NCBI GenBank assembly: GCA_017430965.1
Contig: JAFRLX010000116.1
Location: 1 to 47,363, forward strand
Direction: 5' to 3'
Origin: Clostridia bacterium
GTDB taxonomy: Bacteria; Bacillota; Clostridia; Oscillospirales; Acutalibacteraceae
Length of the DNA stretch: 47,363 nt
Each line of letters starts with the position of its first letter. Within the stretch, counting starts at the first letter, position 1. This document shows, in pieces, positions 1 through 47,363 of this stretch. The notes below the pieces were generated by a model. That model saw nothing but the letters and a program-made list of their open reading frames with translations, did no database searches and was not told the origin of the DNA. The position numbers were made by a program, and so were the translations under genes.

Positions 1-253
1 AAAGAATGCCGCACTGTGCGGCTTGAAACAAAGCGAATATATTCGTCAAAGGGCATTGGGCTATGCACCGAAAGCGGTGCCGCCGGATGCCTTTTATCAT
101 TTCTGCGAAAAGGTTGACGCCTTGTGTGAAAAGCCCTTTTCGCCGCAGGTGAATGAAAAAGCACTCTCACTATTGGAGGAAATGGAAAGCATATATATCA
201 CTTCGGAAAAGGAGGCGGTGCAGGAATGGCAACCACCGGTTTCTGGCCCGTAA
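1..253 (+). CDS. MobC-like mobilisation accessory protein, 5' end cut by window edge
   Basis: The reading frame is open from base 2 with no start codon of its own in the window, so the gene begins to the left. The first visible residues (KNAALCGLKQSEYIRQRALG) match the ribbon-helix-helix-like stretch of plasmid and ICE mobilisation proteins of the MobC type, which help the relaxase open the origin of transfer. A TTG at 23 could be read as a start but lies inside this conserved stretch. The 3' end overlaps the relaxase start by 28 bases, which suggests translational coupling. The family call rests on the short N-terminal motif and on position directly before a relaxase. Confidence 0.7.
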   Translation, partial: KNAALCGLKQSEYIRQRALGYAPKAVPPDAFYHFCEKVDALCEKPFSPQVNEKALSLLEEMESIYITSEKEAVQEWQPPVSGP

Positions 254-1623
254 AGGGCAGATTAAAAGAAGTGTTGGCGTATGCAGAAAATCCCGACAAA
301 ACCACCGAAGCCAAATATTTGGATGATGACTTGCTTGCCGCGATTACCTATGCCGAAAACAGCAGTAAAACCGATAAACAGATGTATGTCTCCGGTATCA
401 ACTGTTCCAAGCACCGAGCATACGAGGAAATGTGTGCGGTCAAACAAAAATACGGTGAGCGAGGCAAGGTCATCGCTTATCACGGCTATCAAAGCTTTGA
501 AGCGGGAGAAGTGACGCCCGAAGAAGCACATAAAATCGGAAAAGAAACGGCAAGAAGAATGTGGGGTGACAGGTTTCAGGTGCTTGTTACCACACACCTC
601 AACACAGATAACATTCATAATCACTTTGTGATAAATGCCACCTCTTTCAAAGACGGAAAGAAATACCGCAACCAAATCGGTGACCATATGGAATTGCGCA
701 AAGTATCCGATGCTGTTTGCAGAGAATACGGAAAATCCGTGTTGGAAAACGCACCGTTTTACAGCAATGAGAAAAACGGTTATTGGCTGCGCCAAAACAA
801 AGTATTATCCCACCGAGACAGGCTGAAAAAAGATGTGGATCAGGCAGTTCACTTTACGGAAAATGCGGAAGATTTTAAATGCTATTTAGAATGCCTCGGC
901 TACCGCTTTGTCCGAGATTTTGAGTATGCGCATCCTTCCGTGACGGCGCCCACTTGGGAACGCCCGATTCGCTTAGATAATCTCGGTCCCCGGTATACCA
1001 AACAGGGATTGCAAAAGCGCTGGGATGACAACAGAAGAGATGACAATCGATTTCATCGCTTTCACAAACCGCCTCAGCAATCTCTCCCGTATTATGACCA
1101 ACTCATTGTTTTCAAGCGAACCGATCCCGACCTCATCACGCAGCTGTTTCAAATTTTCATTATGATATTGCGCCTCTATACGCAAAGCAGAACGCCGGGC
1201 TATGTCAAACCGCTTTCTCCCGAAATGCGTTCGGAAGCAATGAAATTGGAAAAGACCTTGGAGGAATACCATTTTCTGCGGGATAACCATATTGAGACCG
1301 TTCAGGATTTTATGGCGTGCAAAGAAGATATTCAAAGCAAGATAAGGGAGTATGAAGCGGAGCGACAGCACCTGCGCAACAAAAGCCGCCGTGCAAAACC
1401 GGAATGGGCAAAAGAAGCCTATTTGCGTGAATGCCGAGATATTACCGCAAAGCTCACACCTTTAAGAAAACAATTAAAACTGTGTGAGCGCATTGAGGAA
1501 AAGAAGCCGCAAATCAGAGCAATGATGGAGGCGGAACTTGAACTTGAAATCAAGAGCGCTCCGCAAAGAGAATTAAACAAACATTTAAATCACAAAACAA
1601 AAGAAAGGAATTATGAAAGATGA
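226..1623 (+). CDS. Relaxase / mobilisation nuclease (MobA/VirD2-like)
   Basis: A 465-residue relaxase that would nick one strand at the origin of transfer and stay bound to the 5' end during conjugative transfer. The metal-binding histidine triad is visible as H124, H131 and H133 in THLNTDNIHNH, the usual motif III of this family. A tyrosine at residue 19, in AYAENPDKT near the N-terminus, sits where relaxases of this group carry the catalytic tyrosine; this assignment is by position. The C-terminal part (about residues 330-450) is charged and helical, probably coiled coil. It overlaps the MobC-like gene upstream and shares an ATGA overlap with the parB-like gene downstream, so the three are likely one transcript. 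No coupling protein or mating-pair genes are visible, so the element may be mobilisable rather than self-transmissible, but its left part is outside the window. Confidence 0.9.
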   Translation: MATTGFWPVKGRLKEVLAYAENPDKTTEAKYLDDDLLAAITYAENSSKTDKQMYVSGINCSKHRAYEEMCAVKQKYGERGKVIAYHGYQSFEAGEVTPEEAHKIGKETARRMWGDRFQVLVTTHLNTDNIHNHFVINATSFKDGKKYRNQIGDHMELRKVSDAVCREYGKSVLENAPFYSNEKNGYWLRQNKVLSHRDRLKKDVDQAVHFTENAEDFKCYLECLGYRFVRDFEYAHPSVTAPTWERPIRLDNLGPRYTKQGLQKRWDDNRRDDNRFHRFHKPPQQSLPYYDQLIVFKRTDPDLITQLFQIFIMILRLYTQSRTPGYVKPLSPEMRSEAMKLEKTLEEYHFLRDNHIETVQDFMACKEDIQSKIREYEAERQHLRNKSRRAKPEWAKEAYLRECRDITAKLTPLRKQLKLCERIEEKKPQIRAMMEAELELEIKSAPQRELNKHLNHKTKERNYER

Positions 1624-2468
1624 ATACAATACCTATTAAGAAAATCCACCCGTTTGAGGAGCACCCCTACAAGGTGCTTGATAACGAGGAAATGAACGAA
1701 TTAATCCAAAGTGTACAGCAGCACGGCATTTTATCGCCGCTGATTGTGCGACCAATCGAAGGCAAAACAGATGAATACGAAATCATATCGGGACACCGCA
1801 GGTTTCGAGCGGCACAAAAGGCAGGGCTTACAGAAGTCCCTGCCTTAATTTATGCCTTAAACCGTGATGAAGCGGCGATTATGCTGGTAGACAGCAACCT
1901 GCACCGAGAACATCTGCTACCGAGTGAAAAGGCATTTGCGTATAAGTTGAAAATGGAAGCGATGAAAAGGCAAGGTAAACGCAGTGACTTAACTTCGTCG
2001 CAAGTTGCGACAAAGTTAGATACCGCTTTGGAAATCGGGAAAAGTGCAGGTGAAAGTCGAGACACTGTGTTTCGCTATATCCGATTAACCGAGTTGATTC
2101 CCGAACTGCTCGATTTGATGGATGAAGGCAAAATTGCCTTTTCCGTCGGTGTGGAATTGTCCTTTTTGGATGATGCATCGCAGTACACACTGCTTGACAT
2201 TATTGAGCGAGATAACTGCACTCCGTCTTACTCCCAAGCCTACCATATGCACAAGGCGTTTAATAACGAATGCCTTACAAAAACTCATATGGAAAGATTG
2301 ATGTCACAAGAAAAACCCAATCAACGAGAAACAGTCAAAATACCGACCGCGCGCATTCGCTCTTTGGTGCCGCAAAAGTACACAGCCAAGCAAACGGAAG
2401 AATATATTGTAAAAGCGCTGGAGCATTACAACCGTTATCTTGTCAGACAAAAGGGCAGAGAAAGATGA
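1620..2468 (+). CDS. ParB/Spo0J-like protein of a mobile element
   Basis: 282 residues. The N-terminal half is a ParB N-terminal (ParB/Sulfiredoxin) domain: a leading IKKIHPFEEHPY segment, then GHRRFRA at residues 58-64, the arginine-rich nucleotide-binding box of ParB CTPases. A helical DNA-binding segment follows at about residues 90-190 (HREHLLPSEKAFAYKLK and later helices). The family binds parS-like sites and clamps DNA; in mobilisable elements it is often carried without a partner ParA, and no parA is present here. It overlaps the relaxase stop by 4 bases. The role on the element (segregation or regulation) is inferred. Confidence 0.85.
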   Translation: MNTIPIKKIHPFEEHPYKVLDNEEMNELIQSVQQHGILSPLIVRPIEGKTDEYEIISGHRRFRAAQKAGLTEVPALIYALNRDEAAIMLVDSNLHREHLLPSEKAFAYKLKMEAMKRQGKRSDLTSSQVATKLDTALEIGKSAGESRDTVFRYIRLTELIPELLDLMDEGKIAFSVGVELSFLDDASQYTLLDIIERDNCTPSYSQAYHMHKAFNNECLTKTHMERLMSQEKPNQRETVKIPTARIRSLVPQKYTAKQTEEYIVKALEHYNRYLVRQKGRER

Positions 2469-2478
2469 GGTGACGCGA

Positions 2479-2688
2479 TTGAGCATAGAAATGAAAACAC
2501 CTGAATACTCGGAAGAAATACTTTGCTTGCTTGCAAAAGCGTTAGTTCCCGAGATACAGGCGTTTTATCAAAGTGAGAAAGGTAGAGAGTATTATGAAAA
2601 CTGGTTAAATCTTCATCCCGATTATGCGGATGAAAGCAATTCACACAATCGGCACATTCGACAGGACAAATATGCGGATGTAAAATAA
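2479..2688 (+). CDS. Small hypothetical protein between parB-like and recombinase genes
   Basis: A 69-residue acidic protein of unknown function. The frame is open from a TTG at 2440, but a TTG at 2479 follows a GAGGTGA Shine-Dalgarno at the right distance and avoids overlap with the parB-like gene, so 2479 is preferred; an ATG at 2491 is a third choice. Residues such as PEIQAFYQSEKGREYYENWL suggest a short helical protein. Small genes of this kind are commonly seen before serine recombinases in Clostridia mobile elements. No domain is recognised. Confidence 0.55.
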   Translation: MSIEMKTPEYSEEILCLLAKALVPEIQAFYQSEKGREYYENWLNLHPDYADESNSHNRHIRQDKYADVK

Positions 2689-2696
2689 ACAAAACG

Positions 2697-2720
2697 GCTC
2701 TCCGCCGAAAGGCGGAGAGC
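2697..2720 (+). promoter_or_regulatory. Perfect 10-bp hairpin with GAAA loop directly before the recombinase ribosome-binding site
   Basis: GCTCTCCGCC, loop GAAA, GGCGGAGAGC. The hairpin ends one to three bases before AAGGAGG (about 2722-2728), and no T-run follows it. It is therefore more likely an mRNA-stabilising or translation-modulating structure than a terminator. The GAAA loop is a GNRA tetraloop. Confidence 0.6.
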
Positions 2721-2735
2721 AAAGGAGGATAGAAA

Positions 2736-4328
2736 ATGAATATCGTTATTTATGCTCGTTTTTCCTGTCATAGCCAAACAGAACAATCTATTGAAGGTCA
2801 ACTTAAAGTTTGCTATGAATATGCGGAACAAAACCATTACACCGTCATCGGTGAATATATCGACAGAGCACAAAGCGGCAAATATGATAATCGAAGCGAA
2901 TTTCAGAGAATGATTTCGGACAGTGAAAAGCACACCTTTGAAGGTGTTTTGGTGTATCAGTTAGACAGATTTGCCCGCAATCGTTATGATAGTGCCATTT
3001 ACAAATCGAAACTCAAAAAGAATGGAGTTCGTGTTTTATCGGCAAAGGAGAACATCACTGATGATGCCTCCGGTATTTTGGTGGAAGGAATTTTGGAAAG
3101 TATGGCAGAATATTATTCGGCAGAGCTTTCCCAAAAAATAAACAGGGGATTAGCAATCAATGCGGCAAAATGTTTATCGACAGGAAGTAATCCCGGTTTG
3201 GGGTACAAAGTGGATTCGGAGCGGCGCTTCCATGTGGATGAAGAGGAAGCAAAAATCGTCAGAGAAATCTACGAGCGATATGCAAGCGGCGAAAGTAAGT
3301 CGGAAATTGTAAGGGACTTGCAGCGCAGAAAGGTTAAGACTTCTTTGGGCAATGATTTTTCTTTTACAAGTTTAACGAATCTGTTGCGCAATAAATGGTA
3401 TATCGGTATCTATAAATATAAGGATATAGAAACACCGGGCGGTATGCCGAGAATTTTGGAGGACGATTTGTTTTATAAAGTTCAGGAAATCTTAGAAAAG
3501 AATAAAAGGGCACCGGCGCGTACTCGTGGCGAAGGCGAATACTTGTTGACTACAAAACTCTTTTGCGGTCATTGCAAGAATATGATGATTGGTTACTGCG
3601 GAACGGGAAAATACGGCGCAAAATATCATTATTATATATGTAAGGAAGTACGGAAAAAGCGTTGTGATAAGAAAATCATCAGCAAGAAACTGATTGAGGA
3701 TCGTGTCATTGAAGAATGCCTGAAACTGCTGACAGATGAGAACATTCACTTTATTGCAAAAAAGGTCGCCGATGAGTGCAATAAAAGTGTTGACAATGAT
3801 CATGTAAGACAAATCAAAAAGGCTATTCGTGAATCAGATGCGGCAATCGAAAATCTATGGAAGCGAGTGGAACAGGGAGAAGATTCTCCCATGTTAACGG
3901 AACGCATTAATAAGCGCCAAAGAGAGAAACAGGAATTAGAAGTATTGTTGGCAGAAGAACAAAATAAAAAAATCTTTCTCACGGAAGGGCAGGTAATGGC
4001 GTTTTTAAACTATGTATGTGAGATGCCACTGGAAGATATGAATAAGCGCAGAGCGATTATCAATATCCTTGTTCATTCCGTGTATCTGTATGATGATTAC
4101 TTCACTTTAATCATTAATACGACGCGAAAACCAATGAGTGTAGACCACATTCCATTAGATGAAATTTCCCATGCCTTCAACGAAAAATGCGAATCGGAGG
4201 GGCAGTGTTCGTTTAATACGGACACTGTTCCACCAAAAAAGAAACTGTGCGAAAGGCACAGTTTTCTTTTTTGCAGAGATGGCAAGGCAATCGAAACCAA
4301 ACCGGGGTCCCCGAAAAGTATTGCGTAG
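2736..4328 (+). CDS. Large serine recombinase (Tn4451 TnpX-like integrase)
   Basis: 530 residues. It would catalyse excision and integration of the mobile element. The resolvase domain occupies about residues 1-150 with nucleophile S10 in YARFS and the arginine segment LDRFARN at 76-82. The Recombinase domain follows (about 160-270, including NKWYIGIYKYKD). A zinc-ribbon region has CGHC and a later CKEVRKKRC, and a coiled coil spans about residues 350-430. Start ATG 2736 has AAGGAGG seven bases upstream. The last ~30 codons run through a terminator-like hairpin at 4235-4272, and the stop lies inside a second hairpin (4309-4342), so the C-terminal tail may be an extension rather than conserved protein. 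Such genes usually sit at one end of the element, which places the right boundary shortly downstream. Confidence 0.92.
   Translation: MNIVIYARFSCHSQTEQSIEGQLKVCYEYAEQNHYTVIGEYIDRAQSGKYDNRSEFQRMISDSEKHTFEGVLVYQLDRFARNRYDSAIYKSKLKKNGVRVLSAKENITDDASGILVEGILESMAEYYSAELSQKINRGLAINAAKCLSTGSNPGLGYKVDSERRFHVDEEEAKIVREIYERYASGESKSEIVRDLQRRKVKTSLGNDFSFTSLTNLLRNKWYIGIYKYKDIETPGGMPRILEDDLFYKVQEILEKNKRAPARTRGEGEYLLTTKLFCGHCKNMMIGYCGTGKYGAKYHYYICKEVRKKRCDKKIISKKLIEDRVIEECLKLLTDENIHFIAKKVADECNKSVDNDHVRQIKKAIRESDAAIENLWKRVEQGEDSPMLTERINKRQREKQELEVLLAEEQNKKIFLTEGQVMAFLNYVCEMPLEDMNKRRAIINILVHSVYLYDDYFTLIINTTRKPMSVDHIPLDEISHAFNEKCESEGQCSFNTDTVPPKKKLCERHSFLFCRDGKAIETKPGSPKSIA
4235..4272 (+). terminator. Intrinsic-terminator-like hairpin inside the 3' end of the recombinase frame
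   Basis: GAAACTGTGC pairs with GCACAGTTT(T)C across a GAAAG loop, flanked by an A-run (from 4235) and a T-run (about 4265-4272). It looks like a bidirectional terminator, although the recombinase frame continues 56 bases past it. Confidence 0.55.
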
Positions 4329-4342
4329 CAAACTTTTTGGGG
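4309..4342. repeat. Long hairpin spanning the recombinase stop codon
   Basis: CCCCGAAAAGT (4309-4319) pairs with ACTTTTTGGGG (4332-4342), one G-T wobble, and TTGC/GCAA extends the stem inside with a GTA loop. The recombinase TAG (4326-4328) sits at the apex. The following ~150 bases hold only further small inverted repeats (for example AAACTG-CTTG-CAGTTT near 4371 and CGGCG-GCTT-CGCCG near 4464) and no gene. This could be part of the element end, but no duplicated att core is visible. Confidence 0.5.
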
Positions 4343-4497
4343 AAAGGAGGAAAGGCGGAGCGCTCATATGGAAACTGCTTGCAGTTTTCGACGAGCAGCG
4401 CAGCCGATGACGACGCACCGCCATCTCCACCAACTGCCTCATGGGCGAACACCTTTTTCTTCAGCGGCGGCTTCGCCGTAAAGGTATGGCTTTGAGG

Positions 4498-4537
4498 AAA
4501 AAACAGCATTTTAGCGTTTGCTAAAATGCTGTTTTTT
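4498..4537. terminator. Strong bidirectional terminator
   Basis: An 18-bp perfect stem (5' arm AAAAAACAGCATTTTAGC at 4498-4515) with loop GTTT, whose 3' arm ends in six T. The A- and T-runs make it work in either direction. It separates the mobile module from the degenerate region to the right. Confidence 0.85.
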
Positions 4538-4627
4538 GTGTAGATAAAAATGTTAGAATGAGATAATTTAAGAAAAAATGTTATGTTTCGAGAGTGAATT
4601 CTAATATATATTCAATCGAATATATAA

Positions 4628-4825
4628 CATAATAAAATAAAAACTCTTCGTTTGCCAGTAAAACACTATTTTAAGTTGTGTAGAAAATATGTTTTGTTAG
4701 CATTTGGAAAGAAATATCATTTGCAAAGCGATATTAATGTCGCAGAAGTCAGCGGCGATATCACTCCCGACCAAGCATGGTATCTGAGAAACAAATATCT
4801 CGGTCTTGCAAAGGAGGCGATGTAA
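4628..4825 (+). pseudogene. 3' fragment of a gene preceding the HipA-like fragment
   Basis: The frame is open from 4628 to TAA at 4823-4825 but has no credible start. From about 4694 it reads like real protein (SDINVAEVSGDITPDQAWYL) ending in KYLGLAKEAM. It stops one base before the HipA-like TTG start, and the AAAGGAGG inside its last codons (about 4810-4817) is that gene's ribosome-binding site. This spacing suggests a former toxin-antitoxin-like pair with this gene as the small upstream partner. I do not recognise the family. The 5' part is missing. Confidence 0.5.
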
Positions 4826-4972
4826 TTGGCTATAGACTTTACAAATCTTGATAAGAGAAACAAAGCATATTCCGGTGCAAACGGTGGCAAAATCTCGGTT
4901 GTATATAACGGTGAACTGTATATGCTCAAATTCCCACCGACAGCACCGCGAAACGATGATTTGAGTTATGTG
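4826..4972 (+). pseudogene. N-terminal fragment of a HipA/CtkA-like kinase gene
   Basis: TTG at 4826 after AAAGGAGG opens a frame beginning LAIDFTNLDKRNKAYSGANG and continuing GKISVVYNGELYMLKFPP, the recognisable start of HipA-domain (CtkA-like) proteins in Clostridia. Homology stops at about residue 48 (NDDLSYV), where the sequence becomes IS200-derived; the frame then runs ten more codons to TAA at 5000-5002. All catalytic kinase residues lie beyond the break, so the gene is dead. The family assignment is from memory of the N-terminal motif. Confidence 0.65.
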
Positions 4973-5032
4973 ATACTTGCAATTCCACTTTGTGTGTGCT
5001 AAACTTTTTGTGTCAGTATTTTCTTTATTCAT
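4967..5032 (-). pseudogene. N-terminal fragment of IS200/IS605 TnpA transposase
   Basis: ATG at 5032 (minus), preceded by GGAGGT, encodes MNKENTDTKSLAHTKWNCKY then HI, the conserved first 22 residues of IS200-type TnpA (a Y1 HUH transposase). The sequence then passes into the HipA-like fragment; the shared codon at 4967-4969 marks the junction. The HUH motif and the catalytic tyrosine are absent, so no transposase is made. Confidence 0.8.
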
Positions 5033-5160
5033 TTTTTACCTCCGATTGTTGTTTTTTGGTTTTGACTGGCAGGTCTCTTCCATTATACATCTTTCGGAGG
5101 TTTTGTTCATCGGTTAACCTTTTTTGAACCACGCGACTATCGCGTGGTTTTCGTTATACA
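4967..5160 (-). mobile_element. Remnant of the left end of an IS200/IS605-family element
   Basis: It comprises the tnpA 5' fragment, its upstream leader and a terminal hairpin at 5127-5149: AACCACGCG, loop ACTAT, CGCGTGGTT. A subterminal hairpin 5' of tnpA is the recognition structure at the left end of this family. The right end and the rest of tnpA are missing. The exact outer boundary is not determined; 5160 is approximate. Confidence 0.65.
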
Positions 5161-5164
5161 ATGA

Positions 5165-5194
5165 AACAGCAGGCACATTGGCATGCCTGCTGTT
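5165..5194 (-). terminator. Probable terminator of the C1 protease gene
   Basis: AACAGCAGGCA (5165-5175) pairs with TGCCTGCTGTT (5184-5194), 11 bp. On the minus strand it is followed by TTTCATTG, a weak T-run. It lies 35 bases past the stop codon of the protease gene. Confidence 0.55.
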
Positions 5195-5228
5195 GCTGTG
5201 TTTGGTGGAAATTATTGTTGGTTTTTTG

Positions 5229-7862
5229 CTACTTTACTACCACTCTGACATAGGCGTACTGCCCGCCCGCCAGGTAGTTGCGGTTGCCGGAGCAGACCAC
5301 CCTTACCTTGAGCCAATAGACACCTCTGCCTAAGCCCTTTGCGATGGCGAGCTTGCCGGCTTTATTCATGGTGAATTTCGCTTTCATGTCGGCTTTGCCC
5401 CGGACAGCGGAAACGAGCGTGAAGGTTGCTTTTCCCGCACCGGGCTTTGCAACGCTAATCAATTTGGAGGCGGTGGTCAGCTGTGCCTTTTTGCGCAGCG
5501 TGGCATAAGAGAGCACGGCAGTTTTGCCCTTGAGCTTCATCGGGTTTTTCGCTTTGTGGATGGTAAATTCGATGGAGTCCGAACCGGTATATTTCGGGTT
5601 GCCCGCTTTCATTTTAATGATGGCGGTGGCGGTGCCGGCATTGACATTGTTTTTACAGGTGACCGTATAGTTGCTTGCGGGGATAATTTCATCAAAATCA
5701 TCCTCAATTTCTATGTGCGGTATGATTGCTTTACCGGTATAGACAAGATAGTCATCCAATACCGAAATTGTCGCTATTTTCCTTTTTTCCACGCTGAGCG
5801 GAATAACGGTCGTTCCGACACCGTCCACGGTAATGTAGAGCTTGCCGCTGCCGTAGCCCGTCGCCGTTACGGTTGCCGCATAGGGGTTGCTTTCATTGAC
5901 TTTGAGGGTGAAGTATTGGTCTGTGCCCTTGGAAAGGTTCCAATGAATATCGGGTGCATCAAAGCCGAAGAAGTCCGCAGTGCCTTTGAACCTGACATAG
6001 AAGTCGGAAGCATTTTGCGCGCCGTACTTCAGCTTGTTTTCGCCGGAAACGCTGAGCTTTACATTGTTATCTCTCTTGGTGCAGAAGCCCTTGATGGGGA
6101 AGTTATCAAAGCTCATCATCAGCGCAGAACCTGTACCTAACAGAGCATCTCTAAAGTCATCCTTACTGTAATCATCCCACTTGCCGTCCGAGAAAACAAA
6201 GCTTTCGTTTTTGTTGATAACGCCTTTGGTCCAAGTGGGACTATCCATAAGCTGTGCAAAGGATTCACCGTAGGACATTTGCACATTCAGTGCATATTCT
6301 CCCTCGGGAGTGATTTGCGTTTGCACGATGGAATAGTATTGGTCTTTTTGAATGATAACGGGTGTCTCCAAATCTACCTTGTGATAACCGCCGTATTTAT
6401 GGGTGGATTCAACCGTTGCCACTTTTTTACCTTGGGTCGGGTTCTTGAAGCCGTCGGCAAGCAGGTAAATGTCGTTAATGACCTTTGTGCCCGGGTAGGT
6501 GGTTTCGCACGATACCTGTTCCAACTGTTCCGAACAGGTGGCTTTAAACACATTTGCCATTTTGACTTCTTCCGGCGAAGCGGCGCCGCCCACTTCGGTG
6601 ACGGGCATATAATCGTGGGAATCGATAATATAGCTGTCATCCAAAGAGCTGTCTACATTGTTTTTATCAAATGCCAGCGCCTCGGGCATGCTGATGGTCT
6701 GGTCATAGTAGGAGAGCCAGAAATAGCCGGTGTGTTCGCCTTTTTCATTTTCCAAACCCCAGCCGGGACCTTTGTTCGGGAAAACTTCCTCTTCGGAGCC
6801 CCAACTGTTTTTGACCAGCCAAGCACCGTCTGCCGGCGGGTTGTGACCTTCCACAAAGTTTTCCTTCGGGTAATTATCATCCCAGCCGATGATGGTAACG
6901 GCGTGGTTGGAGCCCTCTTGCGCATCATAGGTGTAGTGCGCCCAGTTTTTGCTGATGTACTGCCCGTCGCCTGTTTCCTGACCGGGCATGGAAGTGTCGG
7001 CGCAGAAGCCGATTTGTACCGCGCGCTTGTTGCTGAGCATTTCTTTAATGGCTTGTGTGCCTGCGGGGTTATAGGTGTATTCGTTGGTATCTTCATCCAC
7101 CTGCGCAGGGCTCGGGAGCATAAAGGATTCCTGCAGGACAAAGCCTTGCTTGAACCTGTCGTTTTCCGGCAGGGACCAGTCGTCCTCATCGTCATAGCAA
7201 TACGCTACGGCTTTTTTGACGCCGTCTATCACTTGTGTGGTGAACTCAATGGAATTGTTTTTGCCTTTATACATATAGTCGGAATCGGTGGACTCCAACA
7301 CGGGGCCGATGCCCGAGGCAAACAGGCTGGTGGCAAGGAAGGGAACGCCGCCGCCGTTGAGTTGGTCTTGGAGCGAAACGCCCGGGAGGGCGTGGGTTCC
7401 CTCACCGTTTTGCGGATTTTTGGGGTCATTGATGGCGTTGCCCACAAAGTAGACCAGGTGCTTTTCGGAAAGGTCCAGTGTTTCGGCATCATAGCCGTTT
7501 TTGTCGGCAATGCCGCTGCCGAGAATGCTTGTTTCCGCCGCCGCAATCGCCGCAAAGCCCCAGCAGGTGCCGAAGGGGTTTTGGAACTTGACGGGGGTTA
7601 CATAGCTTTTATCGCCGATTCCGTCGCCATCGGTGTCCACATTTCTCAAATCGAATTGCTGCGGATAATCCGTTTGAGCCGGAACAGACGACGCTGTTCT
7701 GTAATTGAAGGGGTCGTTTGATTCATCCTGCAGCTGCGTGGCAATCGTTTCAATGGTTTCACTTTCGGCAGGCTCGGGTGTTTCGGCCTGCGCAAACACA
7801 GTGAGCGGAACCATGGTGAGAACCATCAGTGCTGCCAAAAAGGCTGCCAATACTTTTTTCAT
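5229..7862 (-). CDS. Secreted C1 (papain-family) cysteine protease with C-terminal Ig-like region
   Basis: 877 residues. A Sec signal peptide (MKKVLAAFLAALMVLTMVPL, likely cleaved near FAQA at residues 23-26) is followed by a papain-fold domain. Catalytic C100 is in NPFGTCWGFA with oxyanion Q94 upstream, H320 in SNHAVTIIGWDD and N352 in WLVKNSWGS. About residues 400-620 form a lectin-like beta-rich segment often found after this domain in gut Clostridia. The tail (about 690-877) has VYTGKAIIP and later repeats of the MBG/Ig-like kind seen in cell-surface proteins. No LPXTG or transmembrane anchor is seen at the C-terminus, so the protein is probably released or wall-bound by its tail. Start ATG has AAGGAGGT upstream. 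Its own promoter and terminator make it monocistronic. Confidence 0.88.
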   Translation of the reverse strand: MKKVLAAFLAALMVLTMVPLTVFAQAETPEPAESETIETIATQLQDESNDPFNYRTASSVPAQTDYPQQFDLRNVDTDGDGIGDKSYVTPVKFQNPFGTCWGFAAIAAAETSILGSGIADKNGYDAETLDLSEKHLVYFVGNAINDPKNPQNGEGTHALPGVSLQDQLNGGGVPFLATSLFASGIGPVLESTDSDYMYKGKNNSIEFTTQVIDGVKKAVAYCYDDEDDWSLPENDRFKQGFVLQESFMLPSPAQVDEDTNEYTYNPAGTQAIKEMLSNKRAVQIGFCADTSMPGQETGDGQYISKNWAHYTYDAQEGSNHAVTIIGWDDNYPKENFVEGHNPPADGAWLVKNSWGSEEEVFPNKGPGWGLENEKGEHTGYFWLSYYDQTISMPEALAFDKNNVDSSLDDSYIIDSHDYMPVTEVGGAASPEEVKMANVFKATCSEQLEQVSCETTYPGTKVINDIYLLADGFKNPTQGKKVATVESTHKYGGYHKVDLETPVIIQKDQYYSIVQTQITPEGEYALNVQMSYGESFAQLMDSPTWTKGVINKNESFVFSDGKWDDYSKDDFRDALLGTGSALMMSFDNFPIKGFCTKRDNNVKLSVSGENKLKYGAQNASDFYVRFKGTADFFGFDAPDIHWNLSKGTDQYFTLKVNESNPYAATVTATGYGSGKLYITVDGVGTTVIPLSVEKRKIATISVLDDYLVYTGKAIIPHIEIEDDFDEIIPASNYTVTCKNNVNAGTATAIIKMKAGNPKYTGSDSIEFTIHKAKNPMKLKGKTAVLSYATLRKKAQLTTASKLISVAKPGAGKATFTLVSAVRGKADMKAKFTMNKAGKLAIAKGLGRGVYWLKVRVVCSGNRNYLAGGQYAYVRVVVK

Positions 7863-7923
7863 AAAGATACCTCCTTGTTCTGATCAAGCTTGTCAACTTG
7901 AGCGAAATGGATTTACTGTTTTA

Positions 7924-7952
7924 ACTATACCATTTCAGTGTATTTAAGTCAA
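7924..7952 (-). promoter_or_regulatory. Sigma-A promoter of the C1 protease gene
   Basis: On the minus strand: TTGACT (-35), 17-base spacer, TATAGT (-10). Start site is expected near 7917, about 55 bases before the ATG. Confidence 0.75.
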
Positions 7953-7964
7953 AAAGATTATAAA

Positions 7965-8001
7965 AAAATCGCAAGCTACACAAAAGGCAGCTTGCGATTT
8001 T
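7965..8001. terminator. Terminator at the end of the polysaccharide operon
   Basis: AAAATCGCAAGCT (7965-7977) pairs with AGCTTGCGATTTT (7989-8001). On the minus strand a T-run follows. It lies 11 bases beyond the stop of the Wzz-GGDEF gene and upstream of the protease promoter. Confidence 0.8.
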
Positions 8002-8012
8002 GTTCAAAATTA

Positions 8013-9791
8013 TTAATTCAATTTTCCGAAAGTGCTGCGCAGCAGGTTGCGGATATCGTAGGCATTTTCATCGGTTGAGTTGCTGAAGGCTGCGGAGTAT
8101 TCGATTTGCAGTTCAATCTGCTTTTCGTTATATTCCTTCACACTCTTGTCGAGCATATCCAAAAACAGCTCTGCCTTGGTTTCGGGGCATTGCTCGAACA
8201 AGCCCATAAACATACCGCCGTTATTGAAGCCCATAAAGCCGTAATTGCGCGAGAGCCCTTTAATCATGTCCGCAAAGTCGCGCAGGAGGGTGTCACCCGC
8301 CGAGCGCCCCAGGGTATCGTTGAGCTGTTTGAGGTTATCCAGCCGCAAAATCATCACGGTGAACTGCTCGCCAAGCTCATGTTCACTGAGGGCATTCACC
8401 TGCACATCACAGCGCTGGCGGTTCGGCAGTTTGGTGGTTTTATCGGTGTAGATAATGTACTCAATAAAGTCTTTGAGCCTGCCGATAACCACGGCGCCTA
8501 CGCAGCCGAAGAACAGGAAGAACACAAGCGCCAATGCGATGTAGAGCTTAATGTTAATCTTTTGTGCGGTGACAACGGAGTTGAGGATGTTTAAATAATC
8601 CGCGCCGATATACTCATTGAGCTCGCGCGCCGTTGCCTGCACAATCTTGTACTGGTTATTGAGGGTTTTGACCAAATCCTGAATATCCTCTTCCACATCG
8701 TTGCTCAGGTTTTGGTTTTTGTCATTATCCACAAACACGGAGCGGATGTAAGCGGCATGGTCTTTATCAATTTTGTCGTTTTTAATCGACTGGTTGATTT
8801 GTACATATGCCTGAATCAGTTCATCGTAGGTGGTAATGACATTCAGCGCCGTATCGCGCCCGTCAACATCCATGATGATAGAGGAACCGCTGCTGTCATT
8901 GGAATCATCCTGCAGCGCCTTTTCCGTGCTGTTGACACCCTTTTCGCTGTAATTGTCAATGAGGTATTTGAGCTTTTTTGCTTTTTGGGAGCTGTTTTGG
9001 ATGCTGATATCCAAATCCTCCATATGCTTTTGCTGCTTTTTCAACAACAGGTCATTGTCTTTGGTGTACTTATTCTCCAAAATGCCGGCATACAGCTGCG
9101 GCACCTTGTTGTTGAGAATGTAGCCGTAGATATTTTCCAAATCCGTGAAGGTGTAGCCTGTGGCAGAGGCTCTGAAATCCGGATAGCTGGAGCGCTTTTG
9201 CAGCAGGTAGTCATCAATATCCTTCACACTTTGCTGCAGGATTTCGGCGCTCTCGATGTAGTCATAGTCATTGGAGCTGATGTTGGAAGCATTGTTCGGC
9301 AAAATGAGCTGGTCGACATATTTTTCGCTATAGAACATATAATAGTTTTTAATAATAGCGTCGAGCATATTGCCGGCATAGTTCAGGGACTTTTCCGAAT
9401 CGGCTTCAAATGTAATGATATAGTCGGTCGGGAAATAGTTGTATTCCTCGCCTTTGCTGAGCGCACTTTCCTTCTTTTCATCTTCCTCCTCCGGGATGAT
9501 GGGTGTTACCTTAACTTTGGAACGCACTTCGTCCACCGAACAGTTTAAATCCAAATCCTCAATGGCGCCTTTAATGACCGTGGAGGAATAGATTTCGGAA
9601 ACATCCAGCTTTTCACCGTTGGGGGTCAGACCGTCGGTAATCGCGCCGTTGGCATAGCGAATGACCGTCGTCGCCGTATAGACCTGCTGCGAACTGGCGT
9701 AGAAGTATACGCCAATCGCACCGAGCAGCGCAACGATTAGTATGAGAAATTTACCTTTGGAAAGGTAGCGTAATAACTGAAATTCTTTCAC
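8013..9791 (-). CDS. Wzz-like chain-length protein fused to a degenerate GGDEF domain
   Basis: 592 residues with GTG start at 9791. The frame extends to an ATG at 9830, but that overlaps the upstream gene; the GTG lies two bases after that gene's stop and has GGAGGC upstream. An N-terminal transmembrane helix (about residues 14-34) precedes a long extracellular helical region, then a second transmembrane segment (around YIALALVFFLFFG), as in polysaccharide co-polymerases. The cytoplasmic tail reads like a GGDEF domain (DKTTKLPNRQRCDVQ, RLDNLKQLNDTLGRSAGD), but the signature loop is FNNGGMF instead of GGDEF, so cyclase activity is not expected. It could sense c-di-GMP or GTP, or serve as a scaffold; this is inference. 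It is the last gene of the operon. Confidence 0.8.
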   Translation of the reverse strand: MKEFQLLRYLSKGKFLILIVALLGAIGVYFYASSQQVYTATTVIRYANGAITDGLTPNGEKLDVSEIYSSTVIKGAIEDLDLNCSVDEVRSKVKVTPIIPEEEDEKKESALSKGEEYNYFPTDYIITFEADSEKSLNYAGNMLDAIIKNYYMFYSEKYVDQLILPNNASNISSNDYDYIESAEILQQSVKDIDDYLLQKRSSYPDFRASATGYTFTDLENIYGYILNNKVPQLYAGILENKYTKDNDLLLKKQQKHMEDLDISIQNSSQKAKKLKYLIDNYSEKGVNSTEKALQDDSNDSSGSSIIMDVDGRDTALNVITTYDELIQAYVQINQSIKNDKIDKDHAAYIRSVFVDNDKNQNLSNDVEEDIQDLVKTLNNQYKIVQATARELNEYIGADYLNILNSVVTAQKINIKLYIALALVFFLFFGCVGAVVIGRLKDFIEYIIYTDKTTKLPNRQRCDVQVNALSEHELGEQFTVMILRLDNLKQLNDTLGRSAGDTLLRDFADMIKGLSRNYGFMGFNNGGMFMGLFEQCPETKAELFLDMLDKSVKEYNEKQIELQIEYSAAFSNSTDENAYDIRNLLRSTFGKLN

Positions 9792-9793
9792 TA

Positions 9794-11602
9794 TTATTTG
9801 CCTCCGCTGTAATTTCGGAATCTGTACCATACAGCCGCATAGATTGCCAGCAGCAGCACTGCCGCAATCACTGCCATTTTTGTCGGCTGCAACTTTTGCA
9901 GAAGAGAAAGGTTGGTGGGTTTAAAGGTCAGGTAGTCTTTGGTCTTGTATTTGATGTATGCCTTATCGACAGTTTCAATTTGCCCGGACAAGGTGGCAAA
10001 CTTCCCGCGAATGGTTTCAATCATCGATTTTGCCTTGTTAATGTCCGCGGTATCGTTGGAGCCGGCTTGCATTTTGCCCATAATTTCCCGATTCACCTTG
10101 ATTTCCTTTGCAGTTTCCTGTGCGGTTTTCAGGTAATCATCCGCCTGGCTTGCCATGTAGTCCATACCGGTTTTGGTTTTGGACATGTAGTAGGTGTTTT
10201 TGCTCTCATCAATAGAGGGAATCATCACCACGCTGATCATCGCTTCATTGTACATTTTAATGCCGGCATTGTAGACATTGTATGCCGCTATATCCTTGTC
10301 ATAGCTCAAATCTTTAATGCGGTTGGTGTAGGCAAGCGAGCGCAGGTAGTGTGCCTTATTGTGCGAGCAGCCCGCTTCGATGACAAAGGCGCGGTATTTG
10401 GCAATATCGTAGTTGCGCAAATCTTCCACCTTTTGTGCGAGCGACTTGAAGGTTTCATCCGATTTCTTTTCGGTAAAGGTTTTGCTTTGCTTTGCTCTTG
10501 TGTTCAAATATTTTTCAATTTGCTGTGCCTTGAGGTCAAGCTGGTCGGCAATCTGCATAAACTCCTCATCGTGAAAATCATCGATATTAAAGCTGAGGAT
10601 GGAGCGGTTCTCCGTGTACTTGGAGTAGAGATTGTCTTTATATGCCTTGCACAGGAAATTGAGCATTTCATCGGTGCTGATGCCCTTGATTTCCGGCGGC
10701 TTGGTGATGGTAATGCGGTAGGTTGTGGTGATAAATAAGGTTTCCTCGGAAAAAGACTTTTTGTTGGTGGGGTTGATGGTGATGCTGTTCATGACAGCAT
10801 TAATATCCACACTTTCCGGGTCAATGCCGCAATAGCCGAGCATTTTTTCCACTACCTCGCGGCTGGCAATATCATACACATTAAAGCGCGTGGAGTTGGG
10901 GTTGAGGCCGTAGGCGGCTTCCTCATAGTTCAAGCTCATTTCGGTGGTTGCCGTGTTGTTGCTGTCGAACATAAAGTAGCAGCCGGAGAGCAAAATGACC
11001 ACTGCAAGCAGAATGCAGACAGGTGCCTTTAATTTAAAGAGCGCAATGAGTGTCTTTCTGACAGGCGAGCGGTCGGAAAAGTCGGCATCAATGGCATCCA
11101 AGAGCCGGGTTACCGGTGTGAACAGCTTTTTGATACCGCCGCTCAGGCGCCGAAAAGCATTGCCGATGCGACTTGGCTTTTTCTTTTTGCCGGGGTCTGC
11201 AAAACCAAAGTGCTCCCAAACGCTGTTTTCCTGTGTCGGAGTTGTTTCGGGCTGCTTTGCAGCCTTCTCTTGCCGCGGCGAAGCGGGAGTAACCGGCTTG
11301 GCAGGCTCTGCCTGCGCCGTTGCTTCGCGCACTTTGGCGGGTTCTTCCGGCTTTGCGGCTTGCGCTTTGCTTGCGGGTGCCGGTGCTTGCACAGCTTCCG
11401 GCTTCATAGCGGGTTTAGGCTGTTTTGCTTTGCCGGGCTTTACCGTAAAGGTCGCTGCCTGCGCGGGCTTTGCCGACTGTGCCGGTTTTGCCGCCTGCGC
11501 CGAACGCGCCTTTAGCGGCTTGGGGCTCTGCTGCGCCGCTTTGTGCCGCAAGGGCTTTACAATTTGGGTTTGTTGAGGCTGTTCGGGGATTTCTTTTTTC
11601 AT
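9794..11602 (-). CDS. Wzz-like chain-length determinant with long Ala/Pro/Lys-rich cytoplasmic arm
   Basis: 602 residues. About the first 130 are a low-complexity arm rich in Ala, Pro, Lys and Gln (repeats such as AAKPAQSAKPAQAA), followed by a basic segment (GKKKKPSRIG). A transmembrane helix lies near 190-210 (APVCILLAVVILLSGCYF), then about 360 residues of extracellular, partly coiled-coil protein, and a second helix (MAVIAAVLLLAIYAAVWY) at the C-terminus. This is the Wzz/co-polymerase plan. The long disordered N-terminal arm is unusual. Start ATG has AAAGGAGG upstream. It is two bases from the next Wzz-like gene, so the pair probably forms mixed oligomers. No tyrosine-kinase motif is present. 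Confidence 0.75.
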   Translation of the reverse strand: MKKEIPEQPQQTQIVKPLRHKAAQQSPKPLKARSAQAAKPAQSAKPAQAATFTVKPGKAKQPKPAMKPEAVQAPAPASKAQAAKPEEPAKVREATAQAEPAKPVTPASPRQEKAAKQPETTPTQENSVWEHFGFADPGKKKKPSRIGNAFRRLSGGIKKLFTPVTRLLDAIDADFSDRSPVRKTLIALFKLKAPVCILLAVVILLSGCYFMFDSNNTATTEMSLNYEEAAYGLNPNSTRFNVYDIASREVVEKMLGYCGIDPESVDINAVMNSITINPTNKKSFSEETLFITTTYRITITKPPEIKGISTDEMLNFLCKAYKDNLYSKYTENRSILSFNIDDFHDEEFMQIADQLDLKAQQIEKYLNTRAKQSKTFTEKKSDETFKSLAQKVEDLRNYDIAKYRAFVIEAGCSHNKAHYLRSLAYTNRIKDLSYDKDIAAYNVYNAGIKMYNEAMISVVMIPSIDESKNTYYMSKTKTGMDYMASQADDYLKTAQETAKEIKVNREIMGKMQAGSNDTADINKAKSMIETIRGKFATLSGQIETVDKAYIKYKTKDYLTFKPTNLSLLQKLQPTKMAVIAAVLLLAIYAAVWYRFRNYSGGK

Positions 11603-11647
11603 CGCCGCTCCTCCTTTCCGTAATATAGGGGTTTACTGCTTTAAACC

Positions 11648-12541
11648 CTAATACCAGCAAATATCAACAACGACCAGCTCGGGTTGATTGTTGATTCTGG
11701 GAATAATGTTGTGGTTACCGAGTCCGCGGCTGATGACCAGCTGCGAACCGTCATCCATTTCATGCACACCTGCGGTGAGCTTCGGCAAAAAACCTTCGCC
11801 GTTGCTGTAGAGCCCGCCGAGCTTCGGCAGGCGGACATGACCGCCGTGGGCATGACCTGTAAAGGCGACATCAATGCCTTTATCGAGCAGTTTTTGCTCG
11901 ACAAGTTTCGGGTAATGCGTTAAGCAAATGCGGCAGTTGGTTGTCGGTTCTAAGCTTTCCACAAACTTTTTGGCGTTGGTGTTTTTCTGCTCATACTGGT
12001 CCACATCCTCTGTTACGGCGATGAGCTGAATGAGCGTATTACCCACTTTCACATCGACCGCTTCATTGCTGAGCAGCTCAACATGGTGTGATTCCAGCTT
12101 TTCGGGAAATGCTTTATCCTCAAAAAGATACTGGCTGAGCTCATTGTTGCCGTAGCAGGCATAAATCGGTGCAATTTCGCTTAATTGGTCCGATAAAGAG
12201 AAGAGCACCGAATAATCATCGTTTTTATAATTCATCATATCGCCCGCGTAGAAAATCAAATCCGGTTTGAGCGCCTTGATTTTGGCAACGAGCTTGGCAT
12301 TGTCCTTACCGTACTGCGTATTGTGCAAATCTGCCAGCTCGACCACGCGGATATTGTCCGTTACCTTATCGCAACGGACCTGATAAAATGAGACCATATA
12401 GTTTTGATTGAGAATGATATTGAAACCGGCTGTCAGGACAATCGCGGCAGCCAATACCAATGCAATCACCTTGACAATCTTGGAGCGCAAGGGCTTCGGT
12501 TCTCGCTGTGCTTTTTGACTTTTTTGTTTCGTTTTGCTCAT
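11648..12541 (-). CDS. Membrane-anchored metallophosphoesterase (YaeI-like)
   Basis: 297 residues. A basic N-terminus and one transmembrane helix (IVKVIALVLAAAIVLTAGF) are followed by a calcineurin-type phosphoesterase domain with its metal motifs in order: ADLHNTQYG (D-H), YAGDMM (GD), YGNNE (GN-E), LTHYP and TGHAHGGH (GHxH). Membrane-bound relatives act on phospholipid or UDP-sugar-lipid substrates. Inside a polysaccharide operon it could trim lipid-linked phosphates, but the substrate is unknown. Start ATG has GGGAG upstream. It lies 16 bases from the acyltransferase gene. Confidence 0.85.
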   Translation of the reverse strand: MSKTKQKSQKAQREPKPLRSKIVKVIALVLAAAIVLTAGFNIILNQNYMVSFYQVRCDKVTDNIRVVELADLHNTQYGKDNAKLVAKIKALKPDLIFYAGDMMNYKNDDYSVLFSLSDQLSEIAPIYACYGNNELSQYLFEDKAFPEKLESHHVELLSNEAVDVKVGNTLIQLIAVTEDVDQYEQKNTNAKKFVESLEPTTNCRICLTHYPKLVEQKLLDKGIDVAFTGHAHGGHVRLPKLGGLYSNGEGFLPKLTAGVHEMDDGSQLVISRGLGNHNIIPRINNQPELVVVDICWY

Positions 12542-12557
12542 TAGAGCGTTCTCCCTT

Positions 12558-13136
12558 TCAGTCTAAATTGAGGCCGGGTGCCAAATTGGAATGCGAATTG
12601 TTATCGCTGATTTTCTTGGCAGGGGTGCCGGCAATGGTAATGCCGTTATCCGTAAAGCTCTTGGTGACAACCGTGTTGGCGCCGATGGCAATGTCGTTGC
12701 CGATGGTGATTTTGCCGATGACGGAAGAGCAGGGGCCGATAAAGATGTTGTCGCCGAGCTGCGCTGCTTCGCTTTGACCGTTGGTGGCACCGATGGTCAC
12801 ACACTGGTGAATGCGGCAGTTTTTGCCGATGCGCGCCGTGGGGTGCACGACAATGGGACCCCAGTGAGCAATCGAGAGCCCTTCCTCAAAGGTGTTGGGC
12901 GGAATGTGGAAGCCGCACAGCTTCCTGCCCTTTTTGCGCAGGCGAAAATGCAGCCACAGTGCGATGGCTTTACCGAGCGGATTCTTTTTACAGTTCATGT
13001 AGTATTCGGTTTTGCGCAACAGGATTTCGTACTGCCAGATTTCATCACCGGCAATGCGGGGCTTTTTGCGGGTTTTATACAGTGCAATTCTGTCTTGTTC
13101 CAAATAGTGCTTGTAGTCGGCTTTGCTTTGTATCAT
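12558..13136 (-). CDS. Hexapeptide-repeat acetyltransferase (CysE/WcaB-like)
   Basis: 192 residues. The C-terminal half shows the left-handed beta-helix hexapeptide pattern (IGKNCRIHQCVTIG, LGDNIFIGPCSSVIG, IGNDIAIGANTVVTKSF) and ends with IAGTPAKKI, typical of serine-acetyltransferase-like O-acetyltransferases. In this context it most likely acetylates a sugar of the surface polymer rather than making O-acetylserine. Its start overlaps the stop of the pyruvyl-transferase-like gene by 4 bases (translational coupling). Confidence 0.85.
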   Translation of the reverse strand: MIQSKADYKHYLEQDRIALYKTRKKPRIAGDEIWQYEILLRKTEYYMNCKKNPLGKAIALWLHFRLRKKGRKLCGFHIPPNTFEEGLSIAHWGPIVVHPTARIGKNCRIHQCVTIGATNGQSEAAQLGDNIFIGPCSSVIGKITIGNDIAIGANTVVTKSFTDNGITIAGTPAKKISDNNSHSNLAPGLNLD

Positions 13137-14221
13137 GCGTTTTCTTCTCCTTCGGTTTGTTCGCCGCGAATGGCGCGCAGCAAATAGTCACTGCTTTGGC
13201 GGCGCAGGTCCTCCACATAGCGGTACACGGCATCGTAGTCAATGCTCTCATCCTCTTGCGGGAGCGGCTCGCGCAGGGTTCTGTCGCCAATGCCGAACTG
13301 TTCGAGCAGCGCGGCGATTTTTTTGACACGGCTGTCAATAGAGGCATACACGCGGAAATTCTTGCGGTTGAGGATGGAGAAAACCACCCCGTGGAAGGTG
13401 CCGGTGTAGACATATTCCGCACGGCGGAACAGCTCTACCCATTCAAACGCTGTCAGGCGCACGGACATTTGGGAATACAGTGTATCGTATTCGCCGGCGC
13501 CGAGCACCTCATAGCCCTTGGCGCGCGCGTTGTCTGCCAATTTCTTTTTTAAATCGCGGGGGATACCGTTGCAGTAGTAAAAGAGCACATAGGGCTTTTG
13601 GGTCAACTGCCGTATTTTTTCGGTATCTGCCGCGGGAAAGGCGGTTAAAAAGGTCGGGTCGCACACTAAAGGCGGGGTGATGCCTAAGGCGTTGCGGCAC
13701 AGCGTTTGGGCGCCCTTGTCTCTTGCCGAGAGCGCGGTAAACGCCTGCATGGCTGCGCGCACCTCTTGCGGTGCATCCTCACCGGTCGCTTTGCCGGTGC
13801 TCGGTGCATAGGAAACCAGGCGCTTGCAGTTGAGCCCGCCGCCGTACTTGACAAGAGAAAAGCTTTTCGGGTCCAGGTAATTCCAAACCTCATCGCTGCC
13901 GACCACAATGCAGTCTAAACCGAGGGCATTGATGCCGGCGGCATTGCGCACTCTCTTGGTGGTGTGCAAATACTGCTTGCGCGTTTTGGCAAAAATCAGC
14001 GGTTGCGAAATCTTGTGCAGCCACGATTTGAGCGTTTCCGTGCCGGGATAAAAGCGGAAGAAGCCGCCGATATTGATGATGTCCTGTTTGGGCATGCGGT
14101 AGTTGACAATATAGACTTCGTCCTGCGGGAACAGCGCTTTGATTTTTTCCTGCAGCGCCCAGCCCTGCAGGAATGCGCCGAAATTATTGATGGAATGGTG
14201 GGTAATAATGCCTATTTTCAT
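13133..14221 (-). CDS. Polysaccharide pyruvyl transferase family protein
   Basis: 362 residues. The N-terminal MKIGIITHHSINNFGAFLQG, the central VVGSDEVWNY and the later TGTFHGVVFS are hallmarks of the PS_pyruv_trans (CsaB/WcaK-like) family, which transfers pyruvate ketals or related groups to polymer sugars. It is the only pyruvyl-transferase-like gene here, and the Fe-S protein at 22193-23377 belongs to a family that often travels with it. Start ATG follows AAGGAAACGAT. It is nine bases from the GT4 gene upstream and coupled to the acetyltransferase downstream. Confidence 0.85.
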   Translation of the reverse strand: MKIGIITHHSINNFGAFLQGWALQEKIKALFPQDEVYIVNYRMPKQDIINIGGFFRFYPGTETLKSWLHKISQPLIFAKTRKQYLHTTKRVRNAAGINALGLDCIVVGSDEVWNYLDPKSFSLVKYGGGLNCKRLVSYAPSTGKATGEDAPQEVRAAMQAFTALSARDKGAQTLCRNALGITPPLVCDPTFLTAFPAADTEKIRQLTQKPYVLFYYCNGIPRDLKKKLADNARAKGYEVLGAGEYDTLYSQMSVRLTAFEWVELFRRAEYVYTGTFHGVVFSILNRKNFRVYASIDSRVKKIAALLEQFGIGDRTLREPLPQEDESIDYDAVYRYVEDLRRQSSDYLLRAIRGEQTEGEENA

Positions 14222-14230
14222 ATCGTTTCC

Positions 14231-15337
14231 TTATTTTTGAATGTTGTTGTACAGGTCAATATAGAGTTCCTGCATTCTTTTTGCTTCGAGGCGGATATCG
14301 TAGCCTGCCGCCTGCAGCTCTGCCGCGCGGCTGATGCGCGGTTTTTGCTCCATGGCGAGCACGGCGTCTGCCCAAGCCCCGGCTTCATCGTGAAGCCCGA
14401 GGAAGGTGACATTGTCGGTCACTTTCACCTCGGGGGTGATGGTGTCGCACAGCACGCAGGGCAAGTCGGTTGCCTGCGCTTCCACGGCAACCACCGGCAA
14501 GCCCTCATAAAGCGAGGTCATCACAAAGACATCAAACGCGCTGTACCATTCGTTGACATTGGTTTGCACGCCCGTGTAGGTGACGGCATCGCTAATTCCG
14601 AGCTGCGCAGTGTATTGTTTGAGCTGCTGCTCGAGCTCCCCGGTGCCGATAATGACCAAATGGGAGTGGGGGTTTGTGCGATGCAGCGCGGCAAACATCT
14701 CTAAGGTTTTCTTTTGGTTTTTCTGCGGCGCCAATCTGCCCACATGCCCCACAACCAGCTTATCGCCCAAGCCGTATTGCTCGCGCAGTTTGGTGCGCGC
14801 ACTTTCGCTAAAGGCGAAATCCTCAACATTAATGGCGTTGCGGATTAACTGGTGGTTTTTCTGCCAGCGCGCTGGGGAGAAGTAGAACTCTCCCGCGGCA
14901 TTCGAGCAGCCCCAATAATCGGTGGCGGCATATTTAATCAGCGGGCGCATCAGTTTTTTGAGCTCGTTTTTCCAGCCCACGGGGACAGCCGTGGCGTGTG
15001 CGTGTGCAATGCGCACGGGAATGCGGCTCTTCTGAGCGCCCTTGAGCGCATAGAGCATCAGAGAGCCATTGTGCGTGTGGATGATTTGGTACTCCGGATG
15101 CTGCCGAAACAAATCGGTCATGAAGGCGATATACTTCGGGTAGCTCATAAAGCCGGGGGAAGTAAACAGCCTGCCGCCGAGGGCTTTGATTTCTTCATCA
15201 TAATCACCCGGGTCGGGTTTGTTTTGCAAAAAATCAAACTGCACCTGCTCGCGGTCCGTGTGCCGGTAAAAATTCATCAGCATCGTTTCGATGCCGCCGC
15301 GGTCCATATTGCTGACGGAGTGTAAAATTCTAATCAT
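14231..15337 (-). CDS. GT4-family glycosyltransferase
   Basis: 368 residues from ATG 15337. The frame extends upstream to 15415, but those codons overlap the polymerase gene and do not look like protein; MIRILHSVSNMDRGGIETML is the usual GT-B start with its Gly-Gly loop, and AGAGGTC precedes it. The C-terminal half has VGRLAPQKNQ and EGLPVVAVEA, the nucleotide-sugar binding region of GT4 retaining transferases. The enzyme would act on the cytoplasmic face of the membrane on the growing lipid-linked unit. Donor and acceptor cannot be told from sequence. Confidence 0.87.
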   Translation of the reverse strand: MIRILHSVSNMDRGGIETMLMNFYRHTDREQVQFDFLQNKPDPGDYDEEIKALGGRLFTSPGFMSYPKYIAFMTDLFRQHPEYQIIHTHNGSLMLYALKGAQKSRIPVRIAHAHATAVPVGWKNELKKLMRPLIKYAATDYWGCSNAAGEFYFSPARWQKNHQLIRNAINVEDFAFSESARTKLREQYGLGDKLVVGHVGRLAPQKNQKKTLEMFAALHRTNPHSHLVIIGTGELEQQLKQYTAQLGISDAVTYTGVQTNVNEWYSAFDVFVMTSLYEGLPVVAVEAQATDLPCVLCDTITPEVKVTDNVTFLGLHDEAGAWADAVLAMEQKPRISRAAELQAAGYDIRLEAKRMQELYIDLYNNIQK

Positions 15338-15348
15338 AATGACCTCTG

Positions 15349-16710
15349 CTATCTCGCTTTCATTCGCGGGGTTTTTTGCACTTTTAAATCGCGCTGCCGC
15401 TTTTTGTATATCCACTGTTCAAAGCGGTTCATGCGGTACAAATCGGTGGTGCGCAGCGCGTGCTCCTTGACCGGTGCATAGAAAAAGCACATCGGGAGCA
15501 AACGAATGACCATGCTTGACCAATAGTAGAACATGGTGTTGTCTGTCATGTAGGTGATAAGCATATAGACATTAATCGCCATAAAGCAGACGGCAACCTT
15601 TTCGCCGCAGCGCGTGATAAACCAGTGGGTTTGGAATACATAGTAGCCGAAAATCCAAAACATGAAGCCCCAAAAGCCCATTTCCACATACATTTTCAAA
15701 ATGTCGTTGTGCACGGCGGTAATGTCGACAACCTGGTCCTTGGTGCCCTTCATGCTTTTGAGCAGCTGCACACAGAACTCGTAGCCCTTACCGCGGTAAC
15801 TCGGCGAGACTTCATAAAACTGCGAAATATAATCGTAAATCTTTTCTCTGCCGTTGAGCTCAATGTCGTGGTCAATGCAGTACTGGGTAAACAGTCCCTT
15901 TTGAATCAGGAAGATGTAGATGTAGCAGAACACGACAATGGTGATTGCCGAAAAAATCAGAAAGCGCCGTTTGCCCCGCGCACCGAGGAAAAGGCAGATA
16001 ACCGCAAACATCACTGCCAGCAGCAGGCTTAAAAAGGCGATTCGCTTCAGACCCGCAAAGAACAGAAACAGGGCAATGCCGGCATAGACATAGCGGTACC
16101 GTTCCCCGGGGCAGAAGAAGAGAAAATAAATCAAAAAGACACCCATCACAAAAGTGATATCGTGAATTTCGATGGCGCGGATAAAAGTAGAGTTGGTAAT
16201 GACCTCGTTGGCACCGAAGGAAGTGATGTTTGCAATCATATCCTGCACGGCGCCGCCGATGCCGGAGGTTGCCGCACCGAGAATGATAATCGTAAAGTTG
16301 GCGCCGGCAATGCCGAAGAAGGTGTACTTTGCCGCATCTTCCTCAAACAAATAGACGGCGGAAATGACAATGGCAATATTCAAAAGCTGGTAGGAAATTT
16401 TGGAAACGCCCTTCAAAATGTAGCTGAAAGATTGCAAATCCAAAATCCAAATAAACAGAGAGCAAAAAATGATGCCGATAATGATAGAGCCGTACATCAT
16501 ACCGAAGCGGGAAAGCTCTTTGAGCCGGCTGAAATTGCCCGACCAGAAGATGTAGACCACGGCAAGACCGATTGCGCCCACGGAGATTACCTTAGGCAAT
16601 GCGCCGAGTGCAACATTGATGACCTTCCAGTCTCCCATCGCGGCACCGAAAATAAAGAAGATATACAGCCCGATGTAAACTTTTGAATGTTTTGTGTAGA
16701 TTTGATTCAT
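15349..16710 (-). CDS. Polysaccharide polymerase / O-antigen ligase-like membrane protein (Wzy-like)
   Basis: 453 residues with roughly ten to twelve transmembrane segments and one larger loop near the C-terminal third. That loop contains RGKGYEFCVQLL and AVHNDILKMYVEMGFWG; the H-N-D-x-L-x-x-x-x-E-x-G arrangement is the O-antigen polymerase/ligase signature. It would polymerise repeat units on the outer face. Wzy-type proteins diverge quickly, so the name rests on topology, the H-N-D motif and neighbours. GGGAG precedes the ATG, eleven bases after the GT2 stop. Confidence 0.82.
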   Translation of the reverse strand: MNQIYTKHSKVYIGLYIFFIFGAAMGDWKVINVALGALPKVISVGAIGLAVVYIFWSGNFSRLKELSRFGMMYGSIIIGIIFCSLFIWILDLQSFSYILKGVSKISYQLLNIAIVISAVYLFEEDAAKYTFFGIAGANFTIIILGAATSGIGGAVQDMIANITSFGANEVITNSTFIRAIEIHDITFVMGVFLIYFLFFCPGERYRYVYAGIALFLFFAGLKRIAFLSLLLAVMFAVICLFLGARGKRRFLIFSAITIVVFCYIYIFLIQKGLFTQYCIDHDIELNGREKIYDYISQFYEVSPSYRGKGYEFCVQLLKSMKGTKDQVVDITAVHNDILKMYVEMGFWGFMFWIFGYYVFQTHWFITRCGEKVAVCFMAINVYMLITYMTDNTMFYYWSSMVIRLLPMCFFYAPVKEHALRTTDLYRMNRFEQWIYKKRQRDLKVQKTPRMKAR

Positions 16711-16721
16711 ACAGCTCCCGG

Positions 16722-17828
16722 TTACTTAAACAGCTTCGCCACGCGCTTATCGGCACCGCAAAGCAGGCGGAACGCAGTGGGATTGCCCACAAAGAGGTTG
16801 AGCAGTCCGAAGCGCCTTTTTTTCATCAGGGTTGCAGGCAAGTGCCATTCCCATCTGCCGCTTTTTGCGGGGTCAAAACGTGCAATCGCACTGTTGTACG
16901 GTTCTTGCTCAACAAATTCCAAAAATTCTTTTTTGCGCTGTTCGCGCGGTTTCGGATTATCCTTATGGAAAATATTTAAGCGCATGTTGTCAATTGCCAC
17001 GGACATAATGCGGTTGCCCTCAAAGCGCTCTGCAACATCCGCATCATCGGCATACAGGGTTTGCCGGTCGTTTTCAAGCAGCTTCAGAAGCGCTTCAAAA
17101 ATCTGCGGTAAATTTCCACTGTAGCGCTGGGTGATGCCCTTCGGATTACAGCGGTAGTAGTACATCACATAGGGCAGGTAGGCAATGCGCTGTGCATAAA
17201 AGTAGGTTTCGGTGTTGAACACCGAGTCTTGTGCTTTCTTTTGCCCTTCCGGGAAGAGCAGTTTATTGGCGGTCAAAAACGACTTGCGGTACAGTGCGCC
17301 CCATGCCGCGTGGTAAAAGGCGCGCGCCGATAAGCCGAACGGTGTGCTCAGGCGCGGGTCAAGGCACAGGCAGGAAATGCTCAGTGCGCGCCCCGCTTCG
17401 GCAGGCAACGCAGTCAGCGCTTCCACTGCGCAGGGTTCCTGCGGCTCAATTTGTTGGGTGAACTTTAAGCGGTCCAGAATAATGATGTCCGCTTCGGCAT
17501 CACAAAAATGCAGTGCGGTTTGAATAAAATGCTCCGAGAGTAAATCATCGGCATCCGCAAAGAAAATCCATTCGCCCTGCGCCTCTTGAATGGTGCGGTT
17601 TCTGACACAGCTCAGCCCGCCGTTGACACCCATGTTGATGTAGCGCACGCGGCTGTCCTTTGCAGCATACTCGCGGCAAACGGCACCGGAATTGTCGGTG
17701 GAGCAGTCATCAATCAGCAGCAGCTCGGTTTCTTCGGTCAGCTGCGGCAGAATGCCCTCAATATGGGCACGCAAAAAAGGTTCATCGATATTGTAGACAG
17801 CAGAGCCGATACTCAGTTTCATTGCCAT
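16722..17828 (-). CDS. GT2-family glycosyltransferase
   Basis: 368 residues. The N-terminal GT-A domain has LSIGSAVYNIDEPFLRAHIE, LLIDDCSTDNSGAVC and the metal-binding FADADD, all classical GT2 features. The C-terminal ~130 residues are less conserved. It is the first gene of the minus-strand operon. Two in-frame ATGs (17828 and 17822) are possible and neither has a strong Shine-Dalgarno; the first is given. A promoter lies 56 to 83 bases upstream. Confidence 0.88.
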   Translation of the reverse strand: MAMKLSIGSAVYNIDEPFLRAHIEGILPQLTEETELLLIDDCSTDNSGAVCREYAAKDSRVRYINMGVNGGLSCVRNRTIQEAQGEWIFFADADDLLSEHFIQTALHFCDAEADIIILDRLKFTQQIEPQEPCAVEALTALPAEAGRALSISCLCLDPRLSTPFGLSARAFYHAAWGALYRKSFLTANKLLFPEGQKKAQDSVFNTETYFYAQRIAYLPYVMYYYRCNPKGITQRYSGNLPQIFEALLKLLENDRQTLYADDADVAERFEGNRIMSVAIDNMRLNIFHKDNPKPREQRKKEFLEFVEQEPYNSAIARFDPAKSGRWEWHLPATLMKKRRFGLLNLFVGNPTAFRLLCGADKRVAKLFK

Positions 17829-17883
17829 AGGGGAACACTCTCTTTTCTTTATTTATAAGACTATAAAGTCATAAACTTACAAC

Positions 17884-17911
17884 ATTATATCAAATTTTTT
17901 CAAAAAATCAA
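17884..17911 (-). promoter_or_regulatory. Promoter of the minus-strand polysaccharide operon
   Basis: On the minus strand: TTGATT, 16-base spacer, TATAAT. It probably drives eight genes from 17828 to 8013, since no terminator is seen between them. Confidence 0.65.
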
Positions 17912-17942
17912 TATTTTTTATTATTTAATCTAAGGAAATAAA

Positions 17943-17969
17943 CCCCGTTTGCCGGCATGCGGCAGGGGG
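17943..17969. promoter_or_regulatory. Small hairpin between the divergent promoters
   Basis: TGCCG-GCATG-CGGCA with outer CCCC/GGGG pairing. It lies ten bases before the -35 of the plus-strand promoter at 17979. It could be an operator or a fold-back; no regulator is known for it. Confidence 0.35.
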
Positions 17970-17978
17970 TGAGAAAAC

Positions 17979-18007
17979 TTGACAATCCCCTTTTGCTACG
18001 GTATAAT
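17979..18007 (+). promoter_or_regulatory. Consensus sigma-A promoter of the CDP-glycerol transferase gene
   Basis: TTGACA, 17-base spacer, TATAAT: a perfect match to the vegetative consensus. Start site is expected near 18014, about 30 bases before the ATG at 18044. Confidence 0.85.
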
Positions 18008-18043
18008 TTTTTCATTAATTCGAGTAGAAAAGTGGAGATAAAG

Positions 18044-19216
18044 ATGTACAAACTCAAACGAATTTTTATTTACATTCGCGTTTTTATTGTGATGGTCGCT
18101 GCGGTTGTGGTCAGCCTGTTTGTCAAGCGCCGCCCGGAGTATCAGGAGCTTTGGATTGTTTCCGAAAGGGGCGTGGATGCGCGCGACAACGCTTACCACT
18201 TTTTTAAGTATTTGCGCCGGGAACATCCTCAAATCAATGCGGTGTATATCATCTCGAAAACCTCACCCGACAGGGAGAAGGTCGCTTCGCTCGGCAGCTT
18301 GGTCGAGTACGGCAGCTTTCGCCATTACCTGTGCTTTGCACTTGCCAAGGTGAAGGTGAGCACGCATATTGACGGCTACTCGCCGGACATTCTCTTTTTC
18401 CACAAGTTCGGCAAGCTGTTTCCCGACAAATCCAAGCGCATCTTTTTGCAGCACGGGATTATTAAAGACGATTTACCGTTCTGTCACGCGGAACAGACCA
18501 ATATCGATATTTTTGTTTGCTCGGCAGTGCCGGAATTTGAATTTGTAGAAAACACATTCGGCTACAAGCCCGGCATTGTTCAGCTAACCGGGTTGTGCCG
18601 TTATGACAACCTCAAAAAACCGGCTCAGCCCACCCGCAAGCTGCTGTTTATGCCTACCTGGCGCTCGGCTTTGCGCACCTGCACGCGGCGCAGCTTTTGC
18701 GAGAGCGAGTATTTCAAAAAGTACAATGCGCTGCTCAACAGCCGAGAGCTTTCCGACCTGCTTGCCGCCAATGATTACGAGCTCATTTTTTACCCGCACT
18801 TTGAAGTGCACCGCTTTTTAGACTGCTTTGAAACGAGCGATGCGCGGGTGAAAATTGCCGATTTTGAAAACAACGATGTGCAGGATTTGCTCATCAACAG
18901 CGATGTGCTTATCACCGATTATTCGAGCGTTTTCTTTGATTATGCATATATGCGCAAGCCCTTGGTCTATTACCAATACAATGAAGCGGAATTCCGCGAA
19001 GGGCATTACAAGCAGGGTTATTTTGAGTATGCGCGAGACGGCTTCGGCCCCATTGTTGCCACGGAGGATGCCGTGGTTGAGAGCCTGCGCCATTTTCTGG
19101 AAAATGACCTGCAGCCGGATAGCTTGTATTTAGACAGAATGAATACGTTCTTTAAATATAACGACACCGAAAACTGCCGGCGCAATTATGAGGCAATCTG
19201 CCGCTTGTTTGATTAA
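18044..19216 (+). CDS. CDP-glycerol:poly(glycerophosphate) glycerophosphotransferase family protein
   Basis: 390 residues from ATG 18044 (AGTGGAGA upstream). An earlier in-frame ATG at 17957 lies upstream of the promoter and is rejected. A membrane-associating N-terminal helix (FIYIRVFIVMVAAVVVSLFV) precedes the Glyphos_transf domain with LQHGIIKDDLPF, LLFMPTWR and TDYSSVFFDYAYMRKPLVYY, the motifs of TagB/TagF-type enzymes. It would add glycerol- or ribitol-phosphate to a lipid-linked glycan, as in teichoic-acid-like polymers or as a phospho-substituent on the polysaccharide. Its stop overlaps the convergent flippase stop, and no terminator separates them. Confidence 0.88.
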   Translation: MYKLKRIFIYIRVFIVMVAAVVVSLFVKRRPEYQELWIVSERGVDARDNAYHFFKYLRREHPQINAVYIISKTSPDREKVASLGSLVEYGSFRHYLCFALAKVKVSTHIDGYSPDILFFHKFGKLFPDKSKRIFLQHGIIKDDLPFCHAEQTNIDIFVCSAVPEFEFVENTFGYKPGIVQLTGLCRYDNLKKPAQPTRKLLFMPTWRSALRTCTRRSFCESEYFKKYNALLNSRELSDLLAANDYELIFYPHFEVHRFLDCFETSDARVKIADFENNDVQDLLINSDVLITDYSSVFFDYAYMRKPLVYYQYNEAEFREGHYKQGYFEYARDGFGPIVATEDAVVESLRHFLENDLQPDSLYLDRMNTFFKYNDTENCRRNYEAICRLFD

Positions 19217-20811
19217 TCCTTTTCGGAGGGTGCTGCGGCGGGTTTCTCGATTTTTGCCATTATCTTTTTCATGCCGACAAGTTTAAACGCAAACGCCACT
19301 GCCGGTCGGAATTCCGGCAGGAAGATGCTGCCCAGACCGAAAACGGGAATGGACACGGCGGAGCCGATGATGCCGTAAACAATCAGCGCGGGAATCCCCG
19401 AGAGGGTGATTTTGTGGCAGATAAAGTAACTGATGCCGCCGGAAATCGCAGTCAAAACACATGCCCACAGCAGGCGGAGCATATAGCGCGACTGTTTTTC
19501 TTCGGTAAAGTAGTGACGGAACAGAATGGCAGTGCCCCAAGTGCACTCGATACCCACAATGCAGAAAATGGTGGAGAGCATAACACCGGTCACACCGAGG
19601 AACTTCACCAGTAAAATGTTTAAGCCGAGGTTGACAAAGGTTTCCACAATCGGGCGGTAACGATCCTGCCACCACAGCCCTGCCGCCTGGCGGTACAGGT
19701 GGCATACTCTGCTGAAGTGCGTGGTAAAGAAGTAGATGCAAAAGACAATCATTACCGCATCGCTGAACATCAGCTTTTCACCCACCCACAGCTTAATAAA
19801 CGGCTGGGTACAGGTGACAAGGCAAACAGTCAGCCACGAAGTCAACCACATATATAACAGCTGCAGCTTGTTAAAGTCTGCATAATTTTTTGCCTTCGAT
19901 TCGACCACGATGGAGTTTCCCACCGAAGCGGTCACACTGTTGGAAACAAGAATCATAATGCCGGAAATGGCATTGATAATGTAGTAATAAGTGTTGTACT
20001 GCCCTAAAATGGACAAGCCCAAAAACGCCGAAATGACAATGGAGTCAAACGAATTGCGGAACACAAAGCTCAGCTTGTGCAAGAACATCCCCGCACAGCG
20101 TTTTTTGATGCTGTTGATTTCTTCTTTCGGCACGGTGCCTTCGCATTTGTACTGCGGGTACATCTTGTTGGAGAGGAAGTACAGCGCGAGGTTTTTGAGC
20201 ACTGTGGTCAGCGGCAGGATGAGCGAGTAGAGGTAATAGCTGAACTGGTTGCGCAGCAGCACGATTGCCAACACCTGCAGCACGGTGCCGCCGATTTTGA
20301 AAATCGAATAGAGGTTGTTGTTGATGGAATAGCGCTGGTCTGCCGTAAACAGGGAAGAACGGTAGGCAAAGAGCACATAGGAAAGTACTGTGTTGGCAAG
20401 GTTGATGAAGTAGAGAATGTAAAGGTTCATTCCCTCCGGCATATCCTTTTTGACAATCAGCGGTAAAAACGGGGTGATTGCCAAGCCGAGCACTGTCATT
20501 GCCAAGGCAATCCAGCGATAGACCGTGCGGTATAATTTGAGCAATGCGCACACAGTCGGCGTATCGCCTTCGGCAAGCGGTTTATACATGCTGTAAACCA
20601 TTGCCGAACTGATGCCAAGCTCCGTGAGCGAAAGAATTTGCAGAATGGATACAAACAGACTGTCCAGCCCGAGGTATTCCTGCCCCAGATACTTAATCAG
20701 AATTGTCCGCAGAACAAAGTTGGTGAGCATAATCACCAATTTGTTGATAACGGATGTGATGATATTGCGCCTTGCGTGTTGTGTTCTTGTTGCTTTTTTT
20801 GCGTTTGCCAT
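19213..20811 (-). CDS. Polysaccharide flippase (Wzx/MATE-like)
   Basis: 532 residues from ATG 20811 (AGAGGTC upstream). The frame runs back to 20916, but the extra codons overlap no ribosome-binding site and look non-protein. About twelve to fourteen transmembrane segments follow a basic N-terminus; FVLRTILIKYLGQEYLGLDSL is the usual start of Firmicutes PST flippases. It would flip undecaprenyl-linked units to the outer face. Its gene ends against the CDP-glycerol transferase gene with overlapping stop codons (19213-19216). It is probably co-transcribed with the GT4 gene at 20928-22061. Confidence 0.87.
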   Translation of the reverse strand: MANAKKATRTQHARRNIITSVINKLVIMLTNFVLRTILIKYLGQEYLGLDSLFVSILQILSLTELGISSAMVYSMYKPLAEGDTPTVCALLKLYRTVYRWIALAMTVLGLAITPFLPLIVKKDMPEGMNLYILYFINLANTVLSYVLFAYRSSLFTADQRYSINNNLYSIFKIGGTVLQVLAIVLLRNQFSYYLYSLILPLTTVLKNLALYFLSNKMYPQYKCEGTVPKEEINSIKKRCAGMFLHKLSFVFRNSFDSIVISAFLGLSILGQYNTYYYIINAISGIMILVSNSVTASVGNSIVVESKAKNYADFNKLQLLYMWLTSWLTVCLVTCTQPFIKLWVGEKLMFSDAVMIVFCIYFFTTHFSRVCHLYRQAAGLWWQDRYRPIVETFVNLGLNILLVKFLGVTGVMLSTIFCIVGIECTWGTAILFRHYFTEEKQSRYMLRLLWACVLTAISGGISYFICHKITLSGIPALIVYGIIGSAVSIPVFGLGSIFLPEFRPAVAFAFKLVGMKKIMAKIEKPAAAPSEKD

Positions 20812-20927
20812 AGGACCTCTTTTTAAATTCGGCGGAATTCGAAATGCGGAATTCTTGGTGGCAAGGCAGAGCCTTGCATGGAATGAATAGAAGTGAATCT
20901 CTGCCGACTGCGGCAAAGAAATTGCTG

Positions 20928-22061
20928 TTATTTCTTTTTTTGAACAGATTGGTAAATCTCAATCGTTTGGTCGGTGATGTTGTCCCAATCGTACTTTTGC
21001 TTAAGCGCTGCGCGCTGCAGAGCAACCTGTTCGGGCGTGGTGTCTTCCTTGAAATCCTGCGCTTTGAGCGCTTCGTGCGCCAGGCAGTGTTCCAACACTC
21101 TTTTTAAATCCTCGCTGTCCGAATGGGCAAAGGCGTGACCGTAGCCGCTCAGACAGTCGGTGTTTTCCGGAATATCGCTGACAATCACGGGAGCGCCGTA
21201 GCCGACCGCTTCGAGCAGGCTCATCGGCATGCCCTCAATATCACTCGGGAGCACATAGACAAAGCAGTTGGAAAACAGCTCGGCAAGCGTTTTGCCGCTG
21301 ACAAAGTCAGTGAAAATGATGTTGTCATTGCCTTTGGCTTTTTCGAGAACCGAGGCAATGTATTCCGTTTGCGGTTCAATGCTGCCGGCGATAACAAGCT
21401 TTTTGTCGGTTTGCAGCGCCTTGTAGGCATCTATCAGATAATCCAGCCCTTTTTCGGTCGTGATTCTTGCCAAAAACAGGATGTAGGAATCCTTTTCCAA
21501 GCCGAACTTTTGCCGAATCAAATCCGGCGCCTCGGGGGTAACGGGGTTAATGCCGTTGGGCACAAACACGGCGTTGCAGCCGTAGGTTTTTTTAAAATAG
21601 TTTTGCACATTGTTTGAAAGCACAATGACTTGGTCGGCAAATTTCGCCGCCATCTTTTCGCCGAAGAAAATGTATTTGGAAGCAAAGCCGCCCCATTTGC
21701 CGCGCTGCCAGTCCAGCCCGTGGACCGTTGCAACCACTCTTTTGCCGAACAGCTTGGCAAGCGGAATCATGGCACAGGGACCCTCGGCGTGGTAATGCAC
21801 AACATCGTATTTTTTACCCACACAGCGCAGGGTGGCAAAGAGGGAATAGACCATCGCATTGAGCGCGGAGCTTTTGAAGGTGCGCACCTCAATGATTTTG
21901 ACACCGCGGTAGTCTTTGAGTTTTTCTTCACCGCAGTGGCGGTTGTAGGCAACGACTTCGTGCCCTTTTTGCGCCATTCTTGTGGAAAGCTCTTCCACAA
22001 CCACTTCCACACCGCCGCTTCTGCCGGGGATGCGCTTGTGACCAATCATTGCAATTTTCAT
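20928..22061 (-). CDS. GT4-family glycosyltransferase (DUF1972-type N-terminus)
   Basis: 377 residues. MKIAMIGHKRIPGRSGGVEV and the following VEELSTRMAQKGHEV resemble the N-terminal domain (DUF1972) of rhamnosyltransferase-like GT4 enzymes. The C-terminal half has FLARITTEKGLDYLI and PSDIEGMPMSLLEAVGYG, the sugar-nucleotide site. It probably adds the second or a later sugar. Its own promoter lies at 22123-22151. Confidence 0.87.
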   Translation of the reverse strand: MKIAMIGHKRIPGRSGGVEVVVEELSTRMAQKGHEVVAYNRHCGEEKLKDYRGVKIIEVRTFKSSALNAMVYSLFATLRCVGKKYDVVHYHAEGPCAMIPLAKLFGKRVVATVHGLDWQRGKWGGFASKYIFFGEKMAAKFADQVIVLSNNVQNYFKKTYGCNAVFVPNGINPVTPEAPDLIRQKFGLEKDSYILFLARITTEKGLDYLIDAYKALQTDKKLVIAGSIEPQTEYIASVLEKAKGNDNIIFTDFVSGKTLAELFSNCFVYVLPSDIEGMPMSLLEAVGYGAPVIVSDIPENTDCLSGYGHAFAHSDSEDLKRVLEHCLAHEALKAQDFKEDTTPEQVALQRAALKQKYDWDNITDQTIEIYQSVQKKK

Positions 22062-22122
22062 GGGGTTACTCCTAAATGCTTTATTGAGTGAGATTTAGTT
22101 TTCGACAAAAAACCAATTAATA

Positions 22123-22151
22123 ATTATATCATATATGTGAGATATATTCAA
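22123..22151 (-). promoter_or_regulatory. Promoter of the GT4-flippase pair
   Basis: On the minus strand: TTGAAT, 17-base spacer, TATAAT. The gene at 22193 runs in the opposite direction from the same 131-base gap, but no equally good plus-strand promoter is visible. Confidence 0.68.
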
Positions 22152-22192
22152 TATGATAGAGTTACAAAACTGTATCAATCTTTGGAGGGAAT

Positions 22193-23377
22193 ATGAGAAA
22201 ATATATTATAGTGGAACAAGCCGAAAAATGCTGCGGCTGCGGCGCCTGTGTGAACGCCTGTGCGCGCGGCGCCATCACAATGAAGGAGGATAAGGCGGGT
22301 TTTATTTTCCCCGCTGTGGATACCGCACAGTGCGTGGAATGCGGCAGGTGCGTGGAAGTGTGCGTGTTTGACAAAAAGCAGCAGGGCGCGCACGAGTCAT
22401 GCACGGTGTACGCTGCCGCTGTGCGCGACAAAGCCGTGCTGGGAGAATCCTCTTCCGGAGGCATTTTCACAGCCCTTGCAACAGCTGTTTTGGAAAAAGG
22501 CGGCGCTGTGTTCGGGGCAGCGTGGGAACCCGGGCTTTCGCTGGAACACATCTGTGTGGAGAGCCCGAAGCAGCTGCAAAGGCTGCGCGGCTCAAAATAT
22601 GTGCAGAGCACGACCGGCAGCACCTTCCGCCGGGTCAAAGAGCTGCTGCAGGCGGGAAGGTATGTGTGCTACTCGGGCACACCCTGCCAGATTGCCGGGC
22701 TCAAGGCATACCTCGGCGGGGAGGATGAGAAGCTGTTAACAGTGGACATTATTTGCCACGGTGTGCCGAGCATGAAGATGCTGCGCGACGACTTGAACGC
22801 CCTGACCGGCGGCAACAGCGCCGCGATTCGAGATGTGCGCTTTCGCGACAAGGCTTACGGCTGGGGCGTGAAAGGTTCGGTCAGTACCGGCAGCACCAAA
22901 ATCAAGTATAATGCCAACACTTCACCCTATTATTTTTACTTTTTGGAGGGCGAAGTTTACCGCGAAAGCTGCTATCATTGCCGCTTTCCCGCAGAGGGGC
23001 GCCAAGGGGATATCACCCTGGGCGATTACTGGGGCATTCGCAGTGCGCTGATTGACAAAATGGGCGGCGCGAACCCGGATTTGGGCATTTCCTGCGTGCT
23101 GGTCAACAGCGAGAAGGGCAAGCAGTGGTTTGAAGCGATTGCACCGGCGCTTGCGTATGCGCCGAGCACGCGCGAGAGCGTGGAAAAGCGAAACGGGCAG
23201 TTGAGCAAGGCAAGCGTGCCGCTGCCGGAGCACAAAGCGCTGCTTGAGGGGTATGAACAGCGCGGCTATGCGGCATTTTGCAGCGGCTACAAAAAGCATA
23301 CCAAGGACCATTTGCTCAGAAAAGCAAAGGAAATGGTGCCTTCAAAGGTGAAGCGGAAATTGAATGAGCTTAGATAG
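22193..23377 (+). CDS. F420-hydrogenase/dehydrogenase beta-subunit-like ferredoxin protein of a polysaccharide locus
   Basis: 394 residues. Two [4Fe-4S] motifs lie at the N-terminus: C13-C16-C19-C23 (CCGCGACVNAC) and C47-C50-C53-C57 (CVECGRCVEVC). The FrhB N- and C-terminal domains follow, with SSSGGIFTAL, YSGTPCQIAGL and GDYWGI. The family passes electrons between ferredoxin and a flavin. In glycan clusters it often sits beside pyruvyl-transferase-like genes, where its substrate is unknown. A true F420 role is unlikely in Clostridia. Start ATG follows TTGGAGGGAAT. Confidence 0.82.
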   Translation: MRKYIIVEQAEKCCGCGACVNACARGAITMKEDKAGFIFPAVDTAQCVECGRCVEVCVFDKKQQGAHESCTVYAAAVRDKAVLGESSSGGIFTALATAVLEKGGAVFGAAWEPGLSLEHICVESPKQLQRLRGSKYVQSTTGSTFRRVKELLQAGRYVCYSGTPCQIAGLKAYLGGEDEKLLTVDIICHGVPSMKMLRDDLNALTGGNSAAIRDVRFRDKAYGWGVKGSVSTGSTKIKYNANTSPYYFYFLEGEVYRESCYHCRFPAEGRQGDITLGDYWGIRSALIDKMGGANPDLGISCVLVNSEKGKQWFEAIAPALAYAPSTRESVEKRNGQLSKASVPLPEHKALLEGYEQRGYAAFCSGYKKHTKDHLLRKAKEMVPSKVKRKLNELR

Positions 23378-23378
23378 A

Positions 23379-23425
23379 GACAAACAGGGCTTGCGAGGTC
23401 TATGACCTCGCAAGCCCTGTTTGTC
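23379..23425. terminator. 22-bp perfect hairpin after the Fe-S protein gene
   Basis: The 5' arm begins GACAAACAGGGC and its exact reverse complement follows after the loop TAT. It starts two bases after the stop codon. There is no proper T-run, so it may act as an RNA 3'-end stabiliser or be part of the repeat element next to it. Confidence 0.6.
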
Positions 23426-23466
23426 AGCAGTCAGCAGTCAGCGGGCAGCAGTCAGCAGTCAGTGAG
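23425..23466. repeat. Tandem heptamer repeat (CAGCAGT type)
   Basis: Six consecutive 7-bp units: CAGCAGT, CAGCAGT, CAGCGGG, CAGCAGT, CAGCAGT, CAGTGAG. The rest of the gap to 23612 holds a small hairpin (GCGTTG/CAACGC near 23472) and no gene. Confidence 0.75.
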
Positions 23467-23612
23467 GGGTGGCGTTGCCGTGCAACGCAAAAAACAGACA
23501 GTATTCTGTAGCCGATTTTCAGATGCGGGTGCGGGCAAAGCTCACTCTTTAGCCGGCTGCCGACCGCTGCGGCGCCCCAAAGCCTTATTTGTCGAAAATT
23601 TGCTAAAAGTTA

Positions 23613-23641
23613 TTGAAAATCACAGTATATTGTGATAAAAT
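23613..23641 (+). promoter_or_regulatory. Promoter of the sugar-transferase gene with an operator-like palindrome in its spacer
   Basis: TTGAAA, 17-base spacer, TAAAAT. The spacer region contains TCACA-GTATAT-TGTGA (23620-23635), a dyad overlapping the -35/-10 interval as repressor sites do. The start site near 23648 rules out the in-frame ATG-like start at 23632. Confidence 0.6.
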
Positions 23642-23721
23642 TAAATATCATTGATGTTTTCTACTACAAATATGTTTTTGCATATTTTCAAATTTGCACA
23701 GATCCGGAGGTCAGAAAAACA

Positions 23722-24405
23722 ATGCCTTATTTGGAATATGGAAAGATTGATGAAGCTACGGAAAAACGCTTGAATGATTTGATTCATAACAAATCTTTTC
23801 GCTCTTATTGGAGAAAGAAGCGGACGTTTGATTTAATCGTTTCATCCCTTTTGCTGACAGTTGCGATTGTCCCGATGGGCGTGGTGGCAGTTGCCATTTT
23901 TATTGATGACCCGCACGGCAATCCGTTTTTTAAACAAATTCGCATCGGTCGCCACGGTGAGGAATTTTACATGTACAAATTCCGCACGATGTATGTGGAT
24001 GCGGAACAGCGCAAAGCAGAGCTGATGGACCAAAATGAAATGGACGGGCCTGTTTTTAAAATCAAGGATGACCCGCGCATTACCCGCTTGGGCAAAGTGC
24101 TGCGCAAGCTTTCTATTGATGAATTACCGCAATTCTTCAATGTTTTTGCAGGGCACATGAGCCTGGTCGGTCCGCGCCCGCCGCTGCCCGGTGAGGTAGA
24201 GGCATATTCTGACTACCAAAAGCTGCGCCTGATTGTTACTCCGGGTATCACCTGCGACTGGCAGATTGCGGATAACCGCAACGATATTCCCTTTGAGGAG
24301 TGGGTGGAAATGGATTTGAATTACATTGAAAACCGCACCGCTTGGGGAGATTTGAAGATTATTTTCAAAACACCTTTTGCCATGTTATCGGCAACAGGAA
24401 GATAG
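23722..24405 (+). CDS. Initiating sugar transferase (undecaprenyl-phosphate sugar phosphotransferase)
   Basis: 227 residues from ATG 23722, with GGAGG 12 bases upstream. This is the bacterial sugar-transferase (PGT, WbaP/RfbP catalytic) domain alone: a basic N-terminus, one membrane helix (FDLIVSSLLLTVAIVPMGVV), then FKQIRIGRHG, YKFRTMYVDA, KIKDDPRITRLGKVLRKLSIDELPQ (shown across residues ~110-135) and SLVGPRPPLPGEVE. It transfers a sugar-1-phosphate to undecaprenyl phosphate, the first step of repeat-unit synthesis. It is transcribed alone from a possibly repressed promoter and ends at a strong terminator. Confidence 0.9.
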   Translation: MPYLEYGKIDEATEKRLNDLIHNKSFRSYWRKKRTFDLIVSSLLLTVAIVPMGVVAVAIFIDDPHGNPFFKQIRIGRHGEEFYMYKFRTMYVDAEQRKAELMDQNEMDGPVFKIKDDPRITRLGKVLRKLSIDELPQFFNVFAGHMSLVGPRPPLPGEVEAYSDYQKLRLIVTPGITCDWQIADNRNDIPFEEWVEMDLNYIENRTAWGDLKIIFKTPFAMLSATGR

Positions 24406-24424
24406 TCAAAAAAGAGGTTGACAT

Positions 24425-24457
24425 AAAAACGAGGTCGATTACGACCTCGTTTTTTTT
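24425..24457. terminator. Bidirectional terminator between sugar transferase and diguanylate cyclase genes
   Basis: AAAAACGAGGTCG, loop ATTA, CGACCTCGTTTTT plus further T. It serves the plus-strand gene ending at 24405 and the minus-strand gene ending at 24465. Confidence 0.88.
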
Positions 24458-24464
24458 GCCTTTT

Positions 24465-25826
24465 TTAACAAAATGTATAGGCGCGCTTGCCGTTTCGCTT
24501 GGAGCGGTACATCGCTTCATCGGCTTTTTCATACAGCTCTTGCGCATTGGCGGCTTTGCTGCCGTGCACAATGCCGGCGCTGATAGAAGTGGCGGGAATT
24601 GCGGCATCGCCTTGCTGCATGATGCGGTTGACAGCATCAATTTTCTCGGCAATCGAGGTATGTTCCATTTCGGAGGTGTGGAGCATCAACACCACAAATT
24701 CATCCCCGCCGATGCGGCAAACATAATCATCGCTTCTGAAGTTGGTCTGTAAGGTTTGCGCCAGCTTAATGAGCACCTCATCACCGATTTCGTGACCGAA
24801 GTCATCGTTAATATGCTTGAAATCATCCACATCCATCAAAATCATATAGGTGTTTTCCAAGTCTAAATGCTCAAGAATGGAATCATAGCCTGCGCGGTTA
24901 AAGACACCGGTCAGTTCATCGTGAGAAGCTTTAAAGTTGAGCCGCTTCAAGCTTTTTTGGTACATTTCATACAAGCGGTTATAGGCGCGCACAAGGTAGC
25001 GAAATTCTTTGGTTCCGCCTTCGGGAATGTGTTTGTTTGCCTTGATGCTCTGCACGGCGTTGAGAATCGGGTGAATGCCCAGGCGCGAAGTCAGCCAGAC
25101 CAGGAAGATGACCCCGATGGTTTGCACAATGATGATGATGCGCACGGCGAGCATTTCATCGCGCACCGACTGCAGCGCCGCGGTGTCTGTTTCATTGACT
25201 GCTTTTTCCAATTCATCTAAACACGCGCGCATATTGTTGCGAATTTCGTTTTTCTGCATGTAGTAATCATTGCCCAGCACCATTTTGGTGGCAGCGCGCA
25301 TTTTATTTTCCGCCGAAAGTGCCTGGTCTTCGGCGGAAAGCTTGATGCTTTTGAGTTCCTGCGGATAGTCCTTGCAGTCCTTTGCTTCAATGACTAAGCG
25401 CATGGCGTAGTACTCGCGCTCCATCAGTTTCATGGAGCCGTCCATTGCCGCTTCGAGCTTTGCGAGCGCCGAGGTGTTATCGCCCTTGCTCATTTTGTCG
25501 ATGGCTGCTTCGCGGTGGTGCATTTCCAGCGCTTCTTCAAAGTAATCGTCAAGAAAGCGCGTTTCGCCGTCAATGGTAAAGCGCTGCACCTTTTCTGTCA
25601 GGTAATCCGAGGTGTCCATCAAATCCAGCGCCGCCTTGCGCATTTCGATGTGAAGCTCCGAGGTTTCGTGCAGCTGCTCAAAATCGGAGGATAAATAAAA
25701 GGTAAAAAAGAGCATCAGCGCAGAAAAAACGACTGCCGCGATGATTAGGCAGATTTGTATGGCGCGCAGCGAGATGCCGTCGTGCTGTTTTGGTTTTTTT
25801 GGTGAAACTTGTGCTTGGTTTTTCAT
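24465..25826 (-). CDS. Membrane-bound diguanylate cyclase with intact GGDEF and I-site
   Basis: 453 residues. Two transmembrane helices (about 21-45 and 226-248) bracket an extracellular four-helix-like sensor rich in charged residues. The cytoplasmic GGDEF domain has DELTGVFNRAGYD, DVDDFKHINDDFGHEIGDE and GGDEF at 373-377. RSDD at 364-367, five residues before GGDEF, is the RxxD inhibitory site, so it should make c-di-GMP from GTP with product feedback. It has its own promoter and shares a terminator with the sugar-transferase gene. Confidence 0.9.
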   Translation of the reverse strand: MKNQAQVSPKKPKQHDGISLRAIQICLIIAAVVFSALMLFFTFYLSSDFEQLHETSELHIEMRKAALDLMDTSDYLTEKVQRFTIDGETRFLDDYFEEALEMHHREAAIDKMSKGDNTSALAKLEAAMDGSMKLMEREYYAMRLVIEAKDCKDYPQELKSIKLSAEDQALSAENKMRAATKMVLGNDYYMQKNEIRNNMRACLDELEKAVNETDTAALQSVRDEMLAVRIIIIVQTIGVIFLVWLTSRLGIHPILNAVQSIKANKHIPEGGTKEFRYLVRAYNRLYEMYQKSLKRLNFKASHDELTGVFNRAGYDSILEHLDLENTYMILMDVDDFKHINDDFGHEIGDEVLIKLAQTLQTNFRSDDYVCRIGGDEFVVLMLHTSEMEHTSIAEKIDAVNRIMQQGDAAIPATSISAGIVHGSKAANAQELYEKADEAMYRSKRNGKRAYTFC

Positions 25827-25864
25827 AATAAACCCTTTTCTTCCCGTAAATATATCTATTAAAA

Positions 25865-25893
25865 ATTATACCATCATCTACATTTCTTTGCAA
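25865..25893 (-). promoter_or_regulatory. Promoter of the diguanylate cyclase gene
   Basis: On the minus strand: TTGCAA, 17-base spacer, TATAAT, about 40 bases before the ATG. Confidence 0.75.
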
Positions 25894-26027
25894 CGAAAAA
25901 GGGTGAAAAAATATCAATTTCCGGCTGGAAATTCCAAAAAGAATATGTTATACTTATATTTTATATATAAGCTCTACTGTATTTAGCAATATCTAAAAAG
26001 GGTCAGGAAAAAGGGAAAGACTGTATT

Positions 26028-28457
26028 ATGTATTATTCGGCAATCGCCATATTGGCGCTTTTGGTTTTGGTGATTCAAAATCAAGATGTAATGCTCAATC
26101 GCAACGGCGCTTTTCAGCGCCCTGCATGGACTCTCTATCGCAGGTTCCTGTTAGGGATTTCCGTATATTATATCACAGATATCCTGTGGGGTGTGTTGGA
26201 GCATTACAAGTTAGCGGTACCGCTTTTCATTGACACTTCGGTGTATTTTGTCGCCATGGCAGGCAGCATTTTTGCCTGGGCTCACTACATCGTCTGCTAT
26301 TTGGGAGAAGAAGAGAACACCTTCGGGCGCATTCTCGTTTTGTTCGGGCGCGTGTTTGCGGTGCTCGTTTCCGCTTTGGTGGTCGCCAATATCTTTGTGC
26401 CGCTGTTGTTTACGGTCGACAGCAACTGCGTGTACAAAGCGTGCGGCGGAAGGTATGTGGTCCTCGGCGTCCAAATTGCGATGCTGCTGCTCGTTTCCAT
26501 CTATGCCGTCACTGCCTATTTGCGCCGGCACACGCAACAAAAGCAGCGCTACCGCACACTGGCACTGTTCGGCATTATCACGGCGGTGTTTCTCTTTGCA
26601 CAGCTGTGGTTCCCGTTCCTGCCTCTGTATTCGATTGCCTACATGCTCGGCACCTGCATGCTGCATGCCTTTGTCGTCGGCGAAGAGAAGGAAGAATACC
26701 GGCTGAATTTGGAAGAGACGAAAAAAATTGTCGAGCTCAAAAAATCTTTCTACTCGCTACTGGATAATATGCCCGCCTCGAGTTACTCGAAGGATGCGCA
26801 GACCGGTGTTTACCTTGCCTGCAATCAGGCCTTTGCGGATTATGTGCAAAAGCCGACACCTGCCGATGTGGTCGGTTTAACAGACTATGATTTGTTTGAC
26901 AATGCCACGGCAGAGCATTTTTTGAATTACGATAAAGTCGCATTGGGAATGGAAAAACCGTTTATTTACTTTGAAACGGCGAAGGATGTTGACGGTCAGA
27001 TACACAACTTCCAAACCACAAAGTTTAAATTCAATAATGAAGACGGTACGCTCTGTGTTCTCGGGATGTCTTTAGATGTCACCGAGATGGAAAGAGTGAA
27101 AGAAGAGAATGCAAAAACGCTTGCGGCGTACCAGGAAATGCTGCAAGAGAGCAGTGTTTACGGGAATGTCATTTCCGCCATTGCCGAAGATTATTTCAAT
27201 ATCTTTTATTTAGACATTAACACCGAAGAATACATTGAATACGGCTCGAGAACGACAGACGGTAAGCGCACCGTCGAAACGCACGGTTCGCAATTTTTCC
27301 ACACGATTAAGGAAGATGCCGCAAAACTTGTTTACGAAGAAGACCGCAAGGGCTTGGTTGAAACGCTGACAAGAGAAAATATACTGCAAGAGCTCGCGCA
27401 AGCCGATGTGTTTAAATATAATTATCGCCTGATGTTAGAGGGCGAACCGACCTATGTGAGCTTGAAGGTAACGCGCATACCGGGTGATGAAAACCATCTT
27501 GTTATCGGCATTACCAATGTCGATGGTGAAATGAAAACGCGCTTGGCTGCCGAGCAGGTGAGAGAAGAAAGTAAGGCGTATTTGCGCCTGAGCGCATTCA
27601 GCCGCAGCCTGCTGGTTCTCTATGTGATTGACCCCGAGACAGAAGCGTTTACGGAATTCAGCTCCACCGAGGATTACGCAGAGTTCGGCATCGCCAAAAA
27701 AGGCACGGATTTCTTTGAAGAAACCTACAAGAATGCGCAAAACGCCGTCTATGAAGAAGACAAGGAGCACTTTTTTGCGCACTTTACAAAAGAGAATATT
27801 CGCCAAGCCATTGAGCTTGACGGCATCTTTGTGCTTGACTACCGCTTGATGTTTGGCGGGAAACCCACATACATCCGCTTAAAAGCCTCTGAAGTGGAAG
27901 AGGATGGCAAAACGCTGCTGGTGCTCGGAATCGAAAATGTGGACCGCTATATTCGCCGCGAGCAACAGCAGGCATATGACCTCTCCGTAGCCAGAGAAAT
28001 GGCGACGAAGGATGCCTTAACAGGCGTCAAGAATAAGCTGGCGTTTGACCACGCCGAGGAACAGCTCAACGCACAAATCCGGGAATGCAAAGCACCTGCC
28101 TTTGCCATTGTGGTGTGTGATATCAACGGGCTGAAGGAAGTCAACGACAACGAAGGGCACCAGGCGGGAGATATGCTCATTCGCGCTGCCTGCGAGGTCA
28201 TTTGCAACGTGTTCCGGCACAGCCCGGTGTTCCGCATCGGCGGGGATGAATTTGCTGTCATTTGCCGCGGGCAGGATTATGAGAACATCGAGAAGCTTTT
28301 AGAAGAAATGGATGCACTCAACAGCGCCAACAAGCTCACAGGCGATGTGCAGGTTGCCTACGGTATGGCGCGCCATGAAGAAGGCGCGGGGACAGCAGAG
28401 GTCTTTGAGCTGGCAGACCAAAGAATGTATGAAAACAAAGCAGCGCTCAAAGCGTAG
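26028..28457 (+). CDS. Seven-TM / multi-PAS GGDEF protein
   Basis: 809 residues. The N-terminal ~215 residues hold about seven membrane helices. A PAS domain follows (about 240-350, LLDNMPASSYSKDAQTGVYL). Then come two tandem, mutually similar PAS-like units of about 150 residues: the first has DYFNIFYLDINTEEYIEYGS and YNYRLMLEGEPTYVSLK, the second VLYVIDPETEAFTEFSS and LDYRLMFGGKPTYIRLK. The C-terminal GGDEF domain has DALTGVKNKLAFD, DINGLKEVNDNEGHQAGD and GGDEF at 738-742. The position of the RxxD I-site carries no such motif, so product inhibition is not expected. AGGAAAAAGGG lies upstream of the ATG. Confidence 0.88.
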   Translation: MYYSAIAILALLVLVIQNQDVMLNRNGAFQRPAWTLYRRFLLGISVYYITDILWGVLEHYKLAVPLFIDTSVYFVAMAGSIFAWAHYIVCYLGEEENTFGRILVLFGRVFAVLVSALVVANIFVPLLFTVDSNCVYKACGGRYVVLGVQIAMLLLVSIYAVTAYLRRHTQQKQRYRTLALFGIITAVFLFAQLWFPFLPLYSIAYMLGTCMLHAFVVGEEKEEYRLNLEETKKIVELKKSFYSLLDNMPASSYSKDAQTGVYLACNQAFADYVQKPTPADVVGLTDYDLFDNATAEHFLNYDKVALGMEKPFIYFETAKDVDGQIHNFQTTKFKFNNEDGTLCVLGMSLDVTEMERVKEENAKTLAAYQEMLQESSVYGNVISAIAEDYFNIFYLDINTEEYIEYGSRTTDGKRTVETHGSQFFHTIKEDAAKLVYEEDRKGLVETLTRENILQELAQADVFKYNYRLMLEGEPTYVSLKVTRIPGDENHLVIGITNVDGEMKTRLAAEQVREESKAYLRLSAFSRSLLVLYVIDPETEAFTEFSSTEDYAEFGIAKKGTDFFEETYKNAQNAVYEEDKEHFFAHFTKENIRQAIELDGIFVLDYRLMFGGKPTYIRLKASEVEEDGKTLLVLGIENVDRYIRREQQQAYDLSVAREMATKDALTGVKNKLAFDHAEEQLNAQIRECKAPAFAIVVCDINGLKEVNDNEGHQAGDMLIRAACEVICNVFRHSPVFRIGGDEFAVICRGQDYENIEKLLEEMDALNSANKLTGDVQVAYGMARHEEGAGTAEVFELADQRMYENKAALKA

Positions 28458-28474
28458 GCTTTAAGGCAATGCAG

Positions 28475-28620
28475 TTGACCGGTGCAAAGCAAGGGCGCAA
28501 CAGTTGCACCCGGTGAGAATGTCACACAGAGAGTTGCCGCTTTTCATTTTGCCTGCTGCATTGTGAATAAAACATGTACTATTCTCCCTTGAGGAAAATT
28601 GTTTGACCGGAGTAAAGCAA
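28475..28620 (+). repeat. Two copies of an 18-bp direct repeat around a GGDEF relic
   Basis: TTGACCGGTGCAAAGCAA (28475-28492) and TTGACCGGAGTAAAGCAA (28603-28620), 16 of 18 identical. The stretch between holds no frame that reads like protein. Confidence 0.6.
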
Positions 28621-28742
28621 CTATGGATAGTGTAAAAATCGCCTATGGTATGGCGCGCTTTGAGGGTGACAGCAGTGTGGAGGCTGTCTTTGAGAGGGCA
28701 GATAAACGCATGTATGCCCATAAGGCAGCGCTCAAAGCGTAG
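28593..28742 (+). pseudogene. C-terminal relic of another GGDEF gene
   Basis: The frame ending at TAG 28742 reads MDSVKIAYGMARFEGDSSVE and then AVFERADKRMYAHKAALKA, clearly the last ~40 residues of a GGDEF domain. It is closely parallel to the end of the upstream gene (VQVAYGMARHEEGAGTAEV, then ADQRMYENKAALKA), including the same final codons. The rest of the gene, with its GGDEF loop, is absent; a TGA at 28590-28592 closes the frame upstream. An ATG at 28623 could be read but would give a 39-residue fragment without function. Confidence 0.75.
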
Positions 28743-28879
28743 GTTTTCAACGCGGCGTTCGATTGTTTGATTGAAATTGCAAGGTTTTGTTTACAGGATG
28801 ATTCGGTGCGCTTGAAGCGTCTTTCATTGCGCTTGCCGCAGTCATATTGTCTATTCAAGTCAGTTTAACAGGAGCAAAA

Positions 28880-30658
28880 ATGTATCAGTTTCCGAAAGAA
28901 TTAAAAGAAGCTTATGAAAGCAGCCCGCTGTCTTTCGTCTACTACCAAAATGTGGATGACCATGCTGTGCCGGTGCTCGTTTCGGAGGGCTTTTGCCGCA
29001 ACACGGGTATGAGCCGCGATAAGGTTTTAGACTGGCTGCGCGCCGGTTTGTTTGAGCGCATGCATCCGGATGATGTGGGTGTGGTTTCAAAAATCAGCGA
29101 TGATTTTCTGCACTGCCGCGCTGAGTATGACGCGGTGTTTCGCTGCAAAATTGATGTACCCGGTAAGGAGCGTTATGTCATTATTCACGGTTTGGGCAAG
29201 TGGCAAACGATGCCCGACGGCACGGAGCTTGCCGTGATTACCTATGCCAACCTTACCGCAACGCATCGGCTCATCGGCGAGCAAATGGAAGAATATACCA
29301 TGCTGCGCAATGATATTTTTTACACGGACCCGCTTACGGAGCTTCCCAACATCAATTACCTGCACGAGTTTGGCGATGAGAAGCTCAATGTGGTGCGCGC
29401 CGCCGGGCACACACCGCACTTGGTGTATATCGATGTCTGCTCGATGCAGTCCTATAATAACCATTACGGCTACAAGGCGGGCGACAAGCTGCTTTGCTTA
29501 ACCGCCGAAACGCTCAAACAGCAGTTCCCGAAAGCGCTGGTTACAAGAGCACCGGATGACCATTTTGCTATGATTACGCGGCTGGATGACCCGGCGGAAA
29601 TCGAACGCCGCCTGTATGAAGCAAACCGCATCATTCGCCAACAGGCGCAAGGCAATACCTCCGGTATGCGCGCCGGTGTCTATCGGGTCAGGCAAGAGCA
29701 AACCGGGGTTATCGATGCGCTCGATTGCGCCAAGCAGGCAGTGAAACTGATTGAAAACGACATGAACCGAGAGGTGGCATTTTATTCTCAAAAGCTTCAT
29801 GATGTCTATTTGCAAGAACGCTATATTTTGGAAAACTTTCAGCGGGCAATGGAGCAGGGCTGGATTAAAGTGTATTACCACGGGCTCTACCGCGTGGAGA
29901 GCCAAAAGGTGGCGGCATTTGAGGCGCTTTCGCGCTGGGTGGACCCGGAGCGCGGTGTCCTTTTGCCGCGGGATTTTGTGCCGGTATTGCTCAAATATCA
30001 CCAGCTGTACAAGTTGGATTTATTCATGTTTGAACAGGTGTGCCGCGAGGTAGAGGTGCGCCACGACAACAACCTGCCGCTGGTGCCGGTTTCCGTCAAC
30101 TTTTCCCGGCAGGATTTTGACCATGCCGATGTCTTGGCGGAAATGAATCGGCTGTATGAAAAGTATGCGCTTTCGCGCTATGTGGACAAAAGCTACTTCA
30201 TTGTGGAAATTACCGAGCAGGATTTGGCGCTGGGTGAAAAAAAGGTGGTAGAGCAGCTTGCGCAAATTCGCGCCAACGGCTACCGCCTGTGGTTAGATGA
30301 TTTCGGCAGCGGCTATTCCGCAATCAATGTGTTCAGCCACTTTGAGTTTGATTTGATTAAGTACGACATGGAGCTGCTGCAGCACCTGGACGAACACGGC
30401 GGTGTCAATCGGGTGATTTTAGCAGACCTGGTGGAGTTGGCGCGCAAGCTCGGCATTCACACCCTTGTGGAGGGTTTGGAGACAGAGGACCACCTTGCAT
30501 TTGTCAAAAGCCTCGGCTGCGAGTTGGTGCAGGGCTACTACTACCACAAGCCGGAATCGCTCGACACGATATTAACCGAGCTCCAAAACGGGCGCAAGCT
30601 CAAACCGTGCGAAACGCCGGAAGAACGCGCCGCGTTAAATGAAAAATGGTTTGAATAA
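28880..30658 (+). CDS. PAS-GGDEF(degenerate)-EAL c-di-GMP phosphodiesterase
   Basis: 592 residues from ATG 28880 (AACAGGAGCAAAA upstream); an earlier in-frame ATG at 28847 has no such site. Residues 1-130 form a PAS-like domain (PLSFVYYQNVDDHAVPVLVS). The GGDEF domain (DPLTELPNINYLHEF) has APDDHF in place of the signature and is probably regulatory. The EAL domain keeps its catalytic set: FEALSRW, SVNFSRQDF, EITEQD, LDDFGSGYS, IKYDME, VEGLETEDH and GCELVQGYYY. It should hydrolyse c-di-GMP to pGpG, opposing the two GGDEF proteins beside it. No transmembrane segment, so it is cytoplasmic. Confidence 0.9.
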   Translation: MYQFPKELKEAYESSPLSFVYYQNVDDHAVPVLVSEGFCRNTGMSRDKVLDWLRAGLFERMHPDDVGVVSKISDDFLHCRAEYDAVFRCKIDVPGKERYVIIHGLGKWQTMPDGTELAVITYANLTATHRLIGEQMEEYTMLRNDIFYTDPLTELPNINYLHEFGDEKLNVVRAAGHTPHLVYIDVCSMQSYNNHYGYKAGDKLLCLTAETLKQQFPKALVTRAPDDHFAMITRLDDPAEIERRLYEANRIIRQQAQGNTSGMRAGVYRVRQEQTGVIDALDCAKQAVKLIENDMNREVAFYSQKLHDVYLQERYILENFQRAMEQGWIKVYYHGLYRVESQKVAAFEALSRWVDPERGVLLPRDFVPVLLKYHQLYKLDLFMFEQVCREVEVRHDNNLPLVPVSVNFSRQDFDHADVLAEMNRLYEKYALSRYVDKSYFIVEITEQDLALGEKKVVEQLAQIRANGYRLWLDDFGSGYSAINVFSHFEFDLIKYDMELLQHLDEHGGVNRVILADLVELARKLGIHTLVEGLETEDHLAFVKSLGCELVQGYYYHKPESLDTILTELQNGRKLKPCETPEERAALNEKWFE

Positions 30659-30762
30659 CAGGGTGCGAAAGAAAGGAATTTCACAGTCCCAAACAGTACA
30701 GTGCTTGCGGCGCAAAGCTGCCGCGCGCGGATTGCCGAGCAGCGGCTGTCGGAATTTTGCTC

Positions 30763-30790
30763 TTGCGTTTTTCATAGTATATGATATAAT
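30763..30790 (+). promoter_or_regulatory. Promoter of the glycine-riboswitch leader
   Basis: TTGCGT, 16-base spacer, TATAAT. The start site would fall near 30797, about 200 bases before the well-formed aptamer. Confidence 0.65.
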
Positions 30791-30849
30791 ACTTTAGGTT
30801 TTAAAGGTTTTCAGAAAAGAAAACCGCAATTGAATATGTTGGGTGATGC

Positions 30850-31096
30850 ATACAGGAAAGGTCTGTGCAGGGCACAGCGCCGAAGGCGTAACACGCTCAG
30901 GAAAGGCAGTTGGCACGGAAAGCTTGAAGCCGTTGAAAAGCGGCCGTTAAGCGGGTTTACGGATGCCGGTACTGCCGCAAGACTGTTTGCTGACAACCCC
31001 CCGGAGAATTCCATTGATTTGGGTGCCGAAGGTGCAAACAGGTCGCGGTGTTACCCGCGCTGCCTGCTAATCTCTCAGGCAAAAGGACGGGGGAGA
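30850..31096 (+). promoter_or_regulatory. Glycine riboswitch
   Basis: The downstream aptamer (about 30995-31095) has every hallmark: CCCCCGGAGAATT closing against GGACGGGGG (P1), the core GTGCCGAAGGTGCAAA, a P3 hairpin (CGCGG/CCGCG near 31044-31058) and TCTCTCAGGCAAAAGGAC. A further core-like segment, CGCCGAAGGCGTAA with CTCAGGAAAGGCA, lies at about 30878-30920. This looks like a first aptamer that is divergent or reduced to a ghost aptamer, since its P3 stem is very short. The riboswitch precedes an alanine/glycine symporter gene, and two terminators follow the aptamer. The boundary at 30850 is approximate. Confidence 0.87.
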
Positions 31097-31148
31097 AAAA
31101 ACAGCCGTACTGTTTTTTATTGGTCAGCAAGTCTTGCTGACTTTTTTT
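31096..31148 (+). terminator. Two consecutive intrinsic terminators of the glycine riboswitch
   Basis: The first is AAAAAACAG-CCGTA-CTGTTTTTT (31096-31118). The second is GTCAGCAA-GTC-TTGCTGAC plus seven T (31123-31148). The first has only A-T pairs apart from its last G-C pairs; the second is the stronger. Both lie between the aptamer and the symporter ribosome-binding site. Confidence 0.8.
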
Positions 31149-31188
31149 GTTGCACACACTTCAAATACACGCTTTGGAGGAAGCAACT

Positions 31189-32709
31189 ATGTGGGGAAAC
31201 ATCATTTCCGTTATTGAAAAAGTGAACGATACCCTCAACGGCATTGTGTGGGGGTGGCCGGTCATTATCTTGATTTTGGGCACCGGCATTTTGCTGAGTG
31301 TGCGCACCGGCTTTTTGCAACTAAGGCATTTCGGAGAGTCGCTCAACACAACGATTGTGCCGACTCTGAAAGGGCTTGGTAAGAAAAAGGCGAAGGACAG
31401 CCGCCTGCAGTCCGTTTCGCAGTTTGAGGCGTTTGCCACCGCCATCTCCGGCACGGTTGGTACCGGTAACATTATCGGCGTGGTTTCGGCAATTCTTACC
31501 GGCGGTCCCGGCGCCGTGTTCTGGATGTGGATTTCCGCTTTCTTCGGCATGGTTACCAATTACAGCGAAAATGTTCTCGGTCTCTATTACCGCAAAAAGG
31601 ATGAAAAGGGCAACCTTTCCGGCGGTTCTTTCTATTACATTGCTTACGGCTTAAAGTGGAAGTGGCTTGCCTACCTTGCCGCGATTTTCTGCATGTTTGC
31701 CGCCATCGGCATGAGCGGTGTGCAGACCAACAAAATCTCCGGCACGCTTGCCGAGGCTTTTTCCAGAGCAACCGCTTTGCAAAATTCCGATACCGTGAAG
31801 CTCATTGTCGGCATTGTGGTGGCAGTTGTGACCGCTGTGGTGATTATCGGCGGCATCAAGCGCATCGGCAGAGTGGCATCCCTCCTGGTGCCGTTTATGT
31901 CACTGCTGTTTATTGTGCTGGCACTCATTGCTATTTTTATGAACATCAAAAACATTCCGACTGCGTTTTCTTTGATTTTTACAAAGGCGTTTAATTTCAA
32001 AGCGGCAGGCGGCGGCATTCTCGGCTACTCCTTTGCACAGGTGATTAAAAAGGGTATGGCAAGAGGCGTGTTCTCCAATGAAGCAGGCTTGGGTTCTTCC
32101 GTTATTGCCCACTCGGCTTCCGAAACCAGAGAGCCTGTCAAGCAGGGTCTGTGGGGTGTGTTTGAGGTGTTCTTTGATTCCTTCATCATCTGCACGCTGA
32201 CAGCGTTGATGTTCTTAACCACCTTTGATTTAAACACTCTTTCGGCAGATAAAGAGGACAGCGTGATGTCCATGACCATGTTCTCTACTTCGTTTGGCGG
32301 TGTCGGCACGGCGCTGTTCTCCGTCATTTTGCCCCTGTTCGCCTTCACCACGGTGATTGCCTGGTCTTACTACGGCGAAAAGGCGGTGGATTTCTGCTTC
32401 GGTTGGGTCAAAAGCGAAAAGCGCAAGTACATTGTCGGTGCCTTTAAGGTGATTTATGTGCTGTTGATTGCGCTTTCTTCCACCATTCACAGCGATTTGA
32501 TTTGGGCGATTGATGACACCTTCAACGGGTTGATGGCAGTGCCCAACCTCATTTGCCTGATTGCTCTGAGCGGCTTGGTGGTCAAGATTACCAAAAACTA
32601 TTTTGCGCGCAAAAAGGGAAGCGATGTGGAGCCGATGCTCTCGGCGTATCCCGAAATGAACAAAGAGTTTATTGAGGATATTCACACTGAAAATGCAGAA
32701 ATGCAGTAA
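31189..32709 (+). CDS. Alanine/glycine:cation symporter (AGCS family)
   Basis: 506 residues from ATG 31189 (GGAGG eight bases upstream); the frame is open back to 31147, inside the terminator. It has about ten to eleven membrane helices. TGFLQLRHFGESL, SAISGTVGTGNIIGVVSAI (residues ~95-115), MARGVFSNEAGLGSS and AFTTVIAWSYYGEKA are the AGCS signatures. It imports alanine and/or glycine with Na+ or H+. The glycine riboswitch in front argues that glycine is a substrate. Monocistronic, closed by a strong terminator. Confidence 0.93.
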   Translation: MWGNIISVIEKVNDTLNGIVWGWPVIILILGTGILLSVRTGFLQLRHFGESLNTTIVPTLKGLGKKKAKDSRLQSVSQFEAFATAISGTVGTGNIIGVVSAILTGGPGAVFWMWISAFFGMVTNYSENVLGLYYRKKDEKGNLSGGSFYYIAYGLKWKWLAYLAAIFCMFAAIGMSGVQTNKISGTLAEAFSRATALQNSDTVKLIVGIVVAVVTAVVIIGGIKRIGRVASLLVPFMSLLFIVLALIAIFMNIKNIPTAFSLIFTKAFNFKAAGGGILGYSFAQVIKKGMARGVFSNEAGLGSSVIAHSASETREPVKQGLWGVFEVFFDSFIICTLTALMFLTTFDLNTLSADKEDSVMSMTMFSTSFGGVGTALFSVILPLFAFTTVIAWSYYGEKAVDFCFGWVKSEKRKYIVGAFKVIYVLLIALSSTIHSDLIWAIDDTFNGLMAVPNLICLIALSGLVVKITKNYFARKKGSDVEPMLSAYPEMNKEFIEDIHTENAEMQ

Positions 32710-32719
32710 GCTAAAACCC

Positions 32720-32757
32720 AAAAACACGGAATTGAAACGTCAATTCCGTGTTTTTTT
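32720..32757 (+). terminator. Terminator of the AGCS symporter gene
   Basis: AAAAACACGGAATTGA, loop AACG, TCAATTCCGTGTTTTT followed by more T. Confidence 0.9.
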
Positions 32758-32770
32758 CGGCTTGCGCCTG

Positions 32771-32799
32771 TTGATAACGGCGAAAGAATGCGCTATAAT
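32771..32799 (+). promoter_or_regulatory. Promoter of the carboxypeptidase gene
   Basis: TTGATA, 17-base spacer, TATAAT, about 57 bases before the expected ATG region at 32863. Confidence 0.72.
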
Positions 32800-32862
32800 A
32801 AAGATGTTCAAAATGTCACAATCTGTCGACTGCGTTTGTTCGGCGTGTGTTGAGGAGAAAAA

Positions 32863-33603
32863 ATGAAACTATTATCGGTTATCGGCGCCATCGTGGTTGC
32901 AGCAGCCATCGCATTGGTAGTGGTGCTGGCTTATCGGCAAAACAGGGCGCCGGAAGAGAACGCAAAAGTGTCGGTGCAAACGACAGCCGCGGCCACTTCT
33001 GCCGCACCGAAAAAAGCTGTCACCGCAGCCCCTAAGGATGCGGAGGACCCGTTGCTGATGGTGGTCAATTACCAATACCCGATAGAGAAGGATTATAAGT
33101 TAGAATTAACGGACAGTTACCATTATTCCAGAGTGGATAAGCGCGCTACCGCACCGCTCGAACAAATGCTGGATGATTGCCGCGCTGCCGGCTATCAACC
33201 CCTGATTTGTTCTTCCTACCGCTCTGTGGAAGAGCAGACAACTTTATACAGCAGAAAAGTGTATCAATACACCAGCACCGGCAGCACCCAATCCGATGCC
33301 GAGAGAGAGGCGGCGCAGTGGGTGGCGGCACCCCGCACCAGCGAGCACCACACCGGCTTGGCGGTGGACATTGTGGATGCCGGCTACCAAGAGCTTGATG
33401 AGGGGCAGATGGATACCGGCACGCAACAGTGGTTAATAAAGAACTGCTGGAAATACGGCTTTATTCTGCGCTACCCGCTTGAGAAGAAGAAAATCACGCA
33501 TGTTCATTTTGAACCGTGGCACTACCGCTATGTCGGCAAAGCCCACGCCAAGGCAATCACACAGGCAAAGCTTTGCCTGGAGGAGTATGTCGGCAAGGAT
33601 TAA
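32863..33603 (+). CDS. VanY-like D-alanyl-D-alanine carboxypeptidase (M15B), membrane anchored
   Basis: 246 residues. One N-terminal membrane helix (VIGAIVVAAAIALVVVLAY), an Ala/Thr/Lys-rich linker to about residue 60, then the M15 zinc domain. The signature SEHHTGLAVD (160-169) supplies H162 and D169, and EPWH (217-220) supplies E217 and the third zinc ligand H220. It would cut the terminal D-Ala from peptidoglycan stems outside the membrane. There is no van regulatory gene nearby, so a housekeeping wall role is more likely than glycopeptide resistance. TTGAGGAGAAAAA precedes the ATG. Confidence 0.9.
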   Translation: MKLLSVIGAIVVAAAIALVVVLAYRQNRAPEENAKVSVQTTAAATSAAPKKAVTAAPKDAEDPLLMVVNYQYPIEKDYKLELTDSYHYSRVDKRATAPLEQMLDDCRAAGYQPLICSSYRSVEEQTTLYSRKVYQYTSTGSTQSDAEREAAQWVAAPRTSEHHTGLAVDIVDAGYQELDEGQMDTGTQQWLIKNCWKYGFILRYPLEKKKITHVHFEPWHYRYVGKAHAKAITQAKLCLEEYVGKD

Positions 33604-33629
33604 CAGGTAAAGCGCAGCAAAAAAAGATA

Positions 33630-33658
33630 ACAGCCGCAAGGGATATCCTTGCGGCTGT
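33630..33658. repeat. 29-bp hairpin, copy 1
   Basis: CAGCCGCAAGG, loop GATAT, CCTTGCGGCTG. An identical copy lies at 33924-33952. This copy follows the carboxypeptidase stop; a T-rich run faces it on the minus strand (plus-strand A-run at 33620-33626), so it could terminate transcripts coming from the right. Confidence 0.75.
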
Positions 33659-33681
33659 CAGACTGTCGAAAAAGTGGCTGA

Positions 33682-33695
33682 AACCACGCGACTAT
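33682..33695. repeat. 14-bp match to the IS200/IS605 end hairpin at 5127
   Basis: AACCACGCGACTAT is identical to the first arm and loop of the hairpin at 5127-5140; the second arm is missing here. It may be the trace of an IS200/IS605 end. Chance cannot be excluded. The surrounding 33660-33805 is A+T-rich and holds no gene. Confidence 0.4.
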
Positions 33696-33810
33696 TTATC
33701 GTTCTTATAATATCATTTTATTTTTAAATTGTATTAAATCATTCTTTATAGATAAGTAATTTAAAGCATAATATTACGAAATCGCCGTAAATACGCCGAT
33801 TTTGCGTTTT

Positions 33811-33861
33811 TGCCAATCTCTGCTTGCGGTACCATCGTACAGCTCAGCGCAGAGATTGGCA
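33811..33861. repeat. 13-bp inverted repeat in the hairpin-rich gap
   Basis: TGCCAATCTCTGC (33811-33823) and GCAGAGATTGGCA (33849-33861), 25-base loop. Perfect match. Confidence 0.65.
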
Positions 33862-33885
33862 AATTTCATCTCACTCTTTCAACAT

Positions 33886-33927
33886 CTGTCAGCGTGTAGA
33901 AAAACAAGTTTTTCTACACGCTGACAG
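33886..33927. repeat. 20-bp inverted repeat, overlapping the second 29-bp hairpin
   Basis: The left arm starts CTGTCAGCGTGTAG and the perfect right arm ends CTACACGCTGACAG; only two bases separate the arms. Four bases are shared with the next hairpin. Confidence 0.7.
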
Positions 33928-33958
33928 CCGCAAGGGATATCCTTGCGGCTGTTTTTTT
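33924..33958 (+). terminator. 29-bp hairpin, copy 2, with T-run
   Basis: Identical to the hairpin at 33630-33658 but followed by seven T, so it should terminate plus-strand transcripts. Confidence 0.75.
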
Positions 33959-33978
33959 GCTGTCGGTCAACAAAGCGC

Positions 33979-34935
33979 TTATTGAAACGCTTTTGTCAAA
34001 AAATTATAAAAGCATTGCCCCCAAAAAACGTTGTCGTGTTCAAAGCCTTCGACCAAATCGGTTTGGTTTTTTATATGCAAATCATTGAGCACATCGCGGT
34101 AATAGAGCGTGGAGTCCAAACAGTAGGGGTCTTTGTCGCCGACTGCCATGTAGAGGTAGTAGGGCGTATTGTCGGCAGTCGGTTCGGGGAAAGCTTCCAT
34201 ATACGGTATGCTCCAGAAACTGCCGCTGTGAATATCGGTCGGAATGACACCGCTACTTGGCGCAAAGCTTCCGATATAGCCGAATTCATCCAACCAATTA
34301 AACCCGATACACAAAGCCTTGGCACCGCCTTCGGAATAGCCGGCAACCGCGGTATGCCTGCGCTCTTTGCTGACCGGGTATGACTTTTCGATAAAGGGCA
34401 TCAAATCCGTGTGAATTTCTTTAACCACCTTGTTGTAACTGTTGCGCTTTTGGGCATCGGTCTTGCTTTGCTTGCCTGCGGCATCATCGGTGTACATATC
34501 GATGCCGACAAGAATCATCGGCACACAAAGCCCTTCTTTGAGCATATTGCCGTAGAGCAGGGTGAGAAATGTATCGTCGTTAATCAGGGTTTTGTGGCTG
34601 CCCCAGAAGCCGTGAATCACATACATCACCGGGTAGGTGCGCGTTTCATCGTAGCCGGCAGGCAGGAGCACATTGCATTGCTTCTCGGCAGCGGCAACCG
34701 TAGAGTCGTAAGAGATATTCTTGATGAGAGTACCGTAATCGGTGCCTTTGTGCTTTTGAAAATAGCTTTCCTCAATATCATAGCGGTTTTCGCTTGCGTA
34801 AGGACCTTTGCGCTCGGTGCGGGATTGTGCTTGTGTTTGCGCTGCACTGTCACTGCGGCTGCCTTTGCTGCAGGCGTTTAGGGCAAGGCACGCGGCAAGC
34901 AGCAGTGCTATTAAACAAAGATGCTTTCTTTTCAT
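33979..34935 (-). CDS. Lipoprotein esterase (alpha/beta hydrolase, feruloyl/enterochelin-esterase-like)
   Basis: 318 residues. A signal peptide with lipobox LNAC puts the lipidated cysteine at residue 22, followed by a Ser/Gln-rich linker. The esterase D/XynZ-type domain has PVMYVIHGFWG (oxyanion region), nucleophile S201 in AGYSEGGAK and H300 in GFEHDNVFW; an acidic residue near 268-270 (GDKDP) could complete the triad. It probably removes acyl or feruloyl groups from glycans at the cell surface. Start ATG follows GAGGAGGC. It has its own promoter. Confidence 0.85.
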   Translation of the reverse strand: MKRKHLCLIALLLAACLALNACSKGSRSDSAAQTQAQSRTERKGPYASENRYDIEESYFQKHKGTDYGTLIKNISYDSTVAAAEKQCNVLLPAGYDETRTYPVMYVIHGFWGSHKTLINDDTFLTLLYGNMLKEGLCVPMILVGIDMYTDDAAGKQSKTDAQKRNSYNKVVKEIHTDLMPFIEKSYPVSKERRHTAVAGYSEGGAKALCIGFNWLDEFGYIGSFAPSSGVIPTDIHSGSFWSIPYMEAFPEPTADNTPYYLYMAVGDKDPYCLDSTLYYRDVLNDLHIKNQTDLVEGFEHDNVFWGQCFYNFLTKAFQ

Positions 34936-35012
34936 AACGGCCTCCTCAAATGTGTCGGAGTTTGGCGGGAGCGGCTTTGGGCAGGTGCAGTGTTACCGCT
35001 TTGTCTGCTTTT

Positions 35013-35041
35013 ATTATATACGACAGGTGGCGAAAATACAA
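35013..35041 (-). promoter_or_regulatory. Promoter of the lipoprotein esterase gene
   Basis: On the minus strand: TTGTAT, 17-base spacer, TATAAT. Confidence 0.7.
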
Positions 35042-35138
35042 CCGCGTGTGCCGTGCGGCAGTGCGGATGTTTTCACTGCCTTGCCGAATATATATAAAAT
35101 CTGTGCACCATATTGAGGATATTTAGGTACTTTTTACA

Positions 35139-35167
35139 TTGTGATTTTTGCTTAAATATAGTATGAT
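35139..35167 (+). promoter_or_regulatory. Promoter of the purine operon leader
   Basis: TTGTGA, 17-base spacer, TATGAT. An overlapping alternative is TTTACA (35133), 18 bases, TATAGT (35157). Either gives a start site at about 35169-35174. Confidence 0.55.
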
Positions 35168-35173
35168 ATTAGT

Positions 35174-35338
35174 ATCATCGGTAAGGGGGAACAACTGCCA
35201 ATGCACTTGTCACGGTTTTCTGAAAAAAACATAGCGGCAACCGCGGCAAACTGCGCCTTAACCGGGGTGAGTGCGCAACACTGCGCAAATTGGAAATAAA
35301 CGCCTTATTCTCAGCGGAGAATAAGGCTCTCTTTTTTT
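35174..35338 (+). ncRNA. Structured leader RNA of the purine operon, identity unknown
   Basis: About 165 bases ending in an intrinsic terminator. By eye it folds into an outer stem GGTAAGG (35180-35186)/CCTTATT (35303-35309), a 9 x 8 internal loop, CCAAT/ATTGG (35198-35202/35289-35293), GCACT/AGTGC (35203-35207/35270-35274), CAC/GTG and GGTT/AACC, capped by a loop with GCGG-CAA-CCGC. The outer stem uses the same bases as the terminator's 5' arm, so the two exclude each other, as in a riboswitch or attenuator. It does not match the guanine/adenine, ZTP, PRPP or THF riboswitch consensus as I know them. A 6S-RNA-like molecule, which has been reported near purine genes in some bacteria, is another possibility. 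Confidence 0.42.
35302..35338 (+). terminator. Terminator in the purine operon leader
   Basis: GCCTTATTCTC, loop AGCG, GAGAATAAGGC, then TCTC and seven T. It lies 80 bases before purE. Confidence 0.88.
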
Positions 35339-35395
35339 GGCAATACAACCGGTGCACGCAAAAAGAAACAAGGTTCATACACTGATTGTATTGCC
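35339..35395 (+). promoter_or_regulatory. Perfect 10-bp stem with 37-base loop in the purE 5' region
   Basis: GGCAATACAA (35339-35348) and TTGTATTGCC (35386-35395). The right arm ends about ten bases before the AGGAAAGGGGAAG ribosome-binding region. The dyad could be an operator or an mRNA element; no known motif is recognised. Confidence 0.5.
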
Positions 35396-35418
35396 CGGGA
35401 TTAGGAAAGGGGAAGAGT

Positions 35419-35913
35419 ATGAAAAAAACAGCCATTATTATGGGAAGTGACAGCGATTTAAAGGTGGTCGAAAAGGGGATTGCGGTCCTGGAAGAGTTCG
35501 GTGTGCCGTATGAAGTGCATGTTTTTTCGGCGCACCGCACGCCGGCACAGCTGCAAGAGTTTGTCAAAAGCGCTGAGGAAAATGATTTCGGCGTAATCAT
35601 TGCGGCGGCAGGTATGGCGGCGCACTTGGCGGGCGCCGTGGCGGCGGCAACGATTTTGCCGGTGATTGGCATTCCGATAAAATCCGCCTGCTTTGAGGGC
35701 ATGGATGCCCTGCTCTCTACGGTGATGATGCCGCCGGGGATTCCCGTGGCAACCGTGGGGGTTGACGGTGCCAAAAACGCCGCGCTGCTGGCGCTTGAAA
35801 TCCTGGCGCCGGGCGATGCGCAGCTGGCGCAAAAGCTCAAACAGCACCGCGCAGCGGCTGCCGAAGCCGTGCTCGAAAAAAACGCTGCTATCGAAGAAAA
35901 GTTTAATCACTAA
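35419..35913 (+). CDS. purE: N5-carboxyaminoimidazole ribonucleotide mutase / AIR carboxylase catalytic subunit
   Basis: 164 residues from ATG 35419. IIMGSDSDLKVVEKG binds the phosphate, VFSAHRTPAQL carries the active-site histidine, and AAGMAAHLAGAVAA, EGMDALLSTVMMP and GIPVATVGVDGAKNAALLA complete the PurE fold. It makes CAIR. A class I PurE needs PurK for N5-CAIR, and no purK is in the window. First gene of the operon, preceded by a leader with a terminator. Confidence 0.93.
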   Translation: MKKTAIIMGSDSDLKVVEKGIAVLEEFGVPYEVHVFSAHRTPAQLQEFVKSAEENDFGVIIAAAGMAAHLAGAVAAATILPVIGIPIKSACFEGMDALLSTVMMPPGIPVATVGVDGAKNAALLALEILAPGDAQLAQKLKQHRAAAAEAVLEKNAAIEEKFNH

Positions 35914-35927
35914 TGGGGGAAATAGAG

Positions 35928-36638
35928 ATGGAAAAGAAAGAATTACTGTATGAAGGTAAAGCCAAAAAGGTGTGGAGCACGGAGGATGAAACCCTCTGCA
36001 TTGTCGACTATAAAGACGATGCAACCGCTTTTAACGGCTTAAAAAAAGGCACCATTCAGGGCAAGGGCGCGATTAACAACCGCGTTTCCAACTTTATGAT
36101 GCAGGTGCTCGAAAAAGAGGGAGTCCCCACACACTTTGTGGAAGAACTCTCCGAAAGGGAAACGCTGGTCAAAAAAGTGAGCATTGTGCCACTGGAAGTG
36201 ATTATCCGCAACATTTCCGCCGGTTCCTTTGCCAAGAATTACGGCGTGGAAGAAGGCATTGTGTTTGAAGAACCGACGATTGAATTTTCTTACAAAAACG
36301 ATGATTTGGGCGACCCGCTGATTAACGCCTACCACGCACGCGCTTTGAAGCTGGCGACAAAAGAGGAGATAGAAACCATCAAGGCGATGGCGTTCAAAAC
36401 CAATGAGGTGATGAAAGCCTTTTTCAAAAAGCTGAACATTGATTTGGTCGACTTCAAGCTGGAGTTCGGCAAAACGGCGGACGGCAGCCTGGTGCTCGCC
36501 GATGAAATTTCGCCCGATACCTGCCGCTTCTGGGACAGCACCACTCACGAGAAGTTGGACAAGGACCGCTTCCGCAGAGATATGGGGAATGTGGAAGGCG
36601 CGTATCAGGAAATGATGAAGCGCATTTTGGGAGAATAA
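35928..36638 (+). CDS. purC: Phosphoribosylaminoimidazole-succinocarboxamide synthase (SAICAR synthetase)
   Basis: 236 residues from ATG 35928 (GGGGGA upstream); an ATG at 35913 overlaps the purE stop and lacks spacing. YEGKAKKVW, VDYKDDATAF, VPLEVIIRNISAGSF, DEISPDTCRFWD and DKDRFRRDMG are diagnostic. It joins aspartate to CAIR with ATP. It is 14 bases from purE. Confidence 0.95.
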   Translation: MEKKELLYEGKAKKVWSTEDETLCIVDYKDDATAFNGLKKGTIQGKGAINNRVSNFMMQVLEKEGVPTHFVEELSERETLVKKVSIVPLEVIIRNISAGSFAKNYGVEEGIVFEEPTIEFSYKNDDLGDPLINAYHARALKLATKEEIETIKAMAFKTNEVMKAFFKKLNIDLVDFKLEFGKTADGSLVLADEISPDTCRFWDSTTHEKLDKDRFRRDMGNVEGAYQEMMKRILGE

Positions 36639-36691
36639 TGTTCACCGCGTGAACATGATTCTGTTTTCAGTGTTCAGTTTTCAGATTTCAG
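36638..36691. repeat. Hairpin plus heptamer repeats after purC
   Basis: ATGTTCAC-CGC-GTGAACAT (36638-36656) is followed by GATTCTG and four 7-bp units: TTTTCAG, TGTTCAG, TTTTCAG, ATTTCAG (36664-36691). Confidence 0.7.
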
Positions 36692-36698
36692 TTGGAGG

Positions 36699-36830
36699 AT
36701 GGGCGCTGCCCATACCCGATTGTAAGGCAGTGCACAGCACTGCACGATATATTTGCTAAAGCAAATGCAATATGCCGCAAGCGGCGCGATATATTGCTTT
36801 GGGCAATGCGATATGTTTGTTATGGCAAAC
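36699..36830. repeat. Array of six small hairpins between purC and purF
   Basis: ATGGGC-GCT-GCCCAT (36699), GCAGTGC-ACA-GCACTGC (36727), ATTTGCT-AA-AGCAAAT (36751), GCCGC-AA-GCGGC (36774), ATTGC-TTTGG-GCAAT (36793) and GTTTG-TTATGG-CAAAC (36815). Most are separated by GCGATAT or a close variant (ACCCGAT, CACGATAT, GCAATAT). The period is about 19-29 bases. No gene is present in this gap. Confidence 0.75.
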
Positions 36831-36860
36831 GATAATTATATAGGATAAGGGAGCACATAT

Positions 36861-38285
36861 ATGGGAGGATTTTTTGGCGCGGTAGCGCAAAGTGATGTGA
36901 TTTTAGATGTGTTTTTCGGCACGGATTATCACTCACACCTGGGAACGCGCAGAGGCGGCATGGCTGCTGTCGATGCAGAGGTCGGTTTACAAAGAGACAT
37001 TCACAACATTGAGAATTCGCCGTTTCGCACCAAGTTTGCGGGCATTGCGGACGAAATGAAGGGCAATGCCGCCATCGGCATTATCAGCGACTATGACCCG
37101 CAGCCGCTGCTCATTCGCTCGGCGCTCGGCGCCTATGCGATTGCATTCATCGGTGTGATTAATAACAGCGCAGAGCTCATTGAAAAGTATTTGTCTTCGC
37201 CGGGCGGCTTTTTCAATTCCATGACCGGCGGCAATATCAATAACACGGAGCTTGTCGCTGCGCTCATTAACCAAAAAGAGAGTTTTACCGAGGGTATTCG
37301 CTTTGCGCAAGAGGCGATTGACGGCACCTGTTCCATTCTCATTTTAACCAACGAGGGCAGCTTGATTGCCGCGCGCGACAAAGTCGGCAGGCTGCCGATT
37401 ATTTTAGGTAAGTGCGAGGGCGCGCACTGTGTGAGCTTCGAGTCCTTTGTTATCGGCAAATTGGGTTTTGAGAAGCTCAGAGAGCTCGGCCCCGCCGAGA
37501 TTGTGGAGCTTTCTGCCGAAGCGGTAAAAGTTTTGCATGCGCCGCAGCAGAAAAAGCGCATCTGCTCCTTCCTCTGGTCGTACTACGGCTACCCGACCTC
37601 GACCTACGAAGGCATTAATGTGGAAATGATGCGTTACAAAAACGGTGAAATTATGGCGCGCACCGATGAAGCACTCGGCAATGCCACCAATGTCGATTAT
37701 GTCGGCGGGGTGCCGGATTCGGGTACACCGCATGCGATTGGTTATGCCAACGCTTCGCACCTGCCGTTTGCGCGCGCTTTTATCAAATACACCCCGACCT
37801 GGTCGCGCTCGTTTATGCCGACCCGGCAGGAGGAGCGCAACAAGATTGCCAAGATGAAGCAAATACCCGTGCACGATTTAATTCAGGACAAAAACCTGCT
37901 TTTTGTCGATGACTCGATTGTGCGCGGCACACAGCTCAAAGAAACGGTTGATTTCTTATATGAAAACGGTGCGGCAAGTGTACACATGCGCTCTGCCTGC
38001 CCGCCGATTATGTTCGGCTGCAAGTACCTCAATTTCTCGCGCTCGACTTCGGATATGGACTTAATTGCCCGCAAGGTGATTGTCGAGTTAGAGGGAGAAA
38101 AAGGGTTTGACTATATCGAAGAATACAGTGACGGCACCACAGAGCGCGGCAAGGCGTTGCGCAAAGTTATTTGCGAAAAACTGCACCTGGCTTCGCTCGA
38201 ATTCCAATCGCTGCAGGGCATTGTGGAAGCAATTGGTATGGATGAGTGCGAATTGTGCACCTATTGTTGGAACGGGAAAGAATAG
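36861..38285 (+). CDS. purF: Amidophosphoribosyltransferase-like protein without the N-terminal catalytic cysteine
   Basis: 474 residues. The C-terminal phosphoribosyltransferase domain is intact: GVPDSGTPHAIGYA, RSFMPTRQEERNKI and the PRPP loop VDDSIVRGT (349-357). CELCTYC near the C-terminus resembles the Fe-S/Cys tail of Bacillus-type PurF. The N-terminal part starts MGGFFGAVAQSDVILDVFFG, where ordinary PurF has a processed N-terminal cysteine (C-G-(I/V)-F-G). The usual glutamine-site motifs are also changed (SDYDPQP, VINNSAE). It should use PRPP, but glutamine hydrolysis is doubtful; free ammonia or a partner amidotransferase may supply nitrogen. The gene symbol marks homology, not proven function. 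Confidence 0.8.
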   Translation: MGGFFGAVAQSDVILDVFFGTDYHSHLGTRRGGMAAVDAEVGLQRDIHNIENSPFRTKFAGIADEMKGNAAIGIISDYDPQPLLIRSALGAYAIAFIGVINNSAELIEKYLSSPGGFFNSMTGGNINNTELVAALINQKESFTEGIRFAQEAIDGTCSILILTNEGSLIAARDKVGRLPIILGKCEGAHCVSFESFVIGKLGFEKLRELGPAEIVELSAEAVKVLHAPQQKKRICSFLWSYYGYPTSTYEGINVEMMRYKNGEIMARTDEALGNATNVDYVGGVPDSGTPHAIGYANASHLPFARAFIKYTPTWSRSFMPTRQEERNKIAKMKQIPVHDLIQDKNLLFVDDSIVRGTQLKETVDFLYENGAASVHMRSACPPIMFGCKYLNFSRSTSDMDLIARKVIVELEGEKGFDYIEEYSDGTTERGKALRKVICEKLHLASLEFQSLQGIVEAIGMDECELCTYCWNGKE

Positions 38286-38317
38286 TGTGAAAGTAAAACT
38301 TTAAGTGGAGAAAACAT

Positions 38318-39355
38318 ATGAACCGAAATTCAAAATCAGAGGCATACGCACAGGCGGGCGTAGACATCACTGCCGGCTACACCGCGGTGGAATTGATGAA
38401 AGAGCACATCGCAAAAACCCTCACAAGCGGTGTGTGCTCCGATATCGGCGGCTTCGGCGGGCTGTTTGAACTGCCCGCGGGGTATGAGCAGCCGGTCCTG
38501 GTCAGCGGCACCGACGGTGTCGGCACCAAGCTCAAATTGGCGTTTTTGACGGACAAACACGATACCATCGGTATTGACTGCGTGGCAATGTGTGTCAACG
38601 ACATTATCTGCGCCGGTGCAAAGCCGCTGTTTTTCTTGGATTACATTGCCTGCGGCAAAAACTACCCCGAGAAAATTGCTAAGATTGTCAGCGGCGTTGC
38701 CGAAGGCTGTGTGCAAAGCGGTGCGGCGCTCATCGGCGGCGAGACCGCGGAAATGCCGGGCTTTTACCCGCCGGAGGAATATGACTTGGCGGGCTTTAGT
38801 GTCGGCATTGTCGAGAAGAAAAAGATTATTGATAACAGCACCATGCAAGTAGGCGACAAGCTCATTGCGCTGCCTTCGAGTGGTGTGCATTCCAACGGCT
38901 TTTCCCTCGTGCGCAAGGTCTTTGATGTCGCGCATTGCGACTTAAAGGCGCCGGTGGAAGCCTTGGGCGGTGCGAGCCTGGGTGAAACCCTGCTCACTCC
39001 CACAAAAATCTATGTTAAACCCGTATTGGCACTGCTCGAAGCAGTGGAAGTCAAAGCGATTTCTCACATCACGGGCGGCGGCTTTTATGAAAACATTCCG
39101 CGCAGCCTGCCCGCCGGGAAGTGCGCACGCATTCAAAAAGAGGCGCTCAAAGTATTGCCGATATTTGATTACATTGCAGGGGTCGGCAACATTTCACAAA
39201 GAGATATGTTTAACACCTTTAATATGGGTGTGGGCATGGTCGTGTGTGTCAGTGCCGCGGATGAAGCCGAAGCGCTTGCGGTGCTCAGAGCCAACGGCGA
39301 AGAGGCTTACACCATCGGCGAAATTGCAGCCGGCGAGGGGATAGAGTTATGTTAA
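38318..39355 (+). CDS. purM: Phosphoribosylformylglycinamidine cyclo-ligase (AIR synthetase)
   Basis: 345 residues. [52 protein letters not shown] and [19 protein letters not shown] identify PurM. It closes FGAM to AIR with ATP. AGTGGAGAAAAC precedes the ATG. It overlaps purN by 7 bases. Confidence 0.95.
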
Positions 39356-39960
39356 AGACAAGAATAGCCGTGCTCGTCTCCGGCGGCGGCACCAATTTAC
39401 AGGCGCTCATTGATGCCCAGGCGCGCGGGGAAAACCCCTATGGGGAAATCGCACTGGTCATTGCCGACAAGCCCGAGGCGTATGCGCTCGAGCGCGCAAA
39501 AAAAGCGGGCATTCCCACCGCGGTGGTGAGCAAAAAAGAGAGCGCTTCGCAAGAAGCATTTGAAGCGGCTATGCGCTGCAAACTCGCAGAATACGCAATT
39601 GATTTAATCGTGCTTGCGGGCTTTCTGTGCATTTTAAGTGAGGACTTTACAAAGGCATATCCCGAGCGCATCATCAATGTGCACCCCTCTTTAATCCCTG
39701 CCTTTTGCGGCAAGGGTTACTACGGACTGCGCGTGCACCAAGCGGCGCTTGATTACGGAGTCAAAGTGACGGGCGCGACCGTGCACTTTGTCAATGAAAT
39801 ACCGGACGGCGGCAGGATTATTTTGCAAAAGGCTGTCGCCATTGAGCCGGACGATACACCGCAAACACTGCAAAAGCGGGTGATGGAGCTTGCCGAGTGG
39901 CAGATTTTGCCGCAAGCCGTTGCCCTTGTCAGTCAAAAAATACAAGGAGAAAAGCGATGA
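39349..39960 (+). CDS. purN: Phosphoribosylglycinamide formyltransferase (10-formyl-THF dependent)
   Basis: 203 residues. [16 protein letters not shown] binds the phosphate, and [19 protein letters not shown] and [18 protein letters not shown] carry the Asn-His-Asp catalytic set. It formylates GAR. It overlaps purM upstream and shares ATGA with the IMP cyclohydrolase gene downstream. Confidence 0.94.
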
Positions 39961-40673
39961 ATATGTTTGAAACGAAAACCATGGGCGAACGCATCAAAGG
40001 CAACCCCTATGTCGGCAGAGGTATCGCAGTCGGCATGAGTGCGGACGGCAGCAAAGCCGCGATTGCCTACTTCATTATGGGTAGGAGCGAGAGCTCGCGC
40101 AACCGCATGTTTTTGGAAAAAGGCGATGAAATTGTCATCGAGCCGATTGACCTTTCCAAAGTGGGCGACCCCTCTTTAATCATTTACTCCCCGCTGCGGG
40201 TATTAGAGGGCGCGACCATTGTCACCAACGGCGACCAGACCGACACGGTGTATGATTTCTTAAAAGCGGGCAAATCTTTCTCGCAGGCGCTTGCGACCAG
40301 AGAGTTTGAGCCGGATGCACCCAATTTCACCCCGCGCATCAGTGCGCTGCTGCATTTAGGGGAAAGCTTTTCTTACGATATGTCCATTTTAAAGAGTGCC
40401 GATGAAAAGGGCAGCGCCTGTGTGCGCGAGTACTTCGAGTACCCCGCTTTGCCGGGTGTCGGGCACTTTATTCACACCTATGTGACCGATGGTAACCCCA
40501 TTCCTTCTTTTGTCGGGGAGCCGGAGCGCATCCGCATTCCCGACAGCCCCGAGGCCTTCTTAAAGGATATCTGGGAAAACCTTGACGAAGCGAACAAGGT
40601 TGCCATTGCCGTGCGCTATATCGATTTAAAAAGCGGCACTTACGAGCAGAAAGTCATTAATAAATATGTTTGA
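39957..40673 (+). CDS. IMP cyclohydrolase of the PurO-like type
   Basis: 238 residues from ATG 39957, which overlaps the purN stop (GGAG upstream); the frame is open further left only as a shadow of purN. NPYVGRGIAVGMSADGSKAA, AYFIMGRSESSRNR and TNGDQTDTVYDFL are the motifs of the IMP_cyclohyd family, first described from archaeal PurO. It would close FAICAR to IMP, the last step, and it replaces the cyclohydrolase half of ordinary bifunctional PurH. The neighbouring gene supplies the other half. Confidence 0.88.
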   Translation: MNMFETKTMGERIKGNPYVGRGIAVGMSADGSKAAIAYFIMGRSESSRNRMFLEKGDEIVIEPIDLSKVGDPSLIIYSPLRVLEGATIVTNGDQTDTVYDFLKAGKSFSQALATREFEPDAPNFTPRISALLHLGESFSYDMSILKSADEKGSACVREYFEYPALPGVGHFIHTYVTDGNPIPSFVGEPERIRIPDSPEAFLKDIWENLDEANKVAIAVRYIDLKSGTYEQKVINKYV

Positions 40674-40679
40674 TTACCA

Positions 40680-40700
40680 TTAACTCATCACTCAACACTC
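40680..40700. repeat. Three heptamer repeats between IMP cyclohydrolase and AICAR transformylase genes
   Basis: TTAACTC, ATCACTC, AACACTC. The purH-like ribosome-binding site AGGGGGT follows. Confidence 0.5.
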
Positions 40701-40718
40701 AAAACAGGGGGTACTGAA

Positions 40719-41903
40719 ATGAAAGAATTTGAATTAAAGTACGGCTGCAATCCGAACCAAAAGCCGGCGAAAATCTATATGGAAAACGGCGCAGAATTGC
40801 CGCTGCAAATCTTATCGGGCAGACCGGGCTACATCAATTTTTTAGATGCGTTTAACGCCTGGCAGTTGGTCAAAGAAATTAAAGAGGAAACGGGACTGCC
40901 CGCGGCAACCTCCTTTAAGCATGTCAGCCCGACCTCGGCGGCAGTGGGCACACCTCTGCCCGAGAGCTTGAAAAAAGCCTGCTTTGTCGATGACATTGAG
41001 GGCTTGGACAATTCGCCGCTTGCCTGCGCCTATGCCAGAGCCAGAGGCACGGACAGAATGAGCTCCTTCGGCGACTTCATAGCGCTCAGCGACTGCTGCG
41101 ATGTGACAACCGCAACGCTCATTAAGCGCGAGGTTTCCGATGGCATTATTGCCCCCGCCTATGAACCGGAGGCGCTCGCAATTTTAAAGAGCAAGAGAAA
41201 GGGCAATTACAACATCATTCAGATTGACCCCGACTATGTACCTGCCAAGCAGGAAAAGAAGCAGGTATTCGGCATCACTTTTGAGCAGGGCAGAAACGAT
41301 TACAGAGCGCACAGCGCGGACTTTACGCATATTGTCACAAAGAACAAGGACATTCCGGATGCGGCAAAGCGCGACCTCGCGATTGCCCTCATTACCCTCA
41401 AATACACCCAGTCCAACTCCGTGTGCTATGTCAAAGACGGGCAGGCAATCGGTGTCGGCGCCGGGCAGCAGTCGCGCATTCACTGCACCAGGCTTGCAGG
41501 CTCCAAGGCGGATTTCTGGCACCTGCGCCAGCACGAAAAAGTGCTCGGGCTTCCCTTTAAAGCCGACATCGGCAGACCGGAGAAAGACAACGCCATCGAC
41601 TGCTACCTCGGTGAAACGCCGGAGGATGTGCTTGCAGACGGCAACTGGGAACAATTCTTTACTGTAAAGCCTGAACCCTTTACAAAAGAGGAACAGCGCG
41701 CGTATTTGGACACATTGAGCGGTGTGTGCCTGGGTTCGGATGCTTTCTTCCCCTTCGGCGACAATATTGAGAGAGCGCGGCGCAGCGGTGTCAGCTACAT
41801 TGCGCAGCCCGGCGGCTCCATTCGCGATGACAATGTCATTGCCGCCTGCGACAAGTACGGCATGGCGATGGTGTTCACCGGCATGCGTTTATTCCACCAT
41901 TAA
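40719..41903 (+). CDS. purH: Stand-alone AICAR transformylase (C-terminal half of PurH)
   Basis: 394 residues. The start [19 protein letters not shown], the catalytic Lys-His in ATSFKHVSP, and [13 protein letters not shown] and PGGSIRDD are those of the AICARFT domain. The N-terminal IMP cyclohydrolase (MGS-like) domain of bifunctional PurH is absent and not truncated away, because the gene has its own start and ribosome-binding site. It transfers formyl from 10-formyl-THF to AICAR. Confidence 0.93.
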
Positions 41904-41933
41904 TATAAAAGGGTAAAAAAGCAAAAGCCCTTA

Positions 41934-42046
41934 TTGGTTTTAGAGGCCTCTTTGCGTAGATACTGCAGAAAGTTCGCAAAGGAATACACAAAGTATGCCG
42001 TTTGCTCCTTTCTTTGTCTGAACACAAATATGCTCTCTAAAACCGA
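41934..42046. other. Branched inverted-repeat element between purH and purD
   Basis: GGTTTTAGAG (41936-41945) pairs perfectly with CTCTAAAACC (42035-42044), and two further outer pairs are possible. Inside lie three hairpins: CTTTGCG/CGCAAAG (41950-41956/41975-41981), GAATAC/GTATGC with one mismatch (41982-41987/41993-41998) and TTTGT/ACAAA (42013-42017/42024-42028). This multi-branched plan suggests a folded RNA or a small non-coding mobile repeat. A 62-codon minus-strand frame across it is not believed to be a gene. Confidence 0.45.
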
Positions 42047-42086
42047 GTTTATGTAAAAAAGATAAGTGGTTGAAGAACGTGGAAAC

Positions 42087-42165
42087 AATCAGCGCTTTCA
42101 CCTTTTAACCCTAAAAAAAGAATTTCTTTAAAAATCAGCGCTTGTAAAGGCAATAAACTTTACAA
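42087..42165 (+). repeat. 11-bp direct repeat and hairpin in front of purD
   Basis: AATCAGCGCTT occurs at 42087-42097 and 42133-42143. The second copy runs into the hairpin TTGTAAAG (42142-42149)/CTTTACAA (42158-42165). The purD ribosome-binding site follows. Confidence 0.5.
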
Positions 42166-42181
42166 CAGCTGTGGAGGCTTT

Positions 42182-43453
42182 ATGAAGATTATGGTCATTG
42201 GAGGCGGCGGCAGAGAGCACGCCGTTATCCGAAAAATAGCAGAAAATAAAAACGTAGAAACCATCTTCGCCTTGCCCGGCAACGCCGGCATGCGTGAACT
42301 TGCGCAGTGCGTGGACATCGCGGCGACAGATATTGAAGCGATAGTCGCCTGGGCGAAAGAACACCCGATTGATTTTGCGGTCGTCACACCCGATGACCCG
42401 CTCGCGCTCGGCTGTGTGGATGCACTTGAAAACATCGGCATTCCCTGCTTCGGTCCGACCGCCGCGGCGGCACAGATTGAAGCGAGCAAGGTCTTTGCCA
42501 AAGATTTGATGCAAAAGTACGGCATCCCGACTGCCGCCTACGCGGTGTTTGAGGAGTTGCCCGCAGCGCTCGATTACGTGCGCACGGCGCCGTATCCGCT
42601 GGTCATTAAGGCAGACGGTTTGGCGCTGGGCAAGGGTGTGAGCATTGTTAGCGATGCCGCGGCAGCCGAGGAAGCGCTGCGCGCGGCGATGGAAGAAAAG
42701 GTTTTCGGCAACAGCGGCAGCCGCGTGGTCATTGAAGAGTACTTGGAAGGCCCCGAAGTGAGCGTTTTAAGTTTCACCGACGGCGAGACAATAGTGCCGA
42801 TGGTTTCTTCGATGGACCACAAGCGTGCGTATGATGGTGACGAAGGCCCCAACACCGGCGGCATGGGTACGATTGCCCCGAACCCTTACTATACCGCAGA
42901 AATTGCCGCACAGTGCATGGAAGAAATTTTCCTGCCGACCATTCAAGCGATGCAAAAAGAGGGCAGACCCTTCCAAGGCTGCCTGTATTTCGGCTTGATG
43001 TTAACCAAGGACGGTCCCAAGGTTATTGAATACAACTGCCGTTTCGGCGACCCCGAAACGCAGGTGGTGCTGCCGCTGCTCGAAAGCGATTTGCTTGAAA
43101 TTATGATGGCAGTCAGAAACAAAACACTCGCCGAGGCGGATGTGCGCTTCTCTCAAAAGAGCGCGTGCTGCGTGGTTAAAGCAAGTAAAGGTTACCCGCG
43201 CGCCTATGAAAAAGGCTTTGCCATTACCTGCGGGGAGCTGCCCCAAAACAGCTTTGTCTTTTATGCCGGTGCGAAACTCGACAGCGCAGGCAACCTGGTC
43301 ACCGCCGGCGGCAGAGTGCTCGGAGTGACAGCCGTTGCCGCCGATTTAAAGAGCGCGGTTGAGCTTGCCTATCAGGCGGCAGAGCAGGTGCATTTTGACA
43401 ATGAGACAAAGCGCAACGACATCGGGCAAAGAGCCCTGAAAATTCTCGGCTAA
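42182..43453 (+). CDS. purD: Phosphoribosylamine-glycine ligase (GAR synthetase)
   Basis: 423 residues. MKIMVIGGGGREHAVIRKIA, the ATP-grasp core LVIKADGLALGKGVSIV, SMDHKRAYDGDEGPNTGGMG and VIEYNCRFGDPETQ are diagnostic. It joins glycine to phosphoribosylamine. GTGGAGG precedes the ATG by six bases. Confidence 0.96.
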   Translation: MKIMVIGGGGREHAVIRKIAENKNVETIFALPGNAGMRELAQCVDIAATDIEAIVAWAKEHPIDFAVVTPDDPLALGCVDALENIGIPCFGPTAAAAQIEASKVFAKDLMQKYGIPTAAYAVFEELPAALDYVRTAPYPLVIKADGLALGKGVSIVSDAAAAEEALRAAMEEKVFGNSGSRVVIEEYLEGPEVSVLSFTDGETIVPMVSSMDHKRAYDGDEGPNTGGMGTIAPNPYYTAEIAAQCMEEIFLPTIQAMQKEGRPFQGCLYFGLMLTKDGPKVIEYNCRFGDPETQVVLPLLESDLLEIMMAVRNKTLAEADVRFSQKSACCVVKASKGYPRAYEKGFAITCGELPQNSFVFYAGAKLDSAGNLVTAGGRVLGVTAVAADLKSAVELAYQAAEQVHFDNETKRNDIGQRALKILG

Positions 43454-43465
43454 ACGGAGAAGAGT

Positions 43466-46400
43466 ATGGTTTACAGAGTTTATGTAGAAAAGAAAGAAGC
43501 GCACCGCGGTGAAGCGGCGCTGCTTTTAAAGGATTTACAGAATGTGCTGGGCATTCGCGGTTTGCGCAGTCTGCGCCTTGTCAACCGCTACGATGTGGAG
43601 CATATTGATAAGGAACTGTTTGAAACGGCGGTCAAAAATGTGTTTTCCGAACCGCAGCTTGACGATGTGTATGAGGCGCTTGACCCTAAGCAGTGCGATG
43701 CGGCGTTTGTCAGCGAGTATCTGCCCGGGCAGTTTGACCAGCGCGCGGATTCCGCGGCGCAGTGCATTGAGCTTATTTCCTGCAAGCCGCGCCCGACAGT
43801 GCGCTCGGCGAAGGTGTATTTGCTCTATGGGGAATTGAGCGAAGAAGATGTGCAGGCAATCAAGCACTACCTCATCAACCCGGTTGAGAGCCGCGAAGCG
43901 GTGTGGGAGACTTACGAGACCTTAGAGCAGCCGGCAGACATTCCGGAGGCGGTGGAAACGCTCACCGGCTTTACCGCGCTCGATGATGAGGCACTGGTTG
44001 CCCTTATCGGGCAATACGGTTTTGCGATGGATGAGGGCGATATCCGCTTTTGCAGGGAGTACTTCCGCAGCGAGCAGCGCGACCCGACCATTACAGAGCT
44101 GCGCATGATTGACACCTATTGGTCGGACCACTGCCGCCACACCACCTTTTTAACGACGATTGACAGCGTGCGTTTTGCAGATGCCGATTTGCAAAGCGCT
44201 TATGAAGACTACCTTGCCGCGCGCAAAGAGCTCGGCAGGGAAAAGCCGATGAACTTAATGGATATCGGCACCATCGGCGCCAAACTCCTTAAACAGCGCG
44301 GGTTGCTGCAAAAGCTCGACGAGAGCGAGGAAATCAACGCCTGCACGGTGAAAATGGAAGTTGATGTCGAGGGAGAGCCGCAGGAGTGGCTGCTGCTGTT
44401 TAAAAACGAAACCCACAACCACCCGACCGAGATTGAACCCTTCGGCGGTGCGGCGACCTGTATCGGCGGCGCGATTCGCGACCCGCTTTCGGGCAGAGCC
44501 TATGTCTATGGCGCGATGCGCGTGACCGGTGCGGCAGACCCGACAGCACCGTTTAGTGAAACGATTGCGGGCAAGCTGCCCCAAAGAAAGATTGTGACAA
44601 CCGCGGCGCAGGGCTATTCTTCCTACGGCAACCAAATCGGTTTGGCAACCGGGCAGGTGGATGAAATTTACCACCCCGCTTATGTGGCGAAGCGCCTGGA
44701 AATCGGCGCGGTGGTCGGTGCGGTGCCCGCAGAGAATGTGCGCCGCGAAGTGCCGGCACCCGGTGATGTGGTGATACTGCTCGGCGGCAGAACCGGCAGA
44801 GACGGCTGCGGCGGTGCAACCGGTTCTTCCAAAAAGCACAGCTTAACCTCGCTGGAGACCTGCGGGGCAGAGGTGCAAAAGGGTAACGCACCCGAAGAGA
44901 GAAAACTGCAAAGGCTGTTCCGCAACAAGGAAGCCTCGCTGCTCATTAAGCGCTGCAACGACTTCGGCGCGGGCGGTGTTTCGGTCGCGATTGGCGAATT
45001 GGCGGACGGCTTGGAAATTGATTTAAACAAAGTACCCAAAAAATATGAGGGGCTTGACGGCACCGAGCTTGCCATCAGTGAAAGCCAGGAGAGAATGGCA
45101 GTGGTGGTTGAAGCCAAGGATGCCGCGCGCTTCAAGGCGCTCGCAGAAGAGGAGAACCTCGAAGCGACCACGGTCGCTGTGGTGAGCGAAGCGCCCCGCT
45201 TAGTGATGAACTGGAACGGTAAGGCGATAGTCGATGTCAGTCGCGACTTCTTAAATTCCAACGGTGCACCCAAGCACATTGACATTGAAACCCCTGCAGC
45301 ACAGCCTGTACAAAAAGAGATTCCTGCCGATTTTAAAGCGGGCATGCAGGCGTTGGCGGGTGATTTAAACATCTGCTCCAAGCGCGGGCTTTCCGAGCGC
45401 TTTGACTCGACCATCGGCGCGCGCACGGTGCTCATGCCCTTCGGCGGCAAGTACCAGCAAACGCCCGAGCAGGCAATGGTGCAAACCGTTATCGGCGGTG
45501 AAAAGGCGAGCAACACCTGCTCGCTGATGGCGTGGGGCTATAACCCGGAGATTATGGAGAAAGACCCCTACCGCGGTGCCTATCTGGCAGTTGTCGAGAG
45601 CCTTTGTAAACTGGTGGCGGTCGGCGGCGATACGGCTGATGCGTATTTGACCTTCCAAGAGTATTTCCCTTCGCCCGGCAAAGACCCGAAACGCTGGGGA
45701 CAGCCCTTGGCGGCGCTGCTCGGCGCGCTCAAAGCGCAGACCGATTTCGGCGTGGCAGCCATCGGCGGTAAGGATTCAATGAGCGGCACTTTTGAAGATA
45801 TTGATGTGCCGCCCACCCTCGTTTCCTTCGCGGTGACCACACAAGATAAGTCTGAGATTGTCTCTGCCGCTTTCAAAGAGGCGGGCAGTCACTTAACGCT
45901 GATTGCACCGCAGTATAACGGCATTGTGCCGCAGGCAGAGAGCCTGAAAGCAGTATTTAAAACGATAAAAGAACTCGGCAGGCAAAAGAAGCTGCGCGCT
46001 GTCTACGCTTTAGGCAGGGGCGGCATTGCCGAAGCGCTGCTTAAGCAAAGCCTCGGCAACCGCATCGGTGTGAGCCTTGCGGACAGTTTGCTTTTAGAAC
46101 AGCTCTTTGATTACGGCTACGGTGCGTTCCTCGTTGAGAGCGAGAGCGCTTTGGACTGCGGCACGCCTGTCGGTACCACGACTGCTGATTTTGCGCTCAA
46201 ATACAAAGGTCAAGCGCTTGATTTGAACACTTTGCAGGCAGTGTATGAAAACAAGTTAGAGAGCGTTTATGCCTGCAACATTCCCACCGAAAACACACAC
46301 ATAGAAGTGCCGGCTTTCAGCGCTGCTTCTTACCCGCAGCCGCGCTTCCATACCGCAAAACCCAAGGTGCTCATTCCGGTGTTCCCGGGCACAAACTGCG

Positions 46401-47155
46401 AGTTTGATTCGCGCCAGGCAGTTGAGCGCGCGGGAGCCCAAGCGGAGATTATGGTCATCAACAACCTCTCGGCAGCCGGTGTTGCGCAAAGCGTGCAGCG
46501 TTTCGCAGAGGGGTTGGCAGAGAGCCAAATCCTCTTTATTCCCGGCGGCTTTTCGGGCGGTGATGAGCCCGAAGGCTCCGGCAAGTTTATTACGGCGTTT
46601 TTGAAAAACCCCGCCATTTTCGAGCAAATTGAAAACTTACTCGAAAACCGCGATGGTTTGATTTTGGGCATTTGCAACGGCTTCCAGGCGCTCATTAAGT
46701 TAGGGTTGGTGCCTTTCGGAAAGATTGTGCAAACCGATGCCGCCTGCCCGACACTGAGCTTTAACGACATCGGGCGCCACCAGTCGCGCATTGTGCATAC
46801 CGCAGTTGCTTCCAACAAGTCGCCGTGGCTGATGGCAACCAAGCCCGGCGAAGTGTACAGCGTGCCGATTTCCCACGGCGAAGGCAAGTTTATCTGCTCG
46901 CCCGAGCTCTACGCGCGCCTGGCGGCAAACGGGCAAATTGCGACCCAATATGCCGATGCCGGCGGTAAGCCGACCATGGACATTCGCTTTAACCCCAATG
47001 GCTCTTACTGCGCGGTAGAGGGCATTACCTCGCCCGATGGCAGAGTTTTCGGCAAAATGGGGCACAGCGAGCGCTATCACCCCGGGCTTTACCAAAATGT
47101 GCCGGGCGATTACGATATGAAGCTGTTTGAAAGTGCGGTCAAGTATTACAAATAA
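43466..47155 (+). CDS. purL: Phosphoribosylformylglycinamidine synthase, large single-chain type
   Basis: 1229 residues. The N-terminal PurS-like domain (about 1-150) and FGAM synthetase core (TYWSDHCRHTTFLTTI, KNETHNHPTEIEPFGGAATC, GGKDSMSGTF) are followed by a class I glutaminase domain with PVFPGTNCEFDS and catalytic C1070 in LGICNGFQ, and the histidine/glutamate in SHGEGKF. It makes FGAM from FGAR, ATP and glutamine. This is the fused form, so separate purS and purQ genes are not expected. Last gene of the operon in view. AACGGAGAAGAGT precedes the ATG. Confidence 0.96.
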   Translation: MVYRVYVEKKEAHRGEAALLLKDLQNVLGIRGLRSLRLVNRYDVEHIDKELFETAVKNVFSEPQLDDVYEALDPKQCDAAFVSEYLPGQFDQRADSAAQCIELISCKPRPTVRSAKVYLLYGELSEEDVQAIKHYLINPVESREAVWETYETLEQPADIPEAVETLTGFTALDDEALVALIGQYGFAMDEGDIRFCREYFRSEQRDPTITELRMIDTYWSDHCRHTTFLTTIDSVRFADADLQSAYEDYLAARKELGREKPMNLMDIGTIGAKLLKQRGLLQKLDESEEINACTVKMEVDVEGEPQEWLLLFKNETHNHPTEIEPFGGAATCIGGAIRDPLSGRAYVYGAMRVTGAADPTAPFSETIAGKLPQRKIVTTAAQGYSSYGNQIGLATGQVDEIYHPAYVAKRLEIGAVVGAVPAENVRREVPAPGDVVILLGGRTGRDGCGGATGSSKKHSLTSLETCGAEVQKGNAPEERKLQRLFRNKEASLLIKRCNDFGAGGVSVAIGELADGLEIDLNKVPKKYEGLDGTELAISESQERMAVVVEAKDAARFKALAEEENLEATTVAVVSEAPRLVMNWNGKAIVDVSRDFLNSNGAPKHIDIETPAAQPVQKEIPADFKAGMQALAGDLNICSKRGLSERFDSTIGARTVLMPFGGKYQQTPEQAMVQTVIGGEKASNTCSLMAWGYNPEIMEKDPYRGAYLAVVESLCKLVAVGGDTADAYLTFQEYFPSPGKDPKRWGQPLAALLGALKAQTDFGVAAIGGKDSMSGTFEDIDVPPTLVSFAVTTQDKSEIVSAAFKEAGSHLTLIAPQYNGIVPQAESLKAVFKTIKELGRQKKLRAVYALGRGGIAEALLKQSLGNRIGVSLADSLLLEQLFDYGYGAFLVESESALDCGTPVGTTTADFALKYKGQALDLNTLQAVYENKLESVYACNIPTENTHIEVPAFSAASYPQPRFHTAKPKVLIPVFPGTNCEFDSRQAVERAGAQAEIMVINNLSAAGVAQSVQRFAEGLAESQILFIPGGFSGGDEPEGSGKFITAFLKNPAIFEQIENLLENRDGLILGICNGFQALIKLGLVPFGKIVQTDAACPTLSFNDIGRHQSRIVHTAVASNKSPWLMATKPGEVYSVPISHGEGKFICSPELYARLAANGQIATQYADAGGKPTMDIRFNPNGSYCAVEGITSPDGRVFGKMGHSERYHPGLYQNVPGDYDMKLFESAVKYYK

Positions 47156-47163
47156 GGATTTGT

Positions 47164-47184
47164 AATGAAAAGTGAATAATGAAT
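47164..47184. repeat. Heptamer repeats after purL
   Basis: AATGAAA, AGTGAAT, AATGAAT. A further AGTGAAT appears at 47354-47360, after the 84-bp repeats, so the heptamers bracket them. Confidence 0.65.
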
Positions 47185-47193
47185 AAGAGCCCG

Positions 47194-47354
47194 ACCAACT
47201 AACCAAATCAAAGATTTGGAGTTGGTTCCCGGAACCTTGGCGTTCGCAGCACCTTGCGCTGCTCGGCTAAAAACCCGTCCAACTAACCAAATCAAAGATT
47301 TGGAGTTGGTGCCCGGAACCTTGGCGTTCGCAACACTATGTGTTGCTCGGCTAA
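47194..47354. repeat. Two tandem copies of an 84-bp double-hairpin element
   Basis: Copy 1 runs from about 47194 to 47270 and copy 2 from about 47278 to 47354. Each has a long hairpin (CCAACT-AA-CCAAATC-AAA-GATTTGG-AGTTGG), the shared CCCGGAACCTTGGCGTTCG, a second hairpin and CTCGGCTAA. The second hairpin differs between copies (GCAGCAC-CTT-GCGCTGC versus GCAACAC-TAT-GTGTTGC) with paired changes. No gene and no clear terminator T-run. More copies may follow outside the window. Confidence 0.85.
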
Positions 47355-47363
47355 GTGAATAAT

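What the first reader, a model, noticed from the sequence alone, without database searches (positions are those of the whole stretch)
35174..35338. Orphan purine-operon leader with mutually exclusive stem and terminator
The outer stem of the leader fold uses the same CCTTATT (35303-35309) that builds the terminator 5' arm. Stable outer pairing would free purE transcription; loss of it would terminate. That is riboswitch or attenuator logic in front of nine purine genes, yet the known purine-related motifs I can recall do not fit. A new aptamer class or a 6S-RNA-like molecule are the main options.
Basis: partly seen in the sequence, partly recalled or inferred. Interest (0 to 1): 0.72.

Follow-up and report, generated by a model that had tools for sequence, protein, structure and literature searches.

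The report
Leader peptide gate before purine genes
In front of a bacterium's purine-making genes lies a tiny protein-coding stretch that ends right at a stop signal for RNA synthesis, so translating ribosomes probably decide whether the purine genes are read; related bacteria often carry the same layout with unrelated tiny proteins.

Summary
The finding is real but was misread. The ~165-nt purE leader shows no sign of an aptamer or 6S RNA. It holds a 32-codon ORF (35201-35299, AAGGGGG-N11-ATG) whose stop codon lies 2 nt before a strong intrinsic terminator (35302-35338). Two congeners keep the ORF (pN/pS 0.22-0.45, one in-frame 45-nt insertion); two more have the same layout with different peptides. 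By a strict rule such ORF-plus-terminator leaders precede purE in 25 of 70 ZTP-free leaders of the family (0.62 in shuffles) and 14 of 46 from other families of the order (0.53), in 0 of 36 and 0 of 22 leaders with a ZTP riboswitch, and before 0 of 28 other genes. With the start fixed, the first in-frame stop falls at the hairpin in 22 of 25 leaders; the other frames give 3 and 5. The "mutually exclusive stem" shows no covariation in three congeners, and 34 family leaders show no excess pairing with the terminator arm. Best explanation: a translation-dependent attenuator that works like E. coli pyrBI; a ribosome reaching the leader stop blocks the terminator. What it senses (polymerase speed set by purine nucleotides is my guess) is untested. 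I found no published purine example in six literature searches.

The parts
35139..35167 (+). promoter-like site TTGTGA-N17-TATGAT (9 of 12); an overlapping TTTACA-N18-TATAGT at 35133-35162 scores 10 of 12
   Evidence: consensus scan, 4 sites found in the region against 0.9 in shuffles; start of transcription near 35174 is inferred
35183..35189 (+). ribosome-binding site AAGGGGG of the leader ORF, 11 nt before the ATG
   Evidence: sequence; GGGGGA kept in G006 and G003. The spacing is long, so the strict automated rule misses this leader
35201..35299 (+). leader ORF, 32 codons, MHLSRFSEKNIAATAANCALTGVSAQHCANWK, stop TAA 35297-35299
   Evidence: pN/pS 0.28, 0.22 and 0.45 among G000, G006 and G003; in-frame 45-nt insertion in G003
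35273..35286 (+). small hairpin GCGCA-acac-TGCGC inside the ORF, possible pause hairpin (inference)
   Evidence: 5 of 5 pairs never vary in three congeners; invariance is no proof of structure
35302..35338 (+). intrinsic terminator: stem 35302-35312 with 35317-35327, T-run 35332-35338
   Evidence: 97% of stem cells paired in three congeners
35180..35186 (+).
   Evidence: not supported as a conserved switch
35419..35913 (+). purE, first gene of the operon
   Evidence: TIGR01162, 192.7 bits over cut-off 149.6
35913..47155 (+). rest of the operon: purC, PurF-like, purM, purN, PurO-type IMP cyclohydrolase, AICAR formyltransferase, purD, FGAM synthase (purL)
   Evidence: the PurF-like protein scores 159.6 against a cut-off of 350

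Best explanation
The purE leader is a translation-dependent transcription attenuator. A short ORF is translated from a ribosome site near the 5' end of the transcript, and its stop codon sits at the foot of an intrinsic terminator. If a ribosome is at or near that stop when RNA polymerase makes the terminator, it covers the 5' arm, the hairpin cannot form and polymerase reads into purE. If no ribosome follows closely, the terminator forms and a ~165-nt RNA is released. Shown by sequence comparison: the ORF, its placement at the terminator, its recurrence before purE in the order, the lack of peptide similarity between most genera, and its absence under the strict rule where a ZTP riboswitch is present. 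Inferred: that the ribosome blocks the terminator. Guessed: that the signal is the relative speed of polymerase and ribosome, low purine nucleotides slowing polymerase so that the ribosome catches up and switches the operon on, as low UTP does at pyrBI.
For: Strict ORF-terminator layout in 25 of 70 ZTP-free family leaders that have a terminator, shuffles mean 0.62, max 4; repeated in other families of the order, 14 of 46 against 0.53, max 3. Frame test: stop at the hairpin in frame 0 in 22 of 25, other frames 3 and 5; other families 13 of 18 against 0 and 3. 0 of 36 and 0 of 22 ZTP leaders (Fisher 6e-6 and 0.003). 0 of 28 other genes with an upstream terminator. 30 of 34 leader stops lie at most 5 nt from the hairpin, against 9 of 64 long ORFs, or 7 of 25 within the same range. 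In E. coli a terminator a few bp after a stop codon is almost fully repressed by the ribosome (PMC4824070, passages). In B. subtilis a ribosome near a leader's end, helped by a polymerase pause, prevents termination at tlrB (PMC6851288, passages).
Against: No measurement of translation, termination or regulation. Bacillota are classed as runaway transcription, polymerase ahead of ribosomes (PMC13323073, passages), and in E. coli terminators in the first 100 bp of a coding region work efficiently because coupling is not yet set up (PMC4824070), so a pause is needed that I did not show. 45 of 70 and 32 of 46 ZTP-free leaders with a terminator fail the strict rule, the window's own among them (ribosome site 11 nt from the ATG). 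ORF regions fold more stably than shuffles (mean z -1.15 in the family; -0.43 elsewhere) and short k-mers are enriched in the family, so some RNA feature inside the ORF is unexplained. Low pN/pS in two genera means that the peptide is not wholly free. The purine signal is untested.
Confidence: 0.72

Rival explanations
1. Ribosome-arrest leader: the nascent peptide stalls the ribosome in response to a small molecule (purine, folate, antibiotic), and the stalled ribosome sets the fate of the terminator, as in tnaC or tlrB.
For: Within the window's genus and one other the peptide is under constraint (pN/pS 0.22-0.45 and 0.31-0.36). tlrB is a precedent in Bacillota.
Against: Between genera 7 of 1468 peptide pairs reach z>=5; two of five leaders of the window's own genus have different peptides (G004, G005: z -0.1 to 3.6 against the rest). 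Several congeneric pairs have pN/pS 0.5-1.1.
Confidence: 0.12
2. An ordinary small-protein gene with its own terminator that happens to lie before purE.
For: Genuine coding signal in the genus; ORF, ribosome site and terminator make a complete gene.
Against: Recurs before purE over many families with unrelated peptides; not seen before 28 other genes with a terminator; the stop is closer to the hairpin than at ordinary gene ends; 0 of 58 ZTP leaders have it.
Confidence: 0.06
3. A riboswitch or protein-binding RNA, in which the ORF is incidental.
For: ORF regions fold better than shuffles; GGTGCG and CTGCGC each in 9 of 40 family ORFs against 1.3-1.4 expected; outer stem possible and favoured before the terminator is complete.
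Against: Frame test; k-mers not enriched in other families; no Rfam match in 40 leaders; no pairing excess with the terminator arm; no covariation.
Confidence: 0.08
4. A 6S RNA or 6S-like RNA.
Against: No RF00013 match in the leader at E up to 10; the genome has one 6S match, on contig C30.
Confidence: 0.02

Closest known systems
E. coli pyrBI (pyrL) attenuator; rph-pyrE attenuator (the latter recalled, no call)
   Same: A translated leader ORF at an intrinsic terminator before a nucleotide-biosynthesis operon; a ribosome close behind polymerase prevents termination (PMC5021804, PMC4824070, passages). In pyrE, as I recall, the upstream ORF ends a few bp before the terminator.
   Different: Purine operon, Bacillota, ORF mostly ends at the hairpin instead of running through it, peptide and operon unrelated. 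NTP dependence, pause sites and ribosome effect not tested.
B. subtilis tlrB (yxjB) leader
   Same: Leader peptide in Bacillota whose translation, with a NusG-dependent pause, prevents termination (PMC6851288, passages).
   Different: 9-residue conserved peptide with a tylosin-dependent arrest motif; here the peptide is not conserved between most genera and no inducer is known.
ZMP/ZTP riboswitch (RF01750)
   Same: Occupies the same place before purE, with a terminator, in 36 of 126 family loci by motif; 20 of the 36 were tested with Rfam and all 20 confirmed.
   Different: An aptamer; no match in 7 of 7 genomes of the window's genus; never together with the strict ORF layout.
Amino-acid leader-peptide attenuators (trp, his type)
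   Same: Short leader ORF, intrinsic terminator, biosynthetic operon; leader peptides replacing other sensors are reported for Firmicutes hisS (PMC2965389, passages).
   Different: No run of codons for one amino acid in the window ORF, and no excess pairing of the leader with the terminator 5' arm.

Membership tests
pyrBI-type translation-coupled attenuator (works like; membership not claimed) | translated leader ORF whose end lies at or in the terminator | tested here: met
   window ORF ends 2 nt before the hairpin; for relatives
pyrBI-type translation-coupled attenuator (works like; membership not claimed) | ribosome near the stop prevents termination | not testable with these tools
   needs reporter fusions or coupled in vitro transcription
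pyrBI-type translation-coupled attenuator (works like; membership not claimed) | response to the nucleotide made by the operon, through polymerase pausing | not testable with these tools
   operon content only
trp/his-type leader-peptide attenuator | run of regulatory codons in the leader ORF | tested here: not met
   read from the translated window ORF; pooled family peptides show no single dominant residue
trp/his-type leader-peptide attenuator | antiterminator that pairs with the terminator 5' arm | tested here: not met
   mean z +0.38 over 34 family leaders; the window's outer stem is a possible exception without covariation
ribosome-arrest leader (tnaC, tlrB) | conserved arrest motif in the peptide | tested here: inconclusive
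   no similarity between most genera, but constraint within some genera
6S RNA (RF00013) | match to the covariance model | tested here: not met
   own 6S elsewhere
ZMP/ZTP riboswitch (RF01750) | match to the covariance model | tested here: not met
   no match in the window or in the 7 genomes of the genus
other Rfam riboswitches (purine, PRPP and others) | match to a covariance model | tested here: not met
   4227 families, window leader and 40 relatives' loci

The most novel reading that the evidence does not exclude
A purine counterpart of pyrBI control, spread through several families of one order of Bacillota: the cell reads its purine nucleotide supply through how far RNA polymerase runs ahead of the first ribosome on a throw-away leader ORF, without aptamer, repressor or conserved peptide, and this device stands in for the ZTP riboswitch at purE. 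It would show functional transcription-translation coupling in a phylum classed as uncoupled.
Probability: 0.35. Interest if true: 0.85.

Novelty: new variant of a known kind. Interest (0 to 1): 0.62.

Why it matters
As I recall, purine synthesis in Bacillota is known to be controlled by repressors and riboswitches; six literature searches aimed at a translated leader for purine genes found none (in some only the top 15 of 506, 706 and 61 papers were listed). The layout explains purE leaders that match no Rfam family (0 of 40 loci). It offers a natural test of whether ribosomes and polymerase are coupled in a phylum classed as runaway. It also shows two control devices alternating at one operon (ZTP riboswitch or leader ORF), with the ORF's position kept and its peptide free to change.

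Tried and rejected
Rejected or not claimed. 6S RNA and other Rfam families. A family-wide antiterminator. A stem between ribosome site and ORF end: weak in the family (mean z -0.58, se 0.20; 11 of 35 below -1.5) and in other families (-0.44, se 0.28; 4 of 23), absent in the window (z +0.83). Shared k-mers: enriched in the family only. Cys-rich peptides: 5.6% in the ORF frame against 4.8% in the other frames, so mostly composition. Inverted repeat after the terminator: single copy in the own genome.

Rows left out and weak points of the counts. One search holds 126 loci: 125 genomes, less G020 and G063 (partial purE matches, not fetched), plus G003, G004, G005. 36 are ZTP-like; 90 are not, and 20 of these had no terminator call. 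Some of the 90 may be diverged ZTP riboswitches (L037 looks so by eye). The lenient rule gives 45 of 70 but also 7 of 36 ZTP leaders and a wrong start for G003, so I rely on the strict rule; ZTP leaders are expected to give only 0.33 and 0.17 by shuffles, so their zeros count by comparison with 25 of 70 and 14 of 46 (Fisher). The window's own leader fails the strict rule. The 34 ORFs were chosen with gap -12 to +16 and 12-60 codons, so their spread is bounded by choice; the comparison within the same range is the fair one. Long ORFs (window and loci L035-L131 over 2500 bases) are mechanical and include purE. In one search I examined 88 loci (86 outside the family); G042, G202 and G245 were not fetched; its lenient rule finds 23 loci in 11 other families. 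In one search I examined 28 loci of other orders, the best-scoring of 51 genomes with a match: 9 ZTP-like, 1 strict leader ORF, 1 with a weak ribosome site, 17 other; of 19 further named loci, L101 alone passed with a 14-codon ORF. One search printed the wrong flank for minus-strand loci; put right.

Full report
WHAT IS THERE. 35174-35338 is the leader of a purine operon: purE, purC, a PurF-like protein below the family cut-off, purM, purN, a PurO-type cyclohydrolase, AICAR formyltransferase, purD and FGAM synthase. Promoter-like sites overlap at 35133-35167 and a strong intrinsic terminator lies at 35302-35338. Rfam gives no match in the leader at gathering threshold and only chance-level ones at E up to 10.

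THE REPORTED SWITCH. In the whole leader the outer stem has probability 0.0 and costs 9.4 kcal/mol; before the terminator's 3' arm is made it is in the best fold. In the three congeners that align, 92.2% of the cells of the three stems pair, but there is no compensatory change, and two of seven outer pairs are lost in one sequence; three sequences are few. Over 34 family leaders the leader pairs with the terminator 5' arm no better than shuffles. I do not support a conserved mutually exclusive stem.

IS THE ORF REAL? In the genus, clear DNA similarity reaches G006 (89%) and G003 (77% over the first 117 of 186 bases). Both keep the ORF; G003 has an in-frame 45-nt insertion. pN/pS is 0.28, 0.22 and 0.45 for the three pairs. 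Congeners G004 and G005 have ORFs of 42 and 48 codons ending at a terminator in the same place with different peptides (z -0.1 to 3.6 against the others). Given its ATG, the window's ORF would end within 15 nt of the hairpin in 6.5% of shuffles, so the window alone is only suggestive.

RELATIVES. I collected 126 purE upstream regions of the family. 36 carry a ZTP riboswitch by a motif rule; Rfam confirmed 20 of the 20 that I tested. None of the 7 genomes of the window's genus has a ZTP match. Of the other 90, 70 have a terminator in the 320 nt before purE. A strict rule (ATG, ribosome-site match of 5 or more, 12-60 codons, stop -12 to +15 nt from the hairpin) is met by 25 of 70, against a mean of 0.62 and a maximum of 4 in 200 shuffles, and by 0 of 36 ZTP leaders. 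With site and ATG fixed, the first in-frame stop lies at the hairpin in 22 of 25 leaders, against 3 and 5 of 25 in the other frames. A second set of 86 loci from other families of the order repeats this: 14 of 46 against 0.53, ZTP leaders 0 of 22, frame test 13 of 18 against 0 and 3. Among 28 loci of other orders 1 meets the strict rule. Forty loci with the layout give no Rfam match.

WHY AN ATTENUATOR. Of 34 family leader ORFs (19-48 codons; chosen within -12 to +16 nt) 30 stops lie at most 5 nt from the hairpin; of 64 long ORFs with a downstream terminator 9 do, or 7 of 25 within the same range (Fisher 3e-6). Of 28 other genes with an upstream terminator none has such a leader ORF. Peptides of different genera are mostly unrelated (7 of 1468 pairs at z>=5). 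In E. coli, a terminator several bp after a stop codon is almost fully repressed, moving the stop from 28 to 5 bp lowers termination from about 90% to under 10%, and beyond 27 nt there is no repression (PMC4824070, passages). pyrBI uses such coupling over a leader peptide (PMC5021804, passages). At B. subtilis tlrB a ribosome near the leader's end, with a polymerase pause, interferes with the terminator (PMC6851288, passages). Translation of a leader peptide also raises B. subtilis rplJL expression, there presumably by blocking Rho (PMC4538822, passages).

DOUBTS. Nothing here measures translation, termination or regulation. Bacillota are classed as runaway transcribers (PMC13323073, passages), and early terminators escape coupling in E. 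coli, so a pause or a very early ribosome is needed and was not shown. 45 of 70 and 32 of 46 ZTP-free leaders with a terminator fail the strict rule, the window's own among them. ORF regions fold better than shuffles (mean z -1.15, se 0.22; -0.43, se 0.21), which the model does not explain unless as pause hairpins. pN/pS is low in two genera and near 0.35-1.1 in others; for one pair it could not be computed. The purine signal is a guess from operon content and from the alternation with ZTP riboswitches. [quoted passage not shown] its main text does not hold the words purine or purE (PMC2965389, passages). Six searches aimed at leader ORFs of purine genes found none; the library lacks most subscription papers.

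VERDICT.

Noticed in passing
window 30991-31100 (+): Glycine riboswitch aptamer (RF00504, 60 bits) just before a sodium:alanine symporter family gene at 31147-32709.
   Followed up: no
window 39897-40673 and 40719-41903 (+): Instead of a bifunctional PurH the operon has a separate PurO-type IMP cyclohydrolase (PF07826, 195.8 bits) and an AICAR formyltransferase (NF005492, 678 bits).
   Followed up: partly
window 36861-38285 (+): The purF-place protein scores only 159.6 bits against the TIGR01134 cut-off of 350 and has only a GATase_7 match in Pfam: a diverged PurF or a different amidotransferase.
   Followed up: no
window 35339-35348 and 35386-35395 (+): Perfect 10-bp inverted repeat GGCAATACAA/TTGTATTGCC between terminator and purE, not in G006 or G003; single copy in the own genome.
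   Followed up: partly
L200 (G175): Read by eye: an ATG-started leader ORF seems to run through the whole terminator and past it, a layout closer still to E. coli pyrL.
   Followed up: no
L146 and L160 (G169, G013): Congeners whose purE leader seems to have lost the ORF: promoter, then almost at once a hairpin.
   Followed up: no
G021:C58: The 6S RNA lies about 3 kb from purE here, and on the same contig as purE in several other genomes (for example G073, G128, G163).
   Followed up: no
L329, L341, L343, L345 (other orders): By eye, purE leaders that look like guanine/adenine riboswitches; not tested with Rfam.
   Followed up: no
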